This document shows positions 1 through 50,696 of a stretch of DNA of 50,696 bases, in pieces. The stretch lies in contig JAMPCN010000001.1 in assembly GCA_023666125.1 (NCBI GenBank), positions 141,030 through 191,725 of the forward strand, read 5' to 3'. Numbering within the stretch: position 1 is the stretch's first letter; each line of letters begins with the position of its first letter. The notes beneath the pieces were generated by a model. It worked only from the letters and a program-made list of their open reading frames with translations. It had not been told where the DNA came from and did not search any database. This DNA comes from Bacillus sp. (in: firmicutes) (GTDB taxonomy: Bacteria > Bacillota > Clostridia > Lachnospirales > Lachnospiraceae). The position numbers and the translations under genes are program-made.

Positions 1-169
1 TGATTAAATCAAGATTTTCACTTAGATTGCTGATTGCCGCTTCCGACATCTCAACGGATATTCGTCTTGAGGCGCCAAAAACAACTGCCCCTAATATGCC
101 AAAAACGGCAATAAAAGGGGCAACCAGCATACACTTCTTATGTATCCTACTTCTTTTTTCCTTTTCCAT
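1..169 (-). CDS. Membrane sensor protein, N-terminal fragment
   Basis: The reading frame opens with ATG at 169 on the minus strand and runs off the left edge, giving 56 residues with no stop. The protein starts with a very basic segment (MEKEKRSRIHKK), then one hydrophobic helix at about residues 14-33, then a polar, helix-prone stretch (ISVEMSEAAISNLSENLDLI). A short cytoplasmic tail, one membrane helix and an extracytoplasmic start are typical of chemoreceptors, histidine kinases and GGDEF proteins with Cache-type sensor domains. The signalling part is missing, so the type cannot be decided. A consensus minus-strand promoter lies upstream, divergent from the lysozyme gene. The neighbourhood, rich in chemoreceptors and GGDEF proteins, makes one of those the best guess, which is inference. 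Confidence 0.7.
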   Translation of the reverse strand, partial: MEKEKRSRIHKKCMLVAPFIAVFGILGAVVFGASRRISVEMSEAAISNLSENLDLI

Positions 170-218
170 GATGATTCCCCAAATAATATTTCTTTAAAAA
201 TTTATTTTACACAGCGCT

Positions 219-247
219 ATTATACTATTTTTTTGTGACAAAATCAA
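219..247 (-). promoter_or_regulatory. Sigma-A-type promoter for the left-edge sensor gene
   Basis: Read on the minus strand, TTGATT (242-247) and TATAAT (219-224) are separated by 17 nt. This points left into the truncated membrane sensor and is back to back with the promoter of the GH25 gene. The octamer TTTGTGAC occurs twice on the plus strand nearby (232-239 and 255-262), once in each promoter region, and could be a shared regulator site. Confidence 0.6.
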
Positions 248-262
248 TAAATGGTTTGTGAC

Positions 263-291
263 TTGACTATTATCATTGGTAACCACATAAT
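263..291 (+). promoter_or_regulatory. Sigma-A-type promoter for the GH25 lysozyme gene
   Basis: TTGACT (263-268) and CATAAT (286-291) are spaced by exactly 17 nt, about 57 nt ahead of the lysozyme start codon. Confidence 0.6.
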
Positions 292-348
292 GAAATAGTA
301 ATATCAAAGCGGCAGAAAGGATAGGACGCTCTTTGCGGGCGCGCCAGG

Positions 349-1089
349 ATGATGAGAAAGACGAAAAGGTATCTGGTCTTGCTGTTTATAGTGTTGACTA
401 TATTAGTCATTGGAGCTTTAGCGGCGGCGAAAAAAATCAGGATAACTCCCGTGTTAGCCAGGAGATTTGAGGTAAGAGGCGTTGATGTGTCCCACTATCA
501 GGGGGATATCGACTGGGAAAAACTTGCCGGGCAGGATTTGGACTTTGCCTTTATAAAAGCGACGGAAGGCAGCAGCCACATAGACGAATGCTTTTATGAT
601 AACTGGAATGATGCCGAAAAGACAAAGCTTTTTATCGGCGCTTATCATTTTTTCAGTTTTGACAGTGACGGCGAAAGGCAGGCGCAGTTTTTTATTGATA
701 CGGTGGGCGATTTAGACGGGAAACTCGTGCCCGTGGTGGATGTGGAGTTTTATGGGGATAAGGAAAAAAATCCGCCGGCAACAGAAGAAGTGGCAGCGCA
801 GCTTAAAAAGATGTTAGACACATTGGAGGAATACTATCAGGTTAAGCCCGTGATTTATACGACATATCAAGTCTATGATGATTATATCAAAGATACGTTT
901 GCAGAATATCCTCTGTGGATTAGGAATGTATATTATCAACCTCTCCTAACAGCGGAAAGCGGATGGACATTCTGGCAGTATACGGATACTGCGGTCTTAG
1001 AGGGGTATCAGGGAACGGAAAAGTACATCGATATGGATGTATTTCGGGGTTCACGGGAAGAGTTGGAAAAGCTTTGTGTCGGTAGATAA
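349..1089 (+). CDS. GH25 family lysozyme (N-acetylmuramidase), membrane-anchored or secreted
   Basis: This 246-residue protein is predicted to cleave the MurNAc-GlcNAc bond of peptidoglycan outside the membrane. Residues 8-27 form a hydrophobic signal anchor after a basic start. The GH25 barrel follows: GVDVSHYQG at 44-52 with the family Asp (D46), FIKATEG at 68-74, and the PVVDVEFYG strand with D131 and E133, the usual catalytic pair. It ends with the WTFWQYTDTA strand and a D-M-D motif, as in the family. About 200 residues of catalytic domain is the normal length, and no cell-wall-binding repeats are present. Two ATGs lie in tandem (349 and 352) with only a weak ribosome site, so the exact start is uncertain by one codon. 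It stands alone, ending 15 nt before the convergent HxlR gene. Confidence 0.9.
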   Translation: MMRKTKRYLVLLFIVLTILVIGALAAAKKIRITPVLARRFEVRGVDVSHYQGDIDWEKLAGQDLDFAFIKATEGSSHIDECFYDNWNDAEKTKLFIGAYHFFSFDSDGERQAQFFIDTVGDLDGKLVPVVDVEFYGDKEKNPPATEEVAAQLKKMLDTLEEYYQVKPVIYTTYQVYDDYIKDTFAEYPLWIRNVYYQPLLTAESGWTFWQYTDTAVLEGYQGTEKYIDMDVFRGSREELEKLCVGR

Positions 1090-1104
1090 GGACAGGAGCG
1101 GTTT

Positions 1105-1431
1105 TCATTTAATATTGACCGACCATGCCGCCAATTCTGACAAAATGGGAAGCAAGTCCTGTGTTAAATCTGTTGTTTCGTATTCTACCCGGATAGGCAC
1201 TTCCATATACTCGGTGCGTTTTATCAATCCGTTATCTTCCAGTTCCTTGAGCGATTTGGCAAGCATGGTATTGGAAATTCCCTTTATTTTTCTTTTCAGG
1301 TCGTTATAACGTGTAGCGCCGCTGGCGCTTAGAGAACATAGAATGGAAAGTTTCCATTTTCCGCCGAGAGCATCTGTTACTTTTTGCAGCGGACAGGCTT
1401 CCGTACAGGGGCAGGTGTGGCTGACTGACAT
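1105..1431 (-). CDS. HxlR-family winged-helix transcriptional regulator
   Basis: A 108-residue HxlR regulator. The Cys-rich start (CPCTEACPLQ) leads into GGKWKLSILCSL, the winged-helix core around residues 30-75, and the wing with ELEDNGLIKR. The early Cys in the CP motif is conserved in thiol-sensing members such as YodB and HypR, so response to electrophile or redox stress is plausible but inferred. The start at 1431 is supported by GGAGG at 1440-1444. It is transcribed divergently from the flavodoxin/radical SAM pair, and the shared 140-bp gap holds repeats suited to autoregulation and control of that pair. Confidence 0.88.
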   Translation of the reverse strand: MSVSHTCPCTEACPLQKVTDALGGKWKLSILCSLSASGATRYNDLKRKIKGISNTMLAKSLKELEDNGLIKRTEYMEVPIRVEYETTDLTQDLLPILSELAAWSVNIK

Positions 1432-1445
1432 AGGCGTTTCCTCCT

Positions 1446-1528
1446 TTACTCATTTTTTACTTACTTACTCATAAATAACTTGGTAATTGACACGTATCTG
1501 CCGTACCAATATAATTATAGACGATACG
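1446..1528 (+). promoter_or_regulatory. Consensus promoter for flavodoxin gene with candidate HxlR operators
   Basis: TTGACA (1487-1492), a 17-nt spacer and TATAAT (1510-1515) make a perfect sigma-A promoter. It is enclosed by the inverted repeat CGTATC (1493-1498) and GATACG (1523-1528), which straddles the -10. A direct repeat TTACTCAT (1446-1453 and 1465-1472) lies next to the HxlR start. A very strong promoter overlapped by a dyad suggests repression; assignment to the adjacent HxlR protein is inference. Confidence 0.65.
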
Positions 1529-1572
1529 GAAATAAGAGTAAAGCATTTTTTAAGAGCATAAGAGGTGAATTT

Positions 1573-1983
1573 ATGAAGGTTGCAGTAAGATATTACACAA
1601 GGTCGGGGAATACCCAAAAACTTGCCGAGGCGATTGCAGCGGCAGTTGGTGTGGAAGCGGAAACAACCGAAAAACCGCTTACGGAGGATGTGGATATCCT
1701 CTTTTTGTGCAGTTCGGTCTATGCTTATGGCGTAGATGAAAGCGTCAAAAGATTTATTGCAGGCATCTATGTAAAAGTCGGGAAAGTTGTGAATGTCAGT
1801 ACGGCGGCGTTGATAAAATCTACATATAAGCAGGTAGGAAAGCTTTTGAAAGAAAAGGGAATTTTGCAGGCGGAGGAAGAATTTTATTGTAAAGGTTCTT
1901 TTGGAGCGATGCATAAGGGAAAACCGGATGAAAACGACTGTAAAAATGCCGCGGCATTTGCAAAGAAAATTGTAGAAAAGTAA
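1573..1983 (+). CDS. Flavodoxin-domain protein
   Basis: This 136-residue protein starts at the ATG preceded by AGAGGTG (1561-1567); an upstream in-frame ATG at 1480 lies inside the promoter and is rejected. The beginning MKVAVRYYTRSGNTQKLAEAI is a beta strand followed by the flavodoxin FMN-phosphate loop (TRSGNT, residues 9-14). Residues around 44-60 (DILFLCSSVYAYGVDESV) fit the second flavin-contact loop. The size matches short-chain flavodoxins. It sits 13 nt before a radical SAM gene, so the likely role is delivering electrons to that enzyme's iron-sulfur cluster. The sequence supports the fold; the partnership is inferred from the operon. Confidence 0.82.
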   Translation: MKVAVRYYTRSGNTQKLAEAIAAAVGVEAETTEKPLTEDVDILFLCSSVYAYGVDESVKRFIAGIYVKVGKVVNVSTAALIKSTYKQVGKLLKEKGILQAEEEFYCKGSFGAMHKGKPDENDCKNAAAFAKKIVEK

Positions 1984-1996
1984 AAGGGGTTTTTTT

Positions 1997-3091
1997 ATGG
2001 ATGAGAACTTTGATATTCAGGCATATATGACAAGAGGCGTGGAACGGATTGTAGCCGATTCTTTGAAAGCGACATTAAAAGACCCGCGGGAAAGCGCTTT
2101 TATGGTGAAATTCGCAGCGGCCAGTAAAAAGGCGTCCAAGATTCGGGCGCAAGAAGAAAAAAACGGCATACATATTCCGCCTTTTTTGATTGCAAGCATT
2201 ACCAGCAGCTGCAATCTGCATTGTGCGGGATGTTATTCCAGATGTAACCATGCGACGCAGGACGCAGCGCCGGTGGAGCAGCTTACCAGTGAGGAATGGC
2301 TTTCCATTTTCAAAGAGGCGGATGAGATTGGCGTAAGCTATATCCTGCTTGCGGGAGGCGAACCTCTGCTTCGGAGAGATATTATAGAAGCGGCGGGAAA
2401 AATGCAGAATATTATTTTCCCGATTTTTACAAACGGGACTTACATGGATGAAAAGTATTTTAAGCTTTTGGAAGAGTGCCGGAATCTGATTCCTGTCATG
2501 AGCATCGAGGGTGGAAGAGAAGAAACGGATATGCGCAGGGGAGAGGGAATCTATGATAAATTGATTTCCAATATGGACAGTTTACATGAAAAAGGCCTGC
2601 TGTTCGGGGTATCCGTCACAGTAACGACAGAAAACGTGGAAGAAGTCATTTCCGATGAGTTTCTGGACAGTCTTGCGGACAGGGGATGTAAGCTTGTGGT
2701 TTATGTTGAGTTTGTACCTGTTACCAAAGAAAGCAGTGAACTGGCTCCCGGAGAGGAAGAGCGGGAACTGTTAAGAAGCGGTATTGAGCGGCTGCGTGAG
2801 GAATATCCGGAGATGGTCTTTGTCTCTTTTCCGGGTGATGAAAAAAGTTCCGGCGGTTGTATCGCAGCGGGCAGAGGTTTTTTCCATATCAATTCGCATG
2901 GCGGGGCGGAACCTTGTCCGTTTTCTCCGTATTCGGACATTAATGTGAGGGATACTTCGCTAAAAGACGCAGTAAATTCCCGGTTGTTTCAAGCTTTAAG
3001 GAATGGCGACCTGCTTGCGGATGACCATGCCGGCGGCTGCGTTTTGTATGAGAAAAGAGAGCAGGTGGAAGAACTATTGCTGGGAAGATAG
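1997..3091 (+). CDS. Radical SAM protein with SPASM-like C-terminal cysteines
   Basis: A 364-residue radical SAM enzyme. The 4Fe-4S/SAM motif CxxxCxxC is at C72, C76 and C79, followed by a further Cys (C83). The SAM-binding segment LLAGGEPLLRRD follows around 117-128. An N-terminal helical extension of about 60 residues precedes the barrel. The C-terminal part has scattered cysteines (GGCIAAG, EPCPFS, GGCVLYE) as in SPASM/twitch proteins that carry an auxiliary cluster. No precursor peptide is visible beside it, so I do not call it a peptide maturase. The start has a clear AAAGGGG site, and the gene follows the flavodoxin by 13 nt. The substrate is unknown; HxlR control suggests a stress-linked job. 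Confidence 0.85.
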   Translation: MDENFDIQAYMTRGVERIVADSLKATLKDPRESAFMVKFAAASKKASKIRAQEEKNGIHIPPFLIASITSSCNLHCAGCYSRCNHATQDAAPVEQLTSEEWLSIFKEADEIGVSYILLAGGEPLLRRDIIEAAGKMQNIIFPIFTNGTYMDEKYFKLLEECRNLIPVMSIEGGREETDMRRGEGIYDKLISNMDSLHEKGLLFGVSVTVTTENVEEVISDEFLDSLADRGCKLVVYVEFVPVTKESSELAPGEEERELLRSGIERLREEYPEMVFVSFPGDEKSSGGCIAAGRGFFHINSHGGAEPCPFSPYSDINVRDTSLKDAVNSRLFQALRNGDLLADDHAGGCVLYEKREQVEELLLGR

Positions 3092-3112
3092 ACAGTAAGC
3101 CCGACGATTCTG

Positions 3113-4624
3113 CTACTCCTTTTTTTCCTCCAGTTGGCTGAGTTCATATAATTCTTTGGCAATCTGCTCGACACTGGAAAATGTCTGTCCGGTCATATCC
3201 GTGATTTTTTCCTGGTTGGTGGTTTCTTTTACGATGGAATCGGCGCGGTTTAGAGAGTTTTGCACTAAATCGGACATTTCTTCCGCCATTTCCCGTACCT
3301 GTTCGCTATGCTGCTTGGTCTGTTCGCTGTTCGCTGTAATCTGTTCCGTTTTGCCACGGGAATCCGCCTGTAATTGCCCAAGTTCCTGCGCTTCTGCTCT
3401 TGCGGTTGAAATCTGCGTGATACCGGCATTGACTGAAGTAAGGTTTTGGGCGTTGGAATCCTTTACTTCGCTTAACATAGCCAATACATTGTCCACTACG
3501 GATTTAATGGATGTGCTGGCTTTTTTGGATTGTTCTGATAATACGCGGATTTCTTCCGCTACGACGGCAAAGCCTTTTCCGTGTTCTCCGGCGCGCGCCG
3601 CCTCAATGGAAGCATTTAGGGAAAGAATATTGGTCTTAGATGTAATGGCGGAAATTTCGCTGGTAAATGTGGAAATTTCGGTAATTACGTTTTCCAGTTC
3701 CTGAACGGATTCGCCGGTAAGGTTCGCGGTTTTTTCAATCTCGCGCATACTGTCTACGGCAGAATCCATAATTTCCACATAGCCTTTCATCCGCTGCCAG
3801 ATATCGTCGGAGATATCGAGCATTTCCTTTGTCCGCTCGTCAATCATGTCGATAGACTTCACCATCTCTGCAACGGAATTTTGCATGGAATTGACATGCA
3901 AAAGACTTTTATTGCAGTCTTCGGTTGTTTCCTGAGCGGAATTGATAATGGAGCGGGTGGCCTTTTTGGATTCCTGCATGTTTTCGGCAAGCTGTTCCGT
4001 CATGGTAACCAGTTCGGAAGATACTTTCCCGCAGGTTTCCACCACCGCCGCAACCTGTTTGGCGTTGTGCAGGTTTTCCAGCATGGTTCTGGAGGCGCCG
4101 GCGATATTGATGAATACGACAGCCATAACGACCTGTTCGATAGTAAAGCCCATGGAGCGGGTAAAAAACCATTCCATATTGGTAGGGTATTCAATCTGTT
4201 GGACATTTAACGAACGCAGATACAAAGATATCAGGAGAAAAAAATAACTGATAACGGAAATGCGAAGCGTGAATTTTTTATCATAAAACATACAGCTGAA
4301 AAGCATTGCCAGACCGTATGTCATATAGATGCCGATTGCGGAATTGCCGCCTAAGAGCATAACGATAAAACCGACGGCCAATACGCTTACATATTTCATG
4401 ACGCCGGAGGAGATACCGCTTTTTTGTAAAATGGTCGGTCCAATCGTACATACACAGCCGATTGCCGATAGCACAATTAAGTCTTTATACTGAATCTGAA
4501 AAATACCGGCGGCGGTAGCTAGAAATAATATGGGGAATACCAGCGTCATCCATAGCAGCACTTTGGCTAAACGTTTGCATACTTTCCGGTCATTTTGTTC
4601 AAAAAAATTCATTTGTTTTTCCAT
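3113..4624 (-). CDS. Methyl-accepting chemotaxis protein with six-TM sensor domain
   Basis: A 503-residue chemoreceptor. Unlike classic receptors with two helices around a periplasmic domain, the N-terminal part (about residues 20-180) is a bundle of roughly six membrane helices with short loops, so sensing is probably within the membrane or near its surface. The rest is a long coiled coil whose hairpin tip ([32 protein letters not shown], about 325-360) is the CheA/CheW-binding signature. It ends in a short polar tail. The start at 4624 has AGGAG upstream on the minus strand; a second ATG lies four codons in. It is convergent with the radical SAM gene. The same architecture occurs in the receptor at 8102-9652, so these may be paralogues. 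Confidence 0.92.
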
Positions 4625-4657
4625 AGTGGTTCTCCTGTTTCTTCAGTATATTTTCAT

Positions 4658-4685
4658 ATATCATAAACAAAATATCATAAACAAA
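4658..4685 (-). repeat. Tandem 14-bp duplication in the chemoreceptor leader
   Basis: ATATCATAAACAAA occurs twice with no gap (4658-4671 and 4672-4685), identical in both copies. It lies 34-61 nt upstream of the chemoreceptor start, in its promoter or 5' leader. Recent slippage or a pair of regulator sites would both fit. Confidence 0.8.
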
Positions 4686-4812
4686 GAGAAACGGGTATAT
4701 GGGAGGGTATCATTTGCACTTTTTTTGCAACAGATTGTATCTTGATTGGGATGTGGTGTTTTCGGAATAGTAAAAACGGTATGGATAGGAACTATACGAC
4801 AGCCCTGATTTG

Positions 4813-4821
4813 TGGTACAAT
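4813..4821 (+). promoter_or_regulatory. Extended -10 promoter for the aminotransferase gene
   Basis: TGG followed by TACAAT (4816-4821) is an extended -10 element; no good -35 is visible. Transcription starting near 4828 would include the structured insert at 4853-4977 in the leader. Confidence 0.45.
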
Positions 4822-4842
4822 AATGATGTATCAAAAAGCAGA

Positions 4843-4987
4843 GGAGTAGATTGAAGAATAATCTTGATAGCTTATTCTTCAATCGGCAATTTGTGCCGGA
4901 GCGTCACAAATATGCCTTGATGGCAGACGCAAATTTGAGATTTGCGTCGCCACCCCGTCGCGAAAACGCTCCGAAATGGAGTAGATT
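4843..4987 (+). mobile_element. Structured 125-bp insert flanked by 10-bp direct repeats in the aminotransferase leader
   Basis: GGAGTAGATT is present at 4843-4852 and again at 4978-4987, directly before the ATG at 4988. Removing one copy plus the 125 bp between them restores GAGGAG, six bases and ATG, a perfect ribosome site, so the 10-mers look like a target-site duplication. The insert is highly structured. GATTGAAGAATAA (4849-4861) pairs with 4872-4884; CGGCA (4884-4888) pairs with TGCCG (4894-4898); GACGCAAAT (4926-4934) pairs with ATTTGCGTC (4940-4948), extended by GGC/GCC; CGGAGCG (4897-4903) pairs with CGCTCCG (4967-4973). It has no ORF and no terminal inverted repeats. A MITE-like element is my preferred reading; a cis-regulatory RNA is the alternative. 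The rest of the 363-base gap (4625-4842) holds only the features listed here. Confidence 0.55.
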
Positions 4988-6157
4988 ATGAAAGAGTTAA
5001 GCAAAAGAACAGCAGGATTTACGGATTCCGTTATCCGGAGAATGACAAGAATCTCGAACCAATATAACGCCATTAATTTATCGCAGGGCTTTCCGGATTT
5101 TGACCCGCCAAAGGAGATTACGGACAGGCTCTCGCAGGCTGCGAAGACAGGACCGCACCAATACGCCCTGACATGGGGCGCGCAGAATTTCAGGGAGGCG
5201 CTGGCAAAAAAACAGGAGCATTTTTACGGCATGAAAGTTGACCCCGACCGGGAAATTGTTGTTACCTGCGGAAGCACGGAAGCGATGATGGCAGCCATGA
5301 TGTCGGTCTGCAATCCTGGCGATAAAGTCGTTATCTTTTCGCCTTTTTATGAAAATTACGGCGCGGATACGATATTGTCGGGGGCGGAGCCGATTTATGT
5401 ACCGCTAAAGCCGCCCGCATTCGATTTTGACGGAAACGAACTGGAGGACGCGATAAAGCAGCCGGGCGTAAAAGCGCTTATTTTGTGTAACCCCTCGAAT
5501 CCGTGCGGGAAGGTATTTACAAAAGAAGAATTGAAAACCATTGCAGAACTTGCCATCAAATATGACATTTATGTCATAACGGATGAAGTGTATGAGCATA
5601 TTGTCTATAAACCGCATACGCATACCTGTATCGCCACATTACCGGGTATGAGGGAGCGGACGCTTATCTGCAATTCTTTATCCAAGACATATTCGATTAC
5701 CGGCTGGCGTCTGGGATTTGTGATAGCGTCTGCGGAAATTACCGACAGAGTGAAAAAAGTGCATGATTTTTTGACGGTGGGAGCGGCAGCGCCTTTGATG
5801 GAGGCGGCGGTTGTGGGATTAGCGTTTCCCGATTCCTATTACGAGGAATTGCGGGAGCATTACACGCATATGAAAAATCTGTTTACGGACGGGTTAAAAG
5901 ATATCGGGCTTTCCTTTACCAGTCCGCAGGGCGCATATTATGTACTGGTGGATATCAGTGAATTCGGCTGCGCAGACGATATCGTTTTTTGCGAGAAACT
6001 TGCTGAAAAAGTAGGCGTGGGGGCGGTTCCGGGTTCCAGCTTTTTTAAGGAGCCGGAAAACAGGTATATCCGTTTCCATTTTGCCAAACAGGACGCCACT
6101 CTGCAGGCGGCGTTAGAGCGGCTTGCGGATATTCGCAGCAAGATGTCATCTTTTTAA
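4988..6157 (+). CDS. PLP-dependent aminotransferase, class I/II (AspC/PatA-like)
   Basis: This 389-residue fold-type I aminotransferase is cytoplasmic and likely moves amino groups between an amino acid and a 2-oxo acid. The start region INLSQGFPDFDPP, the LILCNPSNPCGKVF strand, ITDEVYEHIVY, and the PLP lysine in NSLSKTYSITGWRLGF (K233) are all present in the family order. The C-terminal GSSFFKEPENRYIRFHFA carries the substrate-carboxylate Arg. Length is normal. The substrate cannot be read from sequence; aspartate, aromatic and methionine aminotransferases share this pattern. Its ribosome site GGAG (4978-4981) lies in the right copy of the direct repeat that ends the structured leader insert. 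Confidence 0.9.
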   Translation: MKELSKRTAGFTDSVIRRMTRISNQYNAINLSQGFPDFDPPKEITDRLSQAAKTGPHQYALTWGAQNFREALAKKQEHFYGMKVDPDREIVVTCGSTEAMMAAMMSVCNPGDKVVIFSPFYENYGADTILSGAEPIYVPLKPPAFDFDGNELEDAIKQPGVKALILCNPSNPCGKVFTKEELKTIAELAIKYDIYVITDEVYEHIVYKPHTHTCIATLPGMRERTLICNSLSKTYSITGWRLGFVIASAEITDRVKKVHDFLTVGAAAPLMEAAVVGLAFPDSYYEELREHYTHMKNLFTDGLKDIGLSFTSPQGAYYVLVDISEFGCADDIVFCEKLAEKVGVGAVPGSSFFKEPENRYIRFHFAKQDATLQAALERLADIRSKMSSF

Positions 6158-6188
6158 ATGAAAGATAAATGAATCGTACAAAAATATA

Positions 6189-6217
6189 TTTAATTTCATA
6201 TCCGAATCTGCTATAAT
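6189..6217 (+). promoter_or_regulatory. Promoter for the GGDEF gene
   Basis: TATAAT (6212-6217) lies 17 nt after the weak -35 TTTAAT (6189-6194), 46 nt ahead of the GGDEF gene start. Confidence 0.5.
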
Positions 6218-6263
6218 ATATGGTAATCGGGCGACATAGGGTTATACAGAGAAAGGCTGCAAA

Positions 6264-8003
6264 ATGGAAAGCACAAATATACATGAGGTTATTGTTAATA
6301 AAGATAATATGCAGACGATATCGGCGGATGCGGCGTTTTATTCTTTTATGGGAGAACGGCTCTATCTTCCTTTTGAAAAGCTTGTCATGGAGGAGGATAA
6401 AAAAGTATTCTCTCGGGAATTTAAAGAATGTAATGGTGAGCGGTTTATGATGCGTCTTGTCGGGGAAAACGGAAAGCAGGGCGTTTATTTTTCCAGAGTA
6501 AAAGAAGGACCGTCCGAAAACAGTATCAAGATTTTGCTGCTCTATGCGGAATCCCTTGTAGAGATACGAAGCCAGTTACAAAAAACGGTTTCCATACGCA
6601 ATGCGATTCTGGGAATGTATAACGATACCTATTTTGAATATGAACCGGAAAACGGCATGATTCGGATGTATACCATGGAAATTGGCGAGCAGAACGTGGA
6701 GCGGTTTCCTCTGGAGGAATTTGAGCGCAGGCTTACGGTTCATGCCGATGAAAATCAGAAAAAAGACGTCCACGAGCTTATTGTGAATATCAAGACAGGG
6801 ATGCGCAGATTTGAAATGCGCGCGGGCAAAAATCTGATAAGCGAGGAGGGCGAAGACTGCCTGATGACGATAGGTATAAAGTCGGTTTATGAAAAAGGCG
6901 TTTTCTCCATTGCTGTGGGCTGTATTCATATCGGACGGGATTTCGGGCAGGATATTAGAAAAAAGATAGAATTGGATTCGTTGACCGGATTGGTCACAAA
7001 AGCGGATATTACGCGTATTGCGATTGATATTATCAATGTTAAGAAAGTCAAGGGCATTACCCTGGCGATTGTGGATATTGATTATTTTAAAAATGTAAAT
7101 GATACATACGGGCATATGTGCGGCGATGAGGTGCTTTCAAAAGTGGCCGCCATTATGGAAAAAGAGGTTGGAGATAACGGATTGGTCGGCCGTATCGGCG
7201 GCGACGAATTTCTCATTATATTCTATCATGCGGATGACATGGAGAATATGCGTGAACGGTTAAAATGTATTAAGAACAATGTGAAAGCTTCTTTTCCGCC
7301 GGGCATAGAAGGACAGCCTGCGATTACGCTTTCGATGGGCTGCGCGGCATATCCGAAAGATGGCGATACTTATGAAGACCTGTTTTTCCTTGCCGATTTT
7401 GCCCTATACCGTGCCAAGGAAAAGGGCCGTGACAGATATATTATTTTTAATAAGGAAAAGCATGGAGACCCGGAGGAAATACGCAATACGAAAAAAGAGT
7501 ATAATCAAATCGACAGCCGCGGAAATATGTCGATGGGGGATGTTCTCTGCGTCATGATGGACAGTGTGTACAGAAAAAAAGAATATCCGCTGGAAAGACT
7601 GTTGGATGATTTTGTTATTAATTTTGGCATTCAGCGGGTCATGATACATGCGGGAGAGCCTTATCGCATTACCTGCGTAGCCGGAGAGCAGCGTCCGGAA
7701 GCGGAGTTGATTGCAAAAACGCAGCATTACATCAATGCAGATGGCTATTTGCAACAGTTTGATGAGGACGGCGTTTTCTGTATGAACAATGTAAAATTTC
7801 TGGAGGATAAGCTTAACGATGTATATGAGCTGCTGGGAAAGCTTAGTATCTGTTCGCTGATACAGATAAAACTGACGGATAAAAACGGCGTTCCGGCCAT
7901 TTTAAGCCTCGAGTCCGTAAAGGGCTTAACGACATGGAATCGGTCGAATCTTCATTACTATCGTCTGTTTGCCAGGCTGCTTTCCGAATATGAACTGGCG
8001 TAG
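6264..8003 (+). CDS. Diguanylate cyclase-type GGDEF protein with N- and C-terminal sensor-like domains
   Basis: A 579-residue soluble protein. The central GGDEF domain (about 235-395) is complete: LDSLTGL start, [14 protein letters not shown] metal/substrate segment, and RIGGDEF with the signature at residues 312-316. It should make c-di-GMP from two GTP. The inhibitory I-site RxxD expected just before the signature is absent (GDNG), so product inhibition is probably lacking. Residues 1-230 look like one or two PAS-type folds, and 400-579 like a GAF-type fold; neither assignment is firm. No membrane helix or signal peptide is seen, so it would sense a cytoplasmic cue. It lies between an aminotransferase and a chemoreceptor and has its own promoter. 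Confidence 0.88.
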
Positions 8004-8101
8004 ACGGAGCGGCGTATCAGGAAAATCAGGTTTCATCTTATAAGAGAAAGAAGCATCTTTATCAATCATATATGACGGTAAAAAGGAGGATAAGAAAGGT
8101 T

Positions 8102-9652
8102 ATGAATGAGAAGAAAGTCAATTTATCAGCATTGGACGAATACATTAATAAGGTATATGTATTGGTGTTGTTATTAGTGCCGGGAGCGTGCCAGTGTGCG
8201 GGCATTGTGTATACCTTTGAAAAAATTATGGGATGGATGCCGGAAGTAAGCTGGGCGGCATTGATTATATTTGATATTACATGCCTTATTTATCTGGCAG
8301 CAGGCATATTTTTTATTAAGACGGGATTTATGGACGGCATTGTGAGAACTTCCAAGCTGAAGGCGGGAAAAATTTTTCTTGTAGTCATCATGTTCACGCA
8401 GTTTAATTTTATTATTTATATGATTCCGGCCAAGGATTTTTGGGGATTCGCGTTCTTTTTTGTCGTACTGACGACTTTCTTTTTGGATTATAAAATGGTC
8501 GCTGTTACATCTGTGGAAATAGCCGTTTCCTTAGGCGTGGCATGGATTGTAAAGGCGGACGTATTACTGCCGCAGGCGGGTTCCATGTTTATCACCAATA
8601 TGATAAACAGAGTTGTCAGCGTTATTTTAGCGTTACCGACAACCGTGCTTTTAACCTATCTTGTCAACCGTTTTCTTGTGAATGCCAAAAAAGATGAAAT
8701 GGAACGCAATAATGAAAAAGTGCAAAACGTTCTTGATTCCGTGCAGGCATTGTCAGAGAATCTTTTCAGTGCGGGAACGGCTCTTTCGCAGATATCGGAG
8801 AATGAAAGCACTTCGGTGGAAGAACTCTCCGCCACAAGCGAACAGCTTTTAGCAAACAGTAATATGCTTGGCGGCAAGACAGAGGAAAGCATGGCGAATC
8901 TAAATGAATTGGACGAGTGGAAAAATGTTATGGCGGACAACGTGGAAAAGGTAGAAATAACGTCCAAAGATTTATTGGATAAATCCAAAGAAAATGAAAA
9001 GATGCTTGCCAATTTAAAAGCAATCAACGCGGAGTTATCAGAATCTATGCTTGCGACAACGGATGTATCGCAGAAATTATCGGGAGCGGTGGATAAGATT
9101 GGCACAACGCTCAGTTTGATTAATGAAATATCGGAATCGACCAATTTACTGGCGTTAAACGCGTCCATAGAGGCGGCGAGAGCAGGAGAAGCGGGCAAAG
9201 GATTTGCGGTAGTTGCGCAGGAAGTGGGAAATCTGGCGGGCAGTACGCAAAGGTCGCTTGAGGAAGTGGAAACGGTAATAGAGAGCGTACAAAACAATGT
9301 TGATGAGATAGCAATGCACATCAACGAAAACTCCAGAAAATTGGAAAAACAGAATGAATATTTTGTCAACGTATTTGCAGGAATAAGAGATATGACGCAG
9401 TTATTGGATGTATCGGTAAATGCGGTTAATGCCATGGGCGAGGCGCATCATAAACAGACCATGGTAATACAAAATACCGTTTCCATCAATAAGGAGATTG
9501 CGGAGAGCGTCCAAAACGAAAATGAGCAGTTCCAGTCCATTAATAGCATGGTGGAAAGCAATGTAAGCGATATCTCGGAAATGACAACACAGATTAGCGC
9601 CATTAATGAAATGGTTGACGAGATTAACAGGATATTGAAAAACGAGGAATAA
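8102..9652 (+). CDS. Methyl-accepting chemotaxis protein with multi-TM sensor domain
   Basis: A 516-residue receptor when started at the ATG at 8102, which follows GGAGG and AGAAAGG; the frame also has an ATG at 8072 but without a ribosome site. About six membrane helices fill residues 15-200, then a long coiled coil with the hairpin tip [34 protein letters not shown]. The topology matches the receptor at 3113-4624. It ends 3 nt before a TSUP transporter gene, suggesting cotranscription. The ligand is unknown. Confidence 0.92.
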
Positions 9653-9655
9653 CGT

Positions 9656-10423
9656 ATGTATCGATTCATCATCTGCTTTATCGCGGGAATAGGCGCGGGG
9701 CTTGGCACGGGATTTGCGGGCATGAGCGCCGCCGCCGTTATCAGCCCGATGCTTATTACTTTTTTAGGGCTTCCGGCATATGAAGCCGTCGGTATCGCGC
9801 TTGCCAGCGATGTATTAGCAAGCGCCATCAGCGCTTATACTTATGGGAAAAATAAGAATCTGGATATCCGCAACGGTCTGGTTATGATGGCGGCGGTTTT
9901 AGCGTTTACCTTTGTCGGCAGTTTTGTGGCAAGTCTGGTTCCGAATACGACCATGGGGAGTTTTTCGGTGTTTATGACGCTGCTTTTAGGCATTAAGTTC
10001 ATCGTCAAACCGGTTATGACGACAAAAGAGGCGATGGAGAAAGTAGACGGCAGAAAAAGGATTATCCAGTCGCTGATAAGCGGCGTGATAGTCGGTTTTA
10101 TCTGCGGTTTTGTCGGCGCGGGCGGCGGTATGATGATGTTACTGATTTTAACGGGCGTTTTGGGATATGAACTGAAAACGGCGGTTGGCACAAGCGTTTT
10201 TATTATGGCATTTACGGCTTTTACAGGCGCGGTAAGCCACTTTATTATCGGCGGTATGCCGGATTTGTGGTGCCTGTTATTCTGCGTGGCTTCCACGCTG
10301 TTATGGGCAAGAATCGCCGCTAAATTTGCCAATAAGGCAAGCGCGCTTGTTTTAAACCGTGCTACGGGCGTCGTGCTTGCCGTTTTGGGCGCGGCAATTC
10401 TTGCTGTGAATTATATCCAATAG
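9656..10423 (+). CDS. TSUP (TauE/SafE) family membrane transporter
   Basis: A 255-residue, almost wholly hydrophobic protein with about eight membrane helices in two repeats. The first half has GIGAGLGTGFAGMSAAAVISPML and the second has GFICGFVGAGGGMMMLLIL, the paired glycine-rich motifs of the TauE/SafE (sulfite/organosulfonate exporter) family. The repeat structure and length are normal for the family. Substrates are often sulfur oxyanions or small organic acids, but the sequence does not say which. The start ATG at 9656 uses a GAGGAA site inside the end of the preceding chemoreceptor gene, so the two are likely cotranscribed, and the receptor could sense the transported compound (inference). 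Confidence 0.88.
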   Translation: MYRFIICFIAGIGAGLGTGFAGMSAAAVISPMLITFLGLPAYEAVGIALASDVLASAISAYTYGKNKNLDIRNGLVMMAAVLAFTFVGSFVASLVPNTTMGSFSVFMTLLLGIKFIVKPVMTTKEAMEKVDGRKRIIQSLISGVIVGFICGFVGAGGGMMMLLILTGVLGYELKTAVGTSVFIMAFTAFTGAVSHFIIGGMPDLWCLLFCVASTLLWARIAAKFANKASALVLNRATGVVLAVLGAAILAVNYIQ

Positions 10424-10433
10424 ACGTTTTCTG

Positions 10434-11786
10434 TTATCCCGCAAGCTGTAATATTTTTTCCATATCGGCAATCAGGCTGCGCGAAAAGTTTTCCGCTTCA
10501 TAATATATCTGTTCCGCTTCTGCGAAGGAACCGCTGTGGATAGCGTCGATAACGGCGGCTCCATAGGTGTGGAATTTTTTATGTTTGGGTCCAAGCCCCT
10601 CCCAGAGCGGTAAAACGCCGGGAATATCGGGCGTCATGGCGTAGTAGAAATGCCCGAATCCGCATTTGGAAGAATCTAATTGTAATGGATTGACGGTTTT
10701 TTCATCTACCATTTTCCTTAAATTGCCTAACCATGTATGGTGGGAGGAAATAGCATTCTGCATATACTGGGAAAATTCTTCCGCTTTCAAATGATAGAAA
10801 GCGTCTTTTGTCATATCGCCCATCTGCTTTACGGTTTCGTCCAGCGTCTTTTCGATATCAACGACCGGTTCGGAAGCTTTCTGCAGTTCCTGACCGACCT
10901 GGCGCATAAATTCCGTACTGTCTCTTAACTGGTTTTCCATTTCCGTCATGGAGCTGCTGATTTCCTCGCTGACGGCAGCAATGGAACTGACGGACTCATT
11001 TACTTTGGAAACATAGCGTTTGCTTTCGTCGTTTAGCTCCCATACATTATTGATGCCGTCCGCCATCGCGCTTAATGACCGGATGGTGCTGGAGGAGCTG
11101 GTTACGCTCTTTTCGGAAGCGTCCTTCATGCTTGCCACGAAAACGCTCATATCTTTGGTCAGTTTCTGCGTTTCTTCTGCAAGCGTCCTGATTTCGCTTG
11201 CCACAACGGCAAAGCCTTTCCCGGATTCGCCGGCTCTTGCGGCTTCCACGGAAGCATTCAGCGCTAAAATATTTGTCTGTAAGGAAATGGAGTCGATTCC
11301 TGAAATGACATTGTTAAGCTGATTAATGATATTTACCAGCTCATCCATGTCATTTTGCAGTTCCTTGGAAACGGCAATAGTCTGTTCCGACAAATCTTTA
11401 ATATTTGTCAGTTCGTTCTGTCCGGCTTCTATTTTACGGTAGACTTCATCTGTCGCGCCGGAGACTTCAATGATATTATTGGTAAGTTCTTCGTGCTGAT
11501 TATTTGCTTTTTCGCCTCCGGAGGACGCTCCGAAGATGGTTTCTGTTGCTTTGGTGACTTTCCGGGAAATGTCCATTATTTTTTCGGTTTGATGCTGCAT
11601 GGTTAGGTCGAGAGAACTGATTTGCATGACGGCTTTGATGTTTTTTTCAAAAACTTCTGCAAACTGTCGTCGTCCGTGAAAGAGCCTTGTATAGATTTTG
11701 TTGAGTTCAGGCGCTTTGGAGTAATCGGTATCTTTGAGTTCTGAGACGGCCCGCATAAGGGCTGCTTTTCCTTTTTTGATTGCCAT
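10434..11786 (-). CDS. Soluble chemoreceptor with C-terminal CZB zinc-binding domain
   Basis: A 450-residue chemoreceptor with no membrane helix. The signalling hairpin tip ([37 protein letters not shown]) is in the middle, and residues about 336-450 form a CZB domain. Its zinc ligands are all visible and fit the pattern HxxW, CxFGxFY, HxxxH: H349, C375, H402 and H406. CZB chemoreceptors and cyclases respond to zinc and, in TlpD, to oxidants such as hypochlorous acid, so a cytoplasmic zinc or oxidant sensor is likely. The start has GAGGAT upstream. It is convergent with the TSUP gene, 10 nt away, with no clear terminator between. Confidence 0.93.
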
Positions 11787-11869
11787 TTACATATCCTCTT
11801 TGCTTTCTTAAATTTTACCTGCTACTTTCATCATACGGGATTTTAAAGTTTTTGCAAGCTTTTTTCTAC

Positions 11870-11897
11870 TTTTCATAGTGGAAATTTGTGTTACAAT
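11870..11897 (+). promoter_or_regulatory. Extended -10 promoter for rhaD-bsh
   Basis: TGT followed by TACAAT (11892-11897) forms an extended -10, with a weak TTTTCA (11870-11875) 16 nt upstream. It lies about 75 nt before the aldolase start. Confidence 0.45.
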
Positions 11898-11972
11898 AGG
11901 ATTATGCAAATAATATATTGAAATGATGCGGCGGTATGAGCGCGCATTATCGGAAAGAGAGGGGTATATCAT

Positions 11973-12821
11973 ATGAGAATATTGGACACAAAATTTGTGC
12001 GCGGATTTATTAAGATGGCGGACGACGGGTTTCAGCAGGGCTGGCATGAGAGAAACGGCGGTAATTTATCCTACCGCTTAAAACCGGAAGAGGTAGAGGG
12101 AATCAAGTCGAGACTCAGCGATAACGGCGAATGGATACCTATCGGCGTAAGCGTTCCGGGACTTGCGGGCGAATATTTCCTGGTGACGGGAAGCGGCAAG
12201 TATTTTCGTAATATTATTGTAGACCCGGAAGCGTGTATTGCAATTATAGAATTGGATGATAAGGGAGAAAATTACCGTATCCGCTGGGGACTGGTAGAGG
12301 GAGGCGTACCGACGAGCGAGCTGCCGTCCCATCTGATGAACCATGAGGTGAAAAAACGCGTAACGGACGGCAGACACCGCGTTATTTATCATGCGCATAC
12401 GACGAATATCATTGCGCTGACTTTTATCCTGCCGTTGGACGATATCATTTTTACAAGGGAATTATGGGAAGCGGCGACGGAGTGTCCTGTTGTCTTTCCG
12501 CAGGGCGTGGGCGTTGTAAGCTGGATGGTTCCGGGCGGAAGAGAAATTGCGGTTGCCACGAGTAAGTTGATGGAGCAGTATGACGTAGCGGTCTGGGCGC
12601 ATCACGGCATGTTCTGTTCGGGGGAGGATTTTGATTTGACGTTCGGTCTGCTGCATACGGTGGAAAAATCAGCGGAAATCCTGATTAAGATATATTCCGT
12701 ATCGCCGAGAAAATTACAGACCATTACGCCGGAAAATTTCAGGGATGTCGGAAAGGCTTTCCATGTGGAACTGCCGGAGCGGTTTTTATTTGAAAAGAAA
12801 GACAAAATCATCTATGAATAA
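11973..12821 (+). CDS. rhaD: Rhamnulose-1-phosphate aldolase
   Basis: This 282-residue class II aldolase family protein is close in length to E. coli RhaD. It would split L-rhamnulose 1-phosphate into dihydroxyacetone phosphate and L-lactaldehyde in the cytoplasm. Visible marks are WHERNGGNLSYR near the start (phosphate-binding NGGN), FLVTGSGKYF, the zinc histidines in YHAHTTN (H140, H142) and in WAHHGMFCSG (H211), and an acidic ELPSHLMNHE segment. These align with the known E. coli ligands H141, H143 and H212 with a one-residue offset. The ribosome site is GAGAGGGG. No rhamnose isomerase, kinase or transporter is nearby, so the rest of the pathway must lie elsewhere. The next gene, 14 nt downstream, is a bile salt hydrolase. 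Confidence 0.9.
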   Translation: MRILDTKFVRGFIKMADDGFQQGWHERNGGNLSYRLKPEEVEGIKSRLSDNGEWIPIGVSVPGLAGEYFLVTGSGKYFRNIIVDPEACIAIIELDDKGENYRIRWGLVEGGVPTSELPSHLMNHEVKKRVTDGRHRVIYHAHTTNIIALTFILPLDDIIFTRELWEAATECPVVFPQGVGVVSWMVPGGREIAVATSKLMEQYDVAVWAHHGMFCSGEDFDLTFGLLHTVEKSAEILIKIYSVSPRKLQTITPENFRDVGKAFHVELPERFLFEKKDKIIYE

Positions 12822-12835
12822 AAGGAGATGCGCTT

Positions 12836-13813
12836 ATGTGTACGGCTGCAACTTATAAGACAAAAGATTTTTATTTCGGGCGTACGTTGGACTATGAATT
12901 TTCCTATGGGGAAGAAGTGGTGATTACGCCCAGAAACTATGGTTTTCAATTTCGGCATATGGAACCCATGGGAAATCACTACGCCATGATTGGCATGGCG
13001 CATATGGAGGGAGATTATCCGCTCTATTATGATGCCGTAAATGAGAAAGGCCTTGGCATAGCGGGCTTAAATTTTGTCGGCAATGCGGATTATAAGGACG
13101 TCATGCAGGGAAAAGATAATGTGGCGCAGTTTGAATTGATATTATGGGCGCTTGGCAAATGCGCCACCGTAAAAGAGGCAAGGACGCTTTTTGCGAATAT
13201 GAATCTGACTAATACGCAGTTTCATGAAAAACTTCCTTTGGGGCAGCTTCACTGGATAATAGCGGATAAAGAAGAAGCGATAGTGTTGGAATCCGTAAAG
13301 GACGGTATCAAAATCTATGACAATCCGGCGGGCGTTTTGACAAATAACCCGACTTTCCCGGAGCAGATGTTTGCACTCAATAATTACATGCACCTATCCG
13401 CGAAAGCGCCGCAGAATCTCTTCTCGGAGAAATTACCGTTACAGGCATACAGCCGCGGCATGGGCGCGTTAGGGCTGCCCGGGGATTTATCTTCCCAGTC
13501 GCGCTTTGTCAGGGTCGCGTTTACGAAAATGAATGCGGTATCCGGTGATTCCGAAACAGAAAGCGTCAGCCAGTTTTTCCATATTCTTGGCAGCGTAGAC
13601 CAGCAGCGGGGATGCTGTGATATGGGTGGCGGGAAATATGAGATTACGATTTATACGTCCTGCTGTAATGCGGATAAAGGAATTTATTATTATACGACTT
13701 ATGATAACCACCAGATTACGGCGGTCGATATGCACTTAGAGAATCTGGACGCAGAAAAGGTCATCAGATATCCGCTGATTTTGGAAGAACAGATTAGGAG
13801 GCAGAACGGATAA
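12836..13813 (+). CDS. bsh: Choloylglycine hydrolase (bile salt hydrolase type)
   Basis: A 325-residue N-terminal nucleophile hydrolase of the choloylglycine hydrolase/penicillin V acylase family, predicted to free glycine or taurine from conjugated bile salts. There is no signal peptide; Met1 removal would expose Cys2 as nucleophile. From my memory of the Clostridium perfringens enzyme, the conserved residues are C2, R16, D19 (FGRTLDYE), N79 (AGLNF), N170 (VLTNNPTF) and R223 (QSRFVRVAF), with GLPGDLSS nearby. That loop and ending (YTSC, KGIYYYTTYDN) favour bile salt hydrolase over penicillin V acylase. AAGGAG precedes the start. It is 14 nt after rhaD and probably in the same operon. The enzyme marks a host-gut lifestyle. 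Confidence 0.88.
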   Translation: MCTAATYKTKDFYFGRTLDYEFSYGEEVVITPRNYGFQFRHMEPMGNHYAMIGMAHMEGDYPLYYDAVNEKGLGIAGLNFVGNADYKDVMQGKDNVAQFELILWALGKCATVKEARTLFANMNLTNTQFHEKLPLGQLHWIIADKEEAIVLESVKDGIKIYDNPAGVLTNNPTFPEQMFALNNYMHLSAKAPQNLFSEKLPLQAYSRGMGALGLPGDLSSQSRFVRVAFTKMNAVSGDSETESVSQFFHILGSVDQQRGCCDMGGGKYEITIYTSCCNADKGIYYYTTYDNHQITAVDMHLENLDAEKVIRYPLILEEQIRRQNG

Positions 13814-13927
13814 CAAAGAAAAGAATTTGGCATAGTCATGACGGCCGTTTTGTGCTAAAATATAAGAGTTGTGTAAAAGATGTCTCTCAAACGACAGACA
13901 AAAGAAAAATCAGGGGAAGAAAATACC

Positions 13928-14998
13928 ATGCAGAGCAGAATACTGGTCGCGGATGACGCGGAGGTAAACCGCGAGATACTGCGCGAGATGCTGAAAGATG
14001 AATATTTGGTGGATACTGCAAAAGACGGCGTAGAGGCGCTTGATAAACTACAGGAATTCCTGGAAGAGACGTCCGCGCTCATTCTGGATTTGCAGATGCC
14101 GAGAATGGATGGGTTTGCGGTTATTGAGACGCTTAGGAAAAACGGATGGTTAAGTAAAATCCCGGTGCTTGTCATCAGCAGTGAGAATGCGGTGGATATT
14201 GAGAATCAGTGCTTTTCTTTGGGGGTTTTGGATTTTATCCATAAGCCCTTTGAAACGTCTGTTGTAAAAAACAGGATAAGGAATACGGTAGACCTTTTTG
14301 CCTATAAGAACAGGCTGGAACTCAAAGTCAAAAAACAGTCGCAGATTATAGAAATGCAGGCGGAGAAACTAAGGGGCGCAGAGTCTTTTAACCATCTGAT
14401 GATGGAGTATCGCTGTGCCATTATGGAGATTGAGACCAAATTAAAGGTGTTGAACGAAGAATTTTCCCGGGCATATAACCGCAATCCGTTTGAGTCGATT
14501 AAGAGCAGGTTAAAGTCTCCTGAGAGCATTTATGAAAAGTTACAGCGCAAAGGGTATTCCATTACCGTTGACAATATAGAAAAGCATTTGGCGGATGTGG
14601 CGGGCGTACGCGTTATCTGTTCTTTTCCGGACGATATCTATAGGCTGGCGAGTTTTCTTGTCAGACAGGACGATATCATTCTGGTGAAAGAAAAGGATTA
14701 TATCAAAAATCCCAAGCCCAACGGATACCGGAGCCTTCACTTAATCGTCAGTATTCCGATTTTTTTGTCTGATGAAAAAAAGTACAGGAAAGTGGAAGTG
14801 CAGTTTCGGACGATTGCCATGGATTTCTGGGCAAGTCTGGAACATAAGTTGAAATATAAAAAAGATGTGGAAGACGCGGAGGCGATTGTCAAACAGTTAA
14901 AAGCCTGTGCGGATTCCATTGGACTTTTAGATTATCAGATGCAGGAGATTAGACATAAAATTGATACACATAATGAAAAAGACGGCAAAGATATCTGA
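13928..14998 (+). CDS. Response regulator receiver domain fused to a RelA/SpoT-type (p)ppGpp synthetase domain
   Basis: A 356-residue two-domain protein. Residues 1-120 are a CheY-like receiver: acidic pocket VADD (D9, D10), phospho-acceptor D54 in LILDLQMPRMDGF, and the lysine in DFIHKPF. A helical linker (about 120-180) leads to a small-alarmone-synthetase-type domain. RLKSPESIYEKL, DVAGVRVIC (metal Asp), DYIKNPKPNGYRSLH (acceptor-nucleotide loop) and VEVQFRTIAMDFWASLEHKLKYK are all intact. No hydrolase (HD), TGS or ACT domain is present. Phosphorylation may therefore gate pppGpp/ppGpp synthesis; that is inference. Start chosen at 13928 because AGGGGA precedes it; the in-frame ATG at 13880 has none. 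No partner histidine kinase is adjacent. glgX follows by 31 nt. Confidence 0.9.
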   Translation: MQSRILVADDAEVNREILREMLKDEYLVDTAKDGVEALDKLQEFLEETSALILDLQMPRMDGFAVIETLRKNGWLSKIPVLVISSENAVDIENQCFSLGVLDFIHKPFETSVVKNRIRNTVDLFAYKNRLELKVKKQSQIIEMQAEKLRGAESFNHLMMEYRCAIMEIETKLKVLNEEFSRAYNRNPFESIKSRLKSPESIYEKLQRKGYSITVDNIEKHLADVAGVRVICSFPDDIYRLASFLVRQDDIILVKEKDYIKNPKPNGYRSLHLIVSIPIFLSDEKKYRKVEVQFRTIAMDFWASLEHKLKYKKDVEDAEAIVKQLKACADSIGLLDYQMQEIRHKIDTHNEKDGKDI

Positions 14999-15029
14999 TT
15001 TACGAAGTAGCCTGAAAGGAAGAAAAAAT

Positions 15030-17144
15030 ATGGATTTTACAAAGCAGAAACCCAAAAGAGGCGTTGGTTTACAGCCGCTTGATATCATTGACGGGTTTAA
15101 GGTCCGGCCGGGATTTTATAACAGAGACGGTGCGGCGGCAGCGTCAAACGGCGTCAGTTTCACGATTCATTCATTCGGCGCAACAAGCTGTACGCTTTTA
15201 CTGTTTCATCCGCATGAAAAGGAGCCTTATGCAAGACTTAAATTTCCGGAGTCCTATCATATCGGCAATACTTATTCCATGCTGGTTTTTGATTTAAAAA
15301 TTGAGGAATTTGAGTACGCTTTTCAGTTGGACGGGCCTTATGACAAGGAAAAAGGATTGCTTTTTGACAAAAACAATATCTTGTTAGACCCTTATGCGAG
15401 GGCGGTGACAGGACAGAGAAACTGGGGAGACAGACCGGAAAGCGACAACGGTTTTGTTTATCATGCAAGGGTTGTCGAGAATAACTTTGACTGGGGCAAT
15501 ATCAGGCAGTTGGAACATCCTGTAGAGGATTTGGTGATTTATGAGATGCACGTGAGAGGATTTACCAAGGACGCTTCTTCCGGCGTGACGGCGAAAGGTA
15601 CATATGAAGGACTGCGCCAGAAGATTCCTTATCTGAAAGATTTGGGAATCAACGCGGTGGAACTGATGCCTATTTTTGAATTTGACGAAATGGAAAGCGC
15701 CAGAGTAGTGGACGGGCAGCAGCTTTATAATTATTGGGGATATAATACGGTCTGCTTTTTTGCGCCGAATACAAGTTATACTTCCGTTGTGGAACATAAT
15801 CATGAGGGCGACGAGTTAAAACAGCTTATTTATGAACTAAAGGAAAACGGCATCGAAGTGATTCTGGATGTCGTCTTTAACCATACGGCGGAGGGAAACG
15901 AGGACGGACCCTGCTTCTCTTTTAAGGGAATCGATAACAATATTTATTATATTTTAACGCCGGGCGGATATTATTATAATTTCAGCGGGTGCGGCAATGT
16001 CTTAAACTGCAATCATCCGACAACCCGCCGTTTTATCATTGACTGCCTGCGTTTCTGGGCGACGGAATACCGTGTGGACGGCTTCCGTTTTGACCTTGCG
16101 TCTATCTTATCCAGAGACCAGCACGGCGCGCCTATGGCGGAGCCTCCTATTTTACATGCGATTGCCTGCGATTCCATTTTGGGGAAAGTAAAGCTGATTG
16201 CGGAAGCATGGGATGCAGGAGGGCTGTATCAGGTAGGGAATTTCCCGTCTTTTAACAGGTGGTCCGAATGGAACGGAAAGTACCGCGACGATATGCGGCG
16301 TTTCTTAAAGGGAGACGAGGGCATGGCCGCAACGGCGATTACAAGGATTACCGGTTCTAAGGATATGTATGACGCACAGGTAAGAGGACACGGCGCTTCC
16401 GTAAATTTCTTAACCTGTCATGACGGCTTTACGCTTTATGATTTATATGCCTATAATATGAAGCATAACGAGAAAAACGGCTGGAACAATACTGACGGAG
16501 ATAATAACGGTAACAGTTGGAACTGTGGCGAGGAAGGGCAGACGGATAACCCTGAGGTGGAAACGCTTCGCCGCCGCATGGTAAAAAATGCGTTCGCCAC
16601 TTTGATGTGCAGCAGGGGAACGGCGATGTTTTATGCCGGGGATGAGTTTTGCAATACGCAGTTTGGCAATAATAACGCATACTGCCAGGATAATATTATT
16701 TCCTGGCTGGATTGGAACAGGCTGGATGAATATCGGGAAATCCATGACTTTTTCCGCTATATGATAGCGTTCCGTAAAAAACATGCTATTTTAAGAAAGT
16801 CTACGCCGCAGGTTTCGAGCAAACTGCCGGAAATCAGCATCCATAACGGTCATCCGTGGAATGTTGGAATGGATTATAACGGCAGGCTTATCGGCATTAT
16901 GTATGCGGGCAGGGATGAAAAGAACGAAGAAGACGACATTATTTTCTATGCCATGAACGCATATTGGGAGACTGTTATCATGCAGCTTCCGGAACTGCCA
17001 AACGGTATGAAATGGAAAGTGTGCGTCAATACGTTTATACCGTATGAAGACGGACAGGACGTAGAGGCGATGACGGAGTTTCAATATAAAAGCACCCTGA
17101 AAATACCGCCGCGTACGGTGATTGTTTTGGAGGCGCAGATATGA
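15030..17144 (+). CDS. glgX: Glycogen debranching enzyme (GH13 isoamylase/GlgX type)
   Basis: This 704-residue enzyme hydrolyses alpha-1,6 branch points in glycogen or limit dextrins. An N-terminal CBM48-like beta domain (about 25-150) precedes the GH13 barrel. Catalytic residues are visible: nucleophile D355 in DGFRFDLASIL, acid E392 in IAEAWDAGG and the transition-state Asp D465 in TCHDGFTLYD, with WNCGEEGQTDN following as in GlgX and TreX. The start at 15030 has AAAGGAAG; the longer frame from 14961 overlaps the preceding gene and lacks a site. It shares ATGA with trpC (4-nt overlap), an unusual pairing of glycogen use with tryptophan synthesis. No other glycogen gene is in view. Confidence 0.92.
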   Translation: MDFTKQKPKRGVGLQPLDIIDGFKVRPGFYNRDGAAAASNGVSFTIHSFGATSCTLLLFHPHEKEPYARLKFPESYHIGNTYSMLVFDLKIEEFEYAFQLDGPYDKEKGLLFDKNNILLDPYARAVTGQRNWGDRPESDNGFVYHARVVENNFDWGNIRQLEHPVEDLVIYEMHVRGFTKDASSGVTAKGTYEGLRQKIPYLKDLGINAVELMPIFEFDEMESARVVDGQQLYNYWGYNTVCFFAPNTSYTSVVEHNHEGDELKQLIYELKENGIEVILDVVFNHTAEGNEDGPCFSFKGIDNNIYYILTPGGYYYNFSGCGNVLNCNHPTTRRFIIDCLRFWATEYRVDGFRFDLASILSRDQHGAPMAEPPILHAIACDSILGKVKLIAEAWDAGGLYQVGNFPSFNRWSEWNGKYRDDMRRFLKGDEGMAATAITRITGSKDMYDAQVRGHGASVNFLTCHDGFTLYDLYAYNMKHNEKNGWNNTDGDNNGNSWNCGEEGQTDNPEVETLRRRMVKNAFATLMCSRGTAMFYAGDEFCNTQFGNNNAYCQDNIISWLDWNRLDEYREIHDFFRYMIAFRKKHAILRKSTPQVSSKLPEISIHNGHPWNVGMDYNGRLIGIMYAGRDEKNEEDDIIFYAMNAYWETVIMQLPELPNGMKWKVCVNTFIPYEDGQDVEAMTEFQYKSTLKIPPRTVIVLEAQI

Positions 17145-17917
17145 TACTGGATGAGATTGTAGCGGATAAGAAAAAAAGGCTCATAGAGCATAAGGCAAGA
17201 ATATCGGAAGAAGAGATGAAAGAGCTGGCGGCGGACTGCGACAGGGAAAGCATCAGCTTCTATCAGGCGCTTGCCAAAGACGGGCTTTCCATCATCGGAG
17301 AGTTTAAGAAAGCGTCGCCAAGCCATGGGAAGATGGATAATAAAATAGAGCTGACGGACAGAATTGATAAATATAACGCTTCCGTAGACGCCATTTCCTG
17401 TCTGACGGAAGAAGACCACTTTTTGGGAAGTGTGGACTATTTTAAAAAAATCCGTGCGATTACCCCGCTGCCGATGATTCGTAAGGATTTTATCATTGAC
17501 CCGTATCAGATTTTTGAGGCGAAGGTTATCGGTGCGGACTGCATTTTATTGATTGCCGCGATATTGACCGACAGGGAGCTTAAAATGTTTTATGAACTTG
17601 CTTACGCACTCGGTATGGACGTGCTGGTGGAAGTGCATGATGAAACGGAGATGATGCGCGCGATTGGCCTTGATGCGAAAATTATCGGCGTCAATAACAG
17701 GAATTTAAAAGATTTTACGATTGATTTGCATACAACGAAGAAGCTGGCGCAGATGATGCCGAAAGAAACGATTCTCGTATCGGAAAGCGGCGTTACAAAA
17801 GATGAGGATATTATCTTTTTAAAACAGACGGGCGTGGATGCACTGTTAATCGGCACCGTCTTTATGGAAGCAAAAGAGCCGGAACTGTTGGCAAAGAAGT
17901 GGAAAGAACTGGCGTAG
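17141..17917 (+). CDS. trpC: Indole-3-glycerol-phosphate synthase
   Basis: A 258-residue TIM-barrel enzyme closing the indole ring from carboxyphenylamino-deoxyribulose phosphate. The signature IIGEFKKASPSHG carries E54 and K56; then IRKDFIID, LIAAIL, VEVHDETE, IGVNNRNLKDF, LVSESGV and ALLIGTVFM give the usual strand order. Length is normal and there is no fusion to TrpF. Its start overlaps the glgX stop by 4 nt, which indicates translational coupling and leaves no room for a separate promoter or attenuator directly before trpC. trpE, trpG and trpD are not in this cluster. Confidence 0.96.
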   Translation: MILDEIVADKKKRLIEHKARISEEEMKELAADCDRESISFYQALAKDGLSIIGEFKKASPSHGKMDNKIELTDRIDKYNASVDAISCLTEEDHFLGSVDYFKKIRAITPLPMIRKDFIIDPYQIFEAKVIGADCILLIAAILTDRELKMFYELAYALGMDVLVEVHDETEMMRAIGLDAKIIGVNNRNLKDFTIDLHTTKKLAQMMPKETILVSESGVTKDEDIIFLKQTGVDALLIGTVFMEAKEPELLAKKWKELA

Positions 17918-17949
17918 GATAAGGATTATCAAAAGCCGGAGAAAAGGAT

Positions 17950-18672
17950 ATGAAAGAGAAGACAACGCAGGTAAAAATATGCGGCCTGACAAGGCAGGAG
18001 GAAGTAAAATGGATATTGGAAGAAAAGGCGGATTATTTCGGTATCGTCTTATTTTTCCCGAAAAGCAGGCGCAATAACAGCATAGAGAACGCAGGAAAGT
18101 TACTTGCCGTCTGTCAGGCGGAATGCGAAAAGAGGCGGCGGGAGGATGAAAACTTTGCCGCGCCTGTCTCGGTGGCGGTTACGGTCTCACCGACGCCCGA
18201 ACAGATAAGACAGATAGAAAGCGTCGGATTCAATATGATACAGATTCATGGGGAGCTGCCCGGAGAGACGCTGGACGCGGTTTCCATTCCGGTTATCAGG
18301 GCTTTTACCGCGGCAGAGATGGACGCCTGCCATCAATATGACGGCTGCCCGAAAATAGCGGCGTATTTATTCGACGCGCAAAGCCCCGGCAGCGGAACGG
18401 CATTTGACTGGACTCTGTTGTCCGCTTTGTTGGAAAAGACCGCTTCGGCTGAAAACGCGGCCGGAGGCAGCGGGAATTTTGGTAAGAAAATGATATTTCT
18501 CGCGGGCGGGCTAAATGGCGGCAATGTCAAAGAGGCAGTGCAGAAAATACATCCCGACGCCGTGGACGTATCGAGCGGCGTGGAAAGGAACGATGTTACG
18601 GCTGACGGCACAGTGATGAAAGATAGAGAAAAAATAAGAGAATTTATCAGAAAGGTAAGAGAAGATGAGTGA
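17950..18672 (+). CDS. trpF: Phosphoribosylanthranilate isomerase
   Basis: A 240-residue isomerase acting just before TrpC. KICGLTR at 8-14 holds the catalytic Cys; the catalytic Asp is in [16 protein letters not shown], and [10 protein letters not shown] plus VDVSSGVER form the phosphate site. It is about 30-40 residues longer than typical TrpF. The extra lies in two charged or small-residue inserts: around 55-70 ([16 protein letters not shown]) and around 163-177 ([15 protein letters not shown]). Neither breaks a motif. It is 32 nt after trpC and overlaps trpB by 8 nt. Confidence 0.94.
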
Positions 18673-19849
18673 TAAATATTATGGCGCATTCGGCGGACAG
18701 TATGTGGCCGAGACATTGATGAACACATTGGCGGAGTTGGAGAAAGCGTTTGAAGAGGCGATTCAGGATGACAAGTTCTGGGAAGAGTATCATTATTATC
18801 TGAGAGAATATGTGGGAAGGGAGACGCCGCTTTACTATGCCGCGCGCTTATCCGAAAAATACGGCACGAAGATATACCTAAAACGTGAGGATTTAAACCA
18901 TACCGGCGCGCATAAAATCAATAACGTTATCGGACAGATTCTGCTGGCGAAGCGCATGGGCAAGACCAAGGTTATCGCGGAGACGGGCGCGGGACAGCAC
19001 GGCGTGGCGACGGCTACCGGAGCGGCGCTTTTCGGCATGGAATGTAAAGTCTATATGGGTTCTGAAGATATCGAGAGACAGCATCTTAATGTGATGCGTA
19101 TGGAGATGCTCGGCGCGAAAGTTATCAGCGTGGAATCCGGCAGCAATACGTTAAAGGACGCGACGAACGAGGCAATCCGCACATGGGCGAAAGAAGCGGA
19201 GGATACATTTTATATTATTGGTTCCGCGGTGGGGCCGCATCCCTATCCTAAGATGGTAAAAGAGTTCCAGAGATGTATCAGCGCGGAAACGAAAAAGCAG
19301 TTTTTGGAAAAAGAGGGCAGACTGCCGGAAGTAGTGATGGCTTGCGTGGGCGGCGGCTCTAACGCTATCGGTATGTTCGCGGATTTTATAGAGGAAAAAG
19401 ACGTGGAACTGATTGGCGTAGAGGCTGCGGGTATGGGCATTGAGACAGGGAAACACGCTTCCGCAATGGCGCTTGGAAAGCCCGGTACGCTGCATGGTAT
19501 GCGCTCTTATCTGTTACAGGATGAGGACGGCAACGTGCAGCTTGCGCATTCCATTTCGGCGGGGCTTGATTATCCCGGCGTCGGACCGGAACATGCCTAT
19601 TTAAAAGACAGCGGCAGGGCAAAATATGTGTCGATTACTGATGACGAGGCGATGGCGGCGCTTAGGGAGCTTTGCAGGATGGAGGGCATTATTCCGGCAA
19701 TCGAAAGCGCACATGCGCTTGCCTATGCGTTTAAAAAGGCGAAAGACATGACAAAAGACCAGGCGATTGTGCTGTGTCTGTCGGGACGGGGAGATAAGGA
19801 CGTCCATACGATAGAATCCTATTTTAGCGGAAAAGGATATTTGAATTAG
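18665..19849 (+). CDS. trpB: Tryptophan synthase beta subunit
   Basis: A 394-residue PLP enzyme condensing indole with serine. The cofactor lysine is K84 in [22 protein letters not shown] follows, and [10 protein letters not shown] binds the PLP phosphate. GRGDKDVHT near the end is standard. It is the TrpB1 type that pairs with TrpA, whose gene follows. The start overlaps the end of trpF by 8 nt with a ribosome site inside trpF. Confidence 0.97.
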
Positions 19850-19860
19850 CAAAAAGGAAA

Positions 19861-19879
19861 GGCATAGTAAGCGTATGCC
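19861..19879 (+). other. Small intercistronic hairpin between trpB and trpA
   Basis: GGCATA (19861-19866) can pair with TATGCC (19874-19879) across a 7-nt loop. There is no T-run, so it is not a terminator; it may slow RNA decay or tune trpA translation. This is the only sizeable gap (64 nt) in the trp genes. Confidence 0.35.
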
Positions 19880-19913
19880 AAACTCGCAGGTTGAGTAAGA
19901 ATGGGAGATTAAG

Positions 19914-20711
19914 ATGAACAGAATAGAGGAAAAATTAGGGCAATTACAACAAAAAGGCGAAAAAGCATTTGTTACTTATATTACGGCGGGGCTTCCCGAC
20001 ATGGATGGCTGTGCTGCATTAATAAAGGCGCAGGAGGAAGCGGGATTGGATATTCTGGAACTGGGTATTCCTTTTTCAGACCCGGTAGCGGACGGCCCGG
20101 TGATTCAGGCGGCGTCCTATAAGTCAATTCAGCAGGGAACGAACCTTGCAAAGGTATTTACCATGCTGGAGCGTGTCCGTATGGACGGCTGTAAGCTGCC
20201 GATTGTCTTTATGATGTATTATAATACCATTTTATATTATGGACTGGAAGAATTTGCCCAAAAATGCGCACAGACGGGCGTGGACGGACTGATTGTGCCG
20301 GATTTGCCGTATGAGGAGCAGGAACCGTTACAGCAGGTTTTACATAAGACGCAGGATGCGCCGCTTTTATTGCAGCTTGTGACGCCGGTTTCCAAACAGA
20401 GAATACCGATGTTATTGGAACATGCGAGAGGATTTGTCTACTGCGTTTCTTCCATGGGCGTGACAGGACAGGCGGCGGATTTCCACAAGGATGTCGTTGC
20501 TTATTTGCAGGAAGTAAAAAATGTCTCAAAAATTCCCGTGATGATGGGATTCGGCATCCGCACCGCAGCGGACGTAACGCCGATGAAAGATATTATCGAC
20601 GGGTGTATTGTCGGCTCGCATTTTATTAAATTAATGGAAGAAAATCATTATAATCTTGATAAGGCGAAAGAGTATATAGAGACGTTTAAAAAAGAATTAG
20701 GAAAGATATGA
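19914..20711 (+). CDS. trpA: Tryptophan synthase alpha subunit
   Basis: A 265-residue TIM-barrel subunit that cleaves indole-3-glycerol phosphate and passes indole to TrpB. Catalytic E49 (ILELGIPFSDP) and D60 (VADGPVIQ) are present, followed by GVDGLIVPDLPYEE and the phosphate-binding GFGIRTAADV. A GGGAG site precedes the ATG. It is last in the run, followed at once by a strong terminator. Confidence 0.96.
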   Translation: MNRIEEKLGQLQQKGEKAFVTYITAGLPDMDGCAALIKAQEEAGLDILELGIPFSDPVADGPVIQAASYKSIQQGTNLAKVFTMLERVRMDGCKLPIVFMMYYNTILYYGLEEFAQKCAQTGVDGLIVPDLPYEEQEPLQQVLHKTQDAPLLLQLVTPVSKQRIPMLLEHARGFVYCVSSMGVTGQAADFHKDVVAYLQEVKNVSKIPVMMGFGIRTAADVTPMKDIIDGCIVGSHFIKLMEENHYNLDKAKEYIETFKKELGKI

Positions 20712-20743
20712 TAAGGACTGCGCAGCATAAAATAAGACACTTA

Positions 20744-20782
20744 AAAAGGTATCTCGGAAATACCAAGATACCTTTTGTTTTT
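20744..20782 (+). terminator. Strong intrinsic terminator after trpA
   Basis: AAAAGGTATCT (20744-20754) and AGATACCTTTT (20766-20776) form a perfect 11-bp stem with an 11-nt loop, followed by GTTTTT. The A-run and T-run symmetry lets it work on both strands, so it could also end the small minus-strand ORF at 20794-21021. Confidence 0.88.
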
Positions 20783-20793
20783 GCATCGGCGGG

Positions 20794-21021
20794 CTAACAA
20801 TATTCCCGCATGTTAATAAAGTTGCAGTAAGGAAGTGCATTTTTGGTATATCCGTTTGTGTAGATGTTGATATCTTTCTGCTGCTCCCTTTCACATGCTT
20901 CGTCGAGTATCTCTGCAAAAAATTTCTTTGCCAGCGTACCGGACTGCTCCTGTTTGGACCGGTGCTTTTGGTCTTCAGAAGAAAGTTTCTTCGGACGCGG
21001 TATCACCGTGACCGCTTGCAC
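20794..21021 (-). CDS. Small hypothetical protein, possibly degraded at its 5' end
   Basis: A 75-residue frame with a GTG start and no ribosome site beside it. The C-terminal half (LAKKFFAEILDEACEREQQ, then YTNGYTKNALPYCNFINMREY) reads like a real protein, and the stop sits against the bidirectional terminator. A clear GGAGGG lies about 35 nt upstream, but the ATG best placed for it (near 21043) is in another frame that stops after 11 codons. The sensible frame itself stays open upstream to a TAA near 21070. Either translation starts at GTG with poor efficiency, or a frameshift has cut off the original start. I do not recognise the family. This is the only coding candidate in the 486 bases between trpA and the WYL gene. 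Confidence 0.45.
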   Translation of the reverse strand: MQAVTVIPRPKKLSSEDQKHRSKQEQSGTLAKKFFAEILDEACEREQQKDINIYTNGYTKNALPYCNFINMREYC

Positions 21022-21150
21022 TTTATAAAGCGTTTCATATCCGTATGCGTCTTTTCCCTCCTTGGAATACTTTTAACATAAGGACAGCGTTCTGTCCGTT
21101 GTTTGTTCTATTTTATATATCGGCAAAAATGAGAAATATTATAGGGTTTT

Positions 21151-21178
21151 TTGAAAAATTTTAGTAAAAATATACAAT
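21151..21178 (+). promoter_or_regulatory. Promoter for the WYL regulator gene
   Basis: TTGAAA (21151-21156), a 16-nt spacer and TACAAT (21173-21178) lie 20 nt before the start codon, giving a very short leader. The AT-rich tract upstream may act as an UP element. Confidence 0.6.
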
Positions 21179-21197
21179 TATGCAGGAGGCTTTTGAT

Positions 21198-22118
21198 ATG
21201 AAAGTGGATAGAATACTGGAAATTATAATTTATTTAATCAACCATGACAATGTTCCGGCAAGTTATTTGGCAGAGCGTTTTCATGTATCCGTTAGGACGA
21301 TACAGCGGGATATGGTCAGTATTTCGTCGATTGGCATACCTGTTTATGCAGAAAGCGGGAAATATGGGGGATATTCCATTTTGCCAATTTACAAAATAAA
21401 AAACAGCGATATCAGGAACGATGAACAGCAGATGATTATAAAAGCGCTGGAAAGTCTGGCAACTTCCTATACAAGTGATACTTTAAAAGCTTTGATTGAA
21501 AAATACAATGCCATCATAGAAAAAGAGGGCGGGCAAAAAGTATTTTGGGATTTTGGTGTAACAAGGGAAAATAATCATGTACAAAACATGAATCAGATGT
21601 TAGAACAGGCTATTGTAAAAAGAAAGCATGTCGCATTTCACTATCGGAATGCGGATGGGAAAGAATCGAAGCAATATATAGAGCCATTGGCGATACATTA
21701 CAAATGGTACGCCTGGTATCTGTTTTCCTATTCTCCTGAAAAGAAACAATATAGGACATTTAAAACTGCCCGGATACAGGATTTGCATATCACCGATACG
21801 GTTTCCGTTATGGAGCATGGGGATATTGAAAAACTGATGAAAGATTCCGAACAGAAATATTATCAGACCTGTATTCATATTGAAGTACAGTTTGACAACG
21901 AGCATACAAACCTGATGGCGGAATATTTTCCCGATTGTCCGGCGGAAAAACTGACAGAAACCGTAAGCCGCATTTTTATTGACGTTCCGGCGAAAGAAAG
22001 ATTGTGGAAGGCATTGCTGCTTAGCTTTGGAGATAAAGTTAAGATAATAGAACCCGAGGAATATAAAACAGAGCTGATTGAAACGGCAAAAAAATTTTTA
22101 TCTAATTACGACATATAG
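21198..22118 (+). CDS. HTH/WYL-domain transcriptional regulator
   Basis: A 306-residue regulator. Residues 1-65 form a winged helix (ASYLAERFHVSVRTIQRDMVSIS, then GGYS), and about 130-300 the WYL domain (VAFHYRNADGKESKQYIEPLAIHYKWYAWYLFSYSPEK). The C-terminal WCX-like part follows. WYL regulators bind nucleic acid or nucleotide-type ligands and often act in DNA-damage or defence settings. AGGAGG (21184-21189) fixes the start at 21198; the ATG six codons earlier overlaps the promoter. A DinB-like gene follows 60 nt later and may be its target. Confidence 0.9.
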   Translation: MKVDRILEIIIYLINHDNVPASYLAERFHVSVRTIQRDMVSISSIGIPVYAESGKYGGYSILPIYKIKNSDIRNDEQQMIIKALESLATSYTSDTLKALIEKYNAIIEKEGGQKVFWDFGVTRENNHVQNMNQMLEQAIVKRKHVAFHYRNADGKESKQYIEPLAIHYKWYAWYLFSYSPEKKQYRTFKTARIQDLHITDTVSVMEHGDIEKLMKDSEQKYYQTCIHIEVQFDNEHTNLMAEYFPDCPAEKLTETVSRIFIDVPAKERLWKALLLSFGDKVKIIEPEEYKTELIETAKKFLSNYDI

Positions 22119-22178
22119 ATGTCGCGGATATTGTGTATCATATCATAAAATACTAATATGGGAAAGGAATTAGATTTT

Positions 22179-22892
22179 ATGAAAAAAGAAGAATTAGTGA
22201 TGCCAATCAGAGAAAAACAGAATGAATTGAAAAAGGCTTTAAAGGGAACGGATATTGAAAATATAAGAAAATTGACATTGGAAGTCCATGCTATGGTACA
22301 CCCTGCCGAAATATCCGGAGGATGTGAAAAAACGATAGCAGATTATGTTTTAGAGTATATGCTGCAGGGAAATCAAAACGCGATAGTACCCAGAGAAAAT
22401 GGTTATGTGGATTTGCATTATGCAGGAACAAGAAAAGTTCCTATGTGTTGGCAGTTCTGGCATACATACCGCATTGAAGATATGGTAAGCAATATGTTAA
22501 TGGTAAATCAAAATCAGATTTTTAACACAAAGTGGCAGAAAAAAATCGGCGCTTCCATTACAGATACCGGAAATGCACTGGAATTTGATGAAGCAGTAGA
22601 ATTTGGAAAAAAGATAAATATTCTTGCGCTTCGTGATTATATGATTACAGTAGGAAAAAATACGCGCAGCATATTGGAAAGTTTAACATTGAAGCAGATA
22701 CAATCTATGGTTCCTGAAGAATGGGTCATGCGAATATTGGAAGAGGGCGGAGTGACTACGGATTTCCGTTCGGTGTGGTTATTAGTATTTTGGGGAAGGC
22801 TGACAAGGGGAGGTATGATTTTAACGCCCATGACAAACCATCATATGATGCACTTGCCGCCCTGCCTGAATCATTTGCCGATTTTGGACTAA
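22179..22892 (+). CDS. DinB/YfiT superfamily protein
   Basis: A 237-residue four-helix-bundle protein of the DinB superfamily, a group of metal-dependent, often thiol-linked enzymes and damage-induced proteins of mostly unknown reaction. Supporting segments are VHAMVHPAEISG, KVPMCWQFWHTYRIEDMVSNMLM (metal-type His), TDTGNAL and, near the end, MILTPMTNHHMMHL with further histidines. The start at 22179 fits AAAGGAA; the ATG at 22158 has no site. An overlapping frame (22721-22906) also looks protein-like at its end, but the conserved P-x-T-x-H-x-x-x-H pattern is in this frame. It follows the WYL regulator and may form an operon with it. Confidence 0.75.
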   Translation: MKKEELVMPIREKQNELKKALKGTDIENIRKLTLEVHAMVHPAEISGGCEKTIADYVLEYMLQGNQNAIVPRENGYVDLHYAGTRKVPMCWQFWHTYRIEDMVSNMLMVNQNQIFNTKWQKKIGASITDTGNALEFDEAVEFGKKINILALRDYMITVGKNTRSILESLTLKQIQSMVPEEWVMRILEEGGVTTDFRSVWLLVFWGRLTRGGMILTPMTNHHMMHLPPCLNHLPILD

Positions 22893-22939
22893 TAAGCAGA
22901 TTATGATACAGCTACCATTAGAAGTTTTCAATTCTGGTT

Positions 22940-22968
22940 TTGTACATTCATTAAAAACAGGTTATAAT
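22940..22968 (+). promoter_or_regulatory. Promoter for the HD-domain gene
   Basis: TTGTAC (22940-22945) and TATAAT (22963-22968) are spaced by 17 nt, 40 nt before the start at 23008. This separates the HD gene from the DinB unit and rules against the longer frame beginning at 22903. Confidence 0.65.
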
Positions 22969-23007
22969 TGGATGAACAAATCAGACTATGAAGAAAGGAT
23001 GTACACC

Positions 23008-23601
23008 ATGGACAAGGAACGGCTAAAGAAACAAATTGATTTTATTTTAGAAGCGGATAAAGAAAAAAATATTCTTCGCCAGACACATCTGAGTGGAAAC
23101 GGAAGGCGTGAAAATGACGCAGAACATGCCTGGCATATGGCAATTATGGTTTATTTGTTAAAAGAGTATGCCAATGAAGAGTTTGATGTAGCCAAAGCAA
23201 TGATGATGGCTTTAATTCATGATATTGTAGAGATTGATGCGGGTGATACCTATGCCTATGATGTAAAAGGACGGGAAACTAAAAAAATGCGGGAAGAACA
23301 GGCGGCGGAACGCATTTATGGCTTATTGCCGGATAATCAGGGAGAAGAATTGAAAAGTCTGTTTCAGGAATATGAAGCGTCTGAAACGCCGGAAGCAAGA
23401 TTTGTCCGTGTAATGGATAATTTTCAGCCGTTACTTTTGAATCACTCCAACAATGGCAGAGACTGGCGGGAACATGAAATTAGAAAAAGCCAGGTAATGA
23501 AAAGACATATGAGTACTAAACTGGGTTCAAATATAATCTGGGAGTACGCAGAGAAAATAATTGAAGAGCATGTCAGAAAGGGTAATCTCAAAGACGATTG
23601 A
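23008..23601 (+). CDS. HD-domain phosphohydrolase (YfbR-like)
   Basis: A 197-residue cytoplasmic HD protein resembling 5'-deoxynucleotidases of the YfbR type. Metal-site residues are H40 (NDAEHAWHM), H71-D72 (LIHDIVEIDAGD) with E75 and D77 close by, and a late Asp in RFVRVMDNFQP. It would remove phosphate from a (deoxy)nucleoside monophosphate or related substrate; the exact one cannot be read. The start at 23008 follows AAAGGA and the promoter at 22940-22968. Length is normal for the family. Nothing visible ties it to the neighbouring BlaI system. Confidence 0.85.
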   Translation: MDKERLKKQIDFILEADKEKNILRQTHLSGNGRRENDAEHAWHMAIMVYLLKEYANEEFDVAKAMMMALIHDIVEIDAGDTYAYDVKGRETKKMREEQAAERIYGLLPDNQGEELKSLFQEYEASETPEARFVRVMDNFQPLLLNHSNNGRDWREHEIRKSQVMKRHMSTKLGSNIIWEYAEKIIEEHVRKGNLKDD

Positions 23602-23645
23602 GTGAAACTTAATTGATGCGCGGCGGTATAATTTTTTTGCAAATA

Positions 23646-23710
23646 AGGTTGACAGATGACTACCTAACTGCTATACTAATAGTTAGCAATGGGTAGTCAT
23701 TTGTCAACCT
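23646..23710 (+). promoter_or_regulatory. BlaI-family promoter-operator with 19-bp inverted repeat
   Basis: A consensus promoter, TTGACA (23649-23654), 17 nt, TATACT (23672-23677), sits inside a large dyad. AGGTTGACAGATGACTACC (23646-23664) is matched by its reverse complement at 23692-23710 with one mismatch, so the left arm covers the -35 and the right arm the first transcribed bases. A second dyad, CTAACT (23664-23669) and AGTTAG (23681-23686), flanks the -10. Binding of the downstream BlaI-type protein as paired dimers would block the promoter; this is inference from position. Confidence 0.75.
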
Positions 23711-23749
23711 TTTGTGTTGTGCAAATATGATAGACAAAAGGAGGAAACG

Positions 23750-24124
23750 ATGATAAAACTTTCGGAAGCGGAATGGAAGGTAATGAATCTGTTATGGGAG
23801 AGCGCGCCGCAGACAATGACGCAGATAACGGCTCATTTTAAGGATACGACGGGATGGACGAAGCATACCGTTATGACTTTTTTGCGACGGATGGAGGAAA
23901 AGGGCGCAATCCACTATGAAGAGGGGGAACGCGCCAAGCTGTACTATCCTGATGTCGAAAAGACAGAGGCGGTACTGCAGGAGACGGAGGAATTTTTGGA
24001 CAAGGTATTTGACGGGCGTTTGGGATTGATGCTAAATACCATGGTAGAAAAAAAGGCGTTGTCCAAAGAAGAGATTAGCGAACTTTATGATATTTTGAAA
24101 AAGGCGGAGGAGGACGGGCTATGA
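23750..24124 (+). CDS. BlaI/MecI/CopY-family transcriptional repressor
   Basis: A 124-residue repressor. LSEAEWKVMNLLWESAPQTMTQI starts the winged helix, TTGWTKHTVMTFLRRMEEKGAIHYEEGERAKLYYP gives the recognition helix and wing, and the C-terminal helices (residues 75-124) form the dimer part. In beta-lactamase systems such repressors are inactivated by a membrane M56 protease, and such a gene follows here with a 4-nt overlap (ATGA). AGGAGG precedes the ATG at 23750; the upstream ATG at 23714 lacks a site. Confidence 0.93.
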   Translation: MIKLSEAEWKVMNLLWESAPQTMTQITAHFKDTTGWTKHTVMTFLRRMEEKGAIHYEEGERAKLYYPDVEKTEAVLQETEEFLDKVFDGRLGLMLNTMVEKKALSKEEISELYDILKKAEEDGL

Positions 24125-26745
24125 GAGATATTATTATTACTTCTTCTGTGTTGATAACGGCTATTTTTCTGATACGTTTTTTTACAAAAGGAAAGATTCA
24201 TCCGGCGCTGCAGTATGCGCTCTGGCTTCCCGTAGCGGTCAGGCTTTTGCTTCCTGTGCCTTTATGGAGCAGCGGCTTTGGCGTTTTAAATTATCTGCCG
24301 GATGGTATGGCCGGTTACCAAGCGTCGTCAGAGAGTGAAAGCGCGCTGCGGCAGCAGAACGGCACAGAGACAGATAGAAGCGGTGCAGGAATAAATACAA
24401 GCGATACCGAAACAGCTAAGGATGCCTCAGGTACAGTAGCAAAAGATACGGAGATAGACGGGAAAAGTATAGATGCTGACGCAGATGCAGGCGGGGATGC
24501 TACGAAGACAGACATAAGCGGTACGGATGCAGACAGCGGGATAAATACTGACAGACATACTGCTATCGATAGCAAGCTATCCGGGCAGTCGGTGCCGGAG
24601 GAATCATGGGCGGCAGCTTTTTTTACCGCAGCCCATGTAAAGCGGCTGGTCGCCATTCTGCGTATCGTCTGGATTGCGGGCATGATTTTGTGCGGTGGAT
24701 ATATGCTTTTTTATCAGATAAAATGGGAATGGTATCTGCATCATAACAGAAAGCCGTTAAAAGGCATGAAACAATATCATGGACTCTTTGTCTATACGGT
24801 CAAAGGGCTTCCCTCGCCCTGTTTATGCGGACGAAACATCTACCTGACAAAGGAGATGGCGGCGGATGAAAAAAGGTTGCAGCATATCCTCGTGCATGAA
24901 TACTGCCACTATAGGCAAGGCGATTTACTGTGGGTGGTTGTCAGGTGCGTGCTGATAGTTGTTTACTGGTTTCATCCACTTGCGTGGGCAGCGGCTTACG
25001 CTTCCAAACAGGACAGCGAACTTGCCTGTGATGAAGCTGCCATCCGCCTGTTGGGCGAGGAAGAAAGAATTGCATACGGCAGGACGCTTTTGCGGCTGAT
25101 TGCCGGAGCGGGGTGGGAAAGAAACCGGATAGGATTCGCCTCTACCATGAGCGGCGGGGAAAAAGGCATTCGGGAAAGAATCTGCCGGATTGCCGCAAAG
25201 CGTAATTATGCGGCGCTTGCGGCGGCGGTGGTTGTCCTGCTTGCCGTAGGAGCCGTACTTATTACTTTTTCAGGAAAAAAGGATGATGCGTCAGGCAGGA
25301 ACAACACGCAGAATACAGACGAGAGCATATTGGCGGATAGCGCGCCGCAGGATTTGGCGCAGACGGCGGACGGCACAGACATAGAAGAACAGTTAAAGGA
25401 TAGGCAGGCGCAGTTAGACATACAGGCGCGGCTTGATGCGCTGGAGCAGGAATTACAAAAAGAAGAGGAAGCAGAGCAGGAACTGGCAGCGAAAGCACAG
25501 GCGGAAGCGGAGTTTGCGGCGGTGCTGAAAATGCTTGCTGTTTATGATGAGACAAAAATGCTGGACGATTATGTGCAGGCGTATTATGCAGAGGGCGAAA
25601 ATGCGCTGGAAGAGGGCATTTATCTTTTGGAAAAAATGGAGGGCGCGGACGGCGTCGATATTAGCGTCTACGGTATGTATACGAAAGAGTACGGATGCAG
25701 GGGCGTCAAAATTCTTATCGGGGATGACGCCGCTGATTTTGACGAGACATGGCTGGTATCGGGGATGCACGGATGGGATGAGAATATCCGTGTCTATGAA
25801 AAGACGCAGGATAATAGAGCGCGCACTTTTGCCGTTAAGATGATAGTGGAGAATACTTCCGATACGGAAGTATGGAATTTATATTTATGCGACCGCCATG
25901 ATACGGGAACGGTTGAAATGTATCAGGTTGAGGCGCAAAGCTATATGGAGCAGATAAATGAAAGACTGCGGTTTTCTATGGAATCGAAAGCGGATAAAAG
26001 CCCTGTAATTGCCGTCTATGACAACGGGGAGAGAATCGGTGAAATAGACGCCGCCGGTTTTGTGGCGGATGCGTCAACGGTAAAAGGCGTTTTCTTAAAT
26101 CCGTCCATGGTCGGTTGGGAACTTGGCGCGGACGAGGATGATTTAAAACTGTTGATAGCTGCGGGAATCCGCTTTGATAATACGGATGAGCTTTGGTACC
26201 GGGGTCTGCCGCTTATCTCTTTTCAGGTATCGTGCGGGCAGTTTGGGGAAAGAAAGATTAGTCTGGGAGAAGCGGTAATAGAGACCGATCATCTGAATCC
26301 TATCATACAAGACGACATACAAAACCAGACGGATGCGGTGTTAGTAAGCGATGCGGCATACTGCAATCCCTGTCCGTCCTATACAAGGATTTCCGATACG
26401 TTTGGCGAGCGCATCAATCCGATAACGAATGAGGTAAGAAAGCATAACGGCGTAGATTTGGCGGCAGAGGCGGGGGCGGATATTGTCGCCGCGGCGGACG
26501 GTGTGGTCTATCAGACCGGGTATGATGCTGAAAACGGAAATTATGTTATCGTATACCATGCGCAAAACGGAGAGTATACGCACTATGCGGCGTGCCAGGA
26601 TATTCTGGTCGTAAAAGGAGAAAACGTCACCGCCGGACAAAGGATTGCCACGGTGGGAAGCACAGGGCGTTCCACAGGCGCGCATCTGCATTTTGCGGTC
26701 AGTAAGGATGAGGCCGGGGAATATATAGAACCTGTTTTTGAATAA
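24121..26745 (+). CDS. BlaR1-like M56 membrane metallopeptidase fused to an M23 (LytM) peptidoglycan endopeptidase
   Basis: An 874-residue protein. Membrane helices lie near 1-20, 25-50, 175-200, 270-295 and 362-385. Between the second and third is a Ser/Thr/Asp/Gly-rich low-complexity stretch (about 70-160). The cytoplasmic M56 zinc motif is H259-E260-Y-C-H263, with DSELACDEAAI downstream. After the last helix come a Glu/Ala-rich coiled coil (about 421-463), a middle region of unknown fold (about 465-740), and a C-terminal M23 domain with H775 and D779 (KHNGVDLA) and H855-L-H857. Where BlaR1 has a beta-lactam-binding sensor, this protein has a wall endopeptidase domain. It probably reports wall state to the BlaI-type repressor just upstream; that is inference. 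No active-site residue is missing. Confidence 0.9.
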   Translation: MRDIIITSSVLITAIFLIRFFTKGKIHPALQYALWLPVAVRLLLPVPLWSSGFGVLNYLPDGMAGYQASSESESALRQQNGTETDRSGAGINTSDTETAKDASGTVAKDTEIDGKSIDADADAGGDATKTDISGTDADSGINTDRHTAIDSKLSGQSVPEESWAAAFFTAAHVKRLVAILRIVWIAGMILCGGYMLFYQIKWEWYLHHNRKPLKGMKQYHGLFVYTVKGLPSPCLCGRNIYLTKEMAADEKRLQHILVHEYCHYRQGDLLWVVVRCVLIVVYWFHPLAWAAAYASKQDSELACDEAAIRLLGEEERIAYGRTLLRLIAGAGWERNRIGFASTMSGGEKGIRERICRIAAKRNYAALAAAVVVLLAVGAVLITFSGKKDDASGRNNTQNTDESILADSAPQDLAQTADGTDIEEQLKDRQAQLDIQARLDALEQELQKEEEAEQELAAKAQAEAEFAAVLKMLAVYDETKMLDDYVQAYYAEGENALEEGIYLLEKMEGADGVDISVYGMYTKEYGCRGVKILIGDDAADFDETWLVSGMHGWDENIRVYEKTQDNRARTFAVKMIVENTSDTEVWNLYLCDRHDTGTVEMYQVEAQSYMEQINERLRFSMESKADKSPVIAVYDNGERIGEIDAAGFVADASTVKGVFLNPSMVGWELGADEDDLKLLIAAGIRFDNTDELWYRGLPLISFQVSCGQFGERKISLGEAVIETDHLNPIIQDDIQNQTDAVLVSDAAYCNPCPSYTRISDTFGERINPITNEVRKHNGVDLAAEAGADIVAAADGVVYQTGYDAENGNYVIVYHAQNGEYTHYAACQDILVVKGENVTAGQRIATVGSTGRSTGAHLHFAVSKDEAGEYIEPVFE

Positions 26746-26816
26746 GCAGTTAGTTCCGCGCGCGATGGTAATTATTGCATTACGGCAAACAACCTCTTCC
26801 ACAATCGGAATTTGTG

Positions 26817-26825
26817 TGATATAAT
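26817..26825 (+). promoter_or_regulatory. Extended -10 promoter for mecA
   Basis: TGA followed by TATAAT (26820-26825) is a consensus extended -10 element, 54 nt before the mecA start. No convincing -35 is seen. Confidence 0.5.
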
Positions 26826-26878
26826 AATACCATGCGGCGTATGCCGTATATCACGAATCAGAAAGTAGTTGGGGATAA

Positions 26879-27550
26879 ATGAAATATAAAAAAATTAATG
26901 AAGCGACCGTACAGTGTATTATTTCGGGAGAAGATATGGAAGAATACGGATTGACGCTGGCGGACATTTTTGAGAGAAATGAAAAAGGAGAGGGCTTTTT
27001 ACGGGATGTTGTGGAAAGAGCGCATGACGAAGTCGGCTACCGCTTAAACGGTGACAATATTGCCATGCAGATTACGCCGATTCGGGATGAGGGATTGGTG
27101 ATTACTTTTTCCGATGAGGGAATGGCCGGTTTCCAGAATATGTTAGAGCATATCAAAGAAGTGCTTTCAGGATTTGACCCGGAGAGTATGCGGGAGGCGG
27201 CGCGTGCCATAGCGGGCAGGAACACGTCCGGAGACGGCGCTGTTTTCGATGATACGTGCAGGATGTTTTTGTTTGCTTCCATGAATCACGTTATGAAATA
27301 CTGTGCGGCGATTCCGGCGGGCTTATCGGTGAAAAGCCATCTGTATAAAATAAAGGACGCTTATTATCTTGTCGTTGAAAAGCAGCGTCTCTCCAAGAAG
27401 AATTTTAATAAAATCAGCGCACAGGCCATTGAATTTGCAAGACTTGTTGCGCCGTCGGAGGAGAAGCTTCTTTATCTGGAAGAGCATGGGGAATGTTTGA
27501 TTAGAGACAGGGCGGTAAGCGGGCTGCGCAAAATATGCACATCACATTAG
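26879..27550 (+). CDS. mecA: MecA-family adaptor protein
   Basis: A 223-residue adaptor that hands substrates to the ClpC-ClpP protease. The N-terminal substrate-binding part has the family pattern (ISGEDMEEYGLTLADIFE, then FLRDVVERAHDEVGY). An acidic linker follows, and the C-terminal ClpC-binding domain (about 120-215) includes YKIKDAYYLVVEK and KLLYLEEHGECLI. Length matches Bacillus MecA. In Bacillus it restrains competence; in Clostridia the targets are less known. The start has GGGG upstream. The esterase gene begins 16 nt before its stop, so the two are coupled. Confidence 0.88.
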   Translation: MKYKKINEATVQCIISGEDMEEYGLTLADIFERNEKGEGFLRDVVERAHDEVGYRLNGDNIAMQITPIRDEGLVITFSDEGMAGFQNMLEHIKEVLSGFDPESMREAARAIAGRNTSGDGAVFDDTCRMFLFASMNHVMKYCAAIPAGLSVKSHLYKIKDAYYLVVEKQRLSKKNFNKISAQAIEFARLVAPSEEKLLYLEEHGECLIRDRAVSGLRKICTSH

Positions 27551-28200
27551 GAAAGTACGAAATAACTTCTTATTTACCGGCTGATAAGGAAATAAAACAG
27601 GTAGTTTATTTACATATGCCGGAGGGCGGGGCAGAGGCTGTTTGGAATTTGACGAAACAGGACTTTGCCCTGATTGTCATAGAAGGCGTTGACTGGAACC
27701 GGGAATTGACGCCGTGGCGGCATGAGAAAGTTTTTCCAAAAGGAGAAGAATTTAGCGGCGGGGCAGATGACTATCTTGCAGTTTTGACAGGGCAGTTGAT
27801 TCCACAGATAGAAAAAGCCTGTCACCTGCAGCCGGATAAACGGTATTTGGCGGGATATTCCCTGAGCGGTTTGTTTGCCGCATACGCCATGTATCAGACT
27901 TGCCTTTTTAACGGTATCGCTTCTATATCAGGCTCGTTATGGTATGAGGGCTTTTTGGATTATGTGAAAAATCATACCCTCGGGCAAAATCCTGACAAAA
28001 TCTATTTTTCATTAGGAGATAAAGAGGCAGCATCTGCAAGAGGAATCATGCAGAGTGTTTTTGTATGCACAAAACAAATTGTAGGCCTGCTGCAGGATGA
28101 TGAAAGAATCGTTATTTTTGAAATGAACGAGGGCAATCATTTTAAGCAGATTCCCGAAAGAATCGCGAAAGGCATCAACCGTCTGCTGTCAGATTCATGA
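27535..28200 (+). CDS. Alpha/beta-hydrolase, esterase-D/Fes-like
   Basis: A 221-residue cytoplasmic hydrolase. The nucleophile elbow LAGYSLSGLFA (Ser109) follows a strand, with a short N-terminal region and a late EGNHF that supplies the His. The closest families by pattern are putative esterases of the Fes/IroE/esterase D group, whose members cut siderophore or S-formylglutathione esters; the substrate here is unknown. No signal peptide is present. It overlaps the end of mecA by 16 nt. Confidence 0.75.
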   Translation: MHITLGKYEITSYLPADKEIKQVVYLHMPEGGAEAVWNLTKQDFALIVIEGVDWNRELTPWRHEKVFPKGEEFSGGADDYLAVLTGQLIPQIEKACHLQPDKRYLAGYSLSGLFAAYAMYQTCLFNGIASISGSLWYEGFLDYVKNHTLGQNPDKIYFSLGDKEAASARGIMQSVFVCTKQIVGLLQDDERIVIFEMNEGNHFKQIPERIAKGINRLLSDS

Positions 28201-28293
28201 GAAAAGAAGAGAATGGAAGATGCATGAAGAGACAGCGCAGATAAAAATAGAAACGAGAACAAATCAAAAAATAGAAAACAGGAGTAAACACAG

Positions 28294-29850
28294 TTGAAAG
28301 AAAATCAGAAAATGGAAACAAAAACAGAAGAGAAAAACGAACAGGAAGCACAGGAGGAAAAAGCAACGTTAAAATACCGGGATTCCGGCATTGACGAGAG
28401 AATTATCCGGGCGGTGGAGGAAATGGGATTTGAGAATATGACGCCGATTCAGGAACAGGCGATTCCCGTTTTTCTATCCGGCAGGGACGTAATCGGACAG
28501 GCGCAGACCGGAACGGGAAAAACAGCAGCATTCGGCATTCCCCTTTTAGAGAAAATCAATCCGGAAAATAAGAATTTACAGGCGGTTATCCTATGCCCGA
28601 CAAGGGAGCTTGCGATGCAGGCGGCGGATGAGATGCGTAAATTTTCCAAATATATGCACGGTATTAAGGTACTGCCGATTTACGGCGGCCAGGATATCGT
28701 CAGACAGATTAAGAATTTAAAAGGCGGCGTACAGATTGTAGTCGGCACGCCCGGACGGGTGATGGACCATATGCGGCGGCATACGTTAAAAATGGAAAAT
28801 GTGCATACGATAGTCTTAGACGAAGCGGATGAAATGTTAAACATGGGATTCCGGGAGGATATCGAGACCATTTTAAAAGAGGTTCCGGAAGAAAGGCAGA
28901 CGGCGCTGTTTTCCGCCACGATGCCGAAGCCGATTTTAGAGATTACCAGAAAGTATCAAAAGGACGCACAGTTCCTTAAAATGACGCCGAAGGAAGTGAC
29001 GATACCGCTTATTAAACAGGCTTATTATCAGGTGCAGCATAAGGATAAAGAGGAAGTGTTATGCCGTCTGATGGATTACTACGACCCGGCGCGCGCGTTG
29101 ATTTTCTGCAATACCAAGCGGATGGTGGATGAGTTGACGCAGCATTTGAAAGAGAGAGGCTACGCGGTGGAGGGATTGCACGGCGACCTTGCCCAGCACC
29201 AGCGCGATACGGTGATGAACCTTTTTAAGAGCGGACATGCGGCGGTGCTTATCGCGACGGACGTTGCGGCGAGAGGCATTGATATTGACAACGTGGAAGC
29301 CGTCTTTAACTATGATGTGCCGGAGGATATCGAATATTATGTGCATCGTATCGGCAGAACGGGACGCGCGGGAAAGACCGGCCGTTCATTCACGCTCGTG
29401 ACGGGAAAGGAAATCTATAAACTGCGCGATATTGAAAGAATATGCCATACGAAGATAAGGGAGCGGAAAATTCCCTCCGCGGAAAATATTATGGCGAAAA
29501 AAGCGGAAAAGATTTTGAAAGAGGCGGAAACCGTTATCGCCGGACAAAATCTGGACAACGCCATGCAATATATTATGGAGCGGTGCAGCGAGGGAGAATA
29601 CGGCGCACTGCAGTATGCGGCGGCCTTTATGAAGATGAAGTTAGGCGACGAGTTAGAGGAGATAAGGCCGGAGCGTTTTGCGCTTGACTGGATGGCGCAG
29701 GGCAAAAAGCGGTACAGAGGAAATAACGGTTCTGACAGAAAATATCCCGCAAAAGGCAGACAGGGCAAAGGCGGCGAGAAGCGGGATGCCGATAGGAACG
29801 GCAGATACGCTTCTCTTCGGATTAAAACCAAGAAACAGGACAGAAAATAA
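28294..29850 (+). CDS. DEAD-box ATP-dependent RNA helicase (CshA/DeaD type), TTG start
   Basis: A 518-residue RNA helicase that unwinds short duplexes in mRNA decay, ribosome assembly or cold growth. Motifs in order: the Q-motif region (MTPIQEQAIPVFLSGRD), AQTGTGKT, PTRELA, GTPGR, DEAD, SAT, ARGIDI and HRIGRTGRAG. The C-terminal tail (about 385-518) has a DbpA-like part and a basic Arg/Lys/Gly end for RNA. The start is a TTG at 28294 with AGGAG at 28280-28284, 9 nt away; the nearest ATG (28312) has no site. It is convergent with the YgjP gene, only 3 nt apart. Confidence 0.95.
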   Translation: MKENQKMETKTEEKNEQEAQEEKATLKYRDSGIDERIIRAVEEMGFENMTPIQEQAIPVFLSGRDVIGQAQTGTGKTAAFGIPLLEKINPENKNLQAVILCPTRELAMQAADEMRKFSKYMHGIKVLPIYGGQDIVRQIKNLKGGVQIVVGTPGRVMDHMRRHTLKMENVHTIVLDEADEMLNMGFREDIETILKEVPEERQTALFSATMPKPILEITRKYQKDAQFLKMTPKEVTIPLIKQAYYQVQHKDKEEVLCRLMDYYDPARALIFCNTKRMVDELTQHLKERGYAVEGLHGDLAQHQRDTVMNLFKSGHAAVLIATDVAARGIDIDNVEAVFNYDVPEDIEYYVHRIGRTGRAGKTGRSFTLVTGKEIYKLRDIERICHTKIRERKIPSAENIMAKKAEKILKEAETVIAGQNLDNAMQYIMERCSEGEYGALQYAAAFMKMKLGDELEEIRPERFALDWMAQGKKRYRGNNGSDRKYPAKGRQGKGGEKRDADRNGRYASLRIKTKKQDRK

Positions 29851-29853
29851 TCA

Positions 29854-30450
29854 TTATACGATTAGCTCATTGCCGTGTTCTTTTAACCACTTTCTGGCGC
29901 TTTTATAATTCGGATAGACAGACTTTACGGCCTCCCAGAAAGCGGGGGAATGGTCCATGTGCGTTAAATGGCACAGTTCATGTACGACGACATAGTCCAG
30001 TATGGCGGGCGGAGCCAGCATAAGACGCCAGTTAAAGGAAAGCGTTCCTTTGCCGCTGCAGCTTCCCCACCTTGTTCTTTGGCTGCGGATGGTAATGCGG
30101 TTATAGGTTCCGCCCGTTAAGGGCTGATAGTAAGCGACCCGTTTCGGTATATAGTTGCGCGCCGCTTCCTTATAGCGTTTTTCCAGGGCGATTCTCTGCG
30201 CCTCGGGCAAATCCGAATGGGGGCTGTTCTCTCTTTCCTCACGGGCTTTCAGGTAGTGTGTAATAATCCAGTGGCTTTTTTCTTCTGCAATCTGTTCGAT
30301 TTGCTGCTTACTTGCCTGTAGCGGCACACGCAGAATGATAGAGCAGTCTTCCCTTACGGTAATGGAATAGGTATAGCGTTTGCTCCTAATGACGGTAAGA
30401 GGAAGCGTGTACGAAGAACCGTTATAAGTTATGGAAATAGATAATTGCAT
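29854..30450 (-). CDS. YgjP-like zinc metallopeptidase-domain protein
   Basis: A 198-residue protein of the YgjP/DUF45 group related to SprT and M48 peptidases. The zinc motif is H157-E158-L-C-H161 with H167 in the following MDHSPAFW. RSQRTRWGSCSGKGTLSFNWRLMLAP just before it is the usual signature. There is no membrane helix. Family members are often linked to type I restriction or to protein quality control, but no such partner is here and its substrate is unknown. AGAAAGGA precedes the ATG at 30450. The stop is 3 nt from the helicase stop. Confidence 0.9.
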   Translation of the reverse strand: MQLSISITYNGSSYTLPLTVIRSKRYTYSITVREDCSIILRVPLQASKQQIEQIAEEKSHWIITHYLKAREERENSPHSDLPEAQRIALEKRYKEAARNYIPKRVAYYQPLTGGTYNRITIRSQRTRWGSCSGKGTLSFNWRLMLAPPAILDYVVVHELCHLTHMDHSPAFWEAVKSVYPNYKSARKWLKEHGNELIV

Positions 30451-30504
30451 AAATGACAGATTCCTTTCTTTATATCCTATTTGGCTAATTTTACCACAAA
30501 TTAT

Positions 30505-30533
30505 TTGTAAATCAATAGGAAATGTGTTATTAT
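30505..30533 (+). promoter_or_regulatory. Promoter for the TPR protein gene
   Basis: TTGTAA (30505-30510), 17 nt, then TATTAT (30528-30533) with a TG just before the -10. It lies 67 nt ahead of the TPR gene. Confidence 0.5.
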
Positions 30534-30599
30534 AAACAATAGATGTATTTTAATGCCATAAACAGGCAGTAAATTAAGTAAGTATCAGGAGCAGGCAGC

Positions 30600-31961
30600 A
30601 TGAGTGACTTCGATGGAAGCAATGGCAAAAGAGAGCGTAACAGGCGGAAGGTAGAGGAAGAACGGGCCAGAAGACGCGCGAAACGCAGAAGAAAGGTCAT
30701 GATACAAAAAATTATCATCGCAGCGGTTCTGGTACTTCTCATAGGAGGCATAAGCGGTGGTATTATTTTGAGCCAGGCTTCTTTCAGGTTATCCAGGAAG
30801 TTATCGGCGGGCGATAAGTATACCGAGAAAGGTGATTACGAAATGGCGCAGAGCGCATACGAGGAAGCGCTGCAGATTGACCCGACGACCGTAAAAGCTT
30901 ATCAGTGTCTGGCACAGAATAATTTAGAACAAAACGACGGCAATGCCGCAAAGGAAATCTTATATACGGGATGGGAGACGACGAAAGACGAAAATCTGTT
31001 ACAGTCGTACTGTACCATTATTTTGAATGAGGCGGTTACGCAGATAAACGAAGGTAACTGCGGTCTGGATACGGTTGATATGTGTCTGCAGGTGTTACGC
31101 GACCAGCCGGAGAGCGGACGGGCCTATGAAGTGCTGGATGCCTGTTATGAAAAGCTTATTGCGAAAGAAGAGAATGTTTCCCAAATTTTCATGGATGCAA
31201 ATCCCCAGGCAGATACCTGCCTGTATACGGAATATGAACAGAGAGTGCGTTCGCTATTGGCGTTGTATGAGCAGTTTCATACGGATGCCTTACGGAAATC
31301 TTTGATAAAATATGCGATGCCTGATGTGGAATATCTCTATATCAGTATGCCGCATCTGACAAATTATCACACGTTAATCGAAGATGTCGCGGCGGCCTCT
31401 TCGGATGCGGCGGCAAGCGATTTGGCGGCTTGTCTTGCTTATGCCGAAAAAACGTCGTCTGATTTTGCCGGGATGTTTACGGCATTTGAACAGGGCAATT
31501 TTGAAAGCGCCAGGGACTTTATCATAAGCGATATGTACCAGCAGACGCAGGACAGCTTTATCGCGGGAGAGAATACTTACTGGGAGGGAGCGGCGTTAAT
31601 TCCGGTGAATAAAGAACAGATGGCGCTTCATAAGACGGAAAACGGTTATACTTTTTTCTGGCTGGATTATGAGGACTATGAAGATTCGCAGGGCGTGATT
31701 ACCGTATGGGGCAGCAGGCACTTAGACGACGGCGTACAGCGGACAACCATTTCCTATGAACCCGCGGGAGAGGACGGCGCGTACTATCCGCATACGGAAT
31801 ATATCATTACCTATGAATACAGCAACGTACTCAAAAACAAAACCTTGGTACAGATGAATTACCGCTTTACAACGCAGACCTCCACGGAGGATGGTATGAT
31901 AAAGACCGCAATCGGAGACTGGGGCGGCGAACATGAATGGGAAATCGATTATTCCACATAA
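30600..31961 (+). CDS. Single-pass membrane protein with TPR repeats, function unknown
   Basis: A 453-residue protein. The first 33 residues are strongly basic and Arg-rich, then comes one membrane helix (about 36-58) and a large outer part. At least one clear TPR (AGDKYTEKGDYEMAQSAYEEALQIDP, about 69-95) and weaker helical repeats run to about residue 200. The C-terminal half (about 310-453) is rich in Tyr, Trp and beta strands, with no domain I can name. AGGAG precedes the start. It sits 49 nt before gpmI without a visible terminator, so cotranscription is possible. TPR proteins of this shape often scaffold envelope complexes; that is general family knowledge, not a call. Confidence 0.8.
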   Translation: MSDFDGSNGKRERNRRKVEEERARRRAKRRRKVMIQKIIIAAVLVLLIGGISGGIILSQASFRLSRKLSAGDKYTEKGDYEMAQSAYEEALQIDPTTVKAYQCLAQNNLEQNDGNAAKEILYTGWETTKDENLLQSYCTIILNEAVTQINEGNCGLDTVDMCLQVLRDQPESGRAYEVLDACYEKLIAKEENVSQIFMDANPQADTCLYTEYEQRVRSLLALYEQFHTDALRKSLIKYAMPDVEYLYISMPHLTNYHTLIEDVAAASSDAAASDLAACLAYAEKTSSDFAGMFTAFEQGNFESARDFIISDMYQQTQDSFIAGENTYWEGAALIPVNKEQMALHKTENGYTFFWLDYEDYEDSQGVITVWGSRHLDDGVQRTTISYEPAGEDGAYYPHTEYIITYEYSNVLKNKTLVQMNYRFTTQTSTEDGMIKTAIGDWGGEHEWEIDYST

Positions 31962-32010
31962 ATAATGACGATACATTAGAAAGTGTGAAAGGTAAAGGAG
32001 AGAGAAAAAG

Positions 32011-33552
32011 ATGGGAACAAAACCGGCAGTATTAATGATTTTGGACGGATACGGACTCAATGAAAAAACTGAGGGGAACGCGGTCGCACAGGCAAAGACG
32101 CCCGTTATGGACGAATTGATGGCGAAATGTCCTTATGTGAAAGGAAACGCAAGCGGCATGGCAGTCGGACTGCCTGACGGACAGATGGGAAACTCGGAAG
32201 TCGGCCATTTGAACATGGGCGCAGGACGTATTGTATATCAGGAATTAACGAGAATCACCAAAGAAATTCAGGACGGCACATTTTTTGAAAATCCCGCCCT
32301 TTTGGATGCGGTAAACAACTGTAAGAAAAATGATTCTGCGCTGCATATGTACGGATTATTATCGGATGGCGGCGTACACAGCCATAATACGCATTTATAC
32401 GGCTTATTGGAACTGGCGAAAAGGAACGGGCTTTCTAAAGTTTACGTCCATGCTTTTTTGGATGGACGCGATACGCCTCCGGCAAGCGGTAAAGGATTTG
32501 TAGAGGATTTGGAAAAAGAGATGGAAAAAATCGGCGTCGGCGAAGTGGCAAGCGTGACGGGACGCTATTACGCGATGGACAGAGATAATAACTATGACAG
32601 GGTGCAAAAAGCCTATCTTGCTTTAACAAAGGGCGAGGGCTTACAGGCGGACAGCGCGCCGGCGGGCATTCAGGCGTCTTATGACAGAGACGAAACGGAT
32701 GAGTTTGTAAAGCCTACCGTCGTTATGAAAAACGGCGCGCCCGTTGCAACCATTCAGGACGGAGATTCCGTTATCTTCTTTAATTTCAGGCCGGATAGGG
32801 CAAGAGAGATTACGAGAAGTTTTTGTGATGACGATTTTAAGGGCTTTGACAGGGGAAAGAGATTAAACATAACGTATGTGTGCTTCTCCGATTACGACCC
32901 GACGATTCCGAATAAGAAAGTGGCGTTCCATAAGATTGCGGTCACGAATACGTTTGGCGAGTGGCTTGCCGCAAACCATATGAAACAGGCGAGAATCGCG
33001 GAGACGGAAAAATATGCGCACGTTACGTTCTTCTTTAACGGCGGCGTGGAAGAGCCGAACGAGGGAGAGGACAGGATTTTAGTCAACTCGCCTAAAGATG
33101 TTGCAACCTATGATTTGAAACCGCAGATGAGCGCATATGAGGTGTGTGATAAACTGGTGGGGGCGATTAAGTCCGGGCAGTATGACGTTATTATTATCAA
33201 TTTTGCCAATCCGGATATGGTTGGACACACCGGCGTGGAAGCGGCGGCGATTAAGGCGGTGGAAGCCGTGGATGAATGCGTCGGCAAAGCGGTGGAAGCG
33301 TTGAAAGCGGTGGACGGCGTCATGTTTATCTGCGCAGACCACGGCAATGCTGAACAGCTTATCGATTATGAAACGAATGCGCCTTTTACCGCGCATACGA
33401 CAAATCCGGTTCCGTTTATTTTAGTCAATGCGGACCCGTCATATAAGCTTCGCGAAGGCGGATGCCTGGCGGATATCGTTCCAACGTTGATTGAACTTAT
33501 GGGCATGGAGCAGCCCGCGGAAATGACAGGGAAATCCTTACTGATAAAGTAG
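32011..33552 (+). CDS. gpmI: 2,3-bisphosphoglycerate-independent phosphoglycerate mutase
   Basis: A 513-residue manganese enzyme swapping 3- and 2-phosphoglycerate in glycolysis and gluconeogenesis. LMILDGYGL starts the phosphatase domain, the phosphoserine S62 is in MGNSEVGHLNMGAG, and HAFLDGRDTPP, GRYYAMDRD, FFNFRPDRAREI, NPDMVGHTG and CADHGNAEQ complete the two-domain set. Length is standard. AAAGGAGAG precedes the ATG. Enolase, the next glycolytic step, is about 10 kb away and separately expressed. Confidence 0.97.
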   Translation: MGTKPAVLMILDGYGLNEKTEGNAVAQAKTPVMDELMAKCPYVKGNASGMAVGLPDGQMGNSEVGHLNMGAGRIVYQELTRITKEIQDGTFFENPALLDAVNNCKKNDSALHMYGLLSDGGVHSHNTHLYGLLELAKRNGLSKVYVHAFLDGRDTPPASGKGFVEDLEKEMEKIGVGEVASVTGRYYAMDRDNNYDRVQKAYLALTKGEGLQADSAPAGIQASYDRDETDEFVKPTVVMKNGAPVATIQDGDSVIFFNFRPDRAREITRSFCDDDFKGFDRGKRLNITYVCFSDYDPTIPNKKVAFHKIAVTNTFGEWLAANHMKQARIAETEKYAHVTFFFNGGVEEPNEGEDRILVNSPKDVATYDLKPQMSAYEVCDKLVGAIKSGQYDVIIINFANPDMVGHTGVEAAAIKAVEAVDECVGKAVEALKAVDGVMFICADHGNAEQLIDYETNAPFTAHTTNPVPFILVNADPSYKLREGGCLADIVPTLIELMGMEQPAEMTGKSLLIK

Positions 33553-33654
33553 GTTCCGCTCTCGTAATTGGGGAAGGTTATCTGAGGAAAAGAATATCTG
33601 ATAGATGTAATGCACAGTATTAGTATTATGACCGAAGATAAGAGGTGTAGCAGT

Positions 33655-35886
33655 ATGAAAACGAGGGAAAAATGGGTATTCAGAATTAGTACGGTCATTG
33701 TGTTATTGGGGATATGCGTTTTAGCTTTTGTATGGTACTCCGGTATTTTGAAAAGTGAATTGAGGGAGCTGGTTAGAAATACGTTAAAAGAGGTTTCTAA
33801 CCAGAATGTGCTTGTCGTGCAGAAAGAAATCGGGGGGGATATCAATGCACTGACGGAGATTGCGGAACGCATTGGTTCCATAGAGGAAGATGACGACGAG
33901 GTTATGCGTACCTTAAAAGCGGCTATGGAACGTTATTCCTTTAAGAGAATGGGGTTTGCCCGGACGGACGGTATGGCGCATACGACGGACGGTCTGTCTT
34001 ATGACGTTTCCGACAGCGCATATTACCAGACGTCTATCCGGGGGGAGACCTATATATCGGATTTGTTCCTCGATCCGACCGATAACGAAGAGATTATTGT
34101 GTTCAGTATGCCGGTAAAAAACGAAGAGGAAGTTATCGGTATCGTGATAGCGACCTACCGCGTGGAGAGTCTAAAGGAGGTTCTGGCGGTTACTTCTTTT
34201 GAGGGCGAGGGATATACCTATATCGTACGGCGCGACGGCAGTAAAATAGTGGATTCCGTCAATGAGACAAGCTTTCAGAATATGACGAATATCTTTACCT
34301 CCATGGAGGAGGCGGATAAACGTAACGACAAGGTTGTCCACGAATTAAAGAGGCTGATGGAAAGCAATAAGACCGGTTACGTTATCTTTTATAATAAAAT
34401 CGGAAAGTATATGTATGCGACGCCGCTTGGCATCAACGACTGGTTTTTGATTGACGTTGTTCCCGTCGATTTTATGGAAAGCACATCGAACGTCATTATT
34501 CACAGAACGTATCTGATTTGTGCGGTGCTTGCCGTTATCTGTGTGCTTGCCGCGTGTCTGATTTTCCGGGAGGAGCGCAGCAAAAAGCAGCAGATGCAGA
34601 ATCTTCTCTATGTGGATGAACTGACCGGCGGCAGTACGCTTGCCAAGTTCAAACTGGATGTTTCCGCAAAAATTGCGGAGGGGCATGACAACGCCGCGCT
34701 GGTAGTGATGGATTTGGATGATTTTAAGCTTATCAACGAACTGTTCGGTTATGACGAGGGCGATAAGGTTTTGGGTTATATATGGAAAACGATTCAAGAC
34801 AACTGCCGCAAGGAGGAACTGGCGGGACGCGGTGCGGCGGATCATTTTATGATGTGGCTGTTTTATGATAAAAAGAAAGACATCGAGGACAGGATTATAG
34901 AATTAAATGCGGATATACAGCATTGTTTTATGCCGAAAAATATGGACTATATTCTGCATCCCATTTTTGGTATTTATTATGTGGACAGATATGACGAGGA
35001 CGTGGATGGCATCATCGACTGCGCGACGTTAGCGCATAATCATGTAAAGCAGGAAAAAAGCGGTATCTACAAGGTCTATTCGGAGATTATGAAAGAGCGG
35101 ATTGTGGAGAAAAAGCAGCTTTCCGATCAGATTGAACACGCGTATGAGAACCATGAGTTTGTGGCGTTTTATCAGCCCAAATACGATTCCAAGACACAGC
35201 GGCTGGCGGGCGCGGAAGCGTTGATTCGCTGGCGTAAGCCTAACGGGCAGATGATTTCTCCGGGACTTTTTATTCCTCATGCGGAGGAAAGCGGTTTTGT
35301 CCGTAAGCTGGATGAATATATTTTTAAAGAGGTATGTATGGCGCAGAGACGGTGGCTGGATAAGGGACTCCCTATTGTGCCGATTTCCGTTAATATTTCC
35401 AGAAGACTCATCGAGACGCCGGAATTTATCGACGAATATAAGAAGATACTGGACGATTCGGGCGTGCCGATTGAATATATCCAGCTTGAAATTACGGAGA
35501 GTGCGATTTTGGACAAACAGGATGAACTCATCAATATTATGGAGAAGCTGCACCAGATTGGCTTTGTGATTTTGATGGATGATTTTGGTACGGGTTATTC
35601 CTCGCTGATGATGTTAAAATCCGTTCCGGTAGACGTGATGAAACTGGATAAGAGTTTTGTGGACGATTATGATGATGTGAAAGGCGAGCGGATTATACGC
35701 CGCGTTATGCAGATGGCGCAGGATTTGCACATCGAAGTGACGGCGGAGGGTGTGGAAACCAAAGACCAGTACGAATTTTTAAAGGGCATTGACTGCAATA
35801 TGATTCAGGGGTATTACTTCGCAAGACCGATGCCTGAAGAAGAATTTGAGGAGTGTATGCACAAGGAAAAAGCAGTGGTAAGTTAG
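33655..35886 (+). CDS. c-di-GMP phosphodiesterase: membrane sensor, degenerate GGDEF, intact EAL
   Basis: A 743-residue membrane protein. A helix at about 8-28 and another near 285-305 bracket an outer dCache-like sensor (YQTSIRGETYISDLFLDPTDNEEIIVFSMPVKN). The GGDEF domain (about 315-460) has AADHF at 394-398 in place of GGDEF, so it should not make c-di-GMP, though it could bind GTP. The EAL domain (about 490-740) keeps E521-A-L, NISRR, the ITES Glu, DDFGTGYSS, KLDKSF, EGVET and QGYYFARP, and should hydrolyse c-di-GMP. Start at 33655 is set by GAGGTG; the frame from 33610 lacks a site. A clear terminator follows. Confidence 0.92.
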   Translation: MKTREKWVFRISTVIVLLGICVLAFVWYSGILKSELRELVRNTLKEVSNQNVLVVQKEIGGDINALTEIAERIGSIEEDDDEVMRTLKAAMERYSFKRMGFARTDGMAHTTDGLSYDVSDSAYYQTSIRGETYISDLFLDPTDNEEIIVFSMPVKNEEEVIGIVIATYRVESLKEVLAVTSFEGEGYTYIVRRDGSKIVDSVNETSFQNMTNIFTSMEEADKRNDKVVHELKRLMESNKTGYVIFYNKIGKYMYATPLGINDWFLIDVVPVDFMESTSNVIIHRTYLICAVLAVICVLAACLIFREERSKKQQMQNLLYVDELTGGSTLAKFKLDVSAKIAEGHDNAALVVMDLDDFKLINELFGYDEGDKVLGYIWKTIQDNCRKEELAGRGAADHFMMWLFYDKKKDIEDRIIELNADIQHCFMPKNMDYILHPIFGIYYVDRYDEDVDGIIDCATLAHNHVKQEKSGIYKVYSEIMKERIVEKKQLSDQIEHAYENHEFVAFYQPKYDSKTQRLAGAEALIRWRKPNGQMISPGLFIPHAEESGFVRKLDEYIFKEVCMAQRRWLDKGLPIVPISVNISRRLIETPEFIDEYKKILDDSGVPIEYIQLEITESAILDKQDELINIMEKLHQIGFVILMDDFGTGYSSLMMLKSVPVDVMKLDKSFVDDYDDVKGERIIRRVMQMAQDLHIEVTAEGVETKDQYEFLKGIDCNMIQGYYFARPMPEEEFEECMHKEKAVVS

Positions 35887-35927
35887 AAAAGGATTGCTGA
35901 AATGATTTATATTATAGCGTAATTTAG

Positions 35928-35960
35928 AAAAGCGCAGACCATAAGGGTTTGCGCTTTTTT
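35928..35960 (+). terminator. Intrinsic terminator after the EAL gene
   Basis: AAAAGCGCAGACC (35928-35940) pairs with GGTTTGCGCTTTT (35946-35958), 13 pairs including one G-U, with a 5-nt loop and a T-run. Confidence 0.9.
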
Positions 35961-36019
35961 GTGTGCTATAGAAGTTTTACGGTTTTAAGAGATTATTTTC
36001 AGCAATGTAAAAATTTTAC

Positions 36020-36086
36020 TTGACAGTATAGACGGCATTGTGTATATTGAGTATATCAAGTGTACTAATAGTGATAGTACACTTGA
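36020..36086 (+). promoter_or_regulatory. Promoter and palindromic operator of the GntR/ABC operon
   Basis: TTGACA (36020-36025), 17 nt and TATATT (36043-36048), with TG before the -10, make a strong promoter. Eight bases later TCAAGTGTACTA (36056-36067) and TAGTACACTTGA (36075-36086) form a perfect 12-bp inverted repeat around a 7-nt centre, spanning the transcription start. YtrA-type GntR regulators bind such dyads to repress their own ABC operon, so this is very likely the site of the downstream regulator. Confidence 0.85.
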
Positions 36087-36095
36087 CGTTACGAG

Positions 36096-36126
36096 CGATA
36101 ACAGGATGCCGCAGCGTATGTTATCG
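36096..36126 (+). other. Leader hairpin ahead of the GntR gene
   Basis: CGATAACA (36096-36103) pairs with TGTTATCG (36119-36126) around a 15-nt loop; GGATAACA occurs once more at 36129-36136. It lies in the leader RNA between the operator and the GGAGG site. It could be a second regulator site or a translation-control hairpin. Confidence 0.4.
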
Positions 36127-36158
36127 ACGGATAACAATTCACGGGAAAGGAGGAGCGT

Positions 36159-36509
36159 ATGATTATCATAGATTACAAGGATACCAGACCGATTTATGAA
36201 CAGGTCTGCGAGAAATTCAAGGTTCTGATTTTAAAAGGCGCATTATCTCCGGATGAGCAGATGCCGTCCGTCAGGAATCTGGCAATGGAATTATCCATCA
36301 ATCCTAATACCATCCAGAAAGCCTACGCGCAGTTAGAGCGGGATGGATTTATTTATACGGTCAAGGGCAGGGGCAATTTTGTATCGGGCAGCGCCCAGCT
36401 TTTGGCGGAACGCAGACAGGCGTGTATGGAGAAGCTTCTGGCACAGGTGGAGGAGGCTTTGGAATACGGCATTACCAGAGAGGAAATTCTGGCGGCAATT
36501 CAAAAATGA
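36159..36509 (+). CDS. GntR-family (YtrA subfamily) transcriptional regulator
   Basis: A 116-residue short GntR protein. The winged helix has RPIYEQVCEKFKVLILKGALSPDEQMPSVRNLAMELSINPNTIQKAYAQLERDGFIYTVKGRGNFV, followed by only about 45 helical residues and no ligand domain, which is the YtrA hallmark. It heads an operon with an ABC ATPase and permease, as in other YtrA systems that answer wall-active antibiotics or control solute export. AAAGGAGGAG precedes the ATG. The palindrome at 36056-36086 is the likely binding site. Confidence 0.93.
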   Translation: MIIIDYKDTRPIYEQVCEKFKVLILKGALSPDEQMPSVRNLAMELSINPNTIQKAYAQLERDGFIYTVKGRGNFVSGSAQLLAERRQACMEKLLAQVEEALEYGITREEILAAIQK

Positions 36510-36522
36510 GGAGGGGAAACAT

Positions 36523-37428
36523 ATGATTGAGATATATGACGTGACGAAAACCTTTGATTCCATTAAGGCAGTGGATTCAGTCAGCGTGATGATTAAGGAA
36601 AATACGGTATTCGGTCTTATCGGCACAAACGGCGCGGGAAAAAGTACTATGCTGCGTATGGTAGCGGGTGTGCTGCGTCCGGACGATGGCATGATAGCGG
36701 TCGATAATATGCCGGTCTATGATAATGTGGAGGCAAAAAAGAAGATGTTCTTTATTGCGGATGAACCGTACTTTTTTGCAACGGCGACGCCGGAGACGAT
36801 GGAACGCTACTATAGCAGCGTCTATGACAATTTTAATAAAGGGGAATACTATCATTATCTGGAGAGCTTTAATCTGGATAAGAACAGGAAAATCAATACC
36901 TTTTCCAAGGGAATGAAAAAGCAGCTCGCCCTGCTTTTGGGAATCTGCTCCCATACGAAATATCTCTTATGCGACGAGACTTTTGACGGGCTTGACCCGG
37001 TGATGCGCCAGGGCGTTAAAAGCATCTTTGCAAAGGAGATGGAGGAAAACGGTTTAACGCCGGTCATAGCCTCCCACAATCTGCGGGAGTTGGAAGATAT
37101 CTGCGACCATATCGGACTCTTACACAGGGGCGGCGTACTGCTTTCCAAGGATTTGGAGGATATGAAGTGTAATATCCAGAAAGTGCAGTGCGTATTTACG
37201 TCCATAGAGGACGAGACAAAAGCGTTAAGCGGTCTGGAAATATTGAAAAAAGAGCAGAGAGGCTCTTTATGTACGATTACCGTAAGAAGTACCAAAGAGG
37301 AAGTAATGGCGCATTTTGCAACGGTAAATACGGTGTTTTTTGAGGCGCTTCCTTTATCCTTAGAGGAAATCTTTATCAGCGAAACGGAGGTAGTAGGCTA
37401 TGATGTCAAAAAACTCATTCTCGGCTAA
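36523..37428 (+). CDS. ABC transporter ATP-binding protein (YtrB-like)
   Basis: A 301-residue ATPase. Walker A GTNGAGKST, Q-loop region FIADEPYFF, signature FSKGMKKQLAL (a loose form of LSGGQ) and Walker B YLLCDETFDGLDP are in order; SHNLRELEDICDHIGLLHRGG holds the switch His. Such short-signature ATPases partner ABC-2-like permeases. The true start is 36523 with GAGGGGA 13 nt after the regulator stop; the longer frame from 36343 runs inside the GntR gene. Its end overlaps the permease gene by 29 nt. Confidence 0.94.
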   Translation: MIEIYDVTKTFDSIKAVDSVSVMIKENTVFGLIGTNGAGKSTMLRMVAGVLRPDDGMIAVDNMPVYDNVEAKKKMFFIADEPYFFATATPETMERYYSSVYDNFNKGEYYHYLESFNLDKNRKINTFSKGMKKQLALLLGICSHTKYLLCDETFDGLDPVMRQGVKSIFAKEMEENGLTPVIASHNLRELEDICDHIGLLHRGGVLLSKDLEDMKCNIQKVQCVFTSIEDETKALSGLEILKKEQRGSLCTITVRSTKEEVMAHFATVNTVFFEALPLSLEEIFISETEVVGYDVKKLILG

Positions 37429-39577
37429 CAGCAGGGAAAATCATAAACGCAGAATATGGGTATGGATTATCAGCGCATTGACGCAGTTATTTTTCTATCC
37501 CGGCATTATGATGGTGTATCTAAGCAGAATCAACGCCTGGAACGAAGATGGGCAGTACCGTACGCCGGAACTTTTTCAGGAAGCGCTAAAAGATGCGGCG
37601 GCGGACGCCGCGGGATTTGTACCCGGCGCGGTGGTACCGCTTACGTTACTGGCGGTATTAATCGCCGTACAGGGATTTTCGTATCTGTATGATAGGAAAA
37701 AAGTAGATATGTACCAGAGCGTGCCGGTTCCTTATAAGAGGCGTTTTGCCATTATTTATACTAACGGCGTCCTGATTTATGCGGTACCGGCTGTGGCGGC
37801 TTTGGCGATTGCAATTTTGATTGCGCTTCCGCAGGGAGCGGTCGATGGAAGGGTGCTTGCCGAATGCGCGCTTGGCTTTATCGGGAATTTATTATATTTT
37901 CTGGTTGTTTACCATACCGCGCTTCTGGCGGTGATGCTGACGGGCAATATTGTGATTACCGGTTTTGCGACGGCTATCTTTTTATTTATTGCCTATGTCA
38001 TAGCGTGGCTGTATTATATTATGAACGGTATGTTTTTTGAACGGGCGGATTTTTTCTTTGTGGATAATACGATGGATAAATATTCCATTTGTACGAGTTA
38101 TCTGATTCAGATAAACGAACTAAAACGGATGAAAAGCCTGGCGGTAATCGTACCGGAGGCGCTGCGCTTGTATGGCGGCTGGCTTCTGGCTGCGGCGGTA
38201 ATTTTCGCCATCGCTTATTTCGCTTATGTAAAACGCCCGGCGGAAAGCGCGGGAACGGCGGTTGCCTTTCCGGTCATCAAACCGTATGTGAAAATTATTA
38301 TTTCCGTGATAGCCGGACTTTTGGCATACTGGATTATGCAGGATGCAAGTTATGAGAATATGGCGGTTTCTTTGTTTGCCATGATAGCGGCAACTCTTAT
38401 CTGCTGCGGTGTGATGGAAAGTTTTTACGCATTCGATATCCGCGCCGCCGTTAAACATCTTGTATCTACCGGTATCGCTGCGGCGTGCGTTGTTTTATTG
38501 TTCTGCGTTTACTGCTTTGATATATTCGGCTATGATGCCTATGTGCCTGATGCGGATAAGGTGGAGAGCGCGGCGGTCAATATAGGTTCCTACCAGCGTT
38601 ACTGGGTGTGGTCTGAAGAGGACGAGTCCATGACCTATTCCAGCGCCGGTCAGTATATCAGGGAAAATATGTTCTTAACCGACGTGGAAGCGGTCTGCGA
38701 GCTGGCAAGAAAAGGACAGTCGATGGATGCAGCGTATTTTGAAAATAATAAGGATACGGATGCCAGGATAGTAAATGTTATATACCGCTTAAAATCCGGC
38801 AGGGAGGTGGCAAGATGCTTCTATGTCAACCTGGCGGATAAAAGCACCGAAGAGCTGCTTAACAGGGTGATAGGCACGAAAGAGTACAGGGAGGGTTATT
38901 ATCAGTTTATTAATAACGAACTTCCGTATGAACGGATGACAAGAGATATGTCCCTTTATTATACAAACGGCGCGCTGGAATGCAGTCTGCCGCCCGCGGA
39001 AGCGCAGGCATTGCGGGATGCGTGGGTCAAGGATATGGAGCAGTTTGACTATTCCATGGCGAGAAATAACAGAATATGCGGCATGATAGAGTGGGGGCTT
39101 TATAACAGATACAGCGATTGGGAGCTGCCGGTATACGAAAGCTTTACGAATACGATTGCGTTTTTAAAAGAACATAACGCATATGCGCCGGTAACGCTGC
39201 GGGCGCAGGATATTGAAAAGCTGGAGATTACCAACTATCACTACAACGAGACGGAGGAAACGTATGATAACGATAGGTCGGTGGCAACCGCACAGGCGCA
39301 TCCTGTAGGAAGCAGGGATTTGGACAGCGGCGACGTTACGGTTACGATATATTATGAGGATACCGAAGATATCGAAAAGATTGTAGACGCGCTTTATCCG
39401 CAGGATTTTGAGACATACTGGAACGAAAGAGGCACGATAGACGATAATTATGACGTTGTTGTCACTTTTAAGCCGGATGCGGAATATCCATATGGCAGGG
39501 GATATTATTACTATGAATTTTTAAGCGGTCAGGTTCCTGACTTTGTAGCGCAGGTAACGGCGTATAAGGCGGACTGA
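37400..39577 (+). CDS. ABC transporter membrane protein with large C-terminal extracytoplasmic domain
   Basis: A 725-residue permease. About nine to ten membrane helices occupy residues 15-375, including a pair after the YQSVPVPYKRR loop that couples to the ATPase. The remaining 350 residues (about 376-725) are hydrophilic, rich in Tyr, Asp and Glu, and follow the last helix, so they should be outside the membrane. I do not recognise that domain. The start overlaps the ATPase gene and uses GGAGG inside it. The cargo is unknown; the YtrA-type regulator suggests response to an envelope stress. Confidence 0.85.
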   Translation: MMSKNSFSANSRENHKRRIWVWIISALTQLFFYPGIMMVYLSRINAWNEDGQYRTPELFQEALKDAAADAAGFVPGAVVPLTLLAVLIAVQGFSYLYDRKKVDMYQSVPVPYKRRFAIIYTNGVLIYAVPAVAALAIAILIALPQGAVDGRVLAECALGFIGNLLYFLVVYHTALLAVMLTGNIVITGFATAIFLFIAYVIAWLYYIMNGMFFERADFFFVDNTMDKYSICTSYLIQINELKRMKSLAVIVPEALRLYGGWLLAAAVIFAIAYFAYVKRPAESAGTAVAFPVIKPYVKIIISVIAGLLAYWIMQDASYENMAVSLFAMIAATLICCGVMESFYAFDIRAAVKHLVSTGIAAACVVLLFCVYCFDIFGYDAYVPDADKVESAAVNIGSYQRYWVWSEEDESMTYSSAGQYIRENMFLTDVEAVCELARKGQSMDAAYFENNKDTDARIVNVIYRLKSGREVARCFYVNLADKSTEELLNRVIGTKEYREGYYQFINNELPYERMTRDMSLYYTNGALECSLPPAEAQALRDAWVKDMEQFDYSMARNNRICGMIEWGLYNRYSDWELPVYESFTNTIAFLKEHNAYAPVTLRAQDIEKLEITNYHYNETEETYDNDRSVATAQAHPVGSRDLDSGDVTVTIYYEDTEDIEKIVDALYPQDFETYWNERGTIDDNYDVVVTFKPDAEYPYGRGYYYYEFLSGQVPDFVAQVTAYKAD

Positions 39578-39666
39578 CGAAACGAAGGAACTGAACGGGC
39601 GTAGCGGACGAATCGAAGTGGACAAAGCGGGCGCAGCGGCGCAGGTAAAATTGGGGCATAACGGCT

Positions 39667-39736
39667 GCGGCAAAAATATGACACTGGTGTGTTTTACGCG
39701 GTTTGATACGAGTAAAATGCGCCGGTGTTTTGCCGC
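39667..39736 (+). ncRNA. Long imperfect hairpin, possible terminator or structured RNA
   Basis: GCGGCAAA (39667-39674) pairs with TTTGCCGC (39729-39736). After a six-base bulge on one side, 39681-39697 pairs fully with 39712-39728 over 17 bp, including four G-U pairs, around a 14-nt loop. Because the changes from perfect pairing are all wobbles, the structure seems kept at RNA level in this orientation. No T-run follows, so it is not a standard terminator. Confidence 0.45.
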
Positions 39737-39772
39737 GTGCTGTAAGAGCTTTTACGGAAAGGATATTTGTAG

Positions 39773-39818
39773 ATTAAGAAAATATTAAGTATCTTTTTAC
39801 AGGGTTATGGTATATAAT
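39773..39818 (+). promoter_or_regulatory. Promoter with 11-bp-phased direct repeat before the MacB-type ABC operon
   Basis: TATAAT (39813-39818) lacks a good -35, but ATTAAG occurs at 39773-39778 and 39784-39789, one helical turn apart and ending where a -35 would begin. OmpR-type response regulators bind such direct repeats to activate weak promoters. No such regulator is adjacent, so this is inference. Confidence 0.4.
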
Positions 39819-39889
39819 AATATCAAAAATTTGTGGAAAGCGGCAAATTTGTGGGGAAGAATCAATAGGTTAATAAAAGAAGGATTAGT

Positions 39890-40615
39890 ATGGAGCAGAC
39901 ACAGCAGGCGCAGCCGGTCATTCAGGTAAAAGATTTATATAAAATCTACCGCGTAGGGGAAACGAGAGTACGCGCGTTAAACGGCGTGGATTTTACGATA
40001 GACAGAGGGAATTTCTGCTCTATTGTGGGAACGTCCGGTTCCGGTAAATCGACGCTCCTTAATATGCTCGCCGGATTGGAGAAGCCGACCAAGGGCGAGA
40101 TTATCATAGCCGGGGAGCATATGGAGCAAAAGACGGAGAATCAGCTTGTGGCGTTCAGAAGGGAACATATCGGTTTTATTTTCCAGTCATTTAATCTGCT
40201 CGGTACGATGAATGCAATAGAGAATGTGGCGCTGCCGCTTACCTTTCAGGGCATGGATAAAAAAACCCGCAATCAAAAGGCGGAGGATATGTTAGATTTG
40301 GTCGGCCTTACAAAACATAAAAAGCACAGGCCGAATCAGATGTCCGGCGGTCAGCAGCAGAGGGTCGGCGTTGCAAGGGCGCTTGTCGTGGAGCCGGAGA
40401 TTATTTTTGCGGACGAGCCGACGGGTAACTTAGATTCTAATACCTCCGTCGAGGTCATGGATTTGATGAAAAAAGTTGTCAGGGAGAAAAACCAGACGCT
40501 TGTGATGGTAACGCACGATAATTATCTGGCGGGATTTGCAGATATTATTTTCCATATCAAGGATGGGAAGATTGTGCAGATAGAGGACAATAGGGCAAAA
40601 AGAGTTGAACATTAG
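39890..40615 (+). CDS. ABC transporter ATP-binding protein (MacB/LolD type)
   Basis: A 241-residue ATPase of the type driving FtsX-fold permeases. Walker A GTSGSGKST, Q-loop FIFQSFNLLGTMNAIENVALPL, signature MSGGQQQRVGVARAL, Walker B IIFADEPTGNLDS and VMVTHD are all intact. GAAGGA precedes the start. It leads a three-gene operon with an anchored exoprotein and an FtsX-type permease. These systems work as mechanotransmission or lipoprotein/peptide exporters rather than classic importers. Confidence 0.95.
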   Translation: MEQTQQAQPVIQVKDLYKIYRVGETRVRALNGVDFTIDRGNFCSIVGTSGSGKSTLLNMLAGLEKPTKGEIIIAGEHMEQKTENQLVAFRREHIGFIFQSFNLLGTMNAIENVALPLTFQGMDKKTRNQKAEDMLDLVGLTKHKKHRPNQMSGGQQQRVGVARALVVEPEIIFADEPTGNLDSNTSVEVMDLMKKVVREKNQTLVMVTHDNYLAGFADIIFHIKDGKIVQIEDNRAKRVEH

Positions 40616-40649
40616 AAACAGCATCATATGTCTGAGAGGAGATACGATT

Positions 40650-42401
40650 ATGTGTAAGGGAAGAATGTGGAAAAGGAAAATACTTGGCGTAGGGCTGGCG
40701 GCGTTGTGTCTGCTGGCGGCATCGACGCGGGTGTATGCGACGGAGGAGACGACAAGTACATCATCTACCAGCACGCAGACAACCTATCAGCCCGTGGTAG
40801 ACGACAGCAGCCGTATCATTAATGATGACGACAGGTTTGACGCGGACGAGGACTTGCTTTACTATATGCAGAGTCTGGAGGTGCGCTATCGCCTGGATGC
40901 GAAAGTGATGGAAAATCTACATAAGGTTTTCGACAGCGCGGTCTACTATATTGCCAATACGGATATGACGGTCGCGGAATTACAGTCTTATGTAGCGGCG
41001 ACGAAAGGGAATATGGAATCTGCTGCGGTTTCTAATGTGAGCGTGACGACGAGCGAATTTTTGCAGGTCGGCGATAACTGGGAAACGCCTACGGTAAGTT
41101 ACGGGCAGAATGTGGCTATCGTGCTTCCCGTTATCAATTTAGGCACGGAGAAACTGACAGATTTAATTATCGAGCCGCAGACTTCGACCGTGGTATCGGA
41201 GTGGCCTTTTATACCGGATAAAACGAGTTATTTACAGACGGAACCTTATATTCCGGGCAACCAGACTTATGCGCAGGCGATGGAAAACCGCAGGGAGTTT
41301 ACCTTTTATTTTACGGCAAGAAATGATGTGATGAGCGGATATTATCCGTTGAAGTTTAATGTCTGGTACACAAAGTCGGGCATCCGCTGTGAGGAACCCG
41401 CGGAAGTGACGGTCTATGTGCGCACTATCGGTAAACCCGGAAGCGGCACGATAGGCGGAAACGGCGAAGAGGCGAGCGGAGCGAAGCCGAGAATTGTCGT
41501 TACCGGTTTTGAGACGAATCCGGCGACGGTGTATGCGGGAGATACTTTTGTTTTAACGGTGCATGTGCAGAACACCTCAAAGGAGATGGCGGTTACAAAC
41601 GTATTATTCGATATGCAGGCGGCTGTAGAGGGAGAGGATAAAACGAATACCTATGCGGCTTTCTTACCAACATCCGGGTCCAGTTCCGTCTATATGGACA
41701 GGATTTCGGCGAATACGCCCGCGGATATTGTAATAGAGATGACGGCGAAAGCGGATTTGGCGCAAAAGCCGTATGTGCTGGAAGTAAGTATGAAATATGA
41801 TGCGGGCGCAATGTTCGATTTAACGGATACGGCAAGCGTGTCGATTCCGATTAATCAGGAGAGCCGTTTTGATATCAGTACGCCGGAGGTGGTGCCGCCA
41901 GATATTACGGTCGGTTCCCAGTCGAACGTGATGTTCAGCATTTACAATACGGGTAAAACGACTTTATATAACGTACAGGTAAAATTTGTGGCGGATTCCA
42001 TCGACGAGGCGACCGCTTTTGTCGGCAATCTCAATTCCGGCGCGACCGGCAATGTCGATGTGATGCTGACCGGAATCGCGGCGACGATGGACGACGGCAC
42101 TGTAAATGTGGATATTTCTTATGAGGATGACGCCGGAAACGTGACAACCGAGACGAAGACGGTTACGCTGTATGTTTCGGAAGAGTATTTTGACGACTAT
42201 ATGATGGATGAGGATATGATGATGGGAATGGAGGAAGAAGAGAGCAAATCCCATACAGGTCTTATCATTGCGATAATAGTGATTGCCATTGTGGCGGCAG
42301 GCGTCGGCATCTATCTGTTTCTATATTTTAGGAAAAAGAAAAAAGCGGCGCTTCTCTTAGCGGAAGATTTATCGTCCATAGATAATGATTTAAACAGATA
42401 A
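40650..42401 (+). CDS. Secreted, membrane-anchored accessory protein of the ABC operon
   Basis: A 583-residue exoprotein. A signal peptide (about 7-29, cut after VYA) is followed by a Ser/Thr linker, a helical part (about 60-125) and several beta-sandwich repeats resembling CARDB/COG1361 domains, with phrases such as VAIVLPVINLGTEKLTDL, FVLTVHVQNTSKEMAVTNV and VMFSIYNTGKTTLYNV. Near the end is an acidic, Met-rich patch (DDYMMDEDMMMGMEEEE, about 516-532), then a membrane helix (about 537-559) and a basic tail. It lies between the ATPase and permease genes and probably acts as the outer adaptor of that transporter, like MacA in role but not in sequence. GAGGAG sets the start at 40650. Confidence 0.82.
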   Translation: MCKGRMWKRKILGVGLAALCLLAASTRVYATEETTSTSSTSTQTTYQPVVDDSSRIINDDDRFDADEDLLYYMQSLEVRYRLDAKVMENLHKVFDSAVYYIANTDMTVAELQSYVAATKGNMESAAVSNVSVTTSEFLQVGDNWETPTVSYGQNVAIVLPVINLGTEKLTDLIIEPQTSTVVSEWPFIPDKTSYLQTEPYIPGNQTYAQAMENRREFTFYFTARNDVMSGYYPLKFNVWYTKSGIRCEEPAEVTVYVRTIGKPGSGTIGGNGEEASGAKPRIVVTGFETNPATVYAGDTFVLTVHVQNTSKEMAVTNVLFDMQAAVEGEDKTNTYAAFLPTSGSSSVYMDRISANTPADIVIEMTAKADLAQKPYVLEVSMKYDAGAMFDLTDTASVSIPINQESRFDISTPEVVPPDITVGSQSNVMFSIYNTGKTTLYNVQVKFVADSIDEATAFVGNLNSGATGNVDVMLTGIAATMDDGTVNVDISYEDDAGNVTTETKTVTLYVSEEYFDDYMMDEDMMMGMEEEESKSHTGLIIAIIVIAIVAAGVGIYLFLYFRKKKKAALLLAEDLSSIDNDLNR

Positions 42402-42443
42402 AAAAGCAGTGAATGATGTGGATTGGAAGAAAGGATTATTGCC

Positions 42444-43802
42444 ATGAAATTTCTTGATTTACTGCGGATGAGCAGCAGTAACCTTTGGAAAAGAAAAGTC
42501 AGGACAATTTTAACGGTCCTGGGCGTTGTTATCGGCGTCGCTTCCATTGTGGTTATGATTTCCTTAGGACTGGGACTGAGCCGTTCTCTGTTGGAGGAGT
42601 ATGAATCGTACGGAAGCGTGACGCAGATTTCGGTCTATGAGTCCTACTATTATGGCGGCGATAGTTCACAGGAGGAAAAAAGACTGGATGATGAACTGAT
42701 TGAGACAATTTCGCGTATGGACCATGTCAAGGCGGTTTATCCTGTGTTGGAAACGAATGTGATTGCCAAATGCGGCGCGTATCAAAATCAATATTTGATG
42801 CTGCGAGCTATGCCGATTGAAGCGTTAGAAGGGCTTAACATGGAAGTGGGCGATGGCAGTCTGCCGTCAGCGTCGGACAGCGAGCTTAAGTTTTTTTATG
42901 GCAGCCAGAATTTACAGGACTTTACTAATGCCAGAGGGGACGGTTATTACAGCACCGGGGAACTGCCGGATATTGATTTGATGAATGACCCTGTTTTTGT
43001 AATATTCGACAGGGACGCGTATTGGAATGCGCAGTATCCGTCAGAGAGCGGGACGGCAGTCGCGCCGCCGAAAAAATATATGATTGAGACATGCGGCATA
43101 GAGAAGACGTCGGAAGAGGGATGGACGAACTGGGGATGGTATACGTTCTGCGATATTGAGAAGCTGATTCCGGAATTGAAACGCATTTTCAAGAATAAAG
43201 TGATTCCCGGGCAGCCCTCGACGAAAACGGGCAAACCGTATAAGGAGATTTTTTATAACCAGTTAGTCGTGGATATCGACAGTATGGACAATGTGACCAC
43301 GGTGCAGGCGTTGATTAACGAGATGGGATATCAGGCGAACAGCAATGCGGAGTGGATAGAATCCGAGCAGAAAACGCTTGGCTATGTGCAGATGGTTTTA
43401 GGCGGTATCGGCGCGGTGTCTTTGTTCGTAGCGGCAATCGGCATTACCAACACGATGATGATGTCGATTTATGAAAGGACAAAAGAAATCGGCGTTATGA
43501 AAGTATTAGGATGCGACTTGCGCAATATCCGTTCCTTATTTTTACTGGAAGCGGGATTTATCGGCTTTATCGGAGGCATTATCGGACTGGCGTTAAGCTA
43601 TACGCTTTCCATTGTGATTAATAAGCTGGCGGCGGGTGCGGACGGCGGTATGATGATGACGGGGTCGTCTATTTCCTATATTCCGCTGTGGCTTGCCGGT
43701 CTGGCTTTGGTTTTTGCAGTGCTGGTCGGTATGCTGGCAGGATTTTTCCCGGCGCTTCGCGCCATGCGCCTTAGCCCGCTGGCGGCAATTCGTACGGAAT
43801 AG
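42444..43802 (+). CDS. ABC transporter permease, MacB/FtsX family
   Basis: A 452-residue permease with the MacB plan: one helix near the start (RTILTVLGVVIGVASIVVMISLGLGL, about 20-45), a large outer domain (about 50-300) and three helices at the end (about 310-340, 365-390, 410-440). The KEIGVMKVLGCDLRNIRSLFLLEA coupling loop and closing PALRAMRLSPLAAIRTE are family marks. Start at 42444 follows AGAAAGGA; a TTG seven codons upstream is less likely. It works with the ATPase at 39890 and the exoprotein at 40650. Confidence 0.93.
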   Translation: MKFLDLLRMSSSNLWKRKVRTILTVLGVVIGVASIVVMISLGLGLSRSLLEEYESYGSVTQISVYESYYYGGDSSQEEKRLDDELIETISRMDHVKAVYPVLETNVIAKCGAYQNQYLMLRAMPIEALEGLNMEVGDGSLPSASDSELKFFYGSQNLQDFTNARGDGYYSTGELPDIDLMNDPVFVIFDRDAYWNAQYPSESGTAVAPPKKYMIETCGIEKTSEEGWTNWGWYTFCDIEKLIPELKRIFKNKVIPGQPSTKTGKPYKEIFYNQLVVDIDSMDNVTTVQALINEMGYQANSNAEWIESEQKTLGYVQMVLGGIGAVSLFVAAIGITNTMMMSIYERTKEIGVMKVLGCDLRNIRSLFLLEAGFIGFIGGIIGLALSYTLSIVINKLAAGADGGMMMTGSSISYIPLWLAGLALVFAVLVGMLAGFFPALRAMRLSPLAAIRTE

Positions 43803-43885
43803 GAACTTCGTATAGTAAAATAACCTTTCTTTGGACATACTAGAAAAGCAGAATGCTAAAAGGTATGTTTAAAGGAGGTTTTTTT

Positions 43886-45205
43886 ATGGAAAAAATGCTG
43901 CGCATTGTGGAAGTACATGCAAGGGAAATATTGGATTCCCGCGGGAACCCTACCGTGGAGGCGGAAGTGACGGTGGAAAAAGAGCCGGGCGGATACCGGG
44001 TAACAGGAAGAGCCGCCGTGCCAAGCGGCGCGAGTACGGGGCGGTTTGAAGCAGTGGAGCTTCGGGACGGAGAAACCCGCTACTTTGGGCTGGGAACGAC
44101 CAAGGCGGTAGGAAACGTCAATACCAAGATACGGGAGGCAATCCTTGGAATGAACGCGTTAGAGCAGGGGATGATTGACCGTATTTTAATCGACCAGGAC
44201 GGAACCGAGAATAAGAGTAATTTGGGAGCCAATGCGATGTTAGGCGTATCCATGGCGTGCGCCAGAGCTGCCAGCCAGGCTCTCGCCATACCGTTATACC
44301 GATATCTTGGCGGGGCGCATACGAGACTTTTGCCGGTTCCCATGATGAATATTTTAAACGGCGGCAAGCACGCGGATAATACCGTGGATTTTCAGGAGTT
44401 TATGATTATGCCGGTACAGGCGGAAAGTTTTTCGGACGGTCTTAGAATCTGTGCGGAAATCTATCATAATCTGAAACAAATATGCAACCAGAGAGGGCTT
44501 TCCACAGGGGTCGGAGACGAGGGCGGATTTGCCCCGTCATTATCGGATGCTATAGAAGTATTGGAGTTAATTGTTGATTCCGTTAAGGCGGCGGGCTATA
44601 CGCCGGGGCAGGATATTAAGATTGCCATGGACGCGGCGGCAAGCGAACTGTATGATGAAGCATCCGATACTTATTATTTTCCGGGAGAATCACAGATGCG
44701 GGGTGAGGAAATCAGAAGAAGCGCGTCCGAGATGGTTGCTTACTATGAGAATCTCGTAGAACGGTTTCCGATTATTTCCATTGAAGACGGTCTGTTTGAA
44801 GATGACTGGGATGGATGGCAGCTTTTGACGAAAGCGCTTGGAGAAAAAATCCAGCTTGTCGGCGACGATCTTTTTGTAACCAATACAAAGCGTCTGGACG
44901 CGGGTATTAAATTACAGGTGGCAAATGCGATTCTTATCAAGGTAAATCAAATCGGTACGGTATCGGAGGCGATGGAGGCGATTGAGATGGCGCATAAAAA
45001 CGGATATAAGGCGGTCATATCCCACCGTTCCGGTGAAACGGAGGATACGTTTATCGCAGACCTTGCCGTGGCGGTAAACGCAGGCCAGATTAAGACGGGC
45101 GCGCCCTGTAGAAGCGACCGTATCGCCAAGTATAACAGGCTGCTTCGGATTGAGGAGGAGCTTGGAAACGTGGCGTGTTATAAGGAGCCGTTTAATAAAA
45201 TATAG
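43886..45205 (+). CDS. eno: Enolase
   Basis: A 439-residue enolase converting 2-phosphoglycerate to phosphoenolpyruvate. [16 protein letters not shown] at the start, [17 protein letters not shown] (loop), [63 protein letters not shown] and [18 protein letters not shown] are all there. AAAGGAGG lies right before 43886, which fixes the start; the longer frame from 43853 is not needed. No partner glycolytic gene is adjacent. Confidence 0.97.
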
Positions 45206-45215
45206 AAATTATCGC

Positions 45216-45282
45216 TTGACTTTTTTGGGCATAATCAATATACTGAAAGTAGGGTAAGTAGGGATAATACTACTTTCCCTAC
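45216..45282 (+). promoter_or_regulatory. Promoter and 13-bp inverted-repeat operator of the toxin-antitoxin pair
   Basis: TTGACT (45216-45221), 17 nt, TATACT (45239-45244). Just downstream GTAGGGTAAGTAG (45249-45261) and CTACTTTCCCTAC (45270-45282) form arms with 12 of 13 pairs around an 8-nt centre, covering the transcription start. Autorepression by the AbrB-type antitoxin, alone or with its toxin, is expected. Confidence 0.78.
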
Positions 45283-45302
45283 ATATGCAGGAGGTCAAGG
45301 CA

Positions 45303-45575
45303 ATGAACTCATTGATTGTGGATAGTGCAAAGGTGATGTCAAAAGGGCAGATTACTCTGCCGAAAGAAATCAGAACCAAATTGGGCGTTAATACCGGAGA
45401 CAGAGTTACTTTGATATGTGAAGGAGAGCAGGTGATTATGATGAATGCAGCTGTATATGCAATGAAAATGTTTCAGAAAGATATGGAAGGAGAGTGGGAG
45501 AAAGGTGGTTTAACATCGGAGGAAAGTATTGACGAAATTGTGAAAGAAGTGAGGAATGAAATAGAAGGAAGATGA
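45303..45575 (+). CDS. AbrB/MazE-type antitoxin
   Basis: A 90-residue protein. Residues 4-50 are a swapped-hairpin SpoVT/AbrB domain (SAKVMSKGQITLPKEIRTKLGVNTGDRVTLI), and the acidic helical tail (about 55-90) would wrap the toxin. AGGAGG (45289-45294) is 8 nt before the ATG at 45303. Its stop overlaps the toxin start by 4 nt, the usual coupling of antitoxin and toxin. Confidence 0.9.
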   Translation: MNSLIVDSAKVMSKGQITLPKEIRTKLGVNTGDRVTLICEGEQVIMMNAAVYAMKMFQKDMEGEWEKGGLTSEESIDEIVKEVRNEIEGR

Positions 45576-45979
45576 AAATACTGATAGACAGCAATATTCT
45601 GATATTGGCAGTATACAATCCCAGGGGTACTCCCTACAAGGCGTTTTTAAAAGCGGTTGCGTATCCCAATAAGGGAATTATCTGCGAGCAGAATGTGAAA
45701 GAGGTACATAGGATTTTTCGTAGGAAATTTCCTGATAAATTATATTCATTAGAACGGTTTCTATTAAGTGCGCTTATGGCAATGGAACTGGTGGATATGC
45801 CAGAAACAGAGATTGATGATGAGCAAATGATACGCGACCCGTCGGACAGACCAATTTTACGGGCGGCAGTGAAAGCGCATGCGGATATTCTTTTGACCGG
45901 AGATAAAGATTTTTTAGAAGCTAATATTACAAATCTTAAAGTTATGACAGCGTCAGATTTTCTAAATTCTAATATATAA
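45572..45979 (+). CDS. PIN-domain toxin (putative ribonuclease)
   Basis: A 135-residue PIN protein of the kind annotated as a toxin-antitoxin toxin component. Acidic residues for the metal site are D6 (LIDSN), E44 (NVKEVHRIF), D92 (RDPSDRPIL) and D111/D113 (LLTGDKDF), all intact, so it should be active. It would cleave RNA when freed from the antitoxin. The preceding partner is AbrB-like, a common mix with PIN toxins. Confidence 0.9.
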   Translation: MKILIDSNILILAVYNPRGTPYKAFLKAVAYPNKGIICEQNVKEVHRIFRRKFPDKLYSLERFLLSALMAMELVDMPETEIDDEQMIRDPSDRPILRAAVKAHADILLTGDKDFLEANITNLKVMTASDFLNSNI

Positions 45980-46120
45980 TCAGAATTGATAATCTAAATA
46001 AGTTTTCCCTTTAAAAAACTCATGAAATATATTTATATAATTACAATTAGACATCAGATTCCATATAGTGTATGATTAGGTAATAGGACATAATAAGGTG
46101 ATTTTAGGTGATAACTTTCC

Positions 46121-47614
46121 ATGGGTGAAAAAGAAACTATGTTTATTGTTAAAACCAACAAAGCACAATACGAATACGATATTCATTCTCTTGTTAAGGC
46201 GTTTTACCCGGAAAAGGATGTCAGGGTATTAACGCCTGCTTCTGTTGTAAAAGACAAAACGATATTGGAGCGCCCGCCGGCAATACAGATTACTTTTTCC
46301 CCGGACAGTGTGGAACTGCAGTTTGGAAATGCAAAAGAAGCAGCCGGAAATTACATATGGAACAAGATACAGGATGGGAATGCAGATGATAAAAGTGCAG
46401 ATGATAAAAATGCGTTCAAGCGTTTTCTCTACACTTCTTTACGGGAAGAGACGGGTCTCTCTCTCCCCTGGGGCAATCTTACGGGCATCCGCCCGACGAA
46501 GATTCCTATGGCATTGTTAGAGCAGGGAAAAACAGATGAGGAAATCTATACGCATTTAAGAAATGAGCATTTTGTCAGCAGGGACAAAGCTTTGCTGAAT
46601 ATAGAAATAGCGAAACGGGAAATGGAAATCTTACGACCGCTCCACTATGAAAACGGCTACAGCTTATACATAGGGATTCCTTTTTGCCCGACGACCTGTC
46701 TGTACTGTTCCTTTACCTCTTTTCCCATCAGCTTGTGGAAGGAGCAGGTTTCAAAATATCTGGATGCGCTGGAAAAGGAAATCGATTTTATAGCAAAGCT
46801 TTACAAGGATAAAACGCTGGATACGGTGTATATCGGCGGCGGTACGCCTACGTCGTTGTCGGCGGGTGAACTGGACAGGCTTTTATCCAAAATAAAGGCG
46901 TCTTTTAATTTTGCCACGGTGCAGGAATTTACGGTAGAGGCGGGGCGCGCAGACAGTATCACGAAAGAAAAACTGGATGTACTGTATCGACACGGCGTTA
47001 CAAGAATTTCAGTCAATCCGCAGACGATGAAGCAGGAGACGCTTAAGTTTATCGGCAGGCAGCATACGGTAGAACAGGTTATAGATGCTTTTCATATGGC
47101 AAGAGAAGTCGGCTTTGACAATATCAATATGGATATGATTCTCGGACTGCCCGGTGAAAAAGAAGAGGACGTAAAGGCGAGCATCAAGGCGATAGAAGCA
47201 TTATCGCCGGACAGCCTGACCGTACATTCTCTGGCTGTGAAAAGAGCGTCAAAGCTGTCGCAGTGGATTCTGGAAAACGGCATAGATGGTTTACATAACA
47301 CAGACGAAACGATGAAAATCGCCGAAGAGGGCGCAAGGCGGATGGGGATGTCGCCGTATTATCTGTACAGACAGAAGAATATGTCCGGTAATTTTGAAAA
47401 TGTCGGCTATGCCAAAGAGGGAAAATACGGTATTTATAACATTTTAATTATGGAGGAAAAGCAAAGTATCATTGCGCTTGGCGCGGGAACGGTGACAAAG
47501 AGGGTTTACGGCGACGGGCGCATTGAGCGGTGCGACACGGTGAAGGATGTTTCGGGGTATATCCGGAGAATCGATGAAATGATTGAGAGGAAACGAAAAC
47601 TTTTGAGAGATTGA
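46121..47614 (+). CDS. hemZ: Coproporphyrinogen III oxidase-like radical SAM protein HemZ
   Basis: A 497-residue HemN/HemZ-class radical SAM protein. An N-terminal domain of about 165 residues is particular to HemZ. The 4Fe-4S motif CPTTCLYC (C189, C193, C196) follows YIGIPF, and then TVYIGGGTPTSL, TVEAGRADSI, RISVNPQTM, NINMDMILGLPGE and the HemN-type C-terminal part (SPYYLYRQKNMSGNFENVGYA). It may decarboxylate coproporphyrinogen III without oxygen, but HemZ homologues are not all proven oxidases. AGGTGA lies before the start. The gap upstream (45980-46120) shows nothing clear. Confidence 0.92.
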   Translation: MGEKETMFIVKTNKAQYEYDIHSLVKAFYPEKDVRVLTPASVVKDKTILERPPAIQITFSPDSVELQFGNAKEAAGNYIWNKIQDGNADDKSADDKNAFKRFLYTSLREETGLSLPWGNLTGIRPTKIPMALLEQGKTDEEIYTHLRNEHFVSRDKALLNIEIAKREMEILRPLHYENGYSLYIGIPFCPTTCLYCSFTSFPISLWKEQVSKYLDALEKEIDFIAKLYKDKTLDTVYIGGGTPTSLSAGELDRLLSKIKASFNFATVQEFTVEAGRADSITKEKLDVLYRHGVTRISVNPQTMKQETLKFIGRQHTVEQVIDAFHMAREVGFDNINMDMILGLPGEKEEDVKASIKAIEALSPDSLTVHSLAVKRASKLSQWILENGIDGLHNTDETMKIAEEGARRMGMSPYYLYRQKNMSGNFENVGYAKEGKYGIYNILIMEEKQSIIALGAGTVTKRVYGDGRIERCDTVKDVSGYIRRIDEMIERKRKLLRD

Positions 47615-47648
47615 AAGGGGTTTTGCAGTACGTCAAAGCAGAAGAAAG

Positions 47649-48542
47649 TTACACAATCCCCGGCATCTTACTCAATTCCATCATAAACTTTTCCGACGCC
47701 TTGGACAAAATCTGATATTTTTTCCATATGATGCTCATGCCGCTTTCTCTTTTGGGGAAAAGCGGGCGAAAACAGAGATTGCTGCTGCCGGAAGTGTTGA
47801 TTATTTTATCAAAGCCGATAGCATAGCCCAAACCCTCCTCGACCATTAAAGAAGCGTTAAAGAGCAGGTTATAAGTGGCGGTAATTTCCATTTCCGATAA
47901 TTCGCAGCCCAGCCATTTAGCCAGTTCGCTGTTTCCCTGTTCCTGCTGCGATATAATCAACGGTTTATCCAGCAAATCCTTAGGGGTAATGGAATCCTTT
48001 CCGGCAAGGGGAGAATCGCGCCTCATCAAAACGCCCCAAATATCTTTATAGGGCATTTCTATAGAGTGATATCTTGTCTGGTCTACCGAACCGAATATAA
48101 TACCGAAATCAATTAATCCTTTCTCTAACTGCTCCAGCACAAATCCGGCGTTTCCGCTGGCAATGTGGTAGTGAATGCCCGGATAGGTTTCATACAGGCT
48201 GCGGGCAGTCTTGGCAATCAGGCGGACGGCCTCCGTTTCACCTGTTCCAATATAAACGTCGCCGACCACGACCTGGTCGGAAAGCGTAATTTCCTTTTCT
48301 GTTTTTTGTACTAAGTTCAGAATTTCCTCCGCCCTTTTGCGTAAAATCATCCCTTCTTCCGTAAGGGTAACTTTTCTGGAACCCTTTGTTCCCCGGATTA
48401 AAAGCTGTTTTCCTAATTCTTCTTCTAAGCCCTTTATCTGTGTGGAGAGTGTCGGCTGGGAAAGATGCAGGGAGTCCGCCGCCCGGACAATACTTTGTTC
48501 CCTTGCAATGGCTAGAAAATATTGAAGTACACGCAGTTCCAT
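47649..48542 (-). CDS. LysR-family transcriptional regulator
   Basis: A 297-residue LysR protein. The N-terminal helix-turn-helix (LRVLQYFLAIAREQSIVRAADSLHLSQPTLSTQIKGLEEELGKQLLIRG) is followed by the linker helix and a two-lobed effector domain (about 90-297). It is divergent from the lipoprotein hydrolase/ABC genes and is probably their regulator. The minus-strand promoter and a LysR-type dyad lie in the shared gap. It is convergent with hemZ. Confidence 0.94.
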   Translation of the reverse strand: MELRVLQYFLAIAREQSIVRAADSLHLSQPTLSTQIKGLEEELGKQLLIRGTKGSRKVTLTEEGMILRKRAEEILNLVQKTEKEITLSDQVVVGDVYIGTGETEAVRLIAKTARSLYETYPGIHYHIASGNAGFVLEQLEKGLIDFGIIFGSVDQTRYHSIEMPYKDIWGVLMRRDSPLAGKDSITPKDLLDKPLIISQQEQGNSELAKWLGCELSEMEITATYNLLFNASLMVEEGLGYAIGFDKIINTSGSSNLCFRPLFPKRESGMSIIWKKYQILSKASEKFMMELSKMPGIV

Positions 48543-48612
48543 CTGGTATCGTTCCTTTCGTTTTGTGTTTTGCTCAGGCGTTTCGCAATTACCTGTTTAT
48601 TATGTTTTGTAC

Positions 48613-48656
48613 AGTATAGCATGAGTTTGTATAGGTTTCAACTATACATATGTATA
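48613..48656 (-). promoter_or_regulatory. LysR promoter with overlapping LysR-type dyad and palindrome
   Basis: On the minus strand TTGAAA (48636-48641) and TATACT (48613-48618) are 17 nt apart. TATAG (48630-48634) and CTATA (48642-48646) flank this -35, giving a T-N11-A dyad for autorepression. A 14-bp perfect palindrome TATACATATGTATA (48643-48656) follows on the side of the divergent gene and could be a second half of the site. Confidence 0.65.
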
Positions 48657-48668
48657 AAGTATAAGTAT

Positions 48669-48697
48669 TTGTTATTTTTGATGCGGATTACTATAAT
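48669..48697 (+). promoter_or_regulatory. Promoter for the lipoprotein hydrolase gene
   Basis: TTGTTA (48669-48674), 17 nt, TATAAT (48692-48697), 33 nt before the start at 48731 and just downstream of the palindromic LysR sites, as for a LysR-activated gene. Confidence 0.6.
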
Positions 48698-48730
48698 GAA
48701 ACTGAAAATGGAGATGAGGAGGAAATGTTT

Positions 48731-49771
48731 ATGCGAAAGGCTGTCTTTTGTGCGGCGGCTGTTTTCGTTGCCATATCATTTATCGGCTGCGGAAATAAAG
48801 TGGCAGAGAATATCATTTCGACAAGTGAAATTGTGAAACTGGAAAAAGACTTTTCTGCCGTCCGCTATGAGGGTGACTACGGATTTGATGAATTTCTTCT
48901 GCAAGGCGGCGCTTCTTCCGATAAAGAAGTGGTTGAATTTTTAATGGATAATCTGCTTTCCGGCATAGACCTGGCATTTATGGAAAGCCCGTATGGATGC
49001 AGTACGATTGCGGTACAGACTGCGGAGGGAAAATCATTATTCGGCCGTAACTTTGACTGGAATCATTGTGAAGCTATGGCGGTTTTATCCTATCCCGAAA
49101 ACGGATACGCATCCATTTCCACTGTGAATGTAAATTTTATCAGTCAGGGCGGCATAGTCGGCATGGCGCTTAAAGAAGATGAAATAAAAACGATTGCCGC
49201 CTTATATGCGCCTTTGGACGGCATGAATGAAAAGGGGCTTGCAGTGTCCGTCAATATGATTCAGGATTCGGCAACGATTGAGCAGGATACGGATAAGCCT
49301 GATATTACAACGACGACTGCAATCCGCTTATTGCTTGATAAGGCGGCTACGGTAGATGAGGCTTTAGAACTGCTTGGACAGTACGATATGCACGCATCCA
49401 AGGGTATGATGGTTCATTTTGCCATAGCGGACGCCGAGGGAGGAAGCGTGGCGGTTGAATATATAGACAATGAAATGGTGGTAATAGAAACGCCGGTTTT
49501 AACCAATTTTTATCTTGCCGGGGGAGAAAAGAACGGAATCGGAACGGCACAGTCCCATACCCGCTATGATATGCTGATGGAACGGTTGGAGCAAAGTGAA
49601 ACAATGAGCGAAGATGATGTACGGGATGCACTAAACAGCGTGAGCAAGGGAAACTTTGGCGAGTTTGAATCCACGGAATGGAGCATTGTATTTAACCAGA
49701 CGGACGGACAGGCGGCCTATTATCATCGTGAAAACTATGAACAGGAATACGTGTTTACGATTCATGAGTAA
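48731..49771 (+). CDS. Lipoprotein of the linear-amide C-N hydrolase (choloylglycine hydrolase/C45-like) family
   Basis: A 346-residue exported protein. The signal peptide ends in a lipobox (SFIGC, lipid Cys C20), so it is tethered on the outer face of the membrane. The hydrolase core begins at YGCSTIAVQ, where C90 would be the nucleophile after removal of a roughly 69-residue propeptide. FGRNFDW (R106, D109) and GLAVSVNM match the Arg/Asp and Asn of the bile salt hydrolase at 12836-13813. Substrates in this superfamily are acyl amides: bile salts, penicillin V, N-acyl amino acids or homoserine lactones, or peptides. GAGGAGG (48716-48722) favours the ATG at 48731 over 48725. An ABC transporter follows 53 nt later. 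Confidence 0.85.
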   Translation: MRKAVFCAAAVFVAISFIGCGNKVAENIISTSEIVKLEKDFSAVRYEGDYGFDEFLLQGGASSDKEVVEFLMDNLLSGIDLAFMESPYGCSTIAVQTAEGKSLFGRNFDWNHCEAMAVLSYPENGYASISTVNVNFISQGGIVGMALKEDEIKTIAALYAPLDGMNEKGLAVSVNMIQDSATIEQDTDKPDITTTTAIRLLLDKAATVDEALELLGQYDMHASKGMMVHFAIADAEGGSVAVEYIDNEMVVIETPVLTNFYLAGGEKNGIGTAQSHTRYDMLMERLEQSETMSEDDVRDALNSVSKGNFGEFESTEWSIVFNQTDGQAAYYHRENYEQEYVFTIHE

Positions 49772-49824
49772 GAAATGCCGTTGGTTTTAACGAATTGTAC
49801 GGCGAATAAAAAGGAGGCGGCTGT

Positions 49825-50586
49825 ATGAAAGAAATATTGCTTTCCGCAAAAGGGCTGTGTAAACAGTTTTCTCAGGGAGCGGATAAAGAACAGGTTTTAA
49901 AAAATATTGACGTGGATATTTATGCAGGCGATTTTACCGTGATTATGGGTTCGTCCGGGGCGGGAAAATCTACCCTGCTGTATGCTTTAAGCGGTATGGA
50001 TGACATTACGGATGGAAAAGTGCTATATAAGGGAGCGGAAATCAGCAGATATAAAGAGCGGCAGATGGCGATTCTGCGCTCCCGTGAGTTTGGGTTTGTA
50101 TTTCAGCAGACACTCTTAGTCAGTCATTTAAGCCTGTTTGAGAATGTGGCGGTAGCAGGATATCTGGATTCCGAAAAAAGAACAAAAGATGTGCGCGAAA
50201 AAGCGGAAAAACTGCTAAAACAGATGGATATAGAAAAGGCGAAAGACAGGCTTCCCCGTGAGGTTTCGGGCGGAGAGGCGCAGCGGGCGGCAATCGCCAG
50301 GGCGGTTATCAACGGGCCGGGGCTTTTATTTGCGGACGAACCGACAGGGGCTTTAAATAAACGGAATACGGACGAGGTGCTTTCGCTTTTGACAAGACTT
50401 GCCGATAACGGGCAGAGTATTTTAATGGTAACGCATGATATAAAAGCGGCAATCCATGGAACGAGGATTTTATATTTGGAAGACGGACAAATACTGGATG
50501 AGATGGTAATGGGCATATACCGCGCGGAGGAAGCAAAAGACAGGGAAAAGAAGTTAAGTGACTGGCTGGCTGCGTTATCATGGTAA
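49825..50586 (+). CDS. ABC transporter ATP-binding protein (BceA-like)
   Basis: A 253-residue ATPase with Walker A GSSGAGKST, Q-loop FVFQQTLLVSHLSLFENVAVAGYL, signature VSGGEAQRAAIARAV, Walker B LLFADEPTGALN and LMVTHD. ADEPTGALN is common in Bce-type antimicrobial-peptide transporters and related FtsX systems. A permease gene begins 50 nt downstream. An AAGGAGG site precedes the start. The unit likely belongs with the lipoprotein hydrolase under LysR control. Confidence 0.94.
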   Translation: MKEILLSAKGLCKQFSQGADKEQVLKNIDVDIYAGDFTVIMGSSGAGKSTLLYALSGMDDITDGKVLYKGAEISRYKERQMAILRSREFGFVFQQTLLVSHLSLFENVAVAGYLDSEKRTKDVREKAEKLLKQMDIEKAKDRLPREVSGGEAQRAAIARAVINGPGLLFADEPTGALNKRNTDEVLSLLTRLADNGQSILMVTHDIKAAIHGTRILYLEDGQILDEMVMGIYRAEEAKDREKKLSDWLAALSW

Positions 50587-50636
50587 AGCCATTCTTCCGG
50601 GTTGGTGGAAATAATTCAGAGAAAGGTAAAAATAAA

Positions 50637-50696
50637 ATGGAAATTAGAACATTATGGCTGGCGGAGCGTAAGCGGCATAGGGGAAGTTTAATCGGG
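50637..50696 (+). CDS. ABC transporter permease, N-terminal fragment
   Basis: Twenty codons are visible (MEIRTLWLAERKRHRGSLIG) before the window ends. A basic cytoplasmic start like this is common in FtsX-type permeases, and the gene follows an FtsX-type ATPase. AAAGG (50622-50626) is 10 nt upstream. Confidence 0.6.
   Translation, partial: MEIRTLWLAERKRHRGSLIG

Follow-up and report, generated by a model that had tools for sequence, protein, structure and literature searches.

The gene at positions 13928..14998 on the forward strand of the window (the whole 50,696-nucleotide stretch of Lachnospiraceae DNA that was analysed) encodes a protein in which a CheY-like receiver (REC) is followed by one long helix and then by a RelP-type small alarmone synthetase (SAS), and we consider it likely that this protein acts as an orphan response regulator that governs (p)ppGpp synthesis through its phosphorylation. 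As a rule, long RSH enzymes couple the stringent response to ribosomes or nutrient state, or else it depends on SAS that are controlled by transcription and by ligands. An alarmone-making response regulator, if the assignment is true, would enable whatever signal a histidine kinase senses to act quickly on growth; two-component and alarmone networks would be joined in one protein and an outside signal could set the alarm directly in a gut-type bacterium. The gene is a single open reading frame of 356 amino acids plus stop, in which Pfam recovers Response_reg at residues 5-117 (80.4 bits; cut-off 30.2) and RelA_SpoT at residues 193-313 (118 bits; cut-off 27), and the same scan gives no HD, TGS or ACT match in the protein. 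The start codon at 13928 is backed by orthologues, with an alternative in-frame ATG at 13880. Upstream lie a Shine-Dalgarno-like sequence identified by reading (13912..13919, +) and a promoter-like site with a TG before the second hexamer (13833..13861, +), the latter a consensus match only, of which the region holds five against 2.6 expected. The window contains no Rfam match at gathering score. The source genome comprises 3.23 Mb in 138 contigs and is 88% complete.

The receiver occupies residues 1-120 (13928..14287, +). As an earlier note on this DNA had described, it is intact: the acidic pair D9/D10, the predicted phospho-acceptor D54 (codon 14087..14089, +), S84 and the K106-P107-F108 motif are all present, giving the protein the REC fold, acidic pair, phospho-Asp, S/T and Lys that characterize a response regulator. 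Across an alignment of the 41 distinct full-length fused proteins from all loci gathered, D9, D10 and D54 are kept in 41/41, position 84 is S or T in every protein and K106 is present in all except one, which has R (40/41). Both domains appear from codon comparison to be under strong purifying selection (relative to a 99% identical relative, 10 synonymous and 2 non-synonymous changes in the REC codons; 24 and 1, respectively, in the synthetase codons).

The second domain (residues 184-348; 14477..14971, +) is predicted to be a RelP-type (p)ppGpp synthetase. By sequence and by fold it is closest to RelP and RelQ, and nearest to RelP structures: 6ewz and 6fgk (RelP) score 185 and 184 bits by sequence, versus about 121 for RelQ/YjbM. 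Excerpts of a study of S. aureus RelP (PMC5794853) name R78, K80, S84, K88, R91, D107, R112, E174 and H190 as contacts to an ATP analogue or its magnesium, and these residues map without gaps, at an offset of 116, to R194, K196, S200, K204, R207, D223, R228, E290 and H306 of the fusion. In RelP numbering, R78, K80, S84, K88, D107, Y151 of the G-loop, H155, E174, Q176 and H190 are conserved in 41/41 fused proteins and R112 in 40/41, the exception being an unread X; R91 is matched in 31/41, including the window protein, and varies in 10/41. The proline of the G-loop, P146 in S. aureus RelP, aligns with P262 (codon 14711..14713, +) and is likewise matched in 41/41. The protein thus has the attributes of a RelP-type SAS, namely a synthetase without hydrolase or C-terminal regulatory domains, the ATP/Mg residues, the G-loop Tyr and the G-loop proline; the claim of a synthetase-only domain with every catalytic motif agrees with the absence of HD, TGS and ACT and with the complete set of ATP-site residues. 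According to the same excerpts, P146 is linked to the constitutive activity of S. aureus RelP, its introduction raises RelQ to the efficiency of RelP and removes the sensitivity of RelQ to pppGpp, and RelP and RelQ are subject to transcription and ligand control (PMC5794853). Based on the matched ATP-site residues and the G-loop proline, we predict that the catalytic core is competent by itself. Elsewhere in the source genome, RelA_SpoT matches fall in a 771-aa frame of long-RSH size (C27) and in 210- and 231-aa frames of stand-alone SAS size. A weak match of 22.7 bits, below the cut-off, lies in a 193-aa frame (L005; C70:246-560).

Between the two domains the AlphaFold model places one continuous helix at residues 110-183 (14255..14476, +), running from REC alpha5 into synthetase alpha1 and predicted to form a coiled coil, which is in keeping with the helical linker noted earlier. 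The monomer model has a pTM of 0.54, leaving domain placement unsure, with pLDDT values of 69 and 58 within residues 131-150, and among the best 50 matches listed of a fold search no entry spans both domains. From K106 to P187 the linker measures 89 residues in 38/41 fused proteins and 82 in 3/41. The shorter form falls in two lineages and differs from the longer by exactly one heptad, as expected of a register-bound coiled coil. Linker periodicity is 3.4-3.5 residues, the best window being equalled by 5/500 shuffles.

The fused synthetases (39 rows) form one clade among 153 synthetase domains with 99/94 bootstrap/SH-aLRT support, in a tree whose bootstrap is not fully settled and whose quick version gives the clade an SH-aLRT of 92. 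In the tree they adjoin stand-alone SAS, most of them from the same family, and a tblastn search (E up to 1) at 12 such loci found REC remnants in 0/12 while detecting two positive controls; thus, the SAS at these loci bear no trace of a former receiver. Within the source genome, the best match to the receiver and linker is a REC-HD-GYP protein (45% identity over residues 3-149, E 7.6e-34; next match 1.7e-20), with which the fusion receiver has a VNREIL stretch in alpha1 in common. Five matches in the source genome other than the protein itself reach residue 139 or beyond, of which four are REC + HD by Pfam and the fifth, a 254-aa frame on C81, lay outside the Pfam scan; we take these HD domains to be HD-GYP on the basis of the HHE..DG.GYP motif. 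The receiver is also 54% identical over residues 1-116 to that of a REC-HD-GYP gene on a Roseburia contig. In a receiver tree of 112 rows, built on few columns, the fused receivers group with this Roseburia receiver (SH-aLRT 92), whose place within the group is not resolved; the source-genome REC-HD-GYP receiver joins next (99) and further REC-HD-GYP receivers after it (90), and two others from the source genome (L038, L039) are placed elsewhere. Since receiver and linker resemble those of REC-HD-GYP regulators, the best interpretation of the fusion is an output swap on a regulator of this type. It would have arisen once, probably in the Lachnospiraceae, when a REC-HD-GYP-type regulator contributed its receiver and helix to a stand-alone SAS. 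Another combination, of REC, HD and GGDEF in one protein, occurs in the source genome at L036 (4-1929, -).

Within the window there is no histidine kinase (0 of the 57 HATPase_c matches of the genome fall there) and no second receiver, and the sole HATPase_c match on the same contig is about 74 kb from the fusion gene. The statement that no kinase gene is adjacent therefore holds for the window, where HATPase_c is lacking, but not for two close relatives, L189 and L190, where two hybrid kinases lie directly upstream. At both loci the order on the same strand is REC-HD-GYP, hybrid kinase, hybrid kinase-REC-DegV and then the fusion, with about 85 bases (L189) or 83 bases (L190) from the DegV-kinase stop to the fusion ATG. 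The hybrid kinase at L189, the locus scanned, carries an HPt domain; the hybrid histidine kinase-REC with its C-terminal DegV domain is identified there by Pfam (9572-12274, -), and the L190 copy is a full-length orthologue (75%). The source genome has a comparable gene set without the fusion on C43, which includes a hybrid kinase-REC-DegV gene by Pfam (L131 4846-7536, -); on C52 the closest REC-HD-GYP paralogue has a hybrid kinase upstream, and the genome has seven HPt matches. Across 35 loci with a usable neighbourhood (L056/L218 and L057/L202 each repeat one genome, and some loci are cut by contig ends), considering ORFs of at least 100 aa, the fusion has a kinase no more than one gene away in 2/35 and no more than two genes away in 5/35; the other 30/35 have none within two genes. 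We regard hybrid kinase/HPt relays as the best candidates for the input to the fusion.

Orthologues of the L189 DegV-kinase (at least 65% identity) occur in 46/77 genomes of the genus, and co-distribution with the fusion was rejected, as the hybrid kinase-REC-DegV is found in 14/24 genomes with the fusion versus 32/53 without (a fragment in G037 left out). A conserved operon was also rejected, the commonest neighbour clusters being present in only 8/36 loci (ORFs under 100 aa left out). In the window the fusion is followed directly by an alpha-amylase/CBM48 protein (15030..17144, +), presumably GlgX-like and adjacent to the fusion in 4/35 related loci as well, and is preceded directly by the first of two choloylglycine-hydrolase-family genes (12836-13813 and 48725-49771). 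In part of one genus the fusion is flanked by genes that by reading are comEC-like and holA-like, or is separated from them by one gene. The window also encodes two predicted c-di-GMP enzymes, a GGDEF protein (6264-8003) and a Cache-GGDEF-EAL protein (33664-35886).

We propose that a histidine kinase encoded elsewhere, probably a hybrid kinase acting via an HPt domain, would pass phosphate to D54. Phosphorylation would change the pairing of the receivers, and this change would be transmitted to the synthetase assembly along the continuous helix formed by receiver alpha5, the coiled coil and synthetase alpha1, so that the rate of (p)ppGpp formation from ATP and GDP/GTP would shift. That phosphorylation sets activity gains support from the conserved phospho-site, the purifying selection on both domains and the heptad-quantised linker, as well as from the kinship of the receiver to REC-HD-GYP regulators and the kinases adjacent in two relatives. 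Because the G-loop proline goes with constitutive competence in RelP, we lean slightly towards an unphosphorylated receiver that restrains the enzyme and a phosphorylated one that releases it, rather than the opposite. The gating of a RelP-type synthetase by a coiled linker thereby becomes a structural question that can be tested.

This proposal presupposes that the fusion is real. Full-length matches are present in 24/77 genomes of the genus and, in a family sample, in 13/397 genomes belonging to 13 genera (source genome included in both), and in class and phylum samples, where the query could miss fusions with an unrelated receiver or a more distant SAS, the single hits (1/391, E up to 1e-65, and 1/398, E up to 1e-70) are the source genome itself. 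Class loci with longer frames (L209-L211) have SAS rows not marked as fused, and no single place in the matching plasmid records (31) or phage records (31) covers 80% of the query. The earlier note had suggested counting and placing homologues that combine REC and RelA_SpoT, which gives 41 distinct fused proteins, with the fused rows of the synthetase tree in one clade, and had named a sequencing join absent in relatives as a result that would overturn the finding. The fragmentation of the source assembly into 138 contigs is the one point in favour of an assembly join; the 41 distinct fused proteins come from many assemblies, including that of Lachnospiraceae bacterium IMSAGC_003, a record not labelled as a MAG, and so exclude such a join, while a decaying gene is at odds with the strong purifying selection. 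We accordingly rule out both, with a negligible chance of error.

Three further explanations accept the fusion and differ on what it does. It is rather unlikely that the synthetase is constitutive, with the receiver doing no more than aiding pairing, stability or localisation and control residing in transcription: a pure scaffold needs neither D54 nor the acidic pair, yet all 41 proteins, which represent 13 genera or more, keep both, and the linker length is quantised by heptad, although the G-loop proline in 41/41, tied to constitutive activity in the excerpts on S. aureus RelP (PMC5794853), the lack of a conserved kinase neighbour and the promoter-like site upstream of the gene all suit such an enzyme. 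Activity is not readable from sequence, and SAS relatives with other activities are described in the excerpted text of PMC11782079, so the domain might make another product, or modify tRNA as toxic SAS do, the kind that in toxin-antitoxin pairs has an antitoxin gene alongside, in place of (p)ppGpp; its closeness to RelP and RelQ by sequence and fold, together with the finding that among ORFs of at least 100 aa no neighbour cluster exceeds 8/36 loci, makes this improbable. We see still less likelihood in a receiver that drains phosphate from REC-HD-GYP phosphorelays or engages in cross-talk with them, with control of the synthetase secondary, for in 41/41 proteins the receiver and linker have stayed joined to the synthetase, even if the closeness to REC-HD-GYP receivers and the VNREIL stretch common with the source-genome paralogue speak for it.

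We therefore retain the response regulator with an alarmone synthetase output as the preferred reading. We give even chances to a more specific version of it, in which a Lachnospiraceae lineage re-plugged a REC-HD-GYP-like phosphorelay receiver onto a RelP-type synthetase of constitutive competence, such that input from an environmental phosphorelay, directed in relatives to an HD-GYP enzyme, would set the alarmone via a coiled-coil gate, independent of ribosomes and starvation.

We know of no characterised enzyme of REC-SAS architecture, although the combination of REC and RelA_SpoT is probably listed in domain databases. Among the titles and abstracts listed from the open literature searched, none concerns such a protein, in agreement with the earlier note, and a term search of the text of Atkinson 2011 (PMC3153485) finds neither 'receiver' nor 'fusion'. 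Response regulators with enzymatic output and SAS with a built-in input domain are each known; within the literature searched, their union is new. A different addition is seen at L144 (1158-2597, +), where a 480-aa SAS has a C-terminal GDSL-lipase-like domain.

Compared with RelP/SAS2 (YwaC; PDB 6ewz, 6fgk), whose matched chains are without a receiver, the fusion has REC and a long helix before the synthetase; the long RSH enzymes (Rel/RelA/SpoT) have a synthetase of the same superfamily, but the fusion is without their HD, TGS and ACT domains. The REC-HD-GYP regulators of Lachnospiraceae are alike in receiver and linker helix and differ in output, which is HD there and a RelA/SpoT synthetase here. 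As a model of mechanism we look to the PleD-type REC-GGDEF response regulators, whose messenger-making domain is of another kind. A parallel is offered by gene sets of other Clostridia. Setting aside 9 fused loci and L126 from a total of 80 leaves 70 non-fused SAS loci, and in 13 of these the gene directly downstream encodes a receiver protein of ~200-242 aa; separately, L093 has a 550-aa receiver protein downstream of the SAS and L086 a receiver protein upstream. Ten of the 13 receiver-linked SAS fall in one clade of 11 rows, the other three being without a row there and the eleventh member (L087) being without such a regulator seen. The regulators scanned are OmpR-type in 3/3 cases (L089, L098, L124), and the gene that follows has HisKA in 8/8 scanned and HATPase_c in 7/8; the order SAS, response regulator, histidine kinase is seen at L089, L090, L092, L097, L098, L104, L122 and L124, around 5200-8650. 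These SAS are likewise linked to a two-component system, but through separate genes and in a different SAS clade, and links between SAS genes and two-component systems have thus arisen on at least two occasions, by neighbourhood in those Clostridia and by fusion here.
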